Assembly: GCA_017512555.1 (NCBI GenBank)
Contig: JAFWFE010000034.1
Coordinates: forward strand, 1 to 44,582
Length of the DNA stretch: 44,582 nucleotides
Source: Solobacterium sp.
GTDB taxonomy: Bacteria; Bacillota_I; Bacilli_A; Erysipelotrichales; Erysipelotrichaceae
Direction: 5' to 3'
The position numbers and the translations under genes were made by a program. Every line of letters starts with the position of its first letter. Position 1 is the first letter of the stretch. The notes under the pieces are model-generated. The model had not been told where the DNA came from. It saw nothing but the letters and a program-made list of their open reading frames with translations, and ran no database searches. This document shows positions 1 to 44,582 of the stretch, one piece after another.

Positions 1-332
1 CCGTGTCTCAGTCCCAATGTGGCCGTTCACCCTCTCAGGCCGGCTATGCATCATCGCCTTGGTGAGCCGTTACCTCACCAACAAGCTAATGCACCATAAA
101 CCCATCTATTTGTGTAGTAATCCTTTAATAACAGGAGGATGCCCTCCCGTTACCTATCCGGTATTAGCACTCGTTTCCAAGCGTTATCCCAGTCCTTATA
201 GGTAGGTTGTTTATGTATTACTCACCCGTTCGCCACTGGATCATCTAGCAAGCTAGAATCACCCGTACGACTTGCATGTATTAGGCCCGCCGCCAGCGTT
301 AATCCTGAGCCAGGATCAAGCTCTCCATTTGA
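1..332 (-). rRNA. rrs: 16S ribosomal RNA, 5' part (cut by window edge)
   Basis: Read on the minus strand this begins with GAGAGCTTGATCCTGGCTCAG, the universal 16S 5' end (8F/27F primer site), and runs to ACTGAGACACGG at the window edge, which matches about E. coli position 330. Only the first fifth of the gene is present, with variable regions V1 and part of V2. The short V1 helix and the V2 sequence resemble Bacillota and fit Erysipelotrichia, but I cannot search a database. The mature 5' end is placed to within a few bases by alignment with the usual start. The gene is preceded by two rRNA promoters and a boxA-like element. Confidence 0.97.
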
Positions 333-347
333 AATTAGCTCATTAAC

Positions 348-363
348 ACTGACTTTCGTCAGT
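348..363 (-). other. Hairpin with GAAA loop just upstream of 16S
   Basis: On the minus strand ACTGAC-GAAA-GTCAGT forms a perfect six-pair stem closed by a GNRA tetraloop about 15 bases before the 16S 5' end. It could be part of the leader structure used in pre-16S processing; the role is inferred from position only. Confidence 0.4.
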
Positions 364-409
364 TATATCCTTACATAAATTCTTTGACGTTTTCGTTGCT
401 TAATTCCTA

Positions 410-426
410 TTCAGTTTTCAAAGATC
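410..426 (-). promoter_or_regulatory. boxA-like antitermination element in rRNA leader
   Basis: On the minus strand the leader contains GATCTTTGAAAACTGAA, which resembles the boxA elements (TGCTCTTTRAAAAC type) found in Bacillota rRNA leaders. It lies between the promoters and the 16S gene, where NusB/NusE-dependent antitermination signals normally sit. Confidence 0.5.
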
Positions 427-458
427 ACTCGCGTCCACTCACCGTGGCGCAATTCAGT

Positions 459-487
459 ATCTTACCGCACTGTCTAGATGTTGTCAA
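459..487 (-). promoter_or_regulatory. rRNA promoter P2 (proximal)
   Basis: Minus-strand -35 TTGACA (482-487), 17-base spacer, -10 TAAGAT (459-464). This is a near-consensus sigma-A promoter about 120 bases upstream of the mature 16S end, as expected for an rRNA operon. Confidence 0.85.
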
Positions 488-554
488 CACTTTTTTTAAT
501 TTTTTTCAAAATCTTTTTTGTGATGACGCCGTCTGTTTTTTGCGGTGCTCTAAG

Positions 555-583
555 ATACTAACATTACCGCAATACCCTGTCAA
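555..583 (-). promoter_or_regulatory. rRNA promoter P1 (distal)
   Basis: Minus-strand -35 TTGACA (578-583), 17-base spacer, -10 TAGTAT (555-560), 96 bases upstream of the proximal promoter. The two promoters also share surrounding sequence (GCGGTAA, AGTATCTTAG/AAGATACTG), suggesting a duplicated promoter. A-tracts just upstream of the -35 (588-612) look like an UP element. Confidence 0.8.
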
Positions 584-587
584 CAAC

Positions 588-727
588 TTTTTTCAACTTT
601 TTTTAAATTATTTTTTGGTACCGTTTTCATATGTTTTATGGCTTTGATAAAAGGGTTCTCGCACCTATCCAGAACTCCTTTTTACCTTCATCTATTGTCT
701 TCTTGTATATGTTTATATTTATATTTT
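588..727. other. Gap between rRNA promoter and PHP gene; no gene seen
   Basis: The part next to the promoter is an A/T-rich tract likely to act as an UP element. The rest holds no convincing ORF, tRNA or clear intrinsic terminator, so transcription from the PHP gene may run into the rRNA operon. Confidence 0.5.
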
Positions 728-1468
728 TTATTTCAATATCTGTGTTACAGTCAGGTTCAGACGTTCAGCCATATCTTCCGCTGCCTGTACCGCGTAATCA
801 TTCAGATCCTGCGGACGATGTGCATCAGATCCGACCAGATAACGCAGCTTGTATTCTCCGGATAAACGGAAGGCATCTTCAGACGGATAAGCCCTGTGGC
901 TTCGTATCCCGCCGCAGTTGATCTCTACAGGAATATCCAGTTTCTCACATTGCGCAAAGATCATCCGCATTGCCTGTTCTGCCGCATCATCCCAGCCGCC
1001 GGCGTATTTCTCCAGCACACAATCCGGATGCGCAACAAACCGGAACAATCCGCTTTCCAGACCTGCGCATACTTCTTCCGCGTAGATAAACAGATCTTCT
1101 TCCGGTTTTGTGCGGAATACACTGTGGTCATGCGCTGCACCGTAATTGTGATGCCCCAGGATCAGCATCTCATAGCCATACTCTTCGATAAACATCCGGT
1201 ATACATCGCAGTCTTCCGGATAGTATTCACACTCAAAGCCCTTGATCACACGGATCTGGTCTTTAAAACGTTGTTTTACTTCATTCAGTGCATGGTCATA
1301 CATCGGGAATTCTTCCCATGGTAACCAGGAGAATCCTTCACGATGAGGCACATGTTCGGTAAAGGCGATCTCTTTCAGGCCATGGTGTATCGCTTCCTGT
1401 ACAAAGTCTTCCAGTTCCCCTTTGCCATGACGGCACCAGCGGGAATGGGTATGATAGTTCGCAATCAT
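728..1468 (-). CDS. PHP-domain phosphoesterase, histidinol-phosphatase-like
   Basis: A 246-residue protein of the polymerase-and-histidinol-phosphatase (PHP) superfamily. The metal-binding motifs are in the expected order: NYHTH near the N-terminus (HxH), FTEH around residue 37, GFECEYY, ILGHHNY, VAHPD, and VGSDAH near the C-terminus. These bind the two or three metals that catalyse phosphomonoester hydrolysis. Length and motif layout fit the HisK (PHP-type histidinol phosphatase) group, but no other his gene is nearby, so the true substrate may be a different phosphate ester. The start overlaps the stop of the DUF1653 gene by four bases (ATGA), which indicates translational coupling. No terminator is evident after the stop. 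Confidence 0.85.
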   Translation of the reverse strand: MIANYHTHSRWCRHGKGELEDFVQEAIHHGLKEIAFTEHVPHREGFSWLPWEEFPMYDHALNEVKQRFKDQIRVIKGFECEYYPEDCDVYRMFIEEYGYEMLILGHHNYGAAHDHSVFRTKPEEDLFIYAEEVCAGLESGLFRFVAHPDCVLEKYAGGWDDAAEQAMRMIFAQCEKLDIPVEINCGGIRSHRAYPSEDAFRLSGEYKLRYLVGSDAHRPQDLNDYAVQAAEDMAERLNLTVTQILK

Positions 1469-1731
1469 TTCAGATTTCCCCGGTATAGTTCAAAGCGATA
1501 CTTCTGTTGGATCTGCGGGTATTTCTCATGATCTGTCTCTTCCATGAACATCGTCACCGGACGGGCATAGATTTTCTGGTCTCCGTAGAGGGCCTGGTAT
1601 ACCATCAGTTTCTCACCGGTTTCGGTATGTTCTGCTTCTCCGATGATCTTGTACAGATATTGTGTTCCTTCCGCATCCAGTTCTCTTTTGAAGTGCTGTA
1701 CGATATCTCCTTGTTTAAATCCTCTGTTCAT
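1465..1731 (-). CDS. DUF1653 family small protein
   Basis: The chosen start gives 88 residues beginning MNRGFKQGDIVQHFKRE. It is preceded by a strong GGAGG (1739-1743) seven bases upstream; a longer reading starting at 1776 has no such site and would begin upstream of the likely promoter. The body (GDIVQHFKRE, KIIGEAEHTETGEKLMVY, YARPVTMFMEETD) matches my recollection of DUF1653, a small beta-rich family found alone or fused to other domains and of unknown biochemical role. The gene overlaps the PHP phosphoesterase start by four bases and forms a two-gene unit with it. Confidence 0.8.
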   Translation of the reverse strand: MNRGFKQGDIVQHFKRELDAEGTQYLYKIIGEAEHTETGEKLMVYQALYGDQKIYARPVTMFMEETDHEKYPQIQQKYRFELYRGNLK

Positions 1732-1753
1732 CTGTGATCCTCCGTACGGTTTT

Positions 1754-1762
1754 ATTCTATCA
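1754..1762 (-). promoter_or_regulatory. Extended -10 promoter for the DUF1653-PHP unit
   Basis: Minus-strand TGATAGAAT carries a TGn extension in front of a TAGAAT -10 hexamer, 23 bases from the DUF1653 start. No good -35 is seen, which is tolerable for extended -10 promoters. Confidence 0.45.
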
Positions 1763-1863
1763 TGACTTATTTTCAAAACTGAGGCTGTTTCAGCCCGTTC
1801 TTCGCATTTCTTCCGGGAAAGCAGAAGAATTACCCGTTGCTTTGATCATCCTCTGCCAGCGCG

Positions 1864-1886
1864 AAAAAAGCGCCTTTTCAGACGCT
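1864..1886 (-). terminator. Intrinsic terminator of the ECF-DUF62 operon
   Basis: Minus-strand AGCGTC-TGAAAA-GGCGCT forms a six-pair stem followed by a run of U. The stem overlaps the TAG stop codon of the last DUF62 gene. A second weaker hairpin (GGCTG-AAA-CAGCC, 1783-1795, followed by TCAGTTTTG) may act as backup. Confidence 0.75.
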
Positions 1887-2382
1887 ATAGTTTTACGATC
1901 TCCGTGAGGTCATACTGTGGTCCGGTTTCTTCATAAGAAATCACACCGGAAGCCAGTCTGGCACCACAATACGCAAACACATCTCTGCCGTGGAAGATAT
2001 CGGACTTATCCGACCAGGGATTCCCTTTGTAGCGGTTGATCGTCTGATCAATCTCACGCACTTCGGAAACACCCACGGTATCCGCCAGTACCTGCAAGAT
2101 CCCGTTATCCGGTGTCACCACATAACATCCATTGGCTATCTTTGCCACAGATGCTTTCCTTGGTGTTCCTACACCGGGATCTACCACACTCACAAACACC
2201 GTGCCTGCAGGCCACAGCGGAATCACTTCTGCCAGATTCTCTCCGGCTTTCCTGATATCAAATTTGGGGACCTGATGCGTCAGATCAAAAACCTGCAGAG
2301 AAGGATCCACCAACATGCACATACCGGTCATTGATCCCGAAGAAGCACCTCCGAAATCTGTCTGTATTACGATATATCCCAT
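1885..2382 (-). CDS. DUF62 (SAM hydrolase) paralog 5, lacking the C-terminal domain
   Basis: A 165-residue member of the SAM hydroxide adenosyltransferase family, which converts S-adenosylmethionine to adenosine and methionine. The start is placed at MGYIVIQTDF because GGAGAAGGAG lies just upstream and the family N-terminus aligns there. All N-terminal motifs are present: QTDFGG, VDPGVGTPR (Asp68, Arg75), TPDNG, and FHGRD (His131), which together hold the Asp-Arg-His triad described for the family. The protein stops after EIVKL, where the four paralogs continue for another 100 or so residues into a beta-barrel domain. Only about 150 bases separate the stop from the next gene, and a terminator overlaps the stop, so no remnant of the missing domain remains. 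It is the last gene of the operon, four bases after paralog 4. Confidence 0.85.
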   Translation of the reverse strand: MGYIVIQTDFGGASSGSMTGMCMLVDPSLQVFDLTHQVPKFDIRKAGENLAEVIPLWPAGTVFVSVVDPGVGTPRKASVAKIANGCYVVTPDNGILQVLADTVGVSEVREIDQTINRYKGNPWSDKSDIFHGRDVFAYCGARLASGVISYEETGPQYDLTEIVKL

Positions 2383-2386
2383 TGCT

Positions 2387-3220
2387 CTACTCCTTCTCCA
2401 ACACGATCTGCCACTCTTCACCGAAGCCGATTCCGTAGGTATGGATGAAATCCCCGCGGTTGATACCGACACCGATCACACCGTCACTGCTGTTGTACAG
2501 GACTTCCTGTCCTTCGGCCACCCAGCCAAACGAAGGCTGATACGCAATCTTCTTTACCAGTATACATTCATCCTTGTGCAGGATCTTTACCAGGATTTCC
2601 TCGCCGACCCGGAAACCTGCCTCTTCAAACACAGAGATGGGAATACTGCTTTCCAGATTCCCGAATGTACGCATCATATCGGTGATGATACCGGATACTT
2701 TGCCCGGTTCACAGGTATATCCCCACTGCGGGTAGGTGACGATTTCCGAAACCGGATACTCTTCTCCTACACCTTCATAGTCAATGATTCCGGAAGCCAG
2801 TTTTGCGGCACAATACGCAAACAGATCTCTGCCGTGGAAGATACTGACTTTCTCGGTTCCTTTCAGACGATTGCGGGTCTCATCAATCACCCGGATCTGT
2901 TCAATTCCCGGATTTTCCAGCAGTGGAGTAAGCGTACCATTGTCCGGCGTGACAACATAACTGCCGTTCTTCAGCAAAGCGATGCTTGCCCGGCGGGAGG
3001 TTCCTACCCCGGGATCCACCACACTGACAAAGATCGTCCCTGAAGGCCAGTAAGGAACCAGCATGCGCAGGGAACGTCCGGCAGCCCGCACATTGAACTT
3101 CTCGATGGTATGGTTGGCGTCATAGACCTTGAGCTCGGGATCCACTTTCAGACAGGTACCACGCATGGCACTGCCCCCGCCGATACCGAAATCGGTCTGG
3201 AATACGATCAGCGGTTTCAT
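2387..3220 (-). CDS. DUF62 family SAM hydrolase, paralog 4
   Basis: A full-length 277-residue SAM hydroxide adenosyltransferase (DUF62) protein with the usual N-terminal Rossmann-like domain and C-terminal beta-barrel. Motifs visible: FQTDFG at the N-terminus, VDPGVGTSRR (Asp69, Arg76), TPDNGTLTPL, and FHGRD (His129). The Asp-Arg-His set is the one proposed to activate water for attack on C5' of SAM, so the protein is predicted to be active. The start codon overlaps the stop of paralog 3 by four bases (ATGA) and has only a weak ribosome binding site, so translation is probably coupled. The related fluorinase/chlorinase enzymes carry extra or altered active-site features that I do not recognise here, so hydrolase is the preferred call. 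Confidence 0.9.
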   Translation of the reverse strand: MKPLIVFQTDFGIGGGSAMRGTCLKVDPELKVYDANHTIEKFNVRAAGRSLRMLVPYWPSGTIFVSVVDPGVGTSRRASIALLKNGSYVVTPDNGTLTPLLENPGIEQIRVIDETRNRLKGTEKVSIFHGRDLFAYCAAKLASGIIDYEGVGEEYPVSEIVTYPQWGYTCEPGKVSGIITDMMRTFGNLESSIPISVFEEAGFRVGEEILVKILHKDECILVKKIAYQPSFGWVAEGQEVLYNSSDGVIGVGINRGDFIHTYGIGFGEEWQIVLEKE

Positions 3221-4074
3221 TCCTTGTTCACCGGTCCGATCACAACTTTATATACACTTAAGTCATATGCTTGTAACAGTTCCGGGAGTTCACGCTCACA
3301 GAAGCTGTCCTGGTTGATGGATATCTCCACATAATCATTGCTGCATTCATTCAGGATTGGTTCTCCGGGTTTTACCCAGCCGAAAGACTTATGGAACAAC
3401 ATGGTCTGATCATAAAGTACCTGATCTTCTTTCAGGATCTTTACTCTGGCCATATCTCCCACCTGAATACCAATCTCCTTGATCATCTCGTTGGGAATAG
3501 AGATGCCGGCATTGCCGAAATGATCGTGGGCAGAGGTAACTTCTCCATACGCGCAGCCATCCTGGATATATGCCTGAGGCATCGCAAAACGCACGATCTC
3601 TGAGACATCATACACAGGACCGACACCGGGATAATCAATGATTCCGGACGCAAGTCTGGCCGCGGTATACGCATAGACATCTCTGCCGTGGAAGGTATGG
3701 TGTTCACCGGAACCAGGCAGACGATTCACGCTCTCATCGATCTCACGTACTTCTGTGATCTGGTCATACAGATAACTCAGCGTGCCGTTATCCGGAGTGA
3801 TCACCACACTGCCGTTCTTCAGCATGGCTGCACAAGAGCGTCTGGGGGTGCCTACACCGGGATCCACTACACTGACAAAGATCGTCCCATCCGGCCAGTA
3901 AGACACCGTAGAGGCCAGGATACTGCCGGCCTGGCGGATATCATATTCTCTGACTTCATGGCAGAGATCATAGATGCGGATCTGGGGATCGGTCTTGACG
4001 ATTACTGCCGTCATCGAAGCAGGCAGACCGGTAGACAAACCGAAATCCGACTGCAGTACTATACAAGGCTTCAT
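3217..4074 (-). CDS. DUF62 family SAM hydrolase, paralog 3
   Basis: A full-length 285-residue DUF62 protein. Family motifs are intact: LQSDFG, VDPGVGTPRR (Asp71, Arg78), TPDNGTLSYL, and FHGRD (His129), followed by VYAYTAARLASG, which is nearly invariant among the paralogs. The C-terminal domain (SAHDHFGNAGISIPN onward) is present. Predicted to hydrolyse SAM to adenosine and methionine. It lies four bases after paralog 2 with GAGGTAG as ribosome binding site and overlaps paralog 4 by four bases. Confidence 0.9.
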   Translation of the reverse strand: MKPCIVLQSDFGLSTGLPASMTAVIVKTDPQIRIYDLCHEVREYDIRQAGSILASTVSYWPDGTIFVSVVDPGVGTPRRSCAAMLKNGSVVITPDNGTLSYLYDQITEVREIDESVNRLPGSGEHHTFHGRDVYAYTAARLASGIIDYPGVGPVYDVSEIVRFAMPQAYIQDGCAYGEVTSAHDHFGNAGISIPNEMIKEIGIQVGDMARVKILKEDQVLYDQTMLFHKSFGWVKPGEPILNECSNDYVEISINQDSFCERELPELLQAYDLSVYKVVIGPVNKE

Positions 4075-4078
4075 ACAA

Positions 4079-4885
4079 CTACCTCTTTTCTATGCGTACT
4101 TTGTATTCTCCGGGATCCTGTACCTCCAGGATCTCCGGCAGACACTTCAGAATGAAATTATCACGGTTCAGGCCAATATCCATATACCCGGAACTGCCGT
4201 TAAAAATCAGAGGTTCCCCTTCCTCTACATAACCAAACGAAGCCTGATAGGTCATCTCTTCCTGATAGACGATCTGATCATCGTGTGTAAAGGTAACCTG
4301 TACGGTATCCCCGGTACGTATACCGGTTGTCTCAAACTCATCGGTACCGATACTGAACGTGATATTCCCGAAGGTTTTCAGCAGCATGCCTACTTCCCCT
4401 TCCGCAAGCCCTTCCTCCACATGGGATGCCGGCACAGAGAACAAACAGATCTCTTCTCTTCCGGCTTTGGGACCGATTTCTTCAAAAGCCATACCGGAAG
4501 CCAGGCCGGCAGCACATCGTGCCATAGCATACTCATCATGACCGAAGATGTCATTCTGAATGTACCGGGCTTCATCTAAGCCAAAGCTTGCGGCACACAT
4601 GGTGCAGATGCCGTTATCCGGACTGATCAGGATACTGCCGGAAGATAAGCGGACAGCCAGAGGTCTTCCTTCTCCCAGTAAGGTGAGAAAGATGGTTCCG
4701 TCCGGCCAGAACGGGACACAGGTGAAAAGATAAGCTGATACCATGCGGATATTGTTTTTCTCCATACCGAGACTTTCCGCGCTGATCTGTGTATGAGGTG
4801 AAAGAGACTCGATAACACCTGCAGTACGCGCAAACAATGTACTCGGATATCCGCAGTCTGACTGGATCACAATTGCCGGTTTCAT
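4079..4885 (-). CDS. Degenerate DUF62 paralog 2 (catalytic motifs lost)
   Basis: A 268-residue protein that aligns end to end with its neighbours (QSDCG for QTDFG, FWPDGTIFLTL for YWPAGTVFVSV, SPDNG for TPDNG, a complete C-terminal domain ending near GEYKVRIEKR). The catalytic segments are gone. Where the others read VDPGVGTxRR, this copy has a shortened LLGEGRPLAV (residues 69-78), removing the Asp and Arg. FHGRD is replaced by FGHDE (114-118) with one residue missing. The frame is open and the rest is well conserved, so it looks like a maintained pseudoenzyme rather than a decaying gene. It starts one base after paralog 1, with the ribosome binding site inside that gene's end. It may act as a regulatory or structural subunit of a mixed oligomer, or bind a nucleoside-like ligand; both are inferences. 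Confidence 0.85.
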   Translation of the reverse strand: MKPAIVIQSDCGYPSTLFARTAGVIESLSPHTQISAESLGMEKNNIRMVSAYLFTCVPFWPDGTIFLTLLGEGRPLAVRLSSGSILISPDNGICTMCAASFGLDEARYIQNDIFGHDEYAMARCAAGLASGMAFEEIGPKAGREEICLFSVPASHVEEGLAEGEVGMLLKTFGNITFSIGTDEFETTGIRTGDTVQVTFTHDDQIVYQEEMTYQASFGYVEEGEPLIFNGSSGYMDIGLNRDNFILKCLPEILEVQDPGEYKVRIEKR

Positions 4886-4886
4886 C

Positions 4887-5726
4887 TTAGTCCGCCTTCT
4901 TCAAAGTCATCTTCCAGGTTGGTCCGAAGCCGATACCGTATTCTTTGGAGGCATTCCCCTGGTTGATTGCCAGCATCACGGTTCTGGTTTCGGAGCTGAA
5001 GATCAGCGGTTCACCGACTTCCACATAACCAAAAGTCTTCACGTGCGGAATCACTTGTTCAAAGACGAGGACACCGTCATGCTCCACCGTAACCAGAAGC
5101 GGATCACCGTAGCCGACACCCATCTCTCCCAACCAGGAATACGGGATATTTGTGCCTACAAGGCCAAAGTGTCCGTCTCCTTCATTGATCATGCCGGAAA
5201 TGGTATTCTCTCCCTTTTCGGGATGGATATAATCTGCCTCTACGATTTCTTCCACAGGATAGGAAGGTCCTACGCCCTCATAGCTGATGACTCCGGATGC
5301 GAGTCTTGCGCCGCAGTAGGCATAGACATCCCTGCCATGGAAGATATGGACATCTTCGGAGCCTTTCAGACGATTTACGGATTCATCGATCTCACGTACT
5401 TCCGTGATCAATCCGGCTTCTTTCAGGTATGTCAGGGTGCCGTTATCCGGGGTGACGATATACTGGTCTGTACAAAGATGTGCCACACAACTTCTGCGGG
5501 ATGTGCCTACTCCGGGATCCACCACGCTGACAAAGACAGTGCCGGCAGGCCAGTACGGATATAAATACATCAGGGAATCAGAAGCGTCCAGAACATTGAA
5601 CGCAACTACGGCATGATTGCCGTCACTGACTTTCAGATTTGGATCGACCATGGCGCATACACCATGCATGGCACTGACGGATAAGGAACCGGTGCCAAAA
5701 TCTGTCTGCATTACCAAATGACTCAT
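4887..5726 (-). CDS. DUF62 family SAM hydrolase, paralog 1
   Basis: A full-length 279-residue SAM hydroxide adenosyltransferase (DUF62) protein and the first of five tandem paralogs in transcription order. The motifs are QTDFG (Asp9), VDPGVGTSRR (Asp70, Arg77), TPDNGTLTYL and FHGRD (His130), so the proposed catalytic triad is complete. The C-terminal domain (GHFGLVGTNIPYSWL onward) ends with FGPTWKMTL. It begins ten bases after the ECF T-component gene with a clear GGAGG site, so it is translated from the same message as the transporter. Adenosine and methionine are the expected products from SAM. Confidence 0.9.
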   Translation of the reverse strand: MSHLVMQTDFGTGSLSVSAMHGVCAMVDPNLKVSDGNHAVVAFNVLDASDSLMYLYPYWPAGTVFVSVVDPGVGTSRRSCVAHLCTDQYIVTPDNGTLTYLKEAGLITEVREIDESVNRLKGSEDVHIFHGRDVYAYCGARLASGVISYEGVGPSYPVEEIVEADYIHPEKGENTISGMINEGDGHFGLVGTNIPYSWLGEMGVGYGDPLLVTVEHDGVLVFEQVIPHVKTFGYVEVGEPLIFSSETRTVMLAINQGNASKEYGIGFGPTWKMTLKKAD

Positions 5727-5736
5727 TTCTGCCTCC

Positions 5737-6657
5737 TTATTTCTTAAACCACTTCATGAAGAACAAAGTGTCAAACACATTGATGTGCTGAATCTCGTCC
5801 GGCTGAAGCCACGGGCACCAGAATTTTGCCGGCCACGGGTTAATGAACCGGTACATGACCACGTAGTAGATCGTCAGTAACAGAAGTACAACAGTCAGGA
5901 TACGGATGATCCGGTCTCCCTTGGACGCATCATGTTCGGCATACCATGTACGTTTCTTATTCTTGCCGTAACCGCGCAGATCCATGGCGTTGGCGATGTT
6001 TCCGACTTTGCCGAACGCGGTGAAGATCATCGGCACCAGCAGGATCACGGTATTCTTCAGTTTCTTCCAGAGACTGACTTTCTTCCCGGTCAGTTCCAGT
6101 CCGCGCATCATCATACTGTTGCGGATATTGATGAAATCGTTGGCAATATCCGGGATCGTGCGGTAAGCCAGAGATACGATCGTACATACCTTGTACGGGA
6201 AACCGCACTTGTTTAAACCGGAAGCAAATTCCGAAGGTGTCGTCGCCAGCGCAAATGCCATGACTGACGCAAACGAAGCTGTCCTCTTGACGAATACCAC
6301 AAAGATATACCAGAGGAATTCCTTGGACAGGTAGAACCTGCCGCTCTGCCAGAGGATATGTTCCGCGCCGACGTTGTTCAGACCGGCTGCCGGACTGACG
6401 ACAAACAACATGATATTACCAATCAGCGTGACCGTCACAAACGTGATCAGGAACATGATCGTAATCGGCTTGTAGTTGGGCTTCATGGAGATTACTTCCG
6501 CGACATTGATCAGTAATAACGGTATCAGGATACGGATATCAAACGTACTGATGATTGCCGCTGTCATCACCATGAATAACGCCACCTTGGTAAATCCTGT
6601 CAGTTTATGCAGGAAGGTAGGTCCCGGTGTATAGTTGATCACAAAACGGTTATTCAT
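5737..6657 (-). CDS. ECF transporter transmembrane (T) component
   Basis: A 306-residue integral membrane protein of the EcfT/CbiQ family. It has several hydrophobic segments and, in the cytoplasmic coupling helices, the two Ala/Met-Arg-Gly motifs that dock into the ATPases: MMMRGLEL (about residue 184) and MDLRGYG (about residue 231). EcfT links ATP hydrolysis to movement of the substrate-binding S protein. The gene overlaps the ATPase gene by eight bases and is followed ten bases later by the first DUF62 gene, so transporter and hydrolases are one operon. The C-terminus is longer than usual, with an extra hydrophobic helix and a Trp-rich tail (PWPAKFWCPWLQP). Confidence 0.9.
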   Translation of the reverse strand: MNNRFVINYTPGPTFLHKLTGFTKVALFMVMTAAIISTFDIRILIPLLLINVAEVISMKPNYKPITIMFLITFVTVTLIGNIMLFVVSPAAGLNNVGAEHILWQSGRFYLSKEFLWYIFVVFVKRTASFASVMAFALATTPSEFASGLNKCGFPYKVCTIVSLAYRTIPDIANDFINIRNSMMMRGLELTGKKVSLWKKLKNTVILLVPMIFTAFGKVGNIANAMDLRGYGKNKKRTWYAEHDASKGDRIIRILTVVLLLLTIYYVVMYRFINPWPAKFWCPWLQPDEIQHINVFDTLFFMKWFKK

Positions 6658-8362
6658 GTGTTTTCACCGTCCTTTCGTATTCAATGAAATGACGGATCGC
6701 CATTTCGGGATCGATGCCCAGGCGTACCGCTAACGTATACAGAGAGGTCTGTTTCAGGTGTGCCTTGCGGATCGTCTCTTCGTCTGAGAGTACGGTGAAT
6801 ACCTTGTCGGAGCGGATCATCTTGCCATCCGCAAAGACAATTGCCCGGTCGGTATTCTCAATTGCCAGGTGCATGTCATGCGTGATAAACAGGATCGTCT
6901 TTCCGTATTCCTTGTTCAGAGTATTGACGAAGTTCATGATATCCGTATAACTCTTGTAATCCTGTCCTGCCGTAGGTTCATCCAGGATCAGAATATCCGG
7001 TTCCAGAGCCATCATGGCCGCAACCGTAACTCTCTTCTTCTGTCCGTAACTGACAGAATCTACCGGCCAGTTACGCATCTTGTATAAACCGCAGGTCTCC
7101 AGAGCTTTGTTTACCTTCTCATCGATATATTCCTGTGGTTTCTTGCGAAGAGTTAGTGCCAACCCCACTTCATCCTTGATGATATCCTTGACGATCATCG
7201 TATTGGGATCCTGCATGACATAGCCTACGTTCTCACCGATCTCTTTGATGGTCATTCCGCTCTCATCCGTACCGTTGAGATAGATCTTACCCTCCGTCGG
7301 GCGGATCGTGCCGCAGATCAGTTTCGCGGCTGTGGATTTACCGGCGCCGTTCTTCCCGATAATAGCTACACGTTCACCTTTGTAGATCTCCAGGTTGATG
7401 TCTTCCAGGACATTCCTGCCGCCGTCATAGTTGAAGCTCACATGTTCAAAGCGGAGCACAGGCTCGTGTTTCTCTTCAATTACCGGTTCTCTTTCTTCAG
7501 TGAAGAAGTTCTTCAGCTTCGCGGTATTCTCTCCGGACAATTCCAGACTGTTAAGGTCAGACAGATTCTTAACGGAATCCAGGTCACATCCGGCGTATTT
7601 CATCGCTGTCAGATACAGCGGTTCACGGATCCCGTACGTCTTCAGAAGATCCGATTTCAGTAATTCATCCGGAGTGACATCTGCCTGTATGGTTCCCTCT
7701 CCCATCAGGATAATGCGGTCTACGGAACGGTAGAGCATATCTTCCAGACGGTGTTCGATCACGATCACGGTTTTTTCTTCACTGCGGCAGAGATCATCAA
7801 TCAAGGCTACGGCAGTCATTCCCATCTGCGGATCCAGAGAAGCCAGAGGTTCATCAAAGATCAGTACCTGGACATGGTTGCCGAAGACACCGGCAATCGC
7901 CACCTTCTGTTTCTGTCCTCCGGACAACTGGAATGGTACATGATCCACGAACTCACGCATACCTACCATATTCAGGTTCTTATCGATAAACGGAAGCATA
8001 TCACTGCGCGGCATGACATCGTTTTCCATGACGAAAGCGACATCTTCCGCCACCGTCAGTCCCACGAACTGGGCATCACTGTCCTGTAATACCGTGCCTA
8101 CCGTATTGGATAACTTGAAGATGGAGGATTTCTTCGTCTCTGTATTGTTTACTATACAGCTGCCCTTGATTTCTCCCTCAAAAGAGAACGGAATCAAGCC
8201 GTTAATACAGTTACACAGTGTGGATTTACCACTTCCCGAGGCTCCCAGGATCAGGATCTTTTCTCCCGGGTAGATCTTCAGATTGATGTCATGAAGAGTC
8301 GGATTCTTCTGTGTCTTATAACGGAAACTGAAATCCTTGAATTCTATGATTGGTTCTTTCAT
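6650..8362 (-). CDS. ECF transporter duplicated ATPase (EcfA-EcfA' fusion)
   Basis: A 570-residue protein containing two ABC ATPase domains in one chain. Domain 1 has Walker A GASGSGKST (40-48), signature LSGGQ (146-150) and Walker B IFDEP (168-172). Domain 2 has Walker A GKNGAGKST (336-344), signature VSYGQ (437-441) and Walker B LILDEPTAG (458-466). The second signature departs from SGGQ, a kind of asymmetry seen in paired ECF ATPases. Fused double ATPases of this sort are typical of dedicated (group I-like) ECF systems such as the YkoD type, where the S, A and T genes form one operon, as here. The ribosome binding site is AAAGGG. A 102-base gap with two hairpins separates it from the S-component gene. 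Confidence 0.93.
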   Translation of the reverse strand: MKEPIIEFKDFSFRYKTQKNPTLHDINLKIYPGEKILILGASGSGKSTLCNCINGLIPFSFEGEIKGSCIVNNTETKKSSIFKLSNTVGTVLQDSDAQFVGLTVAEDVAFVMENDVMPRSDMLPFIDKNLNMVGMREFVDHVPFQLSGGQKQKVAIAGVFGNHVQVLIFDEPLASLDPQMGMTAVALIDDLCRSEEKTVIVIEHRLEDMLYRSVDRIILMGEGTIQADVTPDELLKSDLLKTYGIREPLYLTAMKYAGCDLDSVKNLSDLNSLELSGENTAKLKNFFTEEREPVIEEKHEPVLRFEHVSFNYDGGRNVLEDINLEIYKGERVAIIGKNGAGKSTAAKLICGTIRPTEGKIYLNGTDESGMTIKEIGENVGYVMQDPNTMIVKDIIKDEVGLALTLRKKPQEYIDEKVNKALETCGLYKMRNWPVDSVSYGQKKRVTVAAMMALEPDILILDEPTAGQDYKSYTDIMNFVNTLNKEYGKTILFITHDMHLAIENTDRAIVFADGKMIRSDKVFTVLSDEETIRKAHLKQTSLYTLAVRLGIDPEMAIRHFIEYERTVKTHE

Positions 8363-8389
8363 AAGATTCCCTTTCTGTAAATGAAGAAT

Positions 8390-8444
8390 GCTTCCACATC
8401 AGCGGAAGCATACCGTGAACGAGGCCATAGGCTTTCGCTTACGG
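8390..8444 (-). other. Two hairpins between S-component and ATPase genes
   Basis: Two inverted repeats lie back to back. In the first, at 8390-8409, GCTTCC and GGAAGC form a six-pair stem around an eight-base loop. In the second, at 8413-8444, CCGT and ACGG arms extend through a longer imperfect stem to a GCC-ATA-GGC tip. Neither is followed by a clean U-run, so they look more like processing, stability or attenuation structures that set the ratio of S component to ATPase than like full terminators. Confidence 0.45.
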
Positions 8445-8464
8445 TCTTCTTTTGGATTATAGTC

Positions 8465-9046
8465 TTAGTTCTCTTCAGTAAGATTCGTACGGCTTGCGTA
8501 ACGGTTAGCCAGCAATTTGATTACCGGGATACCGATGACACACTCTACGAGGATATTACCGACACTGGCATATACACCCTGCAGAAGCGATACGTTCATA
8601 TCTCCGCCTTCAAAGACAACGGTCAATACCTGAGCTACGACACCGAAAGCAATCGCGTTACCGATGATAACACATACGACATAGATGATCATATGCTTGA
8701 CATCAAACTTGCCTTCCGTAATATATGCGCCGTACAGAGGCAGAGCACCGATAAACAGAGAAGCTACCGCGTTGGCAATCGACCATGCCGGATACATTCC
8801 CCATCCGCCGATCAGGTCTGCGATCGTATTGCCTACACCAGCCGCAACCGCTGCCGGAACAGGTCCGAACATCGCGCCGACAACGACCGGTACGATCATC
8901 GCTGTTGTCAATGATGTGTTAGTGAAAATAGGAATACTGCCGTAGTTCATCAGGACACCGAATAATGCGGCACCGATAGCAACGGTAACGATCGTTCTGG
9001 TGTTCCATACGCCTAAGAGTTTTTCTCCAAAGCTTTTTTCTTCCAT
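8465..9046 (-). CDS. ECF transporter substrate-binding S component (UPF0397-like)
   Basis: A 193-residue hydrophobic protein with about five to six membrane segments. The N-terminal stretch TVAIGAALFGVLMNYG followed by VVGAMFGPVPAAVAAGVGNTIADL has the look of the UPF0397 group of ECF S components: an ATPase-docking helix 1 with small residues, then a GxxxGP-type loop. S components bind the vitamin or metabolite and determine specificity. As I recall, UPF0397 proteins occur with double ATPases and have been linked by comparative genomics to methionine-regulated transport; I cannot verify this here. It is the first gene of the operon leading to five SAM hydrolase paralogs, which supports a methionine- or adenosine-related substrate. 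Start chosen for AGGAGGGG six bases upstream. Confidence 0.85.
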   Translation of the reverse strand: MEEKSFGEKLLGVWNTRTIVTVAIGAALFGVLMNYGSIPIFTNTSLTTAMIVPVVVGAMFGPVPAAVAAGVGNTIADLIGGWGMYPAWSIANAVASLFIGALPLYGAYITEGKFDVKHMIIYVVCVIIGNAIAFGVVAQVLTVVFEGGDMNVSLLQGVYASVGNILVECVIGIPVIKLLANRYASRTNLTEEN

Positions 9047-9067
9047 GGAATTCCCCTCCTAAATCTT

Positions 9068-9081
9068 GTCATTCCAATGAC
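9068..9081. promoter_or_regulatory. Palindrome just downstream of the ECF-DUF62 promoter
   Basis: GTCATT-CC-AATGAC is a perfect 14-base inverted repeat starting about seven bases after the -10 hexamer, in the first bases of the transcript. The position suits a repressor operator; the cognate regulator is unknown. It is too short to be a riboswitch aptamer. Confidence 0.45.
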
Positions 9082-9087
9082 TTATTT

Positions 9088-9117
9088 ATTATAACTCTAA
9101 TCAAAAAGAACGAGTAA
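9088..9117 (-). promoter_or_regulatory. Promoter of the ECF-DUF62 operon
   Basis: A perfect minus-strand -10 TATAAT (9088-9093) stands about 41 bases from the S-component start codon. The best -35 candidate is TTACTC with an 18-base spacer, which is weak. The predicted 5' UTR of about 35 bases leaves no room for a SAM or T-box riboswitch. Confidence 0.55.
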
Positions 9118-9198
9118 TAATTTCATTCTTAGTGCAATATAATTAACAAGAGTCATGTGTTTTGTCATACAATATGAATAGAATGTGAGGTAAATACA

Positions 9199-9573
9199 AT
9201 GGCATTATTGAAATTTCATGATGGTTTCAACGGTGAATACGAAATAGGTGATCAGACACTGCGTATCGGCATGGACGGCATCAAGCCTTATGACATGACC
9301 TATGGAGCCATGGCAGCGTGCATGTATTCAACATTCCTGGATCATGTCAAAGCCAGAGGTCTCAAGGTCGGTGACGTGGAAGTCTACATTGACGGAAAGA
9401 AGCGCAAGGAAATTCCGACAACTTTGGAACATGTCGATATCTTCATGCGTGTACAGAGTGAAGCACCGGAAGAAGTCATTAAGGAATGCATGGACGGAGC
9501 CATGAGAGACTGCTCAATGATCCAGACCGTAATGAAGGTCGCAGTCATTGATTACAGCCTGGAAATGATGTAG
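9199..9573 (+). CDS. OsmC/Ohr-family protein
   Basis: A 124-residue protein of the OsmC-like fold, which in characterised members reduces organic hydroperoxides using two cysteines. Here the first Cys is in YGAMAACMYSTF (about residue 41) at the start of the long helix and the second is in RDCSMIQTV, in the position of the family's second Cys. RGLKVGDVEV followed by IPTTLEHVDIFMRVQ is the usual strand pattern. At 124 residues it is slightly shorter than typical OsmC (about 140). A GAGGT site lies upstream of the start. It is divergent from the ECF operon and ends at a strong bidirectional terminator. Confidence 0.8.
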   Translation: MALLKFHDGFNGEYEIGDQTLRIGMDGIKPYDMTYGAMAACMYSTFLDHVKARGLKVGDVEVYIDGKKRKEIPTTLEHVDIFMRVQSEAPEEVIKECMDGAMRDCSMIQTVMKVAVIDYSLEMM

Positions 9574-9584
9574 TTCTTTACCTG

Positions 9585-9614
9585 AAAAGGTATGTCCGCG
9601 GACATACCTTTTTT
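9585..9614. terminator. Bidirectional intrinsic terminator
   Basis: AAAAGGTATGTCC and GGACATACCTTTT form a perfect GC-containing stem flanked by A-run and T-run, so it works on both strands. It separates the converging OsmC-like and coaX genes and abuts the coaX stop codon. Confidence 0.92.
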
Positions 9615-10385
9615 CTATGCTTGATTCAGGTGATAGATCACGTTCATACCCTTATACGCGATATCCGGGTCATATTCATCAATGCAAGAAGTTTGCGCGG
9701 CAATCGTGCGTCCCATACCGCCTGTGGCAACCACCCTGCACCCCGGGTCATTCATCTCATCCTTGATTGCCTTGACAATATACTCTACCTGGCCGATATA
9801 TCCGTACATTACCCCTGCCTGAATACAAGCCACAGTATTCTTTCCCAGAACCTTCTCCGGCTTACGCAGTTCCACCTCCGGCAGCATGGCCGCATTGCCG
9901 GTCAGGGCTGCCGCCGTAGCTCTTACCCCCGGAGAGATCGTCACTCCCGCAAAGACTCCTTCTCTGGTGATGTAGGAGTAGGTTGTGGCGGTACCGAAGT
10001 CGATCACGATACAGGATGTGCCGTACAGGGCATAGGCCGCGGCCATATCCACGACCAGGTCAGCACCGATTTCTGCCGGATTATCTACCTGGAAGTCAAG
10101 ACCACACGGCATAAACGCATTCACGAATATCGGTGTCTTCCCGATATACTTGATGATACAGGAAGATAATGAATAATTGATGTTCGGGACAACGCTGGAG
10201 ATCATGACATCTTCGATTTCTTCCGGCTTACAGTTGTTGTTCTGGAGGAAGTTATTCAGATAGATCCCGTATTCATCGCTTGTCCGCGGGGTTTTGGTGG
10301 TAAGGCGGTACGTACCGATGACCTGGTCATCTTTGACCAGTCCCATTGCGATATTCGTATTTCCTACATCTATGGTCAGTAACAT
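9615..10385 (-). CDS. coaX: Type III pantothenate kinase
   Basis: A 256-residue CoaX protein that phosphorylates pantothenate in the first step of coenzyme A synthesis. It belongs to the ASKHA fold. The N-terminal phosphate loop is IDVGNTN, and the pantothenate site and catalytic Asp lie in EIGADLVVDMAAA. IDFGTATTY and GVTISPGV follow, and the adenosine motif is ATGGMGRT near the C-terminus. Length is normal for the family. The start codon is preceded by AGAGGTAG. Type III kinases use a monovalent cation, have high ATP Km and resist feedback by CoA. The gene stands alone and diverges from the YfcE-like gene. Confidence 0.95.
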   Translation of the reverse strand: MLLTIDVGNTNIAMGLVKDDQVIGTYRLTTKTPRTSDEYGIYLNNFLQNNNCKPEEIEDVMISSVVPNINYSLSSCIIKYIGKTPIFVNAFMPCGLDFQVDNPAEIGADLVVDMAAAYALYGTSCIVIDFGTATTYSYITREGVFAGVTISPGVRATAAALTGNAAMLPEVELRKPEKVLGKNTVACIQAGVMYGYIGQVEYIVKAIKDEMNDPGCRVVATGGMGRTIAAQTSCIDEYDPDIAYKGMNVIYHLNQA

Positions 10386-10409
10386 ATTTTTCTACCTCTG
10401 CTCTTTTTG

Positions 10410-10436
10410 TATTATAGCATTTCCCGTTATAATACA
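10410..10436. promoter_or_regulatory. Overlapping divergent promoters between coaX and the phosphoesterase gene
   Basis: TATTATAGC (about 10411) reads as a GCTATAATA -10 for coaX on the minus strand, while TTATAAT (about 10428-10434) is a -10 for the plus-strand gene. The -35 hexamers are poor on both sides and each overlaps the other promoter, so the two genes may compete for polymerase. Confidence 0.45.
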
Positions 10437-10463
10437 GGGGAGAAAGAGAGTTGAGTATTTACG

Positions 10464-11009
10464 ATGAAATATCTTGTTGTATCGGATATCCACGGTTCGC
10501 TTGGGGCCGCGCAATTGGCTGTAAAAGCGGCGGAATACCATCACACGGACGCAATCTTGTGTCTCGGAGATGTGTTGTACCACGGGCCCAGAAATGACCT
10601 TCCTGTGGATTATGCGCCGAAAGAAGTCACAGCCTTGTTAAATCAGCACTGGCACGAATTCATTGCGGTAAGAGGCAATTGTGATGCCGAGATCGATGAT
10701 ACGGTATTATCTTTCGCTGTATCCGCGGACTATAATCTGTTCCTGCTTGGTGAACATCACGTATTCATGTCCCATGGGCATGTCTACGGACCGGATCACC
10801 TGCCGAAGATGCTTCCTGGTGATATCTTCCTTTCCGGACATACCCATGTGCCTACCGCAATGATTCGTGATGGTGTATACCTGCTGAATCCGGGGTCTGC
10901 GGCACTGCCGAAGGAGAATCACCCGGCGAGTTATGCCGTACTGACCGAAGAAGACTTCACGGTATACACGGCAGAGCACACGGAGTACATGACTGTAAGT
11001 TTCCGATAA
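10464..11009 (+). CDS. YfcE/MJ0936-family metallophosphoesterase
   Basis: A 181-residue calcineurin-like phosphoesterase. Metal-binding motifs run in order: SDIHGS (residues 7-12), LGDVLYHGP (about 35), RGNCDAE (about 72), SHGH (about 104) and SGHTH (about 124). LLNPGS precedes the C-terminus, as in E. coli YfcE and its relatives. Characterised members hydrolyse phosphodiesters or phosphomonoesters with Mn2+; the natural substrate is often unknown. It is monocistronic and ends at a bidirectional terminator. Confidence 0.9.
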   Translation: MKYLVVSDIHGSLGAAQLAVKAAEYHHTDAILCLGDVLYHGPRNDLPVDYAPKEVTALLNQHWHEFIAVRGNCDAEIDDTVLSFAVSADYNLFLLGEHHVFMSHGHVYGPDHLPKMLPGDIFLSGHTHVPTAMIRDGVYLLNPGSAALPKENHPASYAVLTEEDFTVYTAEHTEYMTVSFR

Positions 11010-11033
11010 AAAAGGCGATTTCAATCGCCTTTT
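11008..11033. terminator. Bidirectional intrinsic terminator
   Basis: AAAAAAGGCGATT-TC-AATCGCCTTTT is a perfect stem flanked by A- and T-runs. It ends both the phosphoesterase gene (plus) and the feo operon (minus), and overlaps the last codons of both. Confidence 0.92.
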
Positions 11034-11247
11034 ATTCTTCTATTCCAAGAAAGATATAACCTGTATCTTCAATCGTTTTCTTTAACAGGTCCTGATCTAG
11101 AGCGCATTCACTCTCGATCACGGTTTCCTTCCTTTTCCGGTTGGATTTTACTTTCTTGACGTTGAATTTCCTGCGGATGGCATCATTGATATGCGCCTCA
11201 CACATGGAGCACATCATGCCGTCCACTTTTACAATTGTCCGGGTCAT
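11032..11247 (-). CDS. Heavy-metal-associated (HMA, CopZ-like) protein
   Basis: A 71-residue protein of the ferredoxin-like HMA fold. The metal-binding motif MMCSMCEAHI (Cys13, Cys16) follows the first strand, and the rest (VKKVKSNRKRKETVIES, LLKKTIEDTGY) matches the strand-helix pattern of copper chaperones. It is Lys/Arg-rich in the middle. It is the last gene of the feo operon, overlapping the preceding gene by four bases and preceded by AGGAGG. Its place in an iron operon suggests it handles metal linked to Feo transport or senses Cys-coordinated metal, but copper binding is the best-known family function. Confidence 0.85.
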   Translation of the reverse strand: MTRTIVKVDGMMCSMCEAHINDAIRRKFNVKKVKSNRKRKETVIESECALDQDLLKKTIEDTGYIFLGIEE

Positions 11248-11450
11248 ACAGCCTCCTTACGTTCTGCTTTCAGTTGATCACGGCACTCCTGAAGATGGCA
11301 TGCGATGGAAGAGCATGCATTACAGTTCTTACCGCAGGCAGAACAGCCTTTTTTTCTGTCCTTGACCAGACTGTATATACACAGGCCAACCAGCAGGATC
11401 ACGAAGCCAAGGATGATGATATTTACGGGATTCTGCACAAACTGAAGCAT
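11244..11450 (-). CDS. FeoB-associated Cys-rich membrane protein
   Basis: A 68-residue protein with one N-terminal membrane segment (about residues 9-28) followed by a basic stretch and six cysteines (36, 39, 43, 46, 51, 56) in the pattern CSACGKNCNACSSIAC. This is the FeoB-associated Cys-rich family usually found right after feoB in Bacillota, as here. The role is not established; it may bind Fe2+ at the cytoplasmic exit of FeoB. GAGGAG lies before the start and the stop overlaps the HMA gene. Confidence 0.88.
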   Translation of the reverse strand: MLQFVQNPVNIIILGFVILLVGLCIYSLVKDRKKGCSACGKNCNACSSIACHLQECRDQLKAERKEAV

Positions 11451-11469
11451 GTTTCTCCTCCTTTGGAAT

Positions 11470-13632
11470 CTATTTGATCTTGACGTCTTGTGTCAGGGTA
11501 TCGGATTCCTTATACGGTTTGAATAACATATATCCTGTATACGCGATGATGGCAATCGCAGCGATCAGACCGATAATGTTGACCTGTCCGTGGATTGCGG
11601 AACCAATCTGGTAGATACACAGAGCTACAGCATAGGCAAACAAGCACATATAACCGATGGCAATCGCTGTCCACTTACCGTTGTTCATCTCACGCTTGAT
11701 TGCACCCATAGCCGCAAAGCAAGGAGCGCACAACAGGTTGAATACCATGAACGCATAACCGGCAACAGCACTGCCGTTGAAGAAGACATCCAGAACACCC
11801 ATGATGCTTTCTCCTTCTTCTACAAGATCCGGCAGATCTTCCATGGCAATCAGAGTACCGATGGTACCGACAACATCTTCCTTGGCAACCAGACCAAGTA
11901 CTGTAGCAACAGCAGCCTGCCATGTACCAAAGCCTAACGGAGCGAAGATCCAGGCAACTGCGTTACCGACATTCTCCAGAATACTTGCGCCTTCCGCATC
12001 TTCACCAAGATAGTGCAGACCACCTTCCAAAGACAGTGAGTTCAGGATCCAGATCACAACAGAAGATAATACGATGACTGTACCGGCACGCTTGATGAAG
12101 CTCCATCCACGTTCCCAGGTACCTCTCAGGACGTTTCCTGTAGAAGGTACATGGTAGGCAGGAAGTTCCATGACGAACGGTGCAGGATCACCCGCGAAGA
12201 GTTTGGTCTTCTTCAGCATGATACCGGAGATGATAATCGCCATGACTCCGATAAAGTATGCGGAAGCGGATACCCACCAGGAATTGTCGAAGATTGCGCC
12301 GGCAATCAATCCGATGATCGGTAACTTCGCGCCGCAGGGAATGAAGCAGGTAGTCATGATTGTCATACGGCGGTCACGTTCATTCTCAATCGTTCTTGTG
12401 GCCATAACCGCAGGAACACCGCATCCTGAGCCGATCAGCATCGGGATGAAGGATTTACCGGACAAACCGAAACGACGGAAAATACGGTCCATAATGAACG
12501 CTACACGAGCCATATAACCGACATCTTCCAGAATACATAACATCAGGAAGAGTACGATCATCTGAGGTACGAAACCAAGTACGGCACCGACACCATGGAC
12601 AATACCATCAGCCACAAGACTGACTAACCAGTCGGCAGCACCCAGGCTTTCCATCAATGCAGCAGCTCCGCCTTCCATGAACTCTCCGGCAAAGACATCA
12701 TTAGTCCAGTCGGTCAGGAAGGATCCGAACGGACCCATGGCCAGCCAGTAGACAAAGGTCATGATTGCCGCAAAGATCGGCAAGCCAAGAATACGGTTGG
12801 TAACGATCTTATCGATCTTATCGGAAGTAGTCAGAGCGCCTTCAGACTTCTTCTTGTATATACCTTTGAGAAGGTTACCGATATAAATATATCTCTCGTT
12901 GGTGATAATAGCTTCCGCGTCATCATCCATTTCCTTCTCAGCAGCTTCAATATCTTTTTCGATATGCGCCAGGGTTTCCTTGCTCAGTTTCAGCGCATCC
13001 ATCACCTTGGAATCACGTTCGAAGATCTTGATTGCATACCAGCGCTGCTGTTCTTCAGGCATGTTGTGTACACATGCTTCTTCGATATGTGCCAGGGCAT
13101 GTTCCACTGTACCGTTGAATGTGTGCATCGGAATCGTCTTGCTGTTCTTCGCAGCTTCTACGGCAGCCTCCGCAGCCTGATCCACATTCGTTCCCTTCAG
13201 TGCGGAGATGCTGACGAACTTTACGCCCATCTCTTTGGATAACTGGTCAAGATTAATAACATCACCGTTCTTCTCCATCAGATCCATCATGTTGATGGCT
13301 ACAACAACAGGAATACCTAATTCGGTTAACTGTGTTGTCAGATAGAGGTTTCTTTCCAGGTTTGTACCGTCAACGATATTCAGGATCGCGTCCGGTCTTT
13401 CTGTAATCAGATATTCTCTGGCTACAACTTCTTCCAATGTATACGGAGAAAGTGAATAGATACCCGGAAGGTCGGTAATCGTCACATCATCATGACCCTT
13501 GAGTTTACCTTCCTTCTTTTCTACAGTTACGCCAGGCCAGTTACCAACATACTGATTTGAACCGGTCAACTGGTTAAACAGAGTTGTCTTACCACTGTTC
13601 GGGTTACCCGCAAGTGCTATTCTGATACTCAT
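11470..13632 (-). CDS. feoB: Ferrous iron transport protein B
   Basis: A 720-residue FeoB. The N-terminal G domain has G1 GNPNSGKT (9-16), a G3 DLPG and a G4-like NMMD, with switch segment GNWPGVTVEKKEG, then a helical GDI-like spacer (about 170-270). The membrane half contains paired Gate motifs with conserved Cys: GSGCGVPAVMATRTI and CFIPCGAKLPI. A late segment NLLCAPCFAAMGAI holds the Cys pair typical of FeoB. It transports Fe2+ into the cell under low oxygen. It overlaps feoA by four bases and is followed by two small metal-related genes. Confidence 0.97.
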   Translation of the reverse strand: MSIRIALAGNPNSGKTTLFNQLTGSNQYVGNWPGVTVEKKEGKLKGHDDVTITDLPGIYSLSPYTLEEVVAREYLITERPDAILNIVDGTNLERNLYLTTQLTELGIPVVVAINMMDLMEKNGDVINLDQLSKEMGVKFVSISALKGTNVDQAAEAAVEAAKNSKTIPMHTFNGTVEHALAHIEEACVHNMPEEQQRWYAIKIFERDSKVMDALKLSKETLAHIEKDIEAAEKEMDDDAEAIITNERYIYIGNLLKGIYKKKSEGALTTSDKIDKIVTNRILGLPIFAAIMTFVYWLAMGPFGSFLTDWTNDVFAGEFMEGGAAALMESLGAADWLVSLVADGIVHGVGAVLGFVPQMIVLFLMLCILEDVGYMARVAFIMDRIFRRFGLSGKSFIPMLIGSGCGVPAVMATRTIENERDRRMTIMTTCFIPCGAKLPIIGLIAGAIFDNSWWVSASAYFIGVMAIIISGIMLKKTKLFAGDPAPFVMELPAYHVPSTGNVLRGTWERGWSFIKRAGTVIVLSSVVIWILNSLSLEGGLHYLGEDAEGASILENVGNAVAWIFAPLGFGTWQAAVATVLGLVAKEDVVGTIGTLIAMEDLPDLVEEGESIMGVLDVFFNGSAVAGYAFMVFNLLCAPCFAAMGAIKREMNNGKWTAIAIGYMCLFAYAVALCIYQIGSAIHGQVNIIGLIAAIAIIAYTGYMLFKPYKESDTLTQDVKIK

Positions 13633-13874
13633 TTCGCTGCCTCCCCGGTCTCTTCATAGACTTCGACCATTTCCGCGTCTGCTTTACGGATCGACAGTTC
13701 ATAGTTACGTACTGTAACTTCGATCGGATCTCCTAAAGGCGCAACTTTACGTACATAGATGTCTACATTCTTTGTAACACCCATATCCATGATTCTGCGC
13801 TTCACTGCACCTTCACCGTGAAGCTTTTTCACTTTGCATGTTTCACCAATGGCTACATCTCTAAGTGTTTTCAT
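13629..13874 (-). CDS. feoA: FeoA domain protein (second copy)
   Basis: An 81-residue SH3-like FeoA protein: TLRDVAIGETCKVKKL, GAVKRRIMDMGVTKN, VRKVAPLGDPIEVTVRNYELSIRKADA. The motifs, including the LGDPI loop and the Arg-rich helix, match FeoA, which binds FeoB and supports Fe2+ uptake. GGAGGGG lies upstream. It overlaps feoB by four bases, so it is likely the stoichiometric partner of FeoB. Confidence 0.93.
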   Translation of the reverse strand: MKTLRDVAIGETCKVKKLHGEGAVKRRIMDMGVTKNVDIYVRKVAPLGDPIEVTVRNYELSIRKADAEMVEVYEETGEAAK

Positions 13875-13885
13875 TAGATCCCCTC

Positions 13886-14098
13886 CTAAATCATGATCTT
13901 TTCAGCAAGTTCTTTATCCAGAGCTACCTTTGTGTTTTTGACATTGACGATCAGGTTACCGTTCACCGTGGAAACAACCGTAATCGGTGCTCCTGCGACA
14001 AAACCCATATCCTCAAGATGTTTTTTGATTTCCGGTTTTCCGCTAATCTTCCGAATGATATTCACAGTCCCTGTATCCGCATATACCAATGGCATCAT
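13886..14098 (-). CDS. feoA: FeoA domain protein (first copy)
   Basis: A 70-residue FeoA-like protein starting MMPLVYADTG. The start is placed at 14098 (or 14095) because AAAGGAG stands six bases upstream and because the mapped promoter would initiate transcription downstream of any earlier ATG. The sequence VNIIRKISGKPEIKKHLEDMGFVAGAPITVVS and NGNLIVNVKNTKVALDKELA follows the FeoA SH3-like pattern with a shortened loop. Two FeoA genes before feoB are common in Clostridia and Erysipelotrichia. Confidence 0.88.
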   Translation of the reverse strand: MMPLVYADTGTVNIIRKISGKPEIKKHLEDMGFVAGAPITVVSTVNGNLIVNVKNTKVALDKELAEKIMI

Positions 14099-14144
14099 AG
14101 CAGTCTCCTTTCTGTAGTTTGCATACACTAACTTGTCAAACAAT

Positions 14145-14173
14145 ATTATAGTTAGCCGAGCCTAACGAGTCAA
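14145..14173 (-). promoter_or_regulatory. feo operon promoter
   Basis: Minus-strand -35 TTGACT (14168-14173), 17-base spacer, perfect -10 TATAAT (14145-14150). The spacer is filled exactly by the first of three operator-like palindromes. Confidence 0.85.
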
Positions 14174-14213
14174 TGCTTTTTGTTAGCATTCGCTAACTAA
14201 TGTTAGCTAACAT
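14151..14213. promoter_or_regulatory. Three DtxR/MntR-type palindromes at the feo promoter
   Basis: Site 1 (14151-14166) is GTTAG-N6-CTAAC between -35 and -10. Site 2 (14182-14197) is GTTAGC-ATTC-GCTAAC. Site 3 (14200-14213) is ATGTTAGCTAACAT, a perfect palindrome. All share the TTAG/CTAA arms of the operators bound by the iron- and manganese-responsive DtxR family. Iron-dependent repression of the feo operon is the natural reading. Confidence 0.75.
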
Positions 14214-14218
14214 GTATA

Positions 14219-14252
14219 TAAAAAAGGCTTGTCCGTTTTCAGAGCAAGCCTT
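14219..14252 (-). terminator. Terminator of the transglutaminase-like gene
   Basis: Minus-strand AAGGCTTG, a 13-base loop, CAAGCCTT and then a U-run. It lies 31 bases after the stop codon. Confidence 0.88.
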
Positions 14253-14282
14253 CAATGATTATTTGTTTGTGGTATTCTCAGT

Positions 14283-17078
14283 TTACTTTTTCACTGTAAT
14301 AGGATTTGGATAAGTCAATTCACCTTTGTAATTACCTATTCCTCTGACTTTGATGGTATAGGTGCCAGGTCCAGTAGGAACTGTTGTTGATCCGTTATAC
14401 AGAATTTCGTAATCTTTACCGGCTTTTAATGTCTTTTTCCCGATTTTAACCACTGTAGTTACTTTGTAGTTTTTACCAGGCTTGCATGAGGTAATCTGTG
14501 CACCTGCAGTACTGAGAGTTGCCGGAGAGATTGTGAATGTTTTAGTTACTGTATTATACTTATCTCCGCCTTTAATCGTTACCGTGGCTGTGCCGGCATT
14601 CACATTGTTTTTATATGTAACTTTAAGTTTAAGATTAGACGGAGCGATTGCACTCTTGAGAACCTTTGGCTTGAATGCTTTTCCGGTATATGTCTGATTA
14701 GAGATTGCAGAGAGATCAAGCCATGCATCCTTAATCGCATACTTGGTAGACAATGTCACCTTAGCAGACTTGCCGCCAAATTTTACAGTAATTGTTGCCT
14801 TACCGATCTTCTTAGGTCTGAGGCGCAGTGTAATCGTATCACCGCTCACTGTTGCGGAAACAACCTCTACAGAAGCTGCGCTGCTGGACTTTGCAGTGAC
14901 AGCGTTTTGTCCAAGAATCTGTTCAGCAGTACGTGTCTTTTCCCCTGATTGTTTTACCGTCAGATAGATATACTGATCATCAGAAGTAGTGAAATTCGCA
15001 GAGATCACATTATCTGTCACCGTGACGTTGCTTGACTTCGCATAAGTCTTGGAAAGAGATGTCTTTTCGTTCTCGTTAAATGTAAGTTTGCTGAACTTAT
15101 ATACGTAGACCGTACACTTTTTCTGTACACCGCCGATTGTCATCGTGATGACAGCACTGCCAGGTTTAACTGCAGTCACTTTACCCTTGGAAGATACTTT
15201 TGCGACTGAAGGGTTACTGGATGCCCAGGTTACCGGCCACTTGGAATAGTAGCTTCCAACACCGCTGACATTTTCCGGAAGAACCTTTTTCAGTGTGAAG
15301 GTTTTCTTTGGTTTCAGATACTTCGTTGTCTCATTGAGAGTAACCTGTGAGAAATACGGATCTGAACTTGTAGTGGTATAATTCGTTGTCGAGAAGTTAT
15401 TACCTGTGGTGAAACTCAGGCTATAATACGACCCAACACCTAACTGAGCACCAGTCGGAGTTCTTCCGGACCCATCTTTCTTTGTGTTTACCAGCAAATA
15501 ATCACGGCTGCTGGCAGAGCCATCATCATTCCATGTGGAATCCTGGAGATACCACTTGCCGTCAGACATCTGTACATAGTTCCACGCATGTCCGCCTCCG
15601 GTCACATCACCTACTGCATACATACTGCGAATACCTGCTTTTTCAAGCAGCCAGTTCATTGCCAAAGCATAGGATTCACAAACACCCATACCTGTTAAGA
15701 GTGTTCCGAATGCAGTGTGTGCATAATAATACCGTGATGAACTTTCAGACACATAGCCATCCGCAGCATCGTGGTCATATTCGTTGTGAGTGCACAACCA
15801 TTCATCAAAGTATCTGACAATACCATAGCCGGGGTTGTTCGGATAACTGCTCTTTGCATAGTTATAAGCCTGATCAACGATTTCAGTAACTTTATTCTTT
15901 GCCTGATTATAAAGAGTCTTTGAATAGTACTTGGATTTGTACAGCGTGATTTTTGCAGTACCACTTCCGTAGTAGTATCCACTCCAGTAAATTCTGCCTC
16001 CTGCCGCTCTGTCATACCATTCAAACTTATTCGGATATGTTGCCACAACAGCATTGAACGCACGAACGGCATCATCAATCCTATAACTATAGTTGTACTG
16101 GCTGTAACTGCAGGAGAACGAGAAAGAATTCTTTCCTTTGCTTACAAGTGAACTCTTGGCTTTCTTGTATAAGCTCTTCTGATCGGAATCCAGCTGATCA
16201 TAGAAGTAATTCATATTCTGCAGAACGGTGTCAAATTCTTCGGTTTCGATATCCATGACATCTTCTTCAGGAATACTGAACATCTCGTAGAGATCCATAT
16301 TTTCTTCTACGATTTCATATGTTTCTTCCTCTTCTTCAGCCGCATCCGTGATTTCATCTGCAGGTTCTTCTGCCGGTTCTTCAACTGTTTCTTCTGGTTC
16401 CGTTACTTCCTCTGCGGGTTCTTCAGTTTCTTCCGGTTCAGTAACTTCGGCAACTTCCGGTTCCTCGGTTTCAGGTTCTTCCGTGATTACCGGTTCTTCT
16501 TCCGGTTCTTCTTCAGGGACGAACTCTTCTTCGGGTTCTTCCGGTTCTGTAGTTTCTACAACTTCCGGCTCTTCGGTTTCAGGTTCTTCAACGATAACTT
16601 CTTCCGGTTCTTCGGATTCACCCTCAAGCAGTACATTGGAAGGTCCGTACTTTGCGATTTCATTCCCCTTAAGAGTATAACCGTACATCAATTCACCGTC
16701 ACCGGATACCGCAACGACAACATCTTCCATTTTTTCGCCGCTAACAATGTGTTCCGCGATATCGTTGACGATATTTCTGTATAATGTCTGTCCCTGTTCA
16801 TCCAGACGGCTGACAGCGCCTACGGAAAGATAATGAACACCTTCGTGGGCAACACCGTCAGAACCAACTGCAGGTGTCTCAAAGTCTTCCGCATCGAACC
16901 AGATCTTTTCAAGATTCTCTTCGATAACAACCGGTTCTTCGGTTTCTTCTTCCAGGACTTCTTCTGCAGGAGTCTCGGTTACTTCTTCGCCTTCTTCCGC
17001 ATGTACAGTACTAATACCTGAACTGAACATGACCGTGAAGGACAACATAAAAATAGTGAGTTTTTTCAACAGATCCAT
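14283..17078 (-). CDS. Secreted transglutaminase-like protein with acidic linker and Ig-like domains
   Basis: A 931-residue exported protein, starting at MDLLKKLTIF (GAGAGG eight bases upstream; the -10 at 17104-17109 excludes an earlier start). A signal peptide ends at VHA27. A small domain (about 60-150) is followed by a Glu/Pro/Thr/Val-rich acidic segment (about 152-260). The transglutaminase-like core follows, with Cys467 in GMGVCESYA, His497 in GGGHAWN and Asp513 in LQDSTWND, a complete Cys-His-Asp triad. After that come a bacterial Ig-like (Big_2) domain (VTWASSNPSVAKVSSKGKVTAV) and C-terminal beta domains with TYKNNVNAGTATVTIKG. Such cores act as cysteine proteases/peptidases or cross-linkers. 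No LPXTG or wall-binding repeat is seen. Confidence 0.88.
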   Translation of the reverse strand: MDLLKKLTIFMLSFTVMFSSGISTVHAEEGEEVTETPAEEVLEEETEEPVVIEENLEKIWFDAEDFETPAVGSDGVAHEGVHYLSVGAVSRLDEQGQTLYRNIVNDIAEHIVSGEKMEDVVVAVSGDGELMYGYTLKGNEIAKYGPSNVLLEGESEEPEEVIVEEPETEEPEVVETTEPEEPEEEFVPEEEPEEEPVITEEPETEEPEVAEVTEPEETEEPAEEVTEPEETVEEPAEEPADEITDAAEEEEETYEIVEENMDLYEMFSIPEEDVMDIETEEFDTVLQNMNYFYDQLDSDQKSLYKKAKSSLVSKGKNSFSFSCSYSQYNYSYRIDDAVRAFNAVVATYPNKFEWYDRAAGGRIYWSGYYYGSGTAKITLYKSKYYSKTLYNQAKNKVTEIVDQAYNYAKSSYPNNPGYGIVRYFDEWLCTHNEYDHDAADGYVSESSSRYYYAHTAFGTLLTGMGVCESYALAMNWLLEKAGIRSMYAVGDVTGGGHAWNYVQMSDGKWYLQDSTWNDDGSASSRDYLLVNTKKDGSGRTPTGAQLGVGSYYSLSFTTGNNFSTTNYTTTSSDPYFSQVTLNETTKYLKPKKTFTLKKVLPENVSGVGSYYSKWPVTWASSNPSVAKVSSKGKVTAVKPGSAVITMTIGGVQKKCTVYVYKFSKLTFNENEKTSLSKTYAKSSNVTVTDNVISANFTTSDDQYIYLTVKQSGEKTRTAEQILGQNAVTAKSSSAASVEVVSATVSGDTITLRLRPKKIGKATITVKFGGKSAKVTLSTKYAIKDAWLDLSAISNQTYTGKAFKPKVLKSAIAPSNLKLKVTYKNNVNAGTATVTIKGGDKYNTVTKTFTISPATLSTAGAQITSCKPGKNYKVTTVVKIGKKTLKAGKDYEILYNGSTTVPTGPGTYTIKVRGIGNYKGELTYPNPITVKK

Positions 17079-17103
17079 ATGCTGTACCTCTCTCATCCTC
17101 ACT

Positions 17104-17109
17104 ATTATA
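17104..17109 (-). promoter_or_regulatory. -10 element of the transglutaminase-like gene
   Basis: Minus-strand TATAAT 26 bases from the chosen start codon. The -35 region is weak. The short leader supports the start at 17078. Confidence 0.5.
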
Positions 17110-17169
17110 TATGACAATACGTTTTGTTATCTACTGTTATTTATCAATTAATTTGACATTCAACTATTT

Positions 17170-18228
17170 TTATTCTTCTTCATCATCCGGCCATGTACAT
17201 CCGCCTGCTTCAGGCAGCCATTCACCGCCCATGTCGTAACAATCCTGCTCGGGATCTGACTCTTCTTCCCAGTTTTCTTCGTCCCAGTACTCTTCATCAT
17301 CCTCGGAATATTCGTCATCATCCCAGTATTCTTCCTCATCCCAGTCTTCCTCGGAATCATCGTAATACTCTTCCTCTTCGTCCCAGTACTCGTCATCTTC
17401 TTCGTAGGCGTCATCGGCTTCTTCCCAGTCGTCCAGATCTCCTCCATAGTTTTCATAAGAGATCACACAACCTTCATCCCATTCACCGCCGATTTCTCCG
17501 CAGTATTCCTTCAGGATTCCCTGGACCGTCTCATGGATTTTTTCTTCCGGGATCTGGGTCTTGACATTATCCTGGAATGTAACGTGATTGTCCTGGTCTT
17601 CTGCCGAGTCTGTGGAAACTACGACGTTATAACTGCCTTTGGTCACATTTCCGTGGTTATCTACGGCAGTCAGGGTCACCTTGTATGTTCCTTCTTCTTC
17701 CACATTGACCGCAAAAGGATTAATCAGGTAAAAACCCCAGTCTTCATATGGCTCATCCAAGTAGATCTGTCCTTCATAGTCATCGAAGAATTCCAGCATT
17801 TCCAGTTCATCTTCTGCCGGATCATAAACAGATAAAATATTATCCAGCGGATCAAAGTCATCCCCAAGCGGGATGTGTACCGTATCTGTGACCAGTTCAA
17901 TCACAGGTGCTGTCGTATCTCTGACGATAACGGTCAGCTCCGCTTCAGCTTCGTCTTCTTCCGTAGATGCGGTAAGGTAGATCGTCTGTTCACCGAGGGT
18001 ATACGGATCAAAATCATCAAAATCCGCAGAGAGATCTCCCTTGTGGGAAGAGATAAACTTCATGATTTCCGGGTGGAGTTCTTCTTCGGTATCGTAGGGA
18101 TCGAACCCGTACTCCAGGTAATGATCTCCCGAGCTGACATTTACTGAGGGTTTCGATGATACTGCAGAACACCCGTACATAAACATACTGCATACCGTAG
18201 TCAATATAATGATTCTCTTACTTTTCAT
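17170..18228 (-). CDS. Lipoprotein with very acidic Trp/Tyr-rich tract between two Cys loops
   Basis: A 352-residue predicted lipoprotein; the lipobox-like MYGC places the lipid Cys at residue 20. Two Ig-like/DUF5011-type segments follow (DPYTLGEQTIYLTAST to VRDTTAPVIEL, and EEGTYKVTLTAVDNHGNVTK). The C-terminal third is striking: residues 264-328 are almost entirely Asp, Glu, Trp and Tyr, in units like EEYWDDDEY. This tract is flanked by two copies of a Cys-GGEW-Cys motif, CGEIGGEWDEGC (243-254) and CYDMGGEWLPEAGGC (330-344). The start is one base after the stop of the subtilisin gene, with AAAGGAAG inside that gene's end, so the two are translationally coupled. Function is unknown; calcium or cation binding or interaction with a basic partner is inferred. 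Confidence 0.85.
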   Translation of the reverse strand: MKSKRIIILTTVCSMFMYGCSAVSSKPSVNVSSGDHYLEYGFDPYDTEEELHPEIMKFISSHKGDLSADFDDFDPYTLGEQTIYLTASTEEDEAEAELTVIVRDTTAPVIELVTDTVHIPLGDDFDPLDNILSVYDPAEDELEMLEFFDDYEGQIYLDEPYEDWGFYLINPFAVNVEEEGTYKVTLTAVDNHGNVTKGSYNVVVSTDSAEDQDNHVTFQDNVKTQIPEEKIHETVQGILKEYCGEIGGEWDEGCVISYENYGGDLDDWEEADDAYEEDDEYWDEEEEYYDDSEEDWDEEEYWDDDEYSEDDEEYWDEENWEEESDPEQDCYDMGGEWLPEAGGCTWPDDEEE

Positions 18229-18229
18229 T

Positions 18230-21200
18230 TCATTGTGCTTCCTTTGTCTTGATTCTGACGACAGATTTTACACCGCTTCCGTTTTCTATGATCGTGATAT
18301 TTGCCTCACCTGCGGTTAATCCTCCGGTGATCTTGATCGTAGCGCGGTACCCATCTCCCTTACGCTGGATACTGTCAACTCTGGCACCGCATTTATTGGA
18401 ATCCGAAGACTTTACACTCACAGACTGAGGTCTGCCGTCATAGTCCGCGTAGACTGTAATGGTCTTATTCTGGGATACAGATATTGATTTACTTGGATCG
18501 TAGATACTTTCTCCGGCACTGGTCAGGTAGGAGGTGGTTACAGAGGTAATCTTCTTCCTCAGGTAGATCCTGACTTCATCGTAGTGTTCCGCGCCGTCTT
18601 TGGTCGTGGCTCCGATGATGATATATCCGTTCTGGTAATCCAGGATGCCTAATGTATCCAGCAGCTTTGAGGATACCGTGACTTTGCCGGTCTTGGATAC
18701 CTTTACCAGTTTGTAGTATGTTACTTCATCCAGTACGGAGTATCCGTTGATCACTGCTTCTTCCAGATGCCATTGTACAGTCTGTACGGAAGGTTTACCG
18801 TAGACTTTACCGATCATCGCCTTGAGCTGGCTTGATGTGCCAACAGCCATACTGTACAGATTCTCGGAAGTATTGGAGTTCTTTGCGGGTACGCTGATAA
18901 AGACACCGGATGTCGGTACTGTTACTTTTACCTTGAGGGTTGCCTTTTTTCCTGAACCGTCAGCGGCTGTACAAGTGATTGTGGCGGTTCCTTTACCAAC
19001 AGCGGTAATTTTACCGTTCGCATCAACTTTCGCGACTTTGGGCTTACTGGAGGTCCAGACCGGAGGCACTTCACTTTCTCCGTATGCGGTCATTACCGTA
19101 CCGTCCACCTGCAGGGCATTGTCCATCGTACCGGTTTCCGGAAGATCTGCCGTAAACAGTTTCGCAGATTTTATCGTTTCCCCAAAGCGTGTGATTGTCA
19201 CAAGCATAGCTTTACTGCATACCGTTACCGGATATATGCCCGCTGTACCGGAGCCGTCTTTCGCTTCCGCCTGCACAACGACTACTGTCCCGGGAGCTAC
19301 ACCGGCGCCTACCTTGAGCACACCTTTACTGGATATGGAGACCTTATCCGCATAGAGTTCATCTGATACGGCAGCGATACTCCAGGTTACTTTTTTATTG
19401 TTTGTGTTGGAGGGCAATACAGTGGTTTTCATCGTCAGTGTCTTGCCGGGGAGGATCCCTGCCCTGCCGCGTACAACGATTTCTTCTGCCTGTTGTTTTA
19501 CTGTCACTTTGCAGCGTACCGTCTTCACCATGTTCTGGAAACGGAGTTTCATGTAAACATACGCAGAGCCTTTCCCTGCGGCCGTAATCATTCCGTTCTG
19601 ATCTACTGTGACTACCTTGTCATTCCCGGAATACCACTGATAATCTTCCGGAGAATAGGCGTCCAGATTTACAACACTTCCATCTTCCAGAACGATCTCA
19701 CTGACGTTGATCTGCGCGGTTTCCGGATTGTCTGCCGCATAATTCAGGGTCATGGCAGTGTTTTCCAGTTTCAGGGAAGTGATCTTTTTATTTGCGACAG
19801 AAATCTGCGGGGATGAGGTCATGATCTGTAACGATGAGATATCTCCAATCAGACCCACACCGCTGATTACCGCTGCTTTTACAGTAAGAACGGTACCGTG
19901 AGGCATACCCGAGAGATCTACAGGTTCTGTATATTCCAGGCCGTTTTTGACCTGTTTCTTCTTGATTGCGGGATTCTTGCCATCCAGTGTATAGACGATC
20001 ATTGCCCGGTCATCTTCAGTGATTGCGGTAATGGTCAAAGTATCTGTCTCTGCGTCATACGTGATCTGCGGGGCACTTTCTTTTCTGCCAAACAGTTTAT
20101 CCAGCGAGAGGATTCCTGTACCGATTTCTCCGTCTTTCTTAACGACACTATTCTTCAGGATACGTTCCATATCATCCGGAGAGGTATAACCGTACGCACT
20201 CATATACAGTGCTGCTCCGCCTGCCACAACTGGTGAAGACATGGATGTGCCTTGCTGTGTACGATAACCAGATGTCGTTGAATTTACGTAGTATGAGGAA
20301 GTGATTTCCGTCCCGGGAGCCGCCAGATCGCACCAGTCTCCATAGTTGGAATAGACTGCCCGGTTACCTGTACGGTCGGTGGCCGCAACTGCAATCACAT
20401 GGTCATATGCTGCCGGATAACACTTCAGATTTGTGCCGTAATTCCCGATGGAGGAGATAATTGTCACTCCTGCTTCATAAGCGGTATTAACTGCGTCTTG
20501 TACGGTCTGGCTGTAGGATACCGTACCAAAACTCATGTTCATGATCCACACCTGGTCTTCTGCCGCAAGCAGGATCGCTGAAGCGATATCCGCTGCTGCC
20601 GCCGAAGAACCCCGGAATATGTTATACGAATAGATGGATACCTCCGGGGCAATCCCTGCCCCGCCTTTGCCGTTACCCAGTTCAGCAGCGATAATGCCGG
20701 CAACGTGGGTTCCGTGTCCGTTGGATGGTGCTGCAGGGATATCACTTACCTGGCGCAGAGTAACCCTGCCTGCAAGTTCTTCATGATCTTCCTGAACACC
20801 GGAGTCGATGACGGCGACCTTGACTTCCGGGCTTCCTGTGGTTACACCCCATGCGGCATATGTGCCGATGGTCTCGTGATACCATTGCCAGCAATAGGTT
20901 TCTATTGCGGAATAGGATGCGTTCTCCAGGAAAGGATCCGGGTTATCCAGGGTTTCGATCCAGTACATCCAGTCGGTTTTCTGCGGGATATTCAGTGCCT
21001 GCGAAGAAGCAAGTGCTTCTCGTTTTTCTTCCGCAGCGATCTCCGGATCATCCAGAGTGATCAGCCAGTTGACGTCCACAGCAGGCAGTAAAGTTTCCGG
21101 GTCCATACCGCGCGATACAGCCTCATAGACACTCAGATCATCGGGAAGATGGATCACTGCCGTATAGCCGTCATAACGCGCCAAAACACCGCCATATGCC

Positions 21201-21691
21201 TGTGCTGTATACTCTGCGTATTCCTGAGAATCACATAACAAAATCACTTCTCCGGATACGTAATCTACACCTTCAATACTCTGTGACAATTCCTCAAGCA
21301 CAGGAGATTCTGCCATGCGCTGTTTCTTCTGTATTTCTTCATCACTTAAGGTAATTACAGGTTCAAGTTCACTTTCCGGTTCTGTCACTTCCGGAGCCTC
21401 GGTTTCCTCAGGCTCTTCCGTAACTTCCGGTATCTCTGTCTCCTGCGGTTCTTCAGTTTCTGTGATTTCTTCCTGCGGTTCTTCTTCAGCAGGCTCTTCG
21501 ATAAGAATCTCTTCAGGTTCTTCAGCTGTTTCTTCTGTAATTTCTGCCGGTTCTTCGTCGGTTACTTCCGTCTCGGCTTCCTCAAGAATGATCTCTGCAG
21601 ACTCTTCCGGCTGCGGATCCTCTTCCGCATACACGGGAAAAACCTGCCACACCATCAGAAACGCCAATGTAATACCCAGTATTCTCTTCAT
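18230..21691 (-). CDS. Secreted subtilisin-like serine protease with acidic N-terminal segment and Ig-like domains
   Basis: A 1,153-residue S8 family protease. The signal peptide ends near VYA22. Residues 23-115 are Glu/Pro/Thr/Val-rich and acidic. An inhibitor-I9-like propeptide region (about 140-205, GVDYVSGEVILLCDS to LPDDLSVYEA) is followed by the catalytic domain: Asp296 in VAVIDSGV, His326 in NGHGTHVAG, Asn417 in SSIGNYG and Ser483 in GTSMSSP. The C-terminal half has a chitobiase/CotH-like segment (IVYTLDGKNPA) and at least three Big_2-type repeats (for example VWTSSKPKVAKVDANGKITAVGKG). No LPXTG or membrane anchor is seen. All catalytic residues are present, so an active extracellular protease is predicted. 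It forms a two-gene unit with the acidic lipoprotein. Confidence 0.93.
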   Translation of the reverse strand: MKRILGITLAFLMVWQVFPVYAEEDPQPEESAEIILEEAETEVTDEEPAEITEETAEEPEEILIEEPAEEEPQEEITETEEPQETEIPEVTEEPEETEAPEVTEPESELEPVITLSDEEIQKKQRMAESPVLEELSQSIEGVDYVSGEVILLCDSQEYAEYTAQAYGGVLARYDGYTAVIHLPDDLSVYEAVSRGMDPETLLPAVDVNWLITLDDPEIAAEEKREALASSQALNIPQKTDWMYWIETLDNPDPFLENASYSAIETYCWQWYHETIGTYAAWGVTTGSPEVKVAVIDSGVQEDHEELAGRVTLRQVSDIPAAPSNGHGTHVAGIIAAELGNGKGGAGIAPEVSIYSYNIFRGSSAAAADIASAILLAAEDQVWIMNMSFGTVSYSQTVQDAVNTAYEAGVTIISSIGNYGTNLKCYPAAYDHVIAVAATDRTGNRAVYSNYGDWCDLAAPGTEITSSYYVNSTTSGYRTQQGTSMSSPVVAGGAALYMSAYGYTSPDDMERILKNSVVKKDGEIGTGILSLDKLFGRKESAPQITYDAETDTLTITAITEDDRAMIVYTLDGKNPAIKKKQVKNGLEYTEPVDLSGMPHGTVLTVKAAVISGVGLIGDISSLQIMTSSPQISVANKKITSLKLENTAMTLNYAADNPETAQINVSEIVLEDGSVVNLDAYSPEDYQWYSGNDKVVTVDQNGMITAAGKGSAYVYMKLRFQNMVKTVRCKVTVKQQAEEIVVRGRAGILPGKTLTMKTTVLPSNTNNKKVTWSIAAVSDELYADKVSISSKGVLKVGAGVAPGTVVVVQAEAKDGSGTAGIYPVTVCSKAMLVTITRFGETIKSAKLFTADLPETGTMDNALQVDGTVMTAYGESEVPPVWTSSKPKVAKVDANGKITAVGKGTATITCTAADGSGKKATLKVKVTVPTSGVFISVPAKNSNTSENLYSMAVGTSSQLKAMIGKVYGKPSVQTVQWHLEEAVINGYSVLDEVTYYKLVKVSKTGKVTVSSKLLDTLGILDYQNGYIIIGATTKDGAEHYDEVRIYLRKKITSVTTSYLTSAGESIYDPSKSISVSQNKTITVYADYDGRPQSVSVKSSDSNKCGARVDSIQRKGDGYRATIKITGGLTAGEANITIIENGSGVKSVVRIKTKEAQ

Positions 21692-21723
21692 CTTTATCTA
21701 CCGCAGCTTCCTATATGTATTTT

Positions 21724-21732
21724 ATTCTAGCA
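21724..21732 (-). promoter_or_regulatory. Extended -10 promoter of the protease-lipoprotein unit
   Basis: Minus-strand TGCTAGAAT has the TGn extension before a TAGAAT hexamer, 33 bases from the protease start codon. No clear -35 or strong ribosome binding site is visible. Confidence 0.4.
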
Positions 21733-21763
21733 TATTTACTATCCTGTATATAAAACTCTTAAT

Positions 21764-22780
21764 CTACATGTATACCAGATTATCCTTCGTCATGTGTTGA
21801 AGAATCAGATCCGCAATCACGTGAATGTATTTTGCTTCGGTGATCGTCGTGATACTGTTCCCGCTGTCTTTGATCGATGAACCGATGATATACGATTTCT
21901 GTAGCTTTGGATATCCGTGATCAATAAAGATAAACCGGTCATGCGCACTGTTCTTTCCCATCTTGTATATTTGTATGCTCAGGTGATGTTCACGGACAAA
22001 GTCTTCGTAAGTCTCTTTGGGTAGTTCTTTTGTGTTTTTGGTACAGATCGTGATCTGTACGTCCTTCTTACAGCGGATCAGAGCGTTCAGAGTCTTGATC
22101 CCGATGTATGGATCAACGATCAGGATCGTGTGTCTTGTCTGACGGAAGATGTTGTCAAACGCAGTATCTGCGCTGAACCACTGTCCCTGATACAGTACCA
22201 GTCCTTCGGTATTCTTCTTGATTTCAAATCTTTCCATGATCATTTCCAGTTCATCCCTGGATACTTTTTCATCAACTTCATGTTCAAGTAATTTCACGGA
22301 TTGTTCCACATGATTCAGACGGTCATGGATCACTGTATCTGAAGATACCGCGTAGCTTCGGAAGGATTCGATCTGGTTGGTATTGACCAGGTAGTCTTTC
22401 ATGGACTTAAAGAGACGGATTAATGCTTTACTCTGTTGGATGGCAAGATTTCCTTTCAAGACGGTCATCAGCATATATATGCCTTGTTCAGTAAAAGCGT
22501 AAGGAAGCTTTCTACGCCCTCCCCAATCTGAACTTGATGTTACATTTTGAAACATCAAAAATTTCAATTCTCCCCATGACAATTGAAACATAAAGTCTTC
22601 ATCGTCAAATTTATTCAGGTTTCTTTTAACTTGTAAATTCAGATAACGTGTTTCATACCCGTAAATCTGAGCCAGATCAAAATCCAGCATGACCTGCTGT
22701 CCCCGGATGATGTAGATATGTTCCTTAAACCAGTCTTCGGTGATGACCGGTGTATCTTTCGATAGATCATTGTTTTTCAT
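21764..22780 (-). CDS. ORF6N-domain protein with phospholipase-D-like C-terminal half
   Basis: A 338-residue protein starting at MKNNDLSKDT, chosen for AGGAGG ten bases upstream. Residues about 15-105 are an ORF6N domain (VMLDFDLAQIYGYETRYLNLQVKRN, EDFMFQLS, LPYAFTEQGIYML), a DNA-binding-type module best known from phage antirepressors and from free-standing bacterial proteins. A likely coiled coil (about 150-185) leads into a C-terminal domain (about 205-305) with TILIVDPYIG and HDRFIFID, which resembles one half of a phospholipase-D-like fold; only one such motif is present and the usual HxK is HDR. No phage genes lie nearby. A stand-alone cytoplasmic regulator or defence-type protein is possible; I cannot decide. 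Confidence 0.8.
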   Translation of the reverse strand: MKNNDLSKDTPVITEDWFKEHIYIIRGQQVMLDFDLAQIYGYETRYLNLQVKRNLNKFDDEDFMFQLSWGELKFLMFQNVTSSSDWGGRRKLPYAFTEQGIYMLMTVLKGNLAIQQSKALIRLFKSMKDYLVNTNQIESFRSYAVSSDTVIHDRLNHVEQSVKLLEHEVDEKVSRDELEMIMERFEIKKNTEGLVLYQGQWFSADTAFDNIFRQTRHTILIVDPYIGIKTLNALIRCKKDVQITICTKNTKELPKETYEDFVREHHLSIQIYKMGKNSAHDRFIFIDHGYPKLQKSYIIGSSIKDSGNSITTITEAKYIHVIADLILQHMTKDNLVYM

Positions 22781-22841
22781 TGATCCTGTCCTCCTATAAT
22801 GGGTTGTACTGTTGAGGAATGAATCAATGTGACTTGTGCTT

Positions 22842-22847
22842 ATTATA
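22842..22847 (-). promoter_or_regulatory. -10 element of the ORF6N gene
   Basis: Minus-strand TATAAT in AGTAGTATAATAAG, 62 bases from the start. No convincing -35. Confidence 0.4.
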
Positions 22848-22876
22848 CTACTCTTTAATTCTGTGCGAGGCTGAAG

Positions 22877-22915
22877 AAAAGCACCTGTATCGAAGGACTC
22901 CTCCAATACAGGCGC
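22877..22915 (-). terminator. Terminator of giant paralog A
   Basis: Minus-strand GCGCCTGTAT, a 15-base loop, ATACAGGTGC and then TTTTC. It shares the string AAGAAAAGCACCTG (plus strand) with the terminators after giants B and D. Confidence 0.75.
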
Positions 22916-22948
22916 ATTCTCTTTCAGTGTTTCACCAATTCAGTTCAC

Positions 22949-25900
22949 TTAGAAGAAGTACGGAATTGCACCGATCATATTCGGATCAACATACATTTCG
23001 AAGTGATAGCTGTACATATCCAAGGATCTCTTTCCGGTCAGAGGCTTTCCATTCTTGAGCCATACAGCAAATGGTAAGGTTGTACTTCCGGTTTCGAGCT
23101 CAATGATATATGTGCCGTTCAGAGCCTTGCCGGTTGCTTCGTCATAGATACCAAGCAGCTCGTTTCCGTTAAACTTGAGCATCGCCGTGAGTTGTTCATG
23201 CCCAGTCTTTGAATATTTATAAGCAAATGTACTAATCGTATAGGTGCCGGAAGGAATTTCATTGACATTACTGCGGTAGCTCTTCTTGCCGGAGCGGAAA
23301 TACGGAGCACAGAGATCCAGTACTAAGCCAAATTTGTTGGTTGTCCAGATTCCCTCTGCTTCACGTCCATAGAAGGAAGTTTCGTCAAAGGTGATATGTC
23401 CGTATTTCTTTGTGTTAGCCGCAACACTTCCATCATTGTTTACCATGATATACAGACCAGTACCCATGATCTCTGTATACGTACTGAGCTCATTCAGTGT
23501 CTTCTGATCTGCGGCCGGTAATGTTGACCAGTCTTCAATCAGGCATAAGCCTTCATTCTGGTTGTACAGGACACCGCCGTTCATTACATAGTATTTCTTT
23601 CCGATCTTGACCAGAGAGAGTGCTGAAGGTGCAACTGTCTTCTTACCGTCTTTAGTGACATTCTGTGAGTAACTACCCGCTTCTCTGTCATACCTGAAGG
23701 TAAATCCGGAAACGATTCCCGTCTTCGGCAGACCCTTCTTATCCAGGACATAGCCATTCAGACCGGCTTCGATATAACGTCTGCATTTTTCGTCATCGCT
23801 GGAGTCCCAGAGACCGAAACTGACACTCTCACCGGCAGCCGGTTTTGTGGTTCCGTAATAAACGATCTTCTTCAGAGAACCATCCTTGTTCCAGATTGCC
23901 GTCAGGTTTGCATTGTTGGTACTGCCAATGTAAACATATGCTGTTCTGCCCCAGGCTTCTCTCATGGATGCAGGAAGAGTTACAGCTACATCCCAATAAG
24001 CGATAGAAGGTGTTTCCTGTTCACCGAATTCACCATAGTAATACCACTTCTTACCGGTCTTACGCAGAGCATTGGTAACCTTATAACCTGTTGCAGGATC
24101 GAAGTAATAATACTTACCGTCAACTTTCTTTCTTCCTGTAGCGACAACACCGTTCTTGAGGATGTAAACTTCCTTATTGGCATCTGCCCAGTGAGGAGCA
24201 CCTGTTGTGACTACACCATCAGCACCTACTTCTTTGAGTTTCTTGCCGATCTTGGCGTTCTGATTATAGATCAGAGCCCCGTTCTTATCGAAGTTCAGCT
24301 TCTTCTGTGTTGAAGTCGTATTCACTCTCTTCGCGTTGTTCAGGAAGGTTTCTTCCGAGCCAAGAGAGATTTCACCGTCGAACACTGCCGGTGTCAGTAC
24401 TTTCTTCGCACCGGTGTATGCAGCACCAGTCTTCTGATCAAAGTACATGTACACATCCTGGAGTTTGATTACATTTGACGTATTCTGTTTCACTAAATCA
24501 TTGATGTCAAAGAGATAAACACGCTCGAAATGTACCCATCCCTTAACCATATTTCCGAATTGATCAAAGTAGTAAATCTTTCCTTTGATCTTGTACAGAA
24601 TATTCGCTGCCGGATCTCCGTAGAGGTGGAGTTCAGTATCTCTAAGTGTCTGTGCAATGCCCATTGTGGTTGTCGCAATGTACTTCTTGGTCGTACCGTT
24701 GGTCACGAATCCGGACTTGATGGAACCGTCTTTATTCAGGTAGATTGAAGAGTTTTCACCTCCTACCCAGCCGGTCTTGAACGTTGTTCCGGTTACAGGA
24801 TCAATCGTCTTGCCCGGGATTACAACTCCATAGTAATAAGAATAGTTCTGTGAAATCTCGATACCAAGATACGCTTTCTTGTTAATCGTTGCTGTATAGT
24901 ACGGGGCACTTCCGTCCGGGCCGACTGATTGGAAGGTTTCGGCAACAAATCCTCGTTCATCAAGCCATACTTTATATGTACCGTATGTACTGTCTGTCAC
25001 ATTACGGAATGCCTTTTTGACGAGCACACCGTTCTTATCTGCCATGACAAATGTGCTGCCGTACATTTCATCACGTGCACGTTCCGGTTTCGTGCTGTTC
25101 TTTTGCACAATACCGTTTGTGTCAACGATATAGCTCTTACCTTTCACGGTAACAATTTTGTAGTAGGAAGTTGTATCACTGCGGACAACATTACCATCTT
25201 CATCTGCGATATAAGTGTTTGTTTCCGCACCCTGTTCCTGACTGGTTTTGACTGTCGCAATACCGTTGATCACAAGATTACCCTTTGCATCTATAAGCGC
25301 GGCAGGTTTATCGCCGGCATAAAGCAGCAGAGAAGTCAGTTTTTTCTGATCAGCATTGTAATACTCAGATCCCGATGCAGGTTTATCCTGATTCTTCAGC
25401 TTGCTGAATACAGGTCTTGAGTAATTGTTTTCATCCTTGTAGGTCCAAGGGGTCGGCATATTATCTGCCAGATGTCCGGCAGTGTCGAAGTAATACATCT
25501 TGCCGCCGACGGATACCCAATCATCAACGACGAGCATGCCATGACTATCTGCAGCGACATAATAACGGTCAAACCTTCCTTCCTGTTTTACCGCAATCTT
25601 TACCATTTTGTTTATGACAAGGGCGCCGTTTGTGTCAATGACACGACCGAAATCCACCGCGTATTTCTCCGGATACTTTTCACCCGGATACAAACCGGCG
25701 ATGGTCTTCACGGTATAGTAATCGTCCGTGAATTCAGGTGTATTGTCTGTAGGATAGGAGAAGTATGTCTTTCCTCCGGCACTAAAGTATACTTGTTTCA
25801 ATGAACCATGATCATTCGGATCAAAATACATCTTTTCCAGGACATTCTTACTGTTGGTATCCCAACAGTGCCCATTGGCATCCGCCGAATTGTGGAGATA

Positions 25901-28393
25901 CAGCCAGCCGGTATAGAATGCAGCATTCTTAACCCAGAAGAGTTTCTGCTGACCCTGGATATTAAGCTCATACAAGCCATCTTCATCGGTCATGTACTTT
26001 TCTGCCCCGGTTTCTACATCGCGTCCTCTTGCTTCACCGTAAGTATCCACATAAAGCATACCCTTACCGCTTGGTGACGGGACAAATGAATCATAAACCT
26101 GACGCCCGGTGTCTTTATCCATGTAGATCCATGTACCTGCAGGATTCAGCCATCCGGTCATAAGTTCACCGGTTGCGGAAACAAAGGCATTATAGCTGCC
26201 ATAGGTTTCGTGGTTAATATTGATAAGACCATCTTGAGCCACTCCATGCATATCCGGCGCAATAATCAGACCGGAATAAGCTCTGAAGGCGTACAGTTTA
26301 CCGTCGATCTTCTTTACCGTATCCATACGGTCATTTTTCGGATCACCGGTAACAAGTTTCTTTGTCTTCGGATCTGCATAGAAGATGGTTTGATGACTCC
26401 AGTCAAGCGGGGTCTTCAGTACATCTTTACCAAAGGTATACTTGTCTAAGGCATCATCGTATTTGATCCATCCGCCTACCGGCTTACCATTGATGAGGTA
26501 CTGGCTTTCTTTGGTTGCAGCACCTTCATAAGTGTTACTGATACCATCAACGTTGATCTTAACAGAAGCTGACTTGCCAATCGGAGTAACTACGTTGACC
26601 GTATATGTACCGGCTTGTTCCGCATGAACATACACGATTCCGGACCCATATCCGTTTTCGTTATTTTGGAATATTGCCTCACCGGTATTGCCCTGATATC
26701 CTCCAGGTCCGCTGCTCGTATAACTGTAAAAACTCAGACCGCTGTCTTTGTCTACAGAAAACATTACCGGCATTCCGTTCAGCGGTGTATAGCCTTTAGG
26801 AATTTCAATATTGAAAAGCACCATTTCAAAACCATCATCCTGATTCTGCTTTCCAATACTCCAGTTAAACGGGGAATACCATACATCATTGGAGATGACT
26901 CCCGCATCAGACTTGCCGCCTTTAAAATGAGCCAGATGTATTTCGGCAGTGGCTGTCAGATCAGGATAAGCAACACTCTTTACTGTAATCATAACAACTG
27001 TATCTGAAGCGTGACTATCGGCTTCGGGTACATTTACAGCTGTGGCAGTACCATTCGCATCTACTTGTACGAGTTTAGGATTGCTGGATGTATACGTTAC
27101 TCTACGGTCAATTCCCTCGTACTCTGTATCATCACTGGTAAAAGGACCAAAATGCGGAATGAGCTGGGTTTTTGCTCCTTTGTAGTACAGATAACCGTAG
27201 TTGTTTTCGATATACATTTCTGTCGGTACAAACCCTGACATGATATCCACATGTGTGGAATCACTGCTGGTGAAGATCCACTTTCCCTTTACCGTATCAT
27301 TTCCTAGTAATACATAAGAAAGATCAAAAGTACCATAGGCATCACGGTTCTTATAGTAACCACTACCGCCATACGCAGTCCGGTCACCCGGGATAATTCT
27401 GAAAATTCCATCCTGCGCTAATTCTTTCACCGCACCAAAGTCCAGGCTGCTTTCATCCGGATCTGTCTTTGAGACAAACAAATACATATTGAGATCACTC
27501 AGGCCCGGATCAACATCATATCTTTTTTCCAGAACCGGGTTGAGATCGACATCAATATATCCGTATTCTGCGCCGGTGAAGTTTCCTGTTTCTACAACTT
27601 TCGGTGCGTCAAAGACAACCAGGTTGTAGAAGTCTTCAGACAGGTAGAAATCTTCACCTTGGAAATAAGCGATATGTAATTTATATTCTCCTGCCGGGAG
27701 ATTAAACTTAACTTCTTCGGAATGATTTCCTGTGCCGTTGTTAGCAGAAGCTTTCAGGAACCAGGTGATCTCATCCTTGACAGCCACAACATACGATGTT
27801 GCATTGACATTCTGTGTATAAGAAACCTTATAGATTGAAGACGTTACAAATTCAACAGTAGTCGGCGCAACCCTTGTGTTTGTTTCTTTCGGAGTGACTT
27901 TCAGCCAGAAAGGATCATTCTCATCGATTTCCAGAACTTCTTCCGGTTCTTCCAGAGGCTCTTCTGTCTCTTCTGGTTCTTCGGGTTCTGTGACTTCCGG
28001 TTCTTCAGGCTCTTCCGGTTCTTCCGGTTCCGTTACTTCCGGTCCCTCAGGTTCCTCAGGTTCCTCAGGCTCTTCCGGTTCCGTAACTTCCGGTGTTTCA
28101 GGTTCCTCAGGTGTTTCTGTTTCCTGCGGTTCTTCCGTTATCTCTGGTTCTTCTTCCTCTGTAACTTCTTCCGCAGGTTCTTCAGGTTCTTCCGGTTCCT
28201 GTTCAACGACGATGACATTTTCTTCATCACCTGTTTCTTCCAGGACGGTTTCCTCCTCTTCGTCAACGACTGTCTCTGGCGTATACACCGGTTCTTCTTC
28301 CGGTTCTTCGGCATGAACGATCGTTGAAATGCCGGACAGTGTTGTCTGGAATGCCAGAGCCACAGCCAGCAGCTGTTTCAATAGTTTGCTCAT
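22949..28393 (-). CDS. Giant secreted wall-binding-repeat protein A (tandem paralog)
   Basis: A 1,814-residue exported protein. The signal peptide is MSKLLKQLLAVALAFQTTLS plus GISTIVHA, with likely cleavage after residue 28. A Glu/Pro/Thr/Val-rich acidic segment (about 29-165) has units such as PEEPEEPEVTEPEE. Several Ig-like regions follow, including a Big_2-type domain (about 385-490, VTYTSSNPKLVQVDANGTATAV). From about 635 to 1,640 come many degenerate aromatic repeats of the wall/choline-binding type (KYYYFDPATGY, KMYYFDTAGH, MYFDPNDHG, ADKNGVLV). A C-terminal beta domain (about 1,700-1,814) ends VDPNMIGAIPYFF and is conserved in all four paralogs. No catalytic domain, LPXTG motif or C-terminal membrane anchor is seen. 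A surface or matrix adhesin is inferred. RBS AAGGAGG nine to ten bases upstream. Confidence 0.85.
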   Translation of the reverse strand: MSKLLKQLLAVALAFQTTLSGISTIVHAEEPEEEPVYTPETVVDEEEETVLEETGDEENVIVVEQEPEEPEEPAEEVTEEEEPEITEEPQETETPEEPETPEVTEPEEPEEPEEPEGPEVTEPEEPEEPEEPEVTEPEEPEETEEPLEEPEEVLEIDENDPFWLKVTPKETNTRVAPTTVEFVTSSIYKVSYTQNVNATSYVVAVKDEITWFLKASANNGTGNHSEEVKFNLPAGEYKLHIAYFQGEDFYLSEDFYNLVVFDAPKVVETGNFTGAEYGYIDVDLNPVLEKRYDVDPGLSDLNMYLFVSKTDPDESSLDFGAVKELAQDGIFRIIPGDRTAYGGSGYYKNRDAYGTFDLSYVLLGNDTVKGKWIFTSSDSTHVDIMSGFVPTEMYIENNYGYLYYKGAKTQLIPHFGPFTSDDTEYEGIDRRVTYTSSNPKLVQVDANGTATAVNVPEADSHASDTVVMITVKSVAYPDLTATAEIHLAHFKGGKSDAGVISNDVWYSPFNWSIGKQNQDDGFEMVLFNIEIPKGYTPLNGMPVMFSVDKDSGLSFYSYTSSGPGGYQGNTGEAIFQNNENGYGSGIVYVHAEQAGTYTVNVVTPIGKSASVKINVDGISNTYEGAATKESQYLINGKPVGGWIKYDDALDKYTFGKDVLKTPLDWSHQTIFYADPKTKKLVTGDPKNDRMDTVKKIDGKLYAFRAYSGLIIAPDMHGVAQDGLININHETYGSYNAFVSATGELMTGWLNPAGTWIYMDKDTGRQVYDSFVPSPSGKGMLYVDTYGEARGRDVETGAEKYMTDEDGLYELNIQGQQKLFWVKNAAFYTGWLYLHNSADANGHCWDTNSKNVLEKMYFDPNDHGSLKQVYFSAGGKTYFSYPTDNTPEFTDDYYTVKTIAGLYPGEKYPEKYAVDFGRVIDTNGALVINKMVKIAVKQEGRFDRYYVAADSHGMLVVDDWVSVGGKMYYFDTAGHLADNMPTPWTYKDENNYSRPVFSKLKNQDKPASGSEYYNADQKKLTSLLLYAGDKPAALIDAKGNLVINGIATVKTSQEQGAETNTYIADEDGNVVRSDTTSYYKIVTVKGKSYIVDTNGIVQKNSTKPERARDEMYGSTFVMADKNGVLVKKAFRNVTDSTYGTYKVWLDERGFVAETFQSVGPDGSAPYYTATINKKAYLGIEISQNYSYYYGVVIPGKTIDPVTGTTFKTGWVGGENSSIYLNKDGSIKSGFVTNGTTKKYIATTTMGIAQTLRDTELHLYGDPAANILYKIKGKIYYFDQFGNMVKGWVHFERVYLFDINDLVKQNTSNVIKLQDVYMYFDQKTGAAYTGAKKVLTPAVFDGEISLGSEETFLNNAKRVNTTSTQKKLNFDKNGALIYNQNAKIGKKLKEVGADGVVTTGAPHWADANKEVYILKNGVVATGRKKVDGKYYYFDPATGYKVTNALRKTGKKWYYYGEFGEQETPSIAYWDVAVTLPASMREAWGRTAYVYIGSTNNANLTAIWNKDGSLKKIVYYGTTKPAAGESVSFGLWDSSDDEKCRRYIEAGLNGYVLDKKGLPKTGIVSGFTFRYDREAGSYSQNVTKDGKKTVAPSALSLVKIGKKYYVMNGGVLYNQNEGLCLIEDWSTLPAADQKTLNELSTYTEIMGTGLYIMVNNDGSVAANTKKYGHITFDETSFYGREAEGIWTTNKFGLVLDLCAPYFRSGKKSYRSNVNEIPSGTYTISTFAYKYSKTGHEQLTAMLKFNGNELLGIYDEATGKALNGTYIIELETGSTTLPFAVWLKNGKPLTGKRSLDMYSYHFEMYVDPNMIGAIPYFF

Positions 28394-28450
28394 GTTTTTT
28401 CAGCCTCCTTCAGCGATAATGCATGTGCTTGTAGTAAATGATATTTGTTG

Positions 28451-28473
28451 GTAATTCAATTACTTTAAGTATA
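28451..28473 (-). promoter_or_regulatory. Promoter of giant A with palindrome
   Basis: Minus-strand -10 TATACT (28468-28473) preceded by GGTATTTTGGGA, without a recognisable -35. Immediately downstream is GTAATTGAATTAC (28451-28463), a perfect palindrome around a central base. The same arrangement, slightly changed, precedes giant C, and a more diverged form precedes giant B. Confidence 0.5.
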
Positions 28474-28531
28474 TCCCAAAATACCGTGTTATGGGAGGTG
28501 ATACGCAAATTTCCGTACACTTCTGCAGAAG

Positions 28532-28553
28532 AAAAGCACCTGCGCAGAAGTGC
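28532..28553 (-). terminator. Second terminator-like hairpin after giant B
   Basis: Minus-strand GCACTT-CTGCGC-AGGTGC followed by TTTTC. It contains the shared AAGAAAAGCACCTG string (plus strand, 28529-28542) also found after giants A and D. Confidence 0.6.
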
Positions 28554-28593
28554 AGATGCATCTGCTTTGTTATGAATTATGGATTAACGCGAC

Positions 28594-28630
28594 AAGAAAA
28601 GACTGATCCGTTTCTTTACCAGATCAGTCT
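28594..28630 (-). terminator. Main terminator of giant B
   Basis: Minus-strand AGACTGATC, a 13-base loop, GATCAGTCT and TTTTC; a strong stem about 90 bases after the stop codon. Confidence 0.8.
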
Positions 28631-28721
28631 ATTCCTGTTGGTTTTATCAGGCTTTATGTTGGTGTACTATAACCTCCAGCACAGTCCTGTAACTCTGATT
28701 TATGTGTGTTTCTCTGGTTGA

Positions 28722-31700
28722 TCAACCCCACATCGGTATTGTACCGGGGAGATCCGGAGAAACATAGAACTTCATCTTGAATCCGTAATAATTGAATGTC
28801 TTGTTGCCGCTCTGAGGCTGGCCCTTCTTAAACCACATCGCCATTCCTTTGCCGATATTCGCAAAGTATACGCCATTCAGAGGCTTACCGGTTTCCGCAT
28901 TGTAGAATCCGAGGATCTTGTTTCCTTTGTACTTAATCGTTGCAAGGATCTCTTTCGGTTCTCCGATTCCAATATTATTCACATCCTGTATTTCGACTTC
29001 AATTGATCCGGAACCGACAACGCTCGGGATGGCATTACTGAAGTACGTTGACTTGCCTGCCTTGAATATCGGCGCAATCAGATCCAGCACGACACCCTGC
29101 TTATTGGTGGTAAACTCACCGGAAGCTTGTGATCCGAAATACGTATTGGAACCGAAGAAGACTTGCCCGTATCGTTTTGTATTCGTTGCGACAGAACCGT
29201 CCTGATCAAGCATAACATAGAGACCTGTCTCGTAACAGCTGGCAATCCACGCCAGTTCATTCAAATTTTTCTGTTCCGATGCCGGAAGACTTGACCAATC
29301 GCTGATCTCAACGATTCCGCCTTGCTGGTCATAAACCAGTCCTTCCTGCATGACATAGTACTTCTTGCCGGTCTTGACCAGAGAGAGACCTGTACCAGCT
29401 ACGACTTTTGTACCGTCTTTACCGACGTTCAGGGAATACTTACCATAAGTACTGTCTCCTTCATACGTGAAGTCTGCAGTTACACCTGTCATCGGCAGAC
29501 CCTTGCTGTCCAAAACATAACCGTTCAAACCAGCCGTGACATAACTTCTGCACAGATCGTCATCACTGTAATCCCACAGTCCGAAGCTGACACTTTCACC
29601 CGCCGCCGGAGTATTTGTGCCTGCATAGACGATCTTGGACAGAGAACCATCTTTGTTCCAGATCGCTGTCAGGTTCTTGTAGTTCGTACTTCCGGTCATG
29701 ACATATGCGGTTTTACCCCATTCCTCCTGCATGTACGTAGGCAGGATGACTGGCGTTGTATTTCCGCTTAGAGCAGGTGTTTCCTGTTCGCCGTGCTCAC
29801 CATAGTAATACCACTTCTTGCCTGTCTTACGCAGAGCATTGGTAACCTTCAGTCCTGTAACTGTATCGAAGTAATAGAACTTACCATCGATCTTCTTTCT
29901 TCCTGTAGCCAGAACACCATTTTTCAGGACGTAAGAATTCTTATTGCCGTCTGACCAGTGCGGCTTGCCTGTAGTTACTACACCGTCCTCACCTACTTCA
30001 CTGAGTTTCTTTCCGATCTTTGTATTCTCATCATGGATCAAAGCACCGTCAGAGGTGAAGTACAGTTTCTTCAAAGAAGATGTTGTATTGACTCTCTTGG
30101 CATTATTCTGGAAGTTTCCTTCTTCACCAAGCGAGATCTTCCCGTTGAATACGGCAGGTGTGAGCACCTTGGCAGAACTGGTCACAGCTGCACCGGTCTT
30201 GTCATCGAAGTACATGTATACATCGTCCAGAAGTACGAATTCCGACGGAAGATCGATAATGGCACTATAGAGATCGAGTGCAATCGCATGTTCAAAATGT
30301 ACCCATCCGGTGATCACATTACCGTTCTGATCAAAGAAATACGTCTTTCCGTTGATCTGGTACAGCATGTTCCGGTTGATTCCGTAAACATTTTCTGTAC
30401 GGCCCGGGACCGTAAGCCCATAGCCGACTTTTTCAATGCTGAGCGTCGCAATATACTTGAGAGTATTACCGCGCTTCAACAATCCGGTCTTGATTGATCC
30501 GTCTTTGTTCAGGTAGATCGGTGAATCATCGCTTCCGAACCAGCCGGTCTTGAAGGTTTCTCCCGAAGTGCCCGGGACTTTTGTCTTGCCGGGGATCACA
30601 AAGCCAAGATAATTTCCTGACGTTCTGATACATAGCCATGCCTTCTTCTTGGCAATCATGGAACAGTAACTGTTCCCGTTCTCGTCCCTGTACAATTCCG
30701 GGCAGCTTTCCATGGCAAATCCATAATCCGTAAACCAGACGTTGAATGTGCCGTTAGCTTCCGTAGTAACCGTTTTGAACGTATTCTTAATCAGTACACC
30801 GTTCTTATCCGCCATGACATATTGCGAACCGTAGTTTTCAAAATATGCCCGTACCGGATAAGTGCTGTTCTTCTGGACTTCACCGGTATCGTCAACAATA
30901 TAGTTCTTTCCCTTAACTGTTACAGCCTTATACAGGTAAGAAGTATTATTGATCACAATATTCCCGTATTCATCCACAGCATACGTGTGGGAAGATGCGC
31001 CTGGATACTGGCTTAGTTTAACTGTTACTACCGCATTTACGGCCAGGTTGCCCTTGGCATCCAGCATAGCGATCATATCACCGGACGTATTATAAATCAT
31101 CAGGGATGTCAGTTTCCTGCCGTCTGCACTATGATAGGTATAACCCTGTTCAGGCTTCTTCGCATTCTTAAGCTTGGTGTATACCACAGCAGGAGATGGA
31201 TTGGCATCCAGATATCTCAGATCAGACGGATATAACGCATCGGTAACCAGAAGACCATGACTATCAAAGTAATATACCTTTCCTTTGTATAAAGCCCATC
31301 CGTCCCTTTTAAGCTGACCATATTCATCCGCATACACATAATACCTGTCATACTTGTTTACGTTATACTTAGCGATCTTGACCAATTTGTCATAGACGAT
31401 TGCGCCGTCTGCGTCGATGACGTATGCCTGACTGTAATCTCCGTACGGAACATACATTGCGTACTTCTCCGGGAATTTGCCGTCCCCGAAGTAGAAGCAG
31501 TTCAGCAGTTGTACGGCATAGTAATCCCCGCCCCAGTACTGAGGTGCGTATGTTTCTACGGAAAGATAATGTTTTGTGCCTACGGTGAATGTACCGCGCT
31601 GCATTGCGCCGTGATCGTTGGGATCAAAGTACATCTTTTCATGAGCACCCTTTTTGGTCGTATTCCAGGTGTATTTAGCGGTCTTGCTGTCAAAGTGGAG

Positions 31701-34193
31701 ATACATCCATCCGGTATAGAACGCGCCGTTCTTCACCCAGAAATACTTATCCGAGCCGGACGGCATGAACACGCGGTACAAGCCATCTGCGGTATCAAAC
31801 GTTTGTGTCGCGCCTGAATCGACATGGATGCCTTCAGGTTTACCGTAGTTATTCACATAGACATATCCCTTGCCGGAGCGTGCGGGAACGAATTCGCTCG
31901 TTACAGGGTAACCGAACGACGGATCCATGTAGAGCCATCCGTCTGTGTTCGTATTCACCCAGCCGGTCTGGATCTCGCCTTTCGCGTTGACATACGCCTC
32001 ATACGGACCTTCGAATTCATAAGCAAGCGTTTCATGTTCAACGGAGATCCATCCTTCTGTCAGTTGTCCGCTTTCTGTGTGTACTTTAAGTCCGTTGCCG
32101 GCATTGAACGCATATAGTTTACCGTCGATCTTTGCGACTGTATCCGGAAGACTGTTCCACGGATCACCGGTAACAAGTTTCTTTGTCTTGGGATCTGCAT
32201 AATAAATCAGCTGATTCGCAGGATCTGTGTACCCGTTGAATACATTCTTGCCATAGACATAGGAGTCTGTCGTTATGTCATAACGGAGCCATCCGGCTAC
32301 CGGCTTACCATTGACAAAATACTGACTGTCTTTGCCGGCAGCGCCAGCCAGGTTATTGCTGATGCCGTCTACGTTGACTGTTACAGACGCTGTCTTGCCG
32401 ATCGGAGTGGTAACATTGACCTTGTAAGTGCCTGCATCTTCCGCGTGAACATACACGATTGCTGATCCGTAACCGTTATTATTGTTACTAAACGGTGCAG
32501 AATATATGGTACCTTGTGCAGTATTCGGCACGAACTCTCCCGGTGAAGTTTGCACGGTATCGTAAAGAGTTAATCCGCTCCCTTTATCAACAGTAAATGT
32601 TACCGGCATTCCGTTCAGTTTTGTGTAACCTTCCGGGACTTCAATATTAAAGAGTGCCAGCTCATAATGACCGTCATCCATCTGCTTTCCTATCGACCAG
32701 TTAAACGGAGAATACCATACGTCGTTGGAAATGATTCCTGCATCGGATTTGCCGCCGCTGTAATTTCTGAGTTCTACCTGAGCAATAGTTGATAATCCAG
32801 GATAAGCCAGGCTTGTTACCGTAATCTCAACAATCGTGGGATCAACCCACCAGGCCTGATCCGCCGGAGGCATCCCTACTGCTGTCAATTTACCATTACT
32901 ATCTACTTTAACAAGTTTTGTATTACTGGATGAATACTTTACACGGCGATCGATTCCCTCGTATTCCGTATGTTCACTGGTATAAGGGCCAAACTTCGGT
33001 GTTAACTGTAAGGTTGCTCCTTTGTAATACAGTACCGGAAAATCCGAGAAATCGACATCGATACTGGTCGGTACAAATTCCGACATGACATCCACATGAG
33101 TGGTATTGCTGCTCGCAAAAATGTACCCGCCCGCTACTGCACCTGTATCTCTTATCTGGTAGGAAAGATCAAAACTACCGTAAGGATAATCCTCATATGT
33201 ACCGGCATTGTCATAAGCAGTTTTATCTCCCAGTCTCACACGGAAAATATTATCGTTCGCATAAGTTTTTATCTTTGCCAGGTTCAGACCGGGGTCATCT
33301 TCATTTACTTTCAGCAGGACAAAATAATCGTTTAAGCCTGGATTGACATCGTAGTTTTTAGAGACGATATCTGTAAGATCAATATCGATATATCCATACT
33401 CAGAGCCCTTGAAGGATCCTGTTCCGACCACTTTCGGCGCGTCAAAGACAACCAGTTCATAGTGGTTACCGGAAATATAGAAATCACCAGACTCATCATA
33501 ATAGGCAATATGCAATTCATACTGTCCTGCCGGAATATCAAACTGTACCTCGCGTGAATTTGTTCCCGCAAAAGATTCGTTCCGGTTAAGGAACCAAGTA
33601 ACGTCATCATCATTGATCGCAACGATATATGAGATTGCGGATATATCCTGTTCACACGTAAAAGTATATTTATTGCCAGAAACTGAAATACCTGTAAATT
33701 TAAAATCTATGGTTGTTCCCCTTGGCGTGATCTTCAACTGGAATGGTTCACTCTCATCCCATTCAAGAAGCTCTTCCGGTTCTTCCCACGGGTCTTCGAT
33801 TCCCGCTGGTTCCTCAGGTTCTTCCGGTTCCGTGACTTCCGGTTCTTCGGGTTCCTCAGGTTCTTCCGTGATCTCCGGTTCTTCTGTTTCTTCCGGTTCT
33901 GTTACTTCCGGAACCTCTGTCTCTTCTGGTTCAGAGACTTCGGGAGTTTCCGTTTCTTCCGGTTCCTCTTCCACTTCAGGAACTTCCGGTTCTTCCTCTT
34001 CCTGTTCAATTACGATGACGTTCTCTTCGTCACCGGTTTCTTCCAGGACGGTTTCTTCTTCCTCCATTACCGTTTCTGCCGTATACTCCGGTTCTTCCTC
34101 CGGCTCTTCGGCATGAACGATCGTTGAAATACCGGACAGTGTTGTCTGGAATGCCAGAGCCACAGCCAGCAATTGCTTCAATAGTTTGCTCAT
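28722..34193 (-). CDS. Giant secreted wall-binding-repeat protein B (tandem paralog)
   Basis: A 1,823-residue paralog of giant A with the same 28-residue signal peptide. The acidic segment (about 29-150) has different unit order (EVTEPEETEEPEITEEPEEP) and ends in DPWEEPEELLEWDESEPF. Ig-like regions include VKYSSSNTKLVKVDSNGKLTAV. The block SDAGIISNDVWYSPFNWSIG is shared almost exactly with giant A. Aromatic repeats run from about 640 to 1,640 (KYYVMQEGLVYD, KFYYFDTVTGLKVTNALRKT, KWYYYGEHGEQETP). The C-terminal domain ends FYVSPDLPGTIPMWG. Large parts are collinear with A and C but diverged at many positions. No enzyme domain or sortase motif is visible. Function unknown; wall-attached adhesin or scaffold is inferred. 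Confidence 0.85.
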   Translation of the reverse strand: MSKLLKQLLAVALAFQTTLSGISTIVHAEEPEEEPEYTAETVMEEEETVLEETGDEENVIVIEQEEEEPEVPEVEEEPEETETPEVSEPEETEVPEVTEPEETEEPEITEEPEEPEEPEVTEPEEPEEPAGIEDPWEEPEELLEWDESEPFQLKITPRGTTIDFKFTGISVSGNKYTFTCEQDISAISYIVAINDDDVTWFLNRNESFAGTNSREVQFDIPAGQYELHIAYYDESGDFYISGNHYELVVFDAPKVVGTGSFKGSEYGYIDIDLTDIVSKNYDVNPGLNDYFVLLKVNEDDPGLNLAKIKTYANDNIFRVRLGDKTAYDNAGTYEDYPYGSFDLSYQIRDTGAVAGGYIFASSNTTHVDVMSEFVPTSIDVDFSDFPVLYYKGATLQLTPKFGPYTSEHTEYEGIDRRVKYSSSNTKLVKVDSNGKLTAVGMPPADQAWWVDPTIVEITVTSLAYPGLSTIAQVELRNYSGGKSDAGIISNDVWYSPFNWSIGKQMDDGHYELALFNIEVPEGYTKLNGMPVTFTVDKGSGLTLYDTVQTSPGEFVPNTAQGTIYSAPFSNNNNGYGSAIVYVHAEDAGTYKVNVTTPIGKTASVTVNVDGISNNLAGAAGKDSQYFVNGKPVAGWLRYDITTDSYVYGKNVFNGYTDPANQLIYYADPKTKKLVTGDPWNSLPDTVAKIDGKLYAFNAGNGLKVHTESGQLTEGWISVEHETLAYEFEGPYEAYVNAKGEIQTGWVNTNTDGWLYMDPSFGYPVTSEFVPARSGKGYVYVNNYGKPEGIHVDSGATQTFDTADGLYRVFMPSGSDKYFWVKNGAFYTGWMYLHFDSKTAKYTWNTTKKGAHEKMYFDPNDHGAMQRGTFTVGTKHYLSVETYAPQYWGGDYYAVQLLNCFYFGDGKFPEKYAMYVPYGDYSQAYVIDADGAIVYDKLVKIAKYNVNKYDRYYVYADEYGQLKRDGWALYKGKVYYFDSHGLLVTDALYPSDLRYLDANPSPAVVYTKLKNAKKPEQGYTYHSADGRKLTSLMIYNTSGDMIAMLDAKGNLAVNAVVTVKLSQYPGASSHTYAVDEYGNIVINNTSYLYKAVTVKGKNYIVDDTGEVQKNSTYPVRAYFENYGSQYVMADKNGVLIKNTFKTVTTEANGTFNVWFTDYGFAMESCPELYRDENGNSYCSMIAKKKAWLCIRTSGNYLGFVIPGKTKVPGTSGETFKTGWFGSDDSPIYLNKDGSIKTGLLKRGNTLKYIATLSIEKVGYGLTVPGRTENVYGINRNMLYQINGKTYFFDQNGNVITGWVHFEHAIALDLYSAIIDLPSEFVLLDDVYMYFDDKTGAAVTSSAKVLTPAVFNGKISLGEEGNFQNNAKRVNTTSSLKKLYFTSDGALIHDENTKIGKKLSEVGEDGVVTTGKPHWSDGNKNSYVLKNGVLATGRKKIDGKFYYFDTVTGLKVTNALRKTGKKWYYYGEHGEQETPALSGNTTPVILPTYMQEEWGKTAYVMTGSTNYKNLTAIWNKDGSLSKIVYAGTNTPAAGESVSFGLWDYSDDDLCRSYVTAGLNGYVLDSKGLPMTGVTADFTYEGDSTYGKYSLNVGKDGTKVVAGTGLSLVKTGKKYYVMQEGLVYDQQGGIVEISDWSSLPASEQKNLNELAWIASCYETGLYVMLDQDGSVATNTKRYGQVFFGSNTYFGSQASGEFTTNKQGVVLDLIAPIFKAGKSTYFSNAIPSVVGSGSIEVEIQDVNNIGIGEPKEILATIKYKGNKILGFYNAETGKPLNGVYFANIGKGMAMWFKKGQPQSGNKTFNYYGFKMKFYVSPDLPGTIPMWG

Positions 34194-34270
34194 GTTTTTT
34201 CAGCCTCCTTCAGCGATTATGCATGATGCATGATAATTATGATTAATTCATCTTTGAATCAATTAATTTC

Positions 34271-34276
34271 AGTATA
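34271..34276 (-). promoter_or_regulatory. -10 element of giant B
   Basis: Minus-strand TATACT preceded by GGTATTTACGC, matching the layout before giants A and C. The downstream palindrome is only partly kept (AAATTAATTGATTC). Confidence 0.45.
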
Positions 34277-34359
34277 GCGTAAATACCGTGAAATTTGGAG
34301 ATACAACCGTATGTCTTTTTTACGTATATCAGGAATTACAGAACAACTGGAGTAACCCG

Positions 34360-34389
34360 AAAAAAGATGAGGAGATATACTCCTCATCT
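34360..34389 (-). terminator. Terminator of giant C
   Basis: Minus-strand AGATGAGGAG-TATAT-CTCCTCATCT followed by a U-run; a perfect ten-pair stem. It differs in sequence from the terminators of the other giants. Confidence 0.9.
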
Positions 34390-34416
34390 CTGTAACTATT
34401 CTTGTCTTCTGAAGAA

Positions 34417-37400
34417 TCAGGCTCTTGGCATCGCACCTGTCATACTCGGATCTACGTAGAACTTCATGGATATACCGAAGTACTTTAACGTCTTATTACC
34501 GCTTTGCGGCTGACCATTCTTGAACCACATGATCATCCCTGTATCTCCGATTTCAGCCACGTAACAGCCATTAATGGCTTTTCCGGTTTCCGCATTGTAG
34601 AAGCCTGTGACCTTGTTGTCTTTATACTTGATGGTTACTTCGATAAATGTTGTTAAAGACGATGGATTTGTCGCAGTGCTAACATCTACCATCCTCATCG
34701 TAAACGTACCGGTAGTCGGGAGATCCTTGAAGGCATTGCTGATGTAGGTTGTCTTGCCGACCTTGTACATCGGCGCAACCAGATCCAGGATGATACCCTG
34801 TTTATTGATTGTCCATATACCTGATGCTTCATCGCCGAAAATCGTAAGCCCATCAAAGTAGATATGTCCGAATTTCTTCGTATTCGTTACGACACTGCCA
34901 TCGGGATTGATCATGACCCAGAGGCATGAACCGTTACTGTACGCTATCATTGACATCTGCTCCAGGCTGTTCTGTTCGGAAGCCGGCAATGTTGACCAGT
35001 CATAAATCGGCCTGATTCCGGTTTGTCCGGAAACAATTATACCGCTGTCCATGACATAGTACTTCTTACCAATCTTAACCAGTGAAGAGATCGGGCCACC
35101 GACTTCTACAACCTTGCGTTTCCCGTCTTTTTCTACATTGAGTGAATAATGACCGGACTCACCATCGTTTGCGAAGGTAAATTCGGAAACTGCACCGGTC
35201 ATCGGCAGACCTTTCTTATCCAGCACATAACCATTCAGTCCGTCAATGATGTAATTTCTGCACTTGTTATCATCATACCTATCCCAAAGTCCGAAGCTTA
35301 CGCTTTCACCGGCTGCTGCTTTTGTGGTTCCGGCATAAACGATCTTCTTCAGGGAACCATCTTTATTCCAGATTGCTGTAAGGTTCTTGCCGTTAGTACT
35401 TCCGATCATGACGTACGCGGTCTTACCCCACGCATCACGCATGTTAACAGGTAGAGTGACTGTCCACTGGTTACTGCTCAGGTAAGGAGTTTCCTGTTCG
35501 CCGGATTCACCGTAGTAATACCACTTCTTGCCGGTCTTACGCAGGGCGTTGGTAACCTTCAGTCCGGTAGTTGGATCGAAGTAATAATACTTGCCTTCAA
35601 TCTTCTTCCGGCCGGTTGCCAGAACACCGTTCTTCATTACATACGTGAGCTTGTTGGCGTCAGACCAATGAGGCTTGCCGGATGTCACAACACCATCCGC
35701 ACCTACTTCTTTCAGTTTCTTACCGATCTTTGTATTTTGATCAAAAATCAGAGCACCGTTCTTATCGAAGTTCAACGTCTTCAGTGAAGAGGTTGTATTC
35801 ACTCTCTTCGCATTGTTCTGGAAGGCACCTTCTTCACCGAGAGAGATCACTCCGTCAAATACAGCCGGCGTAAGCACTTTCGCGGATCCGGTTACAGCTG
35901 CACCGGTCTTATCATTGAAGTACATATATACATCGTCTAGCTTCACTGTATTGACAGGAGCACCCATCATCAGGGTGAAGACTTCTCCGACAATCGCATG
36001 ATCGAAATGTACCCAGCCGGTAACCATCTCACCATATTCATCGAAGAAATAGGTCTTACCCTTGATATTGCACAGGATATTACGCTGCTCAGGTGTACTG
36101 AAATAAGCATAGTCTCCGACAACAGGCATAACATATCCGGTGTTCATTACAGCAATATACCTTGTATGTCCGTCACGTTTAACGAATCCTGTCTTGATGG
36201 AACCATCCTTGTTCAGGTAAACCGGTGAATCATCGTTTCCTACCCAGCCGGCTTTGATGATTTCACTCATGGAGCCAGGATAAGTCGTTTTGCCGGGAAT
36301 GACAAAGCCGATAAAATGGTCCTCTGTTTCAAATCCAAGCCATGCTTTCTTCTTCACGTACCATGAATAGAAGTCCCCATAGATCTCAGGCGCCTCTTGG
36401 AGAGCAGATCCTTCTTTCGTAAAGTATATCTTGAATGTACCGTCAGATCCTGTGCTATATGTCTTGATGGTATCCCTTGCAAGAACACCGTTCTTATCCG
36501 GCCAGACCCAGACATCTCCATTATTTTTCATGTACGCATGGTACGGCTGATTGCCGCCTTTTTCCACTTCGCCGTAATCATCTACAATATACTTCTTCCC
36601 CTTAACTTCAGCGACTGAGTATAAGCGGTCAACGCTATGGTTGACAATGATATTCCCATTCTCATCCGCAATATACGTTCCGGAGGCAGAGCTCGGATTC
36701 TGACTCATCTTTACAGTAACTACTGCATTAACAGCCCAGTTTCCCTTAGCATCCAGCAGGCCAACTTTATCACCGGCATCATTGTAAACCATCAGAGAAG
36801 TCAGTTTCTTGCCATCGGTATCACAATAGACATACCCTGACAGAGGATTCTTCGGATCCTTCAGCTTGTAGTAAAGTACCCGGTCTCCATCGGTTTTATC
36901 GTGATACATCCAGGATGTCCCGGTCTTGGAATCAGACAGATATCCTGAGTCGTCAAAGTAATACTTCTTTCCGTTATAAGAAATCCATTTATTCTTGACC
37001 GGCTGTCCGATGTCATCAGCATAAACATAATGCTTATCGTATTTGTTTTCCAGTCCGTCCCAAACGGCAATCTTGACCATCTTATCAAAGACGATAGCAC
37101 CATCAGCATCGATCACAAGATTATTTGCCCTGTGCAATCCATATTTTTCCGGATACTTTCCATACCCGAAGTGGTTGCAGTTCAACAACTGTACAGCGCA
37201 GTAATCGCTGCCCCAGTATTTAGGCTCATACGTTTCACCGGAAAGATATTGTTTTGTGCCTACAGTGAATGTGCCTCGTTTCAATGCGCCATGATCATTC
37301 GGATCAAAGTACATCGCTTCAGCTGCGCCTTTCTTGGTTGTATTCCAGTAAGGTTCATTATCAGCAGTATAGTGGAGATAAAGCCATCCGGTATAGAATG

Positions 37401-39861
37401 CGCCATCCTTGACCCAGAAATACTGATTCGGTCCGGAAGACATGAATACACGGTAAAGACCATCCGCGGTATCAAATGTCTGTGTTGCACCGGTATCAAT
37501 AAAGATACCTTCCGCACTGCCGTAATTGTTTACATAGACCTTTCCATTGCCGGAAGGTGCAGGAACAAACTCACTTGTATGTACGTATCCAAACGCCGGA
37601 TCCAGATATAACCGTCCGTCAGTCAGTGTATTAACCCATCCGGTCAATACTTCGCCGGCTGCGGATACATACGCCGGGTATTCACCTAGTGTTTCATGTT
37701 CAATCGTGATCCAGCCTTCTTTAAGTACACCGCTTTCGTTATAGGTTATCAGACCATTTGAGGCACCGAACGCATACAGTTTTCCGTCAATCTTTGTGAC
37801 CGTATCCGGCAGACCGTTCATCGGATCACCGGTAATGAGCTTCTTGGTTTTGGGATCTGCGTAATAAATCACCTGATTCCCTGGATCCGTAAATCCTTTG
37901 AAGACATCTTTACCATATACATAGGAATCGGTCGTTATGTCATAACGTAACCATCCGCCTACCGGCTTCCCGTTGACAAAGAACTGACTCTCTTTGCTTA
38001 CACCGCCAGCCAGGCTGTTGCTGATACCATCCACGTTGATCTTGACAGATCCGATCTTACCAATCGGAGAAGTAGCACTGACTGTATATACCCCTGCATC
38101 TTCAGCGTGCACATAGGCAATTGCCGATCCGTACCCGTTATAATTGTTGGAGAATCCTGTTGTATAGGTAGTACCTACTCTAGTTCCATAAGTGTTCCCG
38201 GACACGGTATAAAGAGATAATCCGCTTGTTTTATCAACCGTAAATGTTACCGGCATTCCATTCAAGCCATAATAGTCATCCGGAATTTCGATGTTGAAAA
38301 GTACCAGTTCAAAGCGGTTATCATCCATCTGCTTTCCAATGCTCCAGTTAAACGGAGAATACCAGGTATCATTGGAGATGATTCCCACATCGGATTTGCC
38401 GCCGCGGTAACTTCTGAGTTCTACCGTATACGTAGCCGATAATCCAGGATAGGCAACACTGGTAACGGTAATATCCACAGTCGTGGGATTTGTATGCCAG
38501 TCATTATCCGCCGGAGGCATGCTTACTGCTGTAAGCTTACCAGTGCTGTCTACTGTAACAAGCTTGGGATTACCGGAGGTATATTTAACACGATGATCGA
38601 TTCCTTCATATTCCGTATAATCATCTTTAAACGGTCCAAACTTCGTTGTTAACTGAAGAGTAGCCCCTTTGTAATACAGTACCGGATAATCAGAACAACC
38701 AATTTGAATGGAGGTCGGTACAAATTGTGACATGATGTCCGCATGAGTCGTGTTACTGCCTGCAAACACGTAGTTACCTATAACCGCACTGCCTGCACGC
38801 ATCTTATAGGAAAGTTCAAATGTACCGTAAGGATAGTTCTTATAGGTACCCATACCGTCATAAGCAGTCGAATCGCCAAGTCTTACACGGAAAATGCTAT
38901 CATCCGCATAGTATCTTACCTTGGCCAGGTTCATTCCCGCATCATCTTCATTGACTTTCAGTACGACATCATTTTCATTCCATCCGGGAAGGATATCATA
39001 CTCATGATTCAGGATATCACTGAGATCGATATCGATATATCCGTATTCTGCGCCTGTGAAGTTTCCTGTACCTACTACTTTCGGTGCTTCCAGGACAACC
39101 AGTTTTTTGTGTACATCGGATACTTCGAGAATGCCGGTATTGAAAATTGCAACGTGCAGGTCATACTGTCCTGCCGGAAGGTTAAACTTCACCTTACTGT
39201 TGAATGTTCCCGGGCCTTCCTCTTCTGTACGCGAAAGGAACCAGGTGACATCATCCTTGACCGCGACAATGTACGACGGTAAGCCGGTGTCATTGGTATA
39301 CTTGATTGTATAGGTTCCATCATCCTGATACTGATCATACTCAATTTCATTGAACTTGAGCTGATAAATATACTCAACCGGAGTGATCTTCAGCCAGAAC
39401 GGGTCATTGTTATCCAGTTCCAGTAACTCTTCCGGTTCTTCCCAGGGATCTTCGGTTTCCTCCGGTTCTGTGACTTCCGGCTCTTCAGGCTCTTCCACAG
39501 CCGGGGTTTCCGGTTCTTCCGGTTCCGTTACTTCCGGAGCCTCAGGTTCCTCAGGCTCTTCCGGTTCTGTAACTTCCGGTGTTTCTGCTTCCTGCGGTTC
39601 TTCCGTTACTTCAGGTTCTTCTTCCTCTGTAACTTCTTCCGCAGGTTCTCCGGTTTCTTCCGCCTCCTGTTCGACAACGATGATGTTTTCTTCATCACCT
39701 GTTTCTTCCAGGACGGTTTCTTCCTCTTCGTCAACGACTGTCTCTGCCGTATATTCCGGTTCTTCTTCCGGTTCTTCGGCATGAACGATCGTTGAAATGC
39801 CGGACAGTGTTGTCTGGAATGCCAGAGCCACAGCCAGCAATTGCTTCAATAGTTTGCTCAT
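34417..39861 (-). CDS. Giant secreted wall-binding-repeat protein C (tandem paralog)
   Basis: A 1,814-residue paralog with the identical signal peptide and near-identical following residues (EEPEEEPEYTAETVVDEEEE). The acidic segment spans about 29-150 and ends DPWEEPEELLELDNNDPF, close to giant B. The Ig-like region has VKYTSGNPKLVTVDSTGKLTAV, then the shared block ISNDTWYSPFNWSIGKQ. Aromatic repeats (KYYYFDPTTGLKVTNALRKT, KKYYFDDSGYLSD, MYFDPNDHGALKRGTF) occupy about 640-1,640. The C-terminal domain ends FYVDPSMTGAMPRA. It is most similar to giant B through the repeat region. No catalytic domain or sortase signal. RBS AAGGAGG precedes the start. Confidence 0.85.
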   Translation of the reverse strand: MSKLLKQLLAVALAFQTTLSGISTIVHAEEPEEEPEYTAETVVDEEEETVLEETGDEENIIVVEQEAEETGEPAEEVTEEEEPEVTEEPQEAETPEVTEPEEPEEPEAPEVTEPEEPETPAVEEPEEPEVTEPEETEDPWEEPEELLELDNNDPFWLKITPVEYIYQLKFNEIEYDQYQDDGTYTIKYTNDTGLPSYIVAVKDDVTWFLSRTEEEGPGTFNSKVKFNLPAGQYDLHVAIFNTGILEVSDVHKKLVVLEAPKVVGTGNFTGAEYGYIDIDLSDILNHEYDILPGWNENDVVLKVNEDDAGMNLAKVRYYADDSIFRVRLGDSTAYDGMGTYKNYPYGTFELSYKMRAGSAVIGNYVFAGSNTTHADIMSQFVPTSIQIGCSDYPVLYYKGATLQLTTKFGPFKDDYTEYEGIDHRVKYTSGNPKLVTVDSTGKLTAVSMPPADNDWHTNPTTVDITVTSVAYPGLSATYTVELRSYRGGKSDVGIISNDTWYSPFNWSIGKQMDDNRFELVLFNIEIPDDYYGLNGMPVTFTVDKTSGLSLYTVSGNTYGTRVGTTYTTGFSNNYNGYGSAIAYVHAEDAGVYTVSATSPIGKIGSVKINVDGISNSLAGGVSKESQFFVNGKPVGGWLRYDITTDSYVYGKDVFKGFTDPGNQVIYYADPKTKKLITGDPMNGLPDTVTKIDGKLYAFGASNGLITYNESGVLKEGWITIEHETLGEYPAYVSAAGEVLTGWVNTLTDGRLYLDPAFGYVHTSEFVPAPSGNGKVYVNNYGSAEGIFIDTGATQTFDTADGLYRVFMSSGPNQYFWVKDGAFYTGWLYLHYTADNEPYWNTTKKGAAEAMYFDPNDHGALKRGTFTVGTKQYLSGETYEPKYWGSDYCAVQLLNCNHFGYGKYPEKYGLHRANNLVIDADGAIVFDKMVKIAVWDGLENKYDKHYVYADDIGQPVKNKWISYNGKKYYFDDSGYLSDSKTGTSWMYHDKTDGDRVLYYKLKDPKNPLSGYVYCDTDGKKLTSLMVYNDAGDKVGLLDAKGNWAVNAVVTVKMSQNPSSASGTYIADENGNIIVNHSVDRLYSVAEVKGKKYIVDDYGEVEKGGNQPYHAYMKNNGDVWVWPDKNGVLARDTIKTYSTGSDGTFKIYFTKEGSALQEAPEIYGDFYSWYVKKKAWLGFETEDHFIGFVIPGKTTYPGSMSEIIKAGWVGNDDSPVYLNKDGSIKTGFVKRDGHTRYIAVMNTGYVMPVVGDYAYFSTPEQRNILCNIKGKTYFFDEYGEMVTGWVHFDHAIVGEVFTLMMGAPVNTVKLDDVYMYFNDKTGAAVTGSAKVLTPAVFDGVISLGEEGAFQNNAKRVNTTSSLKTLNFDKNGALIFDQNTKIGKKLKEVGADGVVTSGKPHWSDANKLTYVMKNGVLATGRKKIEGKYYYFDPTTGLKVTNALRKTGKKWYYYGESGEQETPYLSSNQWTVTLPVNMRDAWGKTAYVMIGSTNGKNLTAIWNKDGSLKKIVYAGTTKAAAGESVSFGLWDRYDDNKCRNYIIDGLNGYVLDKKGLPMTGAVSEFTFANDGESGHYSLNVEKDGKRKVVEVGGPISSLVKIGKKYYVMDSGIIVSGQTGIRPIYDWSTLPASEQNSLEQMSMIAYSNGSCLWVMINPDGSVVTNTKKFGHIYFDGLTIFGDEASGIWTINKQGIILDLVAPMYKVGKTTYISNAFKDLPTTGTFTMRMVDVSTATNPSSLTTFIEVTIKYKDNKVTGFYNAETGKAINGCYVAEIGDTGMIMWFKNGQPQSGNKTLKYFGISMKFYVDPSMTGAMPRA

Positions 39862-39915
39862 GTTTTAGCCTCCTTCAATGCTTGTGCATGTGCTTGTAGT
39901 AAATGATAATTGTTG

Positions 39916-39938
39916 GTGATTCAATTACTTTTAGTATA
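39916..39938 (-). promoter_or_regulatory. Promoter of giant C with palindrome
   Basis: Minus-strand -10 TATACT (39933-39938) and, just downstream, GTAATTGAATCAC (39916-39928), which differs by one base from the perfect palindrome before giant A. Confidence 0.5.
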
Positions 39939-39984
39939 TCTCAAAACCAGGATAATGGGGGCTATTTCTCTTTATCTGCACAAG

Positions 39985-40011
39985 AAAAGCACCTGTATTT
40001 CTACAAGTGCT
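39985..40011 (-). terminator. Terminator of giant D
   Basis: Minus-strand AGCACTTGTA-GAAA-TACAGGTGCT followed by TTTTC; contains the shared AAGAAAAGCACCTG string (plus strand, 39982-39995). Confidence 0.85.
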
Positions 40012-40052
40012 TTATTCTTGTTTGTATATATGATCAGAACCTTTCAGGTATA

Positions 40053-43000
40053 CTAATCATCATAGCTCCGGAATATACCTGCCAGGTTCGGATGGATGTA
40101 GAACTTAGCCTTAAACCCGAAGTAATTATACGTCTGATTACCTGTCTGAGGCTTACCGTTCTTCAGCCACATCACGTACGTGTTACTGTAAGGTATCATA
40201 TATATACCGTTGAGTGCCTTGCCGGTTTCCGCATCATAGAAACCGAGGATCTTGTTTCCGTCACCCTTGACTGTTGTATATACATAAGTCGGATCGCTGT
40301 CAGGCATTATTTTATACAACGGGAGCATGGTTTCCCATTTGCCGGTGAGATCTGTTTCTCCAGCAGCGCTGACATAGCAATTCTTTCCCACGCAGAAGAA
40401 CGGTGCGCAGAGATCCAGGATAATTCCCTGACTGTTTGTGGTGAACATGCCGGAAACCGTAGAATTGAACATACCGCTGGACCCGATATATACCGTGCCG
40501 TATCTTGTTGTATTTGTGACAACACTGCCGTCCGCATTCACAAAGACATAGAGTCCGCTGCCGATCGCATATGCGCTCTTTGCCAGTTCATCCAGAGACT
40601 TGCGCTCAGATTCCGGAAGCGCTGACCAGTCGTAGATCTGTATGATCTGATCCTGACGCGTATACAGAATTCCCTGATGCATGACATAGTACTTCTTGCC
40701 GATCTTGACCAGAGAGAGATCATATCCGGCAAAGACCTTGGAACCATCTTTATTGACATTGAGAGTATACGTATCGAAACTGGAGTCTTCAATGTAATGC
40801 AGTCCGGTAACCACTCCGGTCATCGGCAGACCCTTGCTGTCCAAGACATAACCGTTCAGACCGGCCATGATATAACTTCTTGACACATCATCATCCCAGA
40901 AGTCCCAAGGACCGAAGCTGACGCTCTCTCCTGCTGCAGGTGTGTTTGTACCGCTGTATACGATCTTTGCCAGTGAACCGTCTTTGTTCCAGACCGCGGT
41001 CAGGTCTTTTCCGTTTATACTTCCAAAATAGACATAAACCACTTCACCCCACGCGAGCTGCATGTATTCCGGAAGGATAACGTCTCTGGAATCATCAAGT
41101 ACAGGTGTCTCCTGTTTACCGAATTCGTTGTAGTAGTACCACTTATTGCCGGACTTACGCAGTGCGTTGGTGACCTTGTAGCCTGTCACAGGATCGAAGT
41201 AGTAGTATACACCGTCGATCTTCTTTCTGCCGGTTGCCAAGGTACCGTTCTTGAGGACATACATGTCTTTGTTGGCATCTGCCCAATGATCCTTGCCGGT
41301 AGTAACGGTTCCGTCAGCGCCTACATCTGTCAGTTTCTTGCCTACTTTGGTCTGCTGATCACGGATCAGTACACCATTGGAATCGAAGTTCAGTGTACTC
41401 TGTGTAGATGTGGTATTCACTCTCTTCGCGTTATTGGACAGGTATTGTTCTTCCTCACCAAGAGAGATCTGCCCGTTAAACAATGCCGGTGTGAGTACTT
41501 TTTTCTTGCCGGTTGCCGCAGCACCTGTCTTCGGATCAAAGTACATGTACGCGTCATACAGTTTGGTGCAGTTCATCGATCCCATAAACCAATAACTGTC
41601 AGGATCAGTGATCGCCGCACGATCGAAGTGTACCCATCCGGTAATCATCGCGCCGGTCTGATCAAAGCAATAGATTTTTCCGCCGATCTTGAACAATGTG
41701 TTGTAATTGTCGTATCCGATCGCCATGGGATAGCCGTCGACTGCCCAGGTGAACCCGACGCTGGAAACATGAATATATCTTGTGTCTCCGCCGCGTTTCA
41801 CAAATCCGGTCTTGATGGAACCATCTTTGTTTATGTAGATCGGTGAGTCGCTATTCCCGAACCAGCCGGTAGTAAAGACTTCCGACCATCCCGGTCTGTT
41901 TGTTTTGCCGGGAACCACAAACATCAGATAATCCGGTCCTGTAAAGCAGAGGTACGGCTTCTTATTCAGGTTTATCGCGTAGTAATCTGCGTTACCGTCA
42001 TCGTAGAGCCATCCTTCGGTATATTGCGCGATATACCCCTTTTCATCAAACCAGACCTTATATGTACCGTGGGTACCGTCACTAAGTGTCTTGAACGTTT
42101 TCTTGACCAGTACGCCGTTCTTATCTGCCATGACGATGACATTCGTACCGCCGTCTTCTGTTACCGCAGGAACCGGTTCCGTACTGTTCTTCAGTACACG
42201 TCCGTAAAGATCAACAATATATTTCTTTCCCTTAACAGTGATGATCTGAGCCTCACTGGAACTTGCAGACTTCACGACTTCACCGTTTTGATCCGCAATA
42301 TACGTAGAGGTAACAGCGCCTTTAGTGAATGAAGACCTGACCGTCGCCATACCGCTGACGACCAGGTTACCCTTGGCATCCACCATACAGTTTTTGTTGC
42401 CATAAGAGTCATGCAACAACAGAGATGTCAGTTTCTGACCTCCAAATGTGCAGTATACATATCCCTCTTCCGGTTTCTTTGGATTCTTCAGCGTGTAAAA
42501 TACGATCTGATCATTATCGTATTCGTCAACATAGTACCATTCTGTCGGGGACATCGCCAACGTATCCAACCAGCCGCTGGAGTCAAAGTAATATCTCTTC
42601 CCGTTCACGGTCATCCATGTGTCTGTTACAGGATATCCGCTTCCGTCCGCATAGACATACTTCGTGTAATACACACCGGTCATCTCTATAGCGATCTTCA
42701 CCAGTTTGTTTTCGACGATAGCGCCGTTCGCATCAACGATTCTACCGTTATACTTCATGTACTTCTCCGGATACTTCGTTCCGTAATACAGACCTTTTAT
42801 CGTTTTAACGGTATAGTAACAATCATACTCATCTGCCCAGAAATCAGGATACATTGAACTATCGGAATAGTACATTTTCCCGCCGGCCATAAAGGTTCCC
42901 AGCTTCATCGCACCGTAATCATTCGGGTCAAAGTACATCTTTTCCAGAACATTCTTACTATTGGTATCCCAGTAGAGATGATGATTCTTATCTTCATGGA

Positions 43001-44582
43001 GATACATCCATCCGGTATAGAAAGCACCATCCTTTACCCAGTAATATTTGCCGAGTTCTACGATCCTGTACAGACCATCCTGGTCAGTTATACGCTGTGT
43101 AGGCTTTCCGGGAGCCACAAGGATTCCGTATGTCTCATATCCGTTGTAATCCACATAGGTCATTCCCTTACCGTTACGTGCAGGAACAAATGATTTAACA
43201 ACTTTATATCCGAAGTCAGGATTGAAGTAGTACCATCCTTCGGCTGTAAGCTGCCAGCCCGTCAGTATTTCGCCTGTCCTAGATACATAAGCCTTATAGT
43301 TTTCATCGAGTTGATCGAGGTAAATGTACGAATCGGTCCAGCCTTCATCTGCTTTTCCATCATAAGATGAATGAAGCATCAGTTCTCCCTGGCAATCAAA
43401 CGCGTACAGTTTCTTGTCGATCTTCCGGACAGTACTTGATCCGCTGTATATATCACCAGTCGTGACCTTTCCCGTGGAAGGATCACAGTAATAGATTCCC
43501 TGATGAGACGGCCAGATATCTCCTTTGAACACATCTTTGCCGAATACATTCGTATCCGTATTGGAGTCGTATCTGACCCATCCTTTGGTTATCTTTCCGT
43601 TGACATAGTAATGACTGTCCTTGGAGGGATTACCTGCACCGGGGCTGTTGTCAAATCCGTCAACGTTGATCGTTACGGACGCGGTTTTCCCGATCGGTGT
43701 CGTCGCATTGATCTTGTATGTACCGCCTTCGCCGCACATCACATAGAAATGGGCCGTACCATCGGATCCTATCTGAAGACTACCTTCATATGGATAATCG
43801 AAAGGTGTGGACGGATCTTTATAAAGTTTTAACCCTTTTCCCGTAACATTGAATACGACATCCATGGTTGCGAATTCTTCGCCCATACGGAAAACCACTT
43901 CTTCCATATGACTGTGATCTATCTGTTTCCCGATCGACCAGTTGTATGTGGAGAGTTCTTTTCCGTCAGCCAGGACTTTCATCTCTGCAGGTCCTGTAGG
44001 CATGGAGAAAACATAGACATAATGGATTTCCTGTACTGAGGGATCAGCCACACTGGTAACGGTGATCTTCACCCGTACAGGGCTTTTATCTGCTGGAGGC
44101 AGACCCACGCAGGTAAGCGTACCGTTGGCATCCACCTTGACATACTTTGTATTATTGGACTGGAAGGTTACTCTACGGTCCATGTCATTTTTATTATACT
44201 GATAATCAAATCCGTATACCATGTGTGCCGTCTGTCCCTTGTAATACATTCCTCCGTACGGAAGATCATCGTTGACCCACATGACAACAGGCGTCAGCTC
44301 CTGCGTGATATCCACATGCGTGGTTGTACTGCTCGCAAAGATATATCCGTTCTTTACCGTACCGCTTCCTCTTGCGACAAACCGGAGATCAAAATTGCCG
44401 TAAGGGTAATTTTCATAATATCCCTGTCCGTCGTAGGAATTCGGATTACCCAGTTCAAATCTGAAGATACCGTCATGCTGGTTATACCTCAGGAAATTCA
44501 GCGTATTGGCCTCATAGATCGGTTCATCCTTTGAAATACTCAGGAGGATATAGTCATAGTCCAGTCCTGCTTTCAGGTCGTA
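40053..44582 (-). CDS. Giant secreted wall-binding-repeat protein D (5' end beyond the window)
   Basis: The reading frame is open from the stop at 40053 to the right window edge, giving about 1,509 residues. The segment upstream of the Met at 44315 translates to sequence collinear with the paralogs (YPYGNFDLRF, NGYIFASSTTTHVDI), so that Met is internal and the signal peptide and acidic segment lie outside. Visible parts: an Ig-like domain (VTFQSNNTKYVKVDANGTLTCV), STYNWSIGKQ, then aromatic repeats (RYYFDSSGWLD, YYYFDPVTGYKVTNALRKS, KWYYYNEFGKQETP) and the conserved C-terminal domain ending FYIHPNLAGIFRSYDD. It lacks the ISNDVWYSPFN version of the block seen in A-C and is the most diverged of the four. 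Confidence 0.85.
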   Translation of the reverse strand, partial: YDLKAGLDYDYILLSISKDEPIYEANTLNFLRYNQHDGIFRFELGNPNSYDGQGYYENYPYGNFDLRFVARGSGTVKNGYIFASSTTTHVDITQELTPVVMWVNDDLPYGGMYYKGQTAHMVYGFDYQYNKNDMDRRVTFQSNNTKYVKVDANGTLTCVGLPPADKSPVRVKITVTSVADPSVQEIHYVYVFSMPTGPAEMKVLADGKELSTYNWSIGKQIDHSHMEEVVFRMGEEFATMDVVFNVTGKGLKLYKDPSTPFDYPYEGSLQIGSDGTAHFYVMCGEGGTYKINATTPIGKTASVTINVDGFDNSPGAGNPSKDSHYYVNGKITKGWVRYDSNTDTNVFGKDVFKGDIWPSHQGIYYCDPSTGKVTTGDIYSGSSTVRKIDKKLYAFDCQGELMLHSSYDGKADEGWTDSYIYLDQLDENYKAYVSRTGEILTGWQLTAEGWYYFNPDFGYKVVKSFVPARNGKGMTYVDYNGYETYGILVAPGKPTQRITDQDGLYRIVELGKYYWVKDGAFYTGWMYLHEDKNHHLYWDTNSKNVLEKMYFDPNDYGAMKLGTFMAGGKMYYSDSSMYPDFWADEYDCYYTVKTIKGLYYGTKYPEKYMKYNGRIVDANGAIVENKLVKIAIEMTGVYYTKYVYADGSGYPVTDTWMTVNGKRYYFDSSGWLDTLAMSPTEWYYVDEYDNDQIVFYTLKNPKKPEEGYVYCTFGGQKLTSLLLHDSYGNKNCMVDAKGNLVVSGMATVRSSFTKGAVTSTYIADQNGEVVKSASSSEAQIITVKGKKYIVDLYGRVLKNSTEPVPAVTEDGGTNVIVMADKNGVLVKKTFKTLSDGTHGTYKVWFDEKGYIAQYTEGWLYDDGNADYYAINLNKKPYLCFTGPDYLMFVVPGKTNRPGWSEVFTTGWFGNSDSPIYINKDGSIKTGFVKRGGDTRYIHVSSVGFTWAVDGYPMAIGYDNYNTLFKIGGKIYCFDQTGAMITGWVHFDRAAITDPDSYWFMGSMNCTKLYDAYMYFDPKTGAAATGKKKVLTPALFNGQISLGEEEQYLSNNAKRVNTTSTQSTLNFDSNGVLIRDQQTKVGKKLTDVGADGTVTTGKDHWADANKDMYVLKNGTLATGRKKIDGVYYYFDPVTGYKVTNALRKSGNKWYYYNEFGKQETPVLDDSRDVILPEYMQLAWGEVVYVYFGSINGKDLTAVWNKDGSLAKIVYSGTNTPAAGESVSFGPWDFWDDDVSRSYIMAGLNGYVLDSKGLPMTGVVTGLHYIEDSSFDTYTLNVNKDGSKVFAGYDLSLVKIGKKYYVMHQGILYTRQDQIIQIYDWSALPESERKSLDELAKSAYAIGSGLYVFVNADGSVVTNTTRYGTVYIGSSGMFNSTVSGMFTTNSQGIILDLCAPFFCVGKNCYVSAAGETDLTGKWETMLPLYKIMPDSDPTYVYTTVKGDGNKILGFYDAETGKALNGIYMIPYSNTYVMWLKNGKPQTGNQTYNYFGFKAKFYIHPNLAGIFRSYDD

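Follow-up and report, generated by a model that had tools for sequence, protein, structure and literature searches.

An ECF importer operon with five co-conserved, non-equivalent DUF62 paralogs in Solobacterium and its relatives, and its proposed link to methionine and SAM limitation

The DUF62 proteins, or SAM hydroxide adenosyltransferases (PF01887 plus PF20257; PH0463, StDUF62 and MJ1651), are known as single homomeric enzymes. Their role in the cell is disputed, and one recent study argues that hydrolysing (R,S)-SAM is perhaps not what they do under physiological conditions (PMC12120602). In both DUF62 and fluorinase structures the active site lies between two protomers (PMC12120602, PMC1282579), and in fluorinase the C-terminal domain contributes Asn215 and Ser269/Arg270, which bind adenine and the methionine carboxylate; it has been speculated that the interface site may need a loop found in fluorinase alone, and that SAM might be bound in the monomer by the other relatives (PMC1282579). 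Fluorinase FlA and chlorinase SalL have the same fold but are halogenases without the His-Arg-Asp triad of DUF62. On the transport side, one of the closest described systems is Mts, a methionine-regulated ECF transporter with MtsA as its S component, together with a double ATPase and a T component. In Streptococcus suis a gene annotated as 'RNA polymerase subunit delta' (SSU0361) adjoins that of MtsA (SSU0362) (PMC9423846), and the same name is carried by PDB entry 7ccg, a DUF62-fold protein, a likeness by name. We found no paper in the open-access literature on an association of ECF importers with DUF62.

The locus considered here lies in the window, by which we mean the whole 44,582-nucleotide stretch of Solobacterium sp. 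DNA analysed, contig C55 of an assembly with 100 contigs and 2.58 Mb. Gene calls and domain searches place eight minus-strand genes between positions 9046 and 1885 (Table 1), in the order S component, fused double ATPase, T component and five DUF62 paralogs, D1 to D5. A preliminary description had proposed this arrangement on one strand, and all eight genes are found where it had placed them. The recomputed intergenic gaps, from S to D5, are 102, -8, 10, 1, 4, -4 and 4 bases, in agreement with the same description, which had also noted a terminator after the last gene; a terminator-like hairpin with a T run lies there, at 1886-1869. Its view of the whole as a single operon holds, and a separate DUF62 transcript is rejected, there being no promoter-sized gap between the transporter and DUF62 genes. 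For D5, the conserved start is the ATG at 2382; the longest open reading frame would begin at a GTG at 2472. Positions 1-331 hold a minus-strand 16S rRNA gene, cut by the contig start.

Table 1. Features of the operon, in the direction of transcription, with their positions in the window.
Feature	Position	Strand	Evidence
S component of ECF importer, PF07155, 193 aa	8465..9046	-	domain search, AlphaFold model
Hairpin with weak T run, inside the 102-base S/ATPase gap	8388..8411	-	hairpin scan
Fused double ECF ATPase, two ABC_tran domains and DUF3744 linker, 570 aa	6650..8362	-	domain searches
T (transmembrane coupling) component, CbiQ family, 306 aa	5737..6657	-	domain searches
D1, DUF62 (SAM_HAT) paralog, triad intact, altered C-domain	4887..5726	-	domain search, alignment
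D2, DUF62 paralog without triad, C-domain ligand residues kept	4079..4885	-	alignment, AlphaFold
D3, complete DUF62 paralog	3217..4074	-	domain search, alignment
D4, complete DUF62 paralog	2387..3220	-	domain search, alignment
D5, DUF62 N-domain only, 165 aa, triad intact	1885..2382	-	domain search, alignment
Terminator-like hairpin with T run at operon end	1869..1886	-	hairpin scan

With an S component, two ABC ATPase domains and a CbiQ-type T component in one operon, the first three genes encode an ECF importer. The AlphaFold model of S (pLDDT 89, pTM 0.86) has as its top structural matches the ECF S components 4hzu_S, ThiT, RibU and FolT (VIA-align, Z 12-15), so that the predicted fold is that of an S component; structure comparison does not identify the ligand. 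A PDB sequence search with S gave zero matches, and the NCBIfam label for its family is 'riboflavin transporter', which leaves riboflavin a conceivable ligand and weighs against a methionine-type one. The DUF62 operons of L038, L040, L044, L054, L055, L080-L082 and L087 have S components of another subtype, a divergent one with 25-33% identity, and hence the DUF62 link is not bound to a single S subtype. The resemblance to Mts extends to the composition of the importer and, judging from some relatives of the array, perhaps to methionine/SAM-linked regulation, but Mts has one adjacent gene of the shared name only, and we liken the two by annotation rather than by S-component sequence.

The preliminary description had held that the five copies differ in activity state, and the residues bear this out (PH0463 numbering, with the reference sequence taken from HMMER output). 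D1-D4 score above the curated cut-offs for both SAM_HAT_N and SAM_HAT_C, and D5 for the N domain only. In the alignment the Asp68-Arg75-His127 triad is present in D1, D3, D4 and D5 and absent from D2, which reaches just 52 bits against SAM_HAT_N with both catalytic loops missing; the triad is lost in all 27 D2 orthologs, where the DPGVGT and RLKG..FHGRD stretches are shorter or gone. Because it lacks the triad, we class D2, on its sequence, as a non-catalytic DUF62-fold paralog and not as a SAM hydrolase. Its C-domain keeps N183 (27/27) and S226 (26/26), residues that we take, from our own alignment and the spacing of the fluorinase motifs, to be the equivalents of fluorinase Asn215 and Ser269; the Asn and Ser positions are common to D2-D4 and the halogenases. 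D1 retains D68, R75 and H127, with N183 replaced by L and S226 by E in 21 of 21 in-operon orthologs. D3 and D4 are complete (25 sequences each, a single D3 having G183), and D5 is a lone N-domain in every locus with a contig long enough to include it, the C-domain being absent in 24/24 orthologs and the triad intact in 23 of them. The paralogs are specialised at fixed positions, in residue patterns that hardly vary from locus to locus. Membership in the SAM-dependent halogenases was considered and rejected, scores being 30-72 bits against the TIGR04507 cut-off of 400 and the triad being present in D1, D3, D4 and D5.

All five paralogs are under purifying selection. Between the window and G161, dN/dS is 0.05-0.12 for D1-D5, and between G160 and G162 it is 0-0.08 (Nei-Gojobori). 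In the complete paralogs and D1 the N-domain is the more conserved half (N/C identity 0.83/0.62 for D1, 0.82/0.75 for D3 and 0.77/0.57 for D4), whereas in D2 the pattern is reversed (N-domain 0.48, C-domain 0.69), as expected if only the D2 C-domain still acts on a ligand. D2 is nevertheless predicted as a full DUF62 fold (AlphaFold, pLDDT 92), with VIA Z scores of 25-30 to DUF62, SalL and fluorinase structures, of which 25-27 to the halogenases. The five paralogs of the window share 28-55% protein identity pairwise, which rules out a recent tandem or assembly duplication; the preliminary description had named near-identical copies as the observation that would undo it.

Within the family, DUF62 genes were found in 51 of 146 sampled genomes, mostly as two copies ~840 bases apart. 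The expectation of one or two DUF62 genes per genome is thus roughly right for the genomes that bear them, most of which have two, as a tandem pair behind an ECF operon, but many genomes have none. In these loci S-AA-T precedes the two DUF62 genes, and a PepV-like M20 peptidase often lies in the middle. Like the five-gene array, these Erysipelotrichaceae pair operons join the same importer type to asymmetric paralogs, the T-proximal copy being usually of the E226 type and its partner of the S183/S226 type; unlike it, they have two full-length DUF62 genes, no triad-less D2 and no N-only D5, and often a dipeptidase-like M20 gene. Since the pair operons are also asymmetric, asymmetry is a general feature, on which the five-gene form builds. 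PepV/Sapep-like M20 dipeptidases of this kind (L043:5919-7271 and similar) are part of many ECF-DUF62 pair operons, a hint that what is imported might contain a peptide or amide bond. In L040 (G086:C106) the ECF-DUF62 locus forms a perfect inverted duplication on a single contig, probably an assembly artefact.

The degenerate D2, which marks the five-gene form, is present in 12 of 273 family genomes, and a D2 profile searched against 84,980 species genomes returned 27 loci, several of them contigs already found. In all there are 27 distinct D2 loci (26 and the window), in Solobacterium and other Erysipelotrichaceae, Oscillospiraceae, other Clostridia, Mageeibacillus and Christensenellaceae MAGs; the nearest named relative at this locus is a Solobacterium MAG from goat jejunum (L088), whose D2 is 94% identical to that of the window, which makes a gut member of the Erysipelotrichaceae the likely source of the window. 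The order S-AA-T-D1-D2-D3-D4-D5 is kept in all 27, as far as the contigs extend, except that D1 is absent in five. In trees the five positions form separate ortholog groups, D4 being the least firmly resolved, and sequences from Erysipelotrichaceae and Oscillospiraceae intermingle, which suggests that the whole operon has been transferred between lineages.

The fate of D1 is instructive. In one lineage (L075-L077) it is fused to D2, and in the five Clostridia loci mentioned above (L106-L110) it is missing from the operon. In three genomes, G632, G634 and G635, the sole other DUF62 gene is unlinked and carries the L183/E226 signature of D1, with which it groups in the tree (support 100/95). In the MAG G633 the extra DUF62 copy is of the housekeeping type, and a search of the MAG G636 for a D1 outside the operon found none. 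G637-G640 have exactly five DUF62 copies, all inside the array. Fixed order and specialisation across two bacterial classes, together with the D1-D2 fusion and the retention of unlinked D1 genes, uphold the earlier suggestion of a dedicated machine.

Evidence on what such a machine might act upon comes from the neighbourhood of related operons. A SAM riboswitch lies immediately upstream of S in G116, which has the five-gene array, and in G216, which has a pair with M20; in G019 this position is taken by metK. T-box leaders stand beside MetN/MetI/MetQ-type genes no more than ~5 kb from the operon in L043, L044, L055, L071 and L083, an assignment at the level of T-box class. Against this stands that neither the window nor most other array loci showed a recognisable SAM riboswitch; a Guanidine-I hit in the window's leader was dismissed as a chance match from a weak Rfam scan (14.6 bits, E 4.1). 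On the strength of these riboswitch, metK and T-box metNIQ neighbours we tie the system to methionine/SAM limitation, and favour a role in taking up and cleaving a SAM-like compound, the substrate being inferred. SAM riboswitches normally repress genes at high SAM, and the wasteful destruction of cellular SAM is for that reason unlikely to be what the operon is for, and less in keeping with such control than the cleavage of something imported.

We therefore propose an operon for uptake and cleavage under methionine/SAM limitation, in which the ECF importer would take up a sulfonium or adenosyl compound that is SAM-like or otherwise derived from methionine. The five DUF62 paralogs, produced in fixed order with near-zero gaps, would join as an obligate hetero-oligomer that cleaves the imported compound to a methionine-type product and adenosine. 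The complex, the hydrolytic chemistry and the substrate are inferred, and the proposal as a whole seems to us evenly balanced between right and wrong. Catalytic N-domains would come from D1, D3, D4 and D5, and canonical C-domains from D2, D3 and D4; the altered C-domain of D1 may contact another end of the substrate, or have a part in assembly. D2, with a dead N-domain and a live C-domain, and D5, with a live N-domain and no C-domain, would be complementary half-enzymes, given that neither alone can build an interface site, D2 for want of the triad and D5 for want of the C-domain. The more specific version, an importer-coupled split enzyme in which D2 and D5 complete each other's interface sites within an obligate hetero-oligomer devoted to an imported sulfonium or adenosyl nutrient, we put forward tentatively. 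Joint action is favoured by joint retention, fixed order, near-zero gaps, the D1-D2 fusion and the D1 genes kept outside the operon. Of the earlier suggestions, the evidence now leans towards two, mixed oligomers and the scavenging of a sulfonium or adenosyl compound brought in by the importer.

Two points weigh against the proposal: the complete appearance of D3 and D4 means that, on their sequences, these two could act alone as homotrimers, and the binding of SAM in the monomer has been put forward, as a speculation, for members other than fluorinase (PMC1282579). In the first rival reading the array would be five independent enzymes or binding proteins, each handling a different adenosyl or sulfonium compound (MTA, decarboxylated SAM or, for repair, (R,S)-SAM are examples), while D2 and D5 would be binders or chaperones that do no catalysis. 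The divergence of the paralogs, the group-by-group variation at the C-domain carboxylate and adenine positions and the hydrolysis of (R,S)-SAM by StDUF62 all suit such a division of labour, but no standard site is possible from D5 or D2 alone, and strict joint retention, fixed order, the D1-D2 fusion and the keeping of unlinked D1 speak for a common task; we consider independence unlikely, if worth a hearing. A mixed oligomer might instead bind SAM or adenosine and regulate the importer, catalysis being secondary. The constraint on the ligand-side C-domain of the non-catalytic D2 would be explained in this way, and in vitro the assembly of DUF62 trimers is promoted by adenosine (PMC12120602); against such sensing, four of the five paralogs keep a complete triad under strong purifying selection, no contact between DUF62 and ECF proteins is known and a regulatory domain is absent, which makes it rather improbable.

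The preliminary description had also raised SAM depletion against restriction or phage methylation, and SAM hydrolysis does in principle limit methylation. The context of the operons tells against it: two related operons open with a SAM riboswitch, others lie beside metK or metNIQ, the remaining flanking genes are housekeeping ones, and control by SAM starvation runs contrary to the needs of a SAM-destroying defence. We regard such a role as very improbable. A tandem duplication that is selfish or in decay, and whose members share no function, might be suspected from the tandem layout and two degenerate members, but is hardly credible; pseudogene decay is ruled out by the dN/dS values and the gene order shared by 27 loci across families, as well as by the deep ortholog groups.

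The component families are already known. D1-D4 have both Pfam domains of DUF62, and the fold is the same throughout; what is new is the arrangement, in which an ECF importer is followed by five DUF62 subunits that are conserved together without being equivalent and that include complementary half-enzymes, one subunit being triad-less, one without a C-domain and one with an altered pocket, where known members of the family act as single homomers. If our proposal of a mixed complex is correct, it would be, to our knowledge, the first hetero-oligomeric DUF62 enzyme, and would show a homotrimeric enzyme evolving into non-interchangeable half-enzymes. Five specialised subunits with a dedicated importer, under a SAM riboswitch in some relatives, provide a concrete, testable setting for the role of DUF62; uptake and cleavage as proposed would assign the family a definite role in physiology, and would reveal a nutrient route, so far uncharacterised, in Bacillota of the gut and rumen.

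The genome of the window has a sixth, unlinked DUF62 gene of the housekeeping (S183/S226) type (G000:C64:12264-13046; L037:8265-9104), which adjoins MetN/MetI/MetQ-like genes and an amidohydrolase. The MetQ-like lipoprotein on the same contig (L037:11250-12197, G000:C64) and another in L071 (3629-4546, G149) look circularly permuted: in an alignment with the ordinary MetQ L083:4345-5163, the two halves of each change places.
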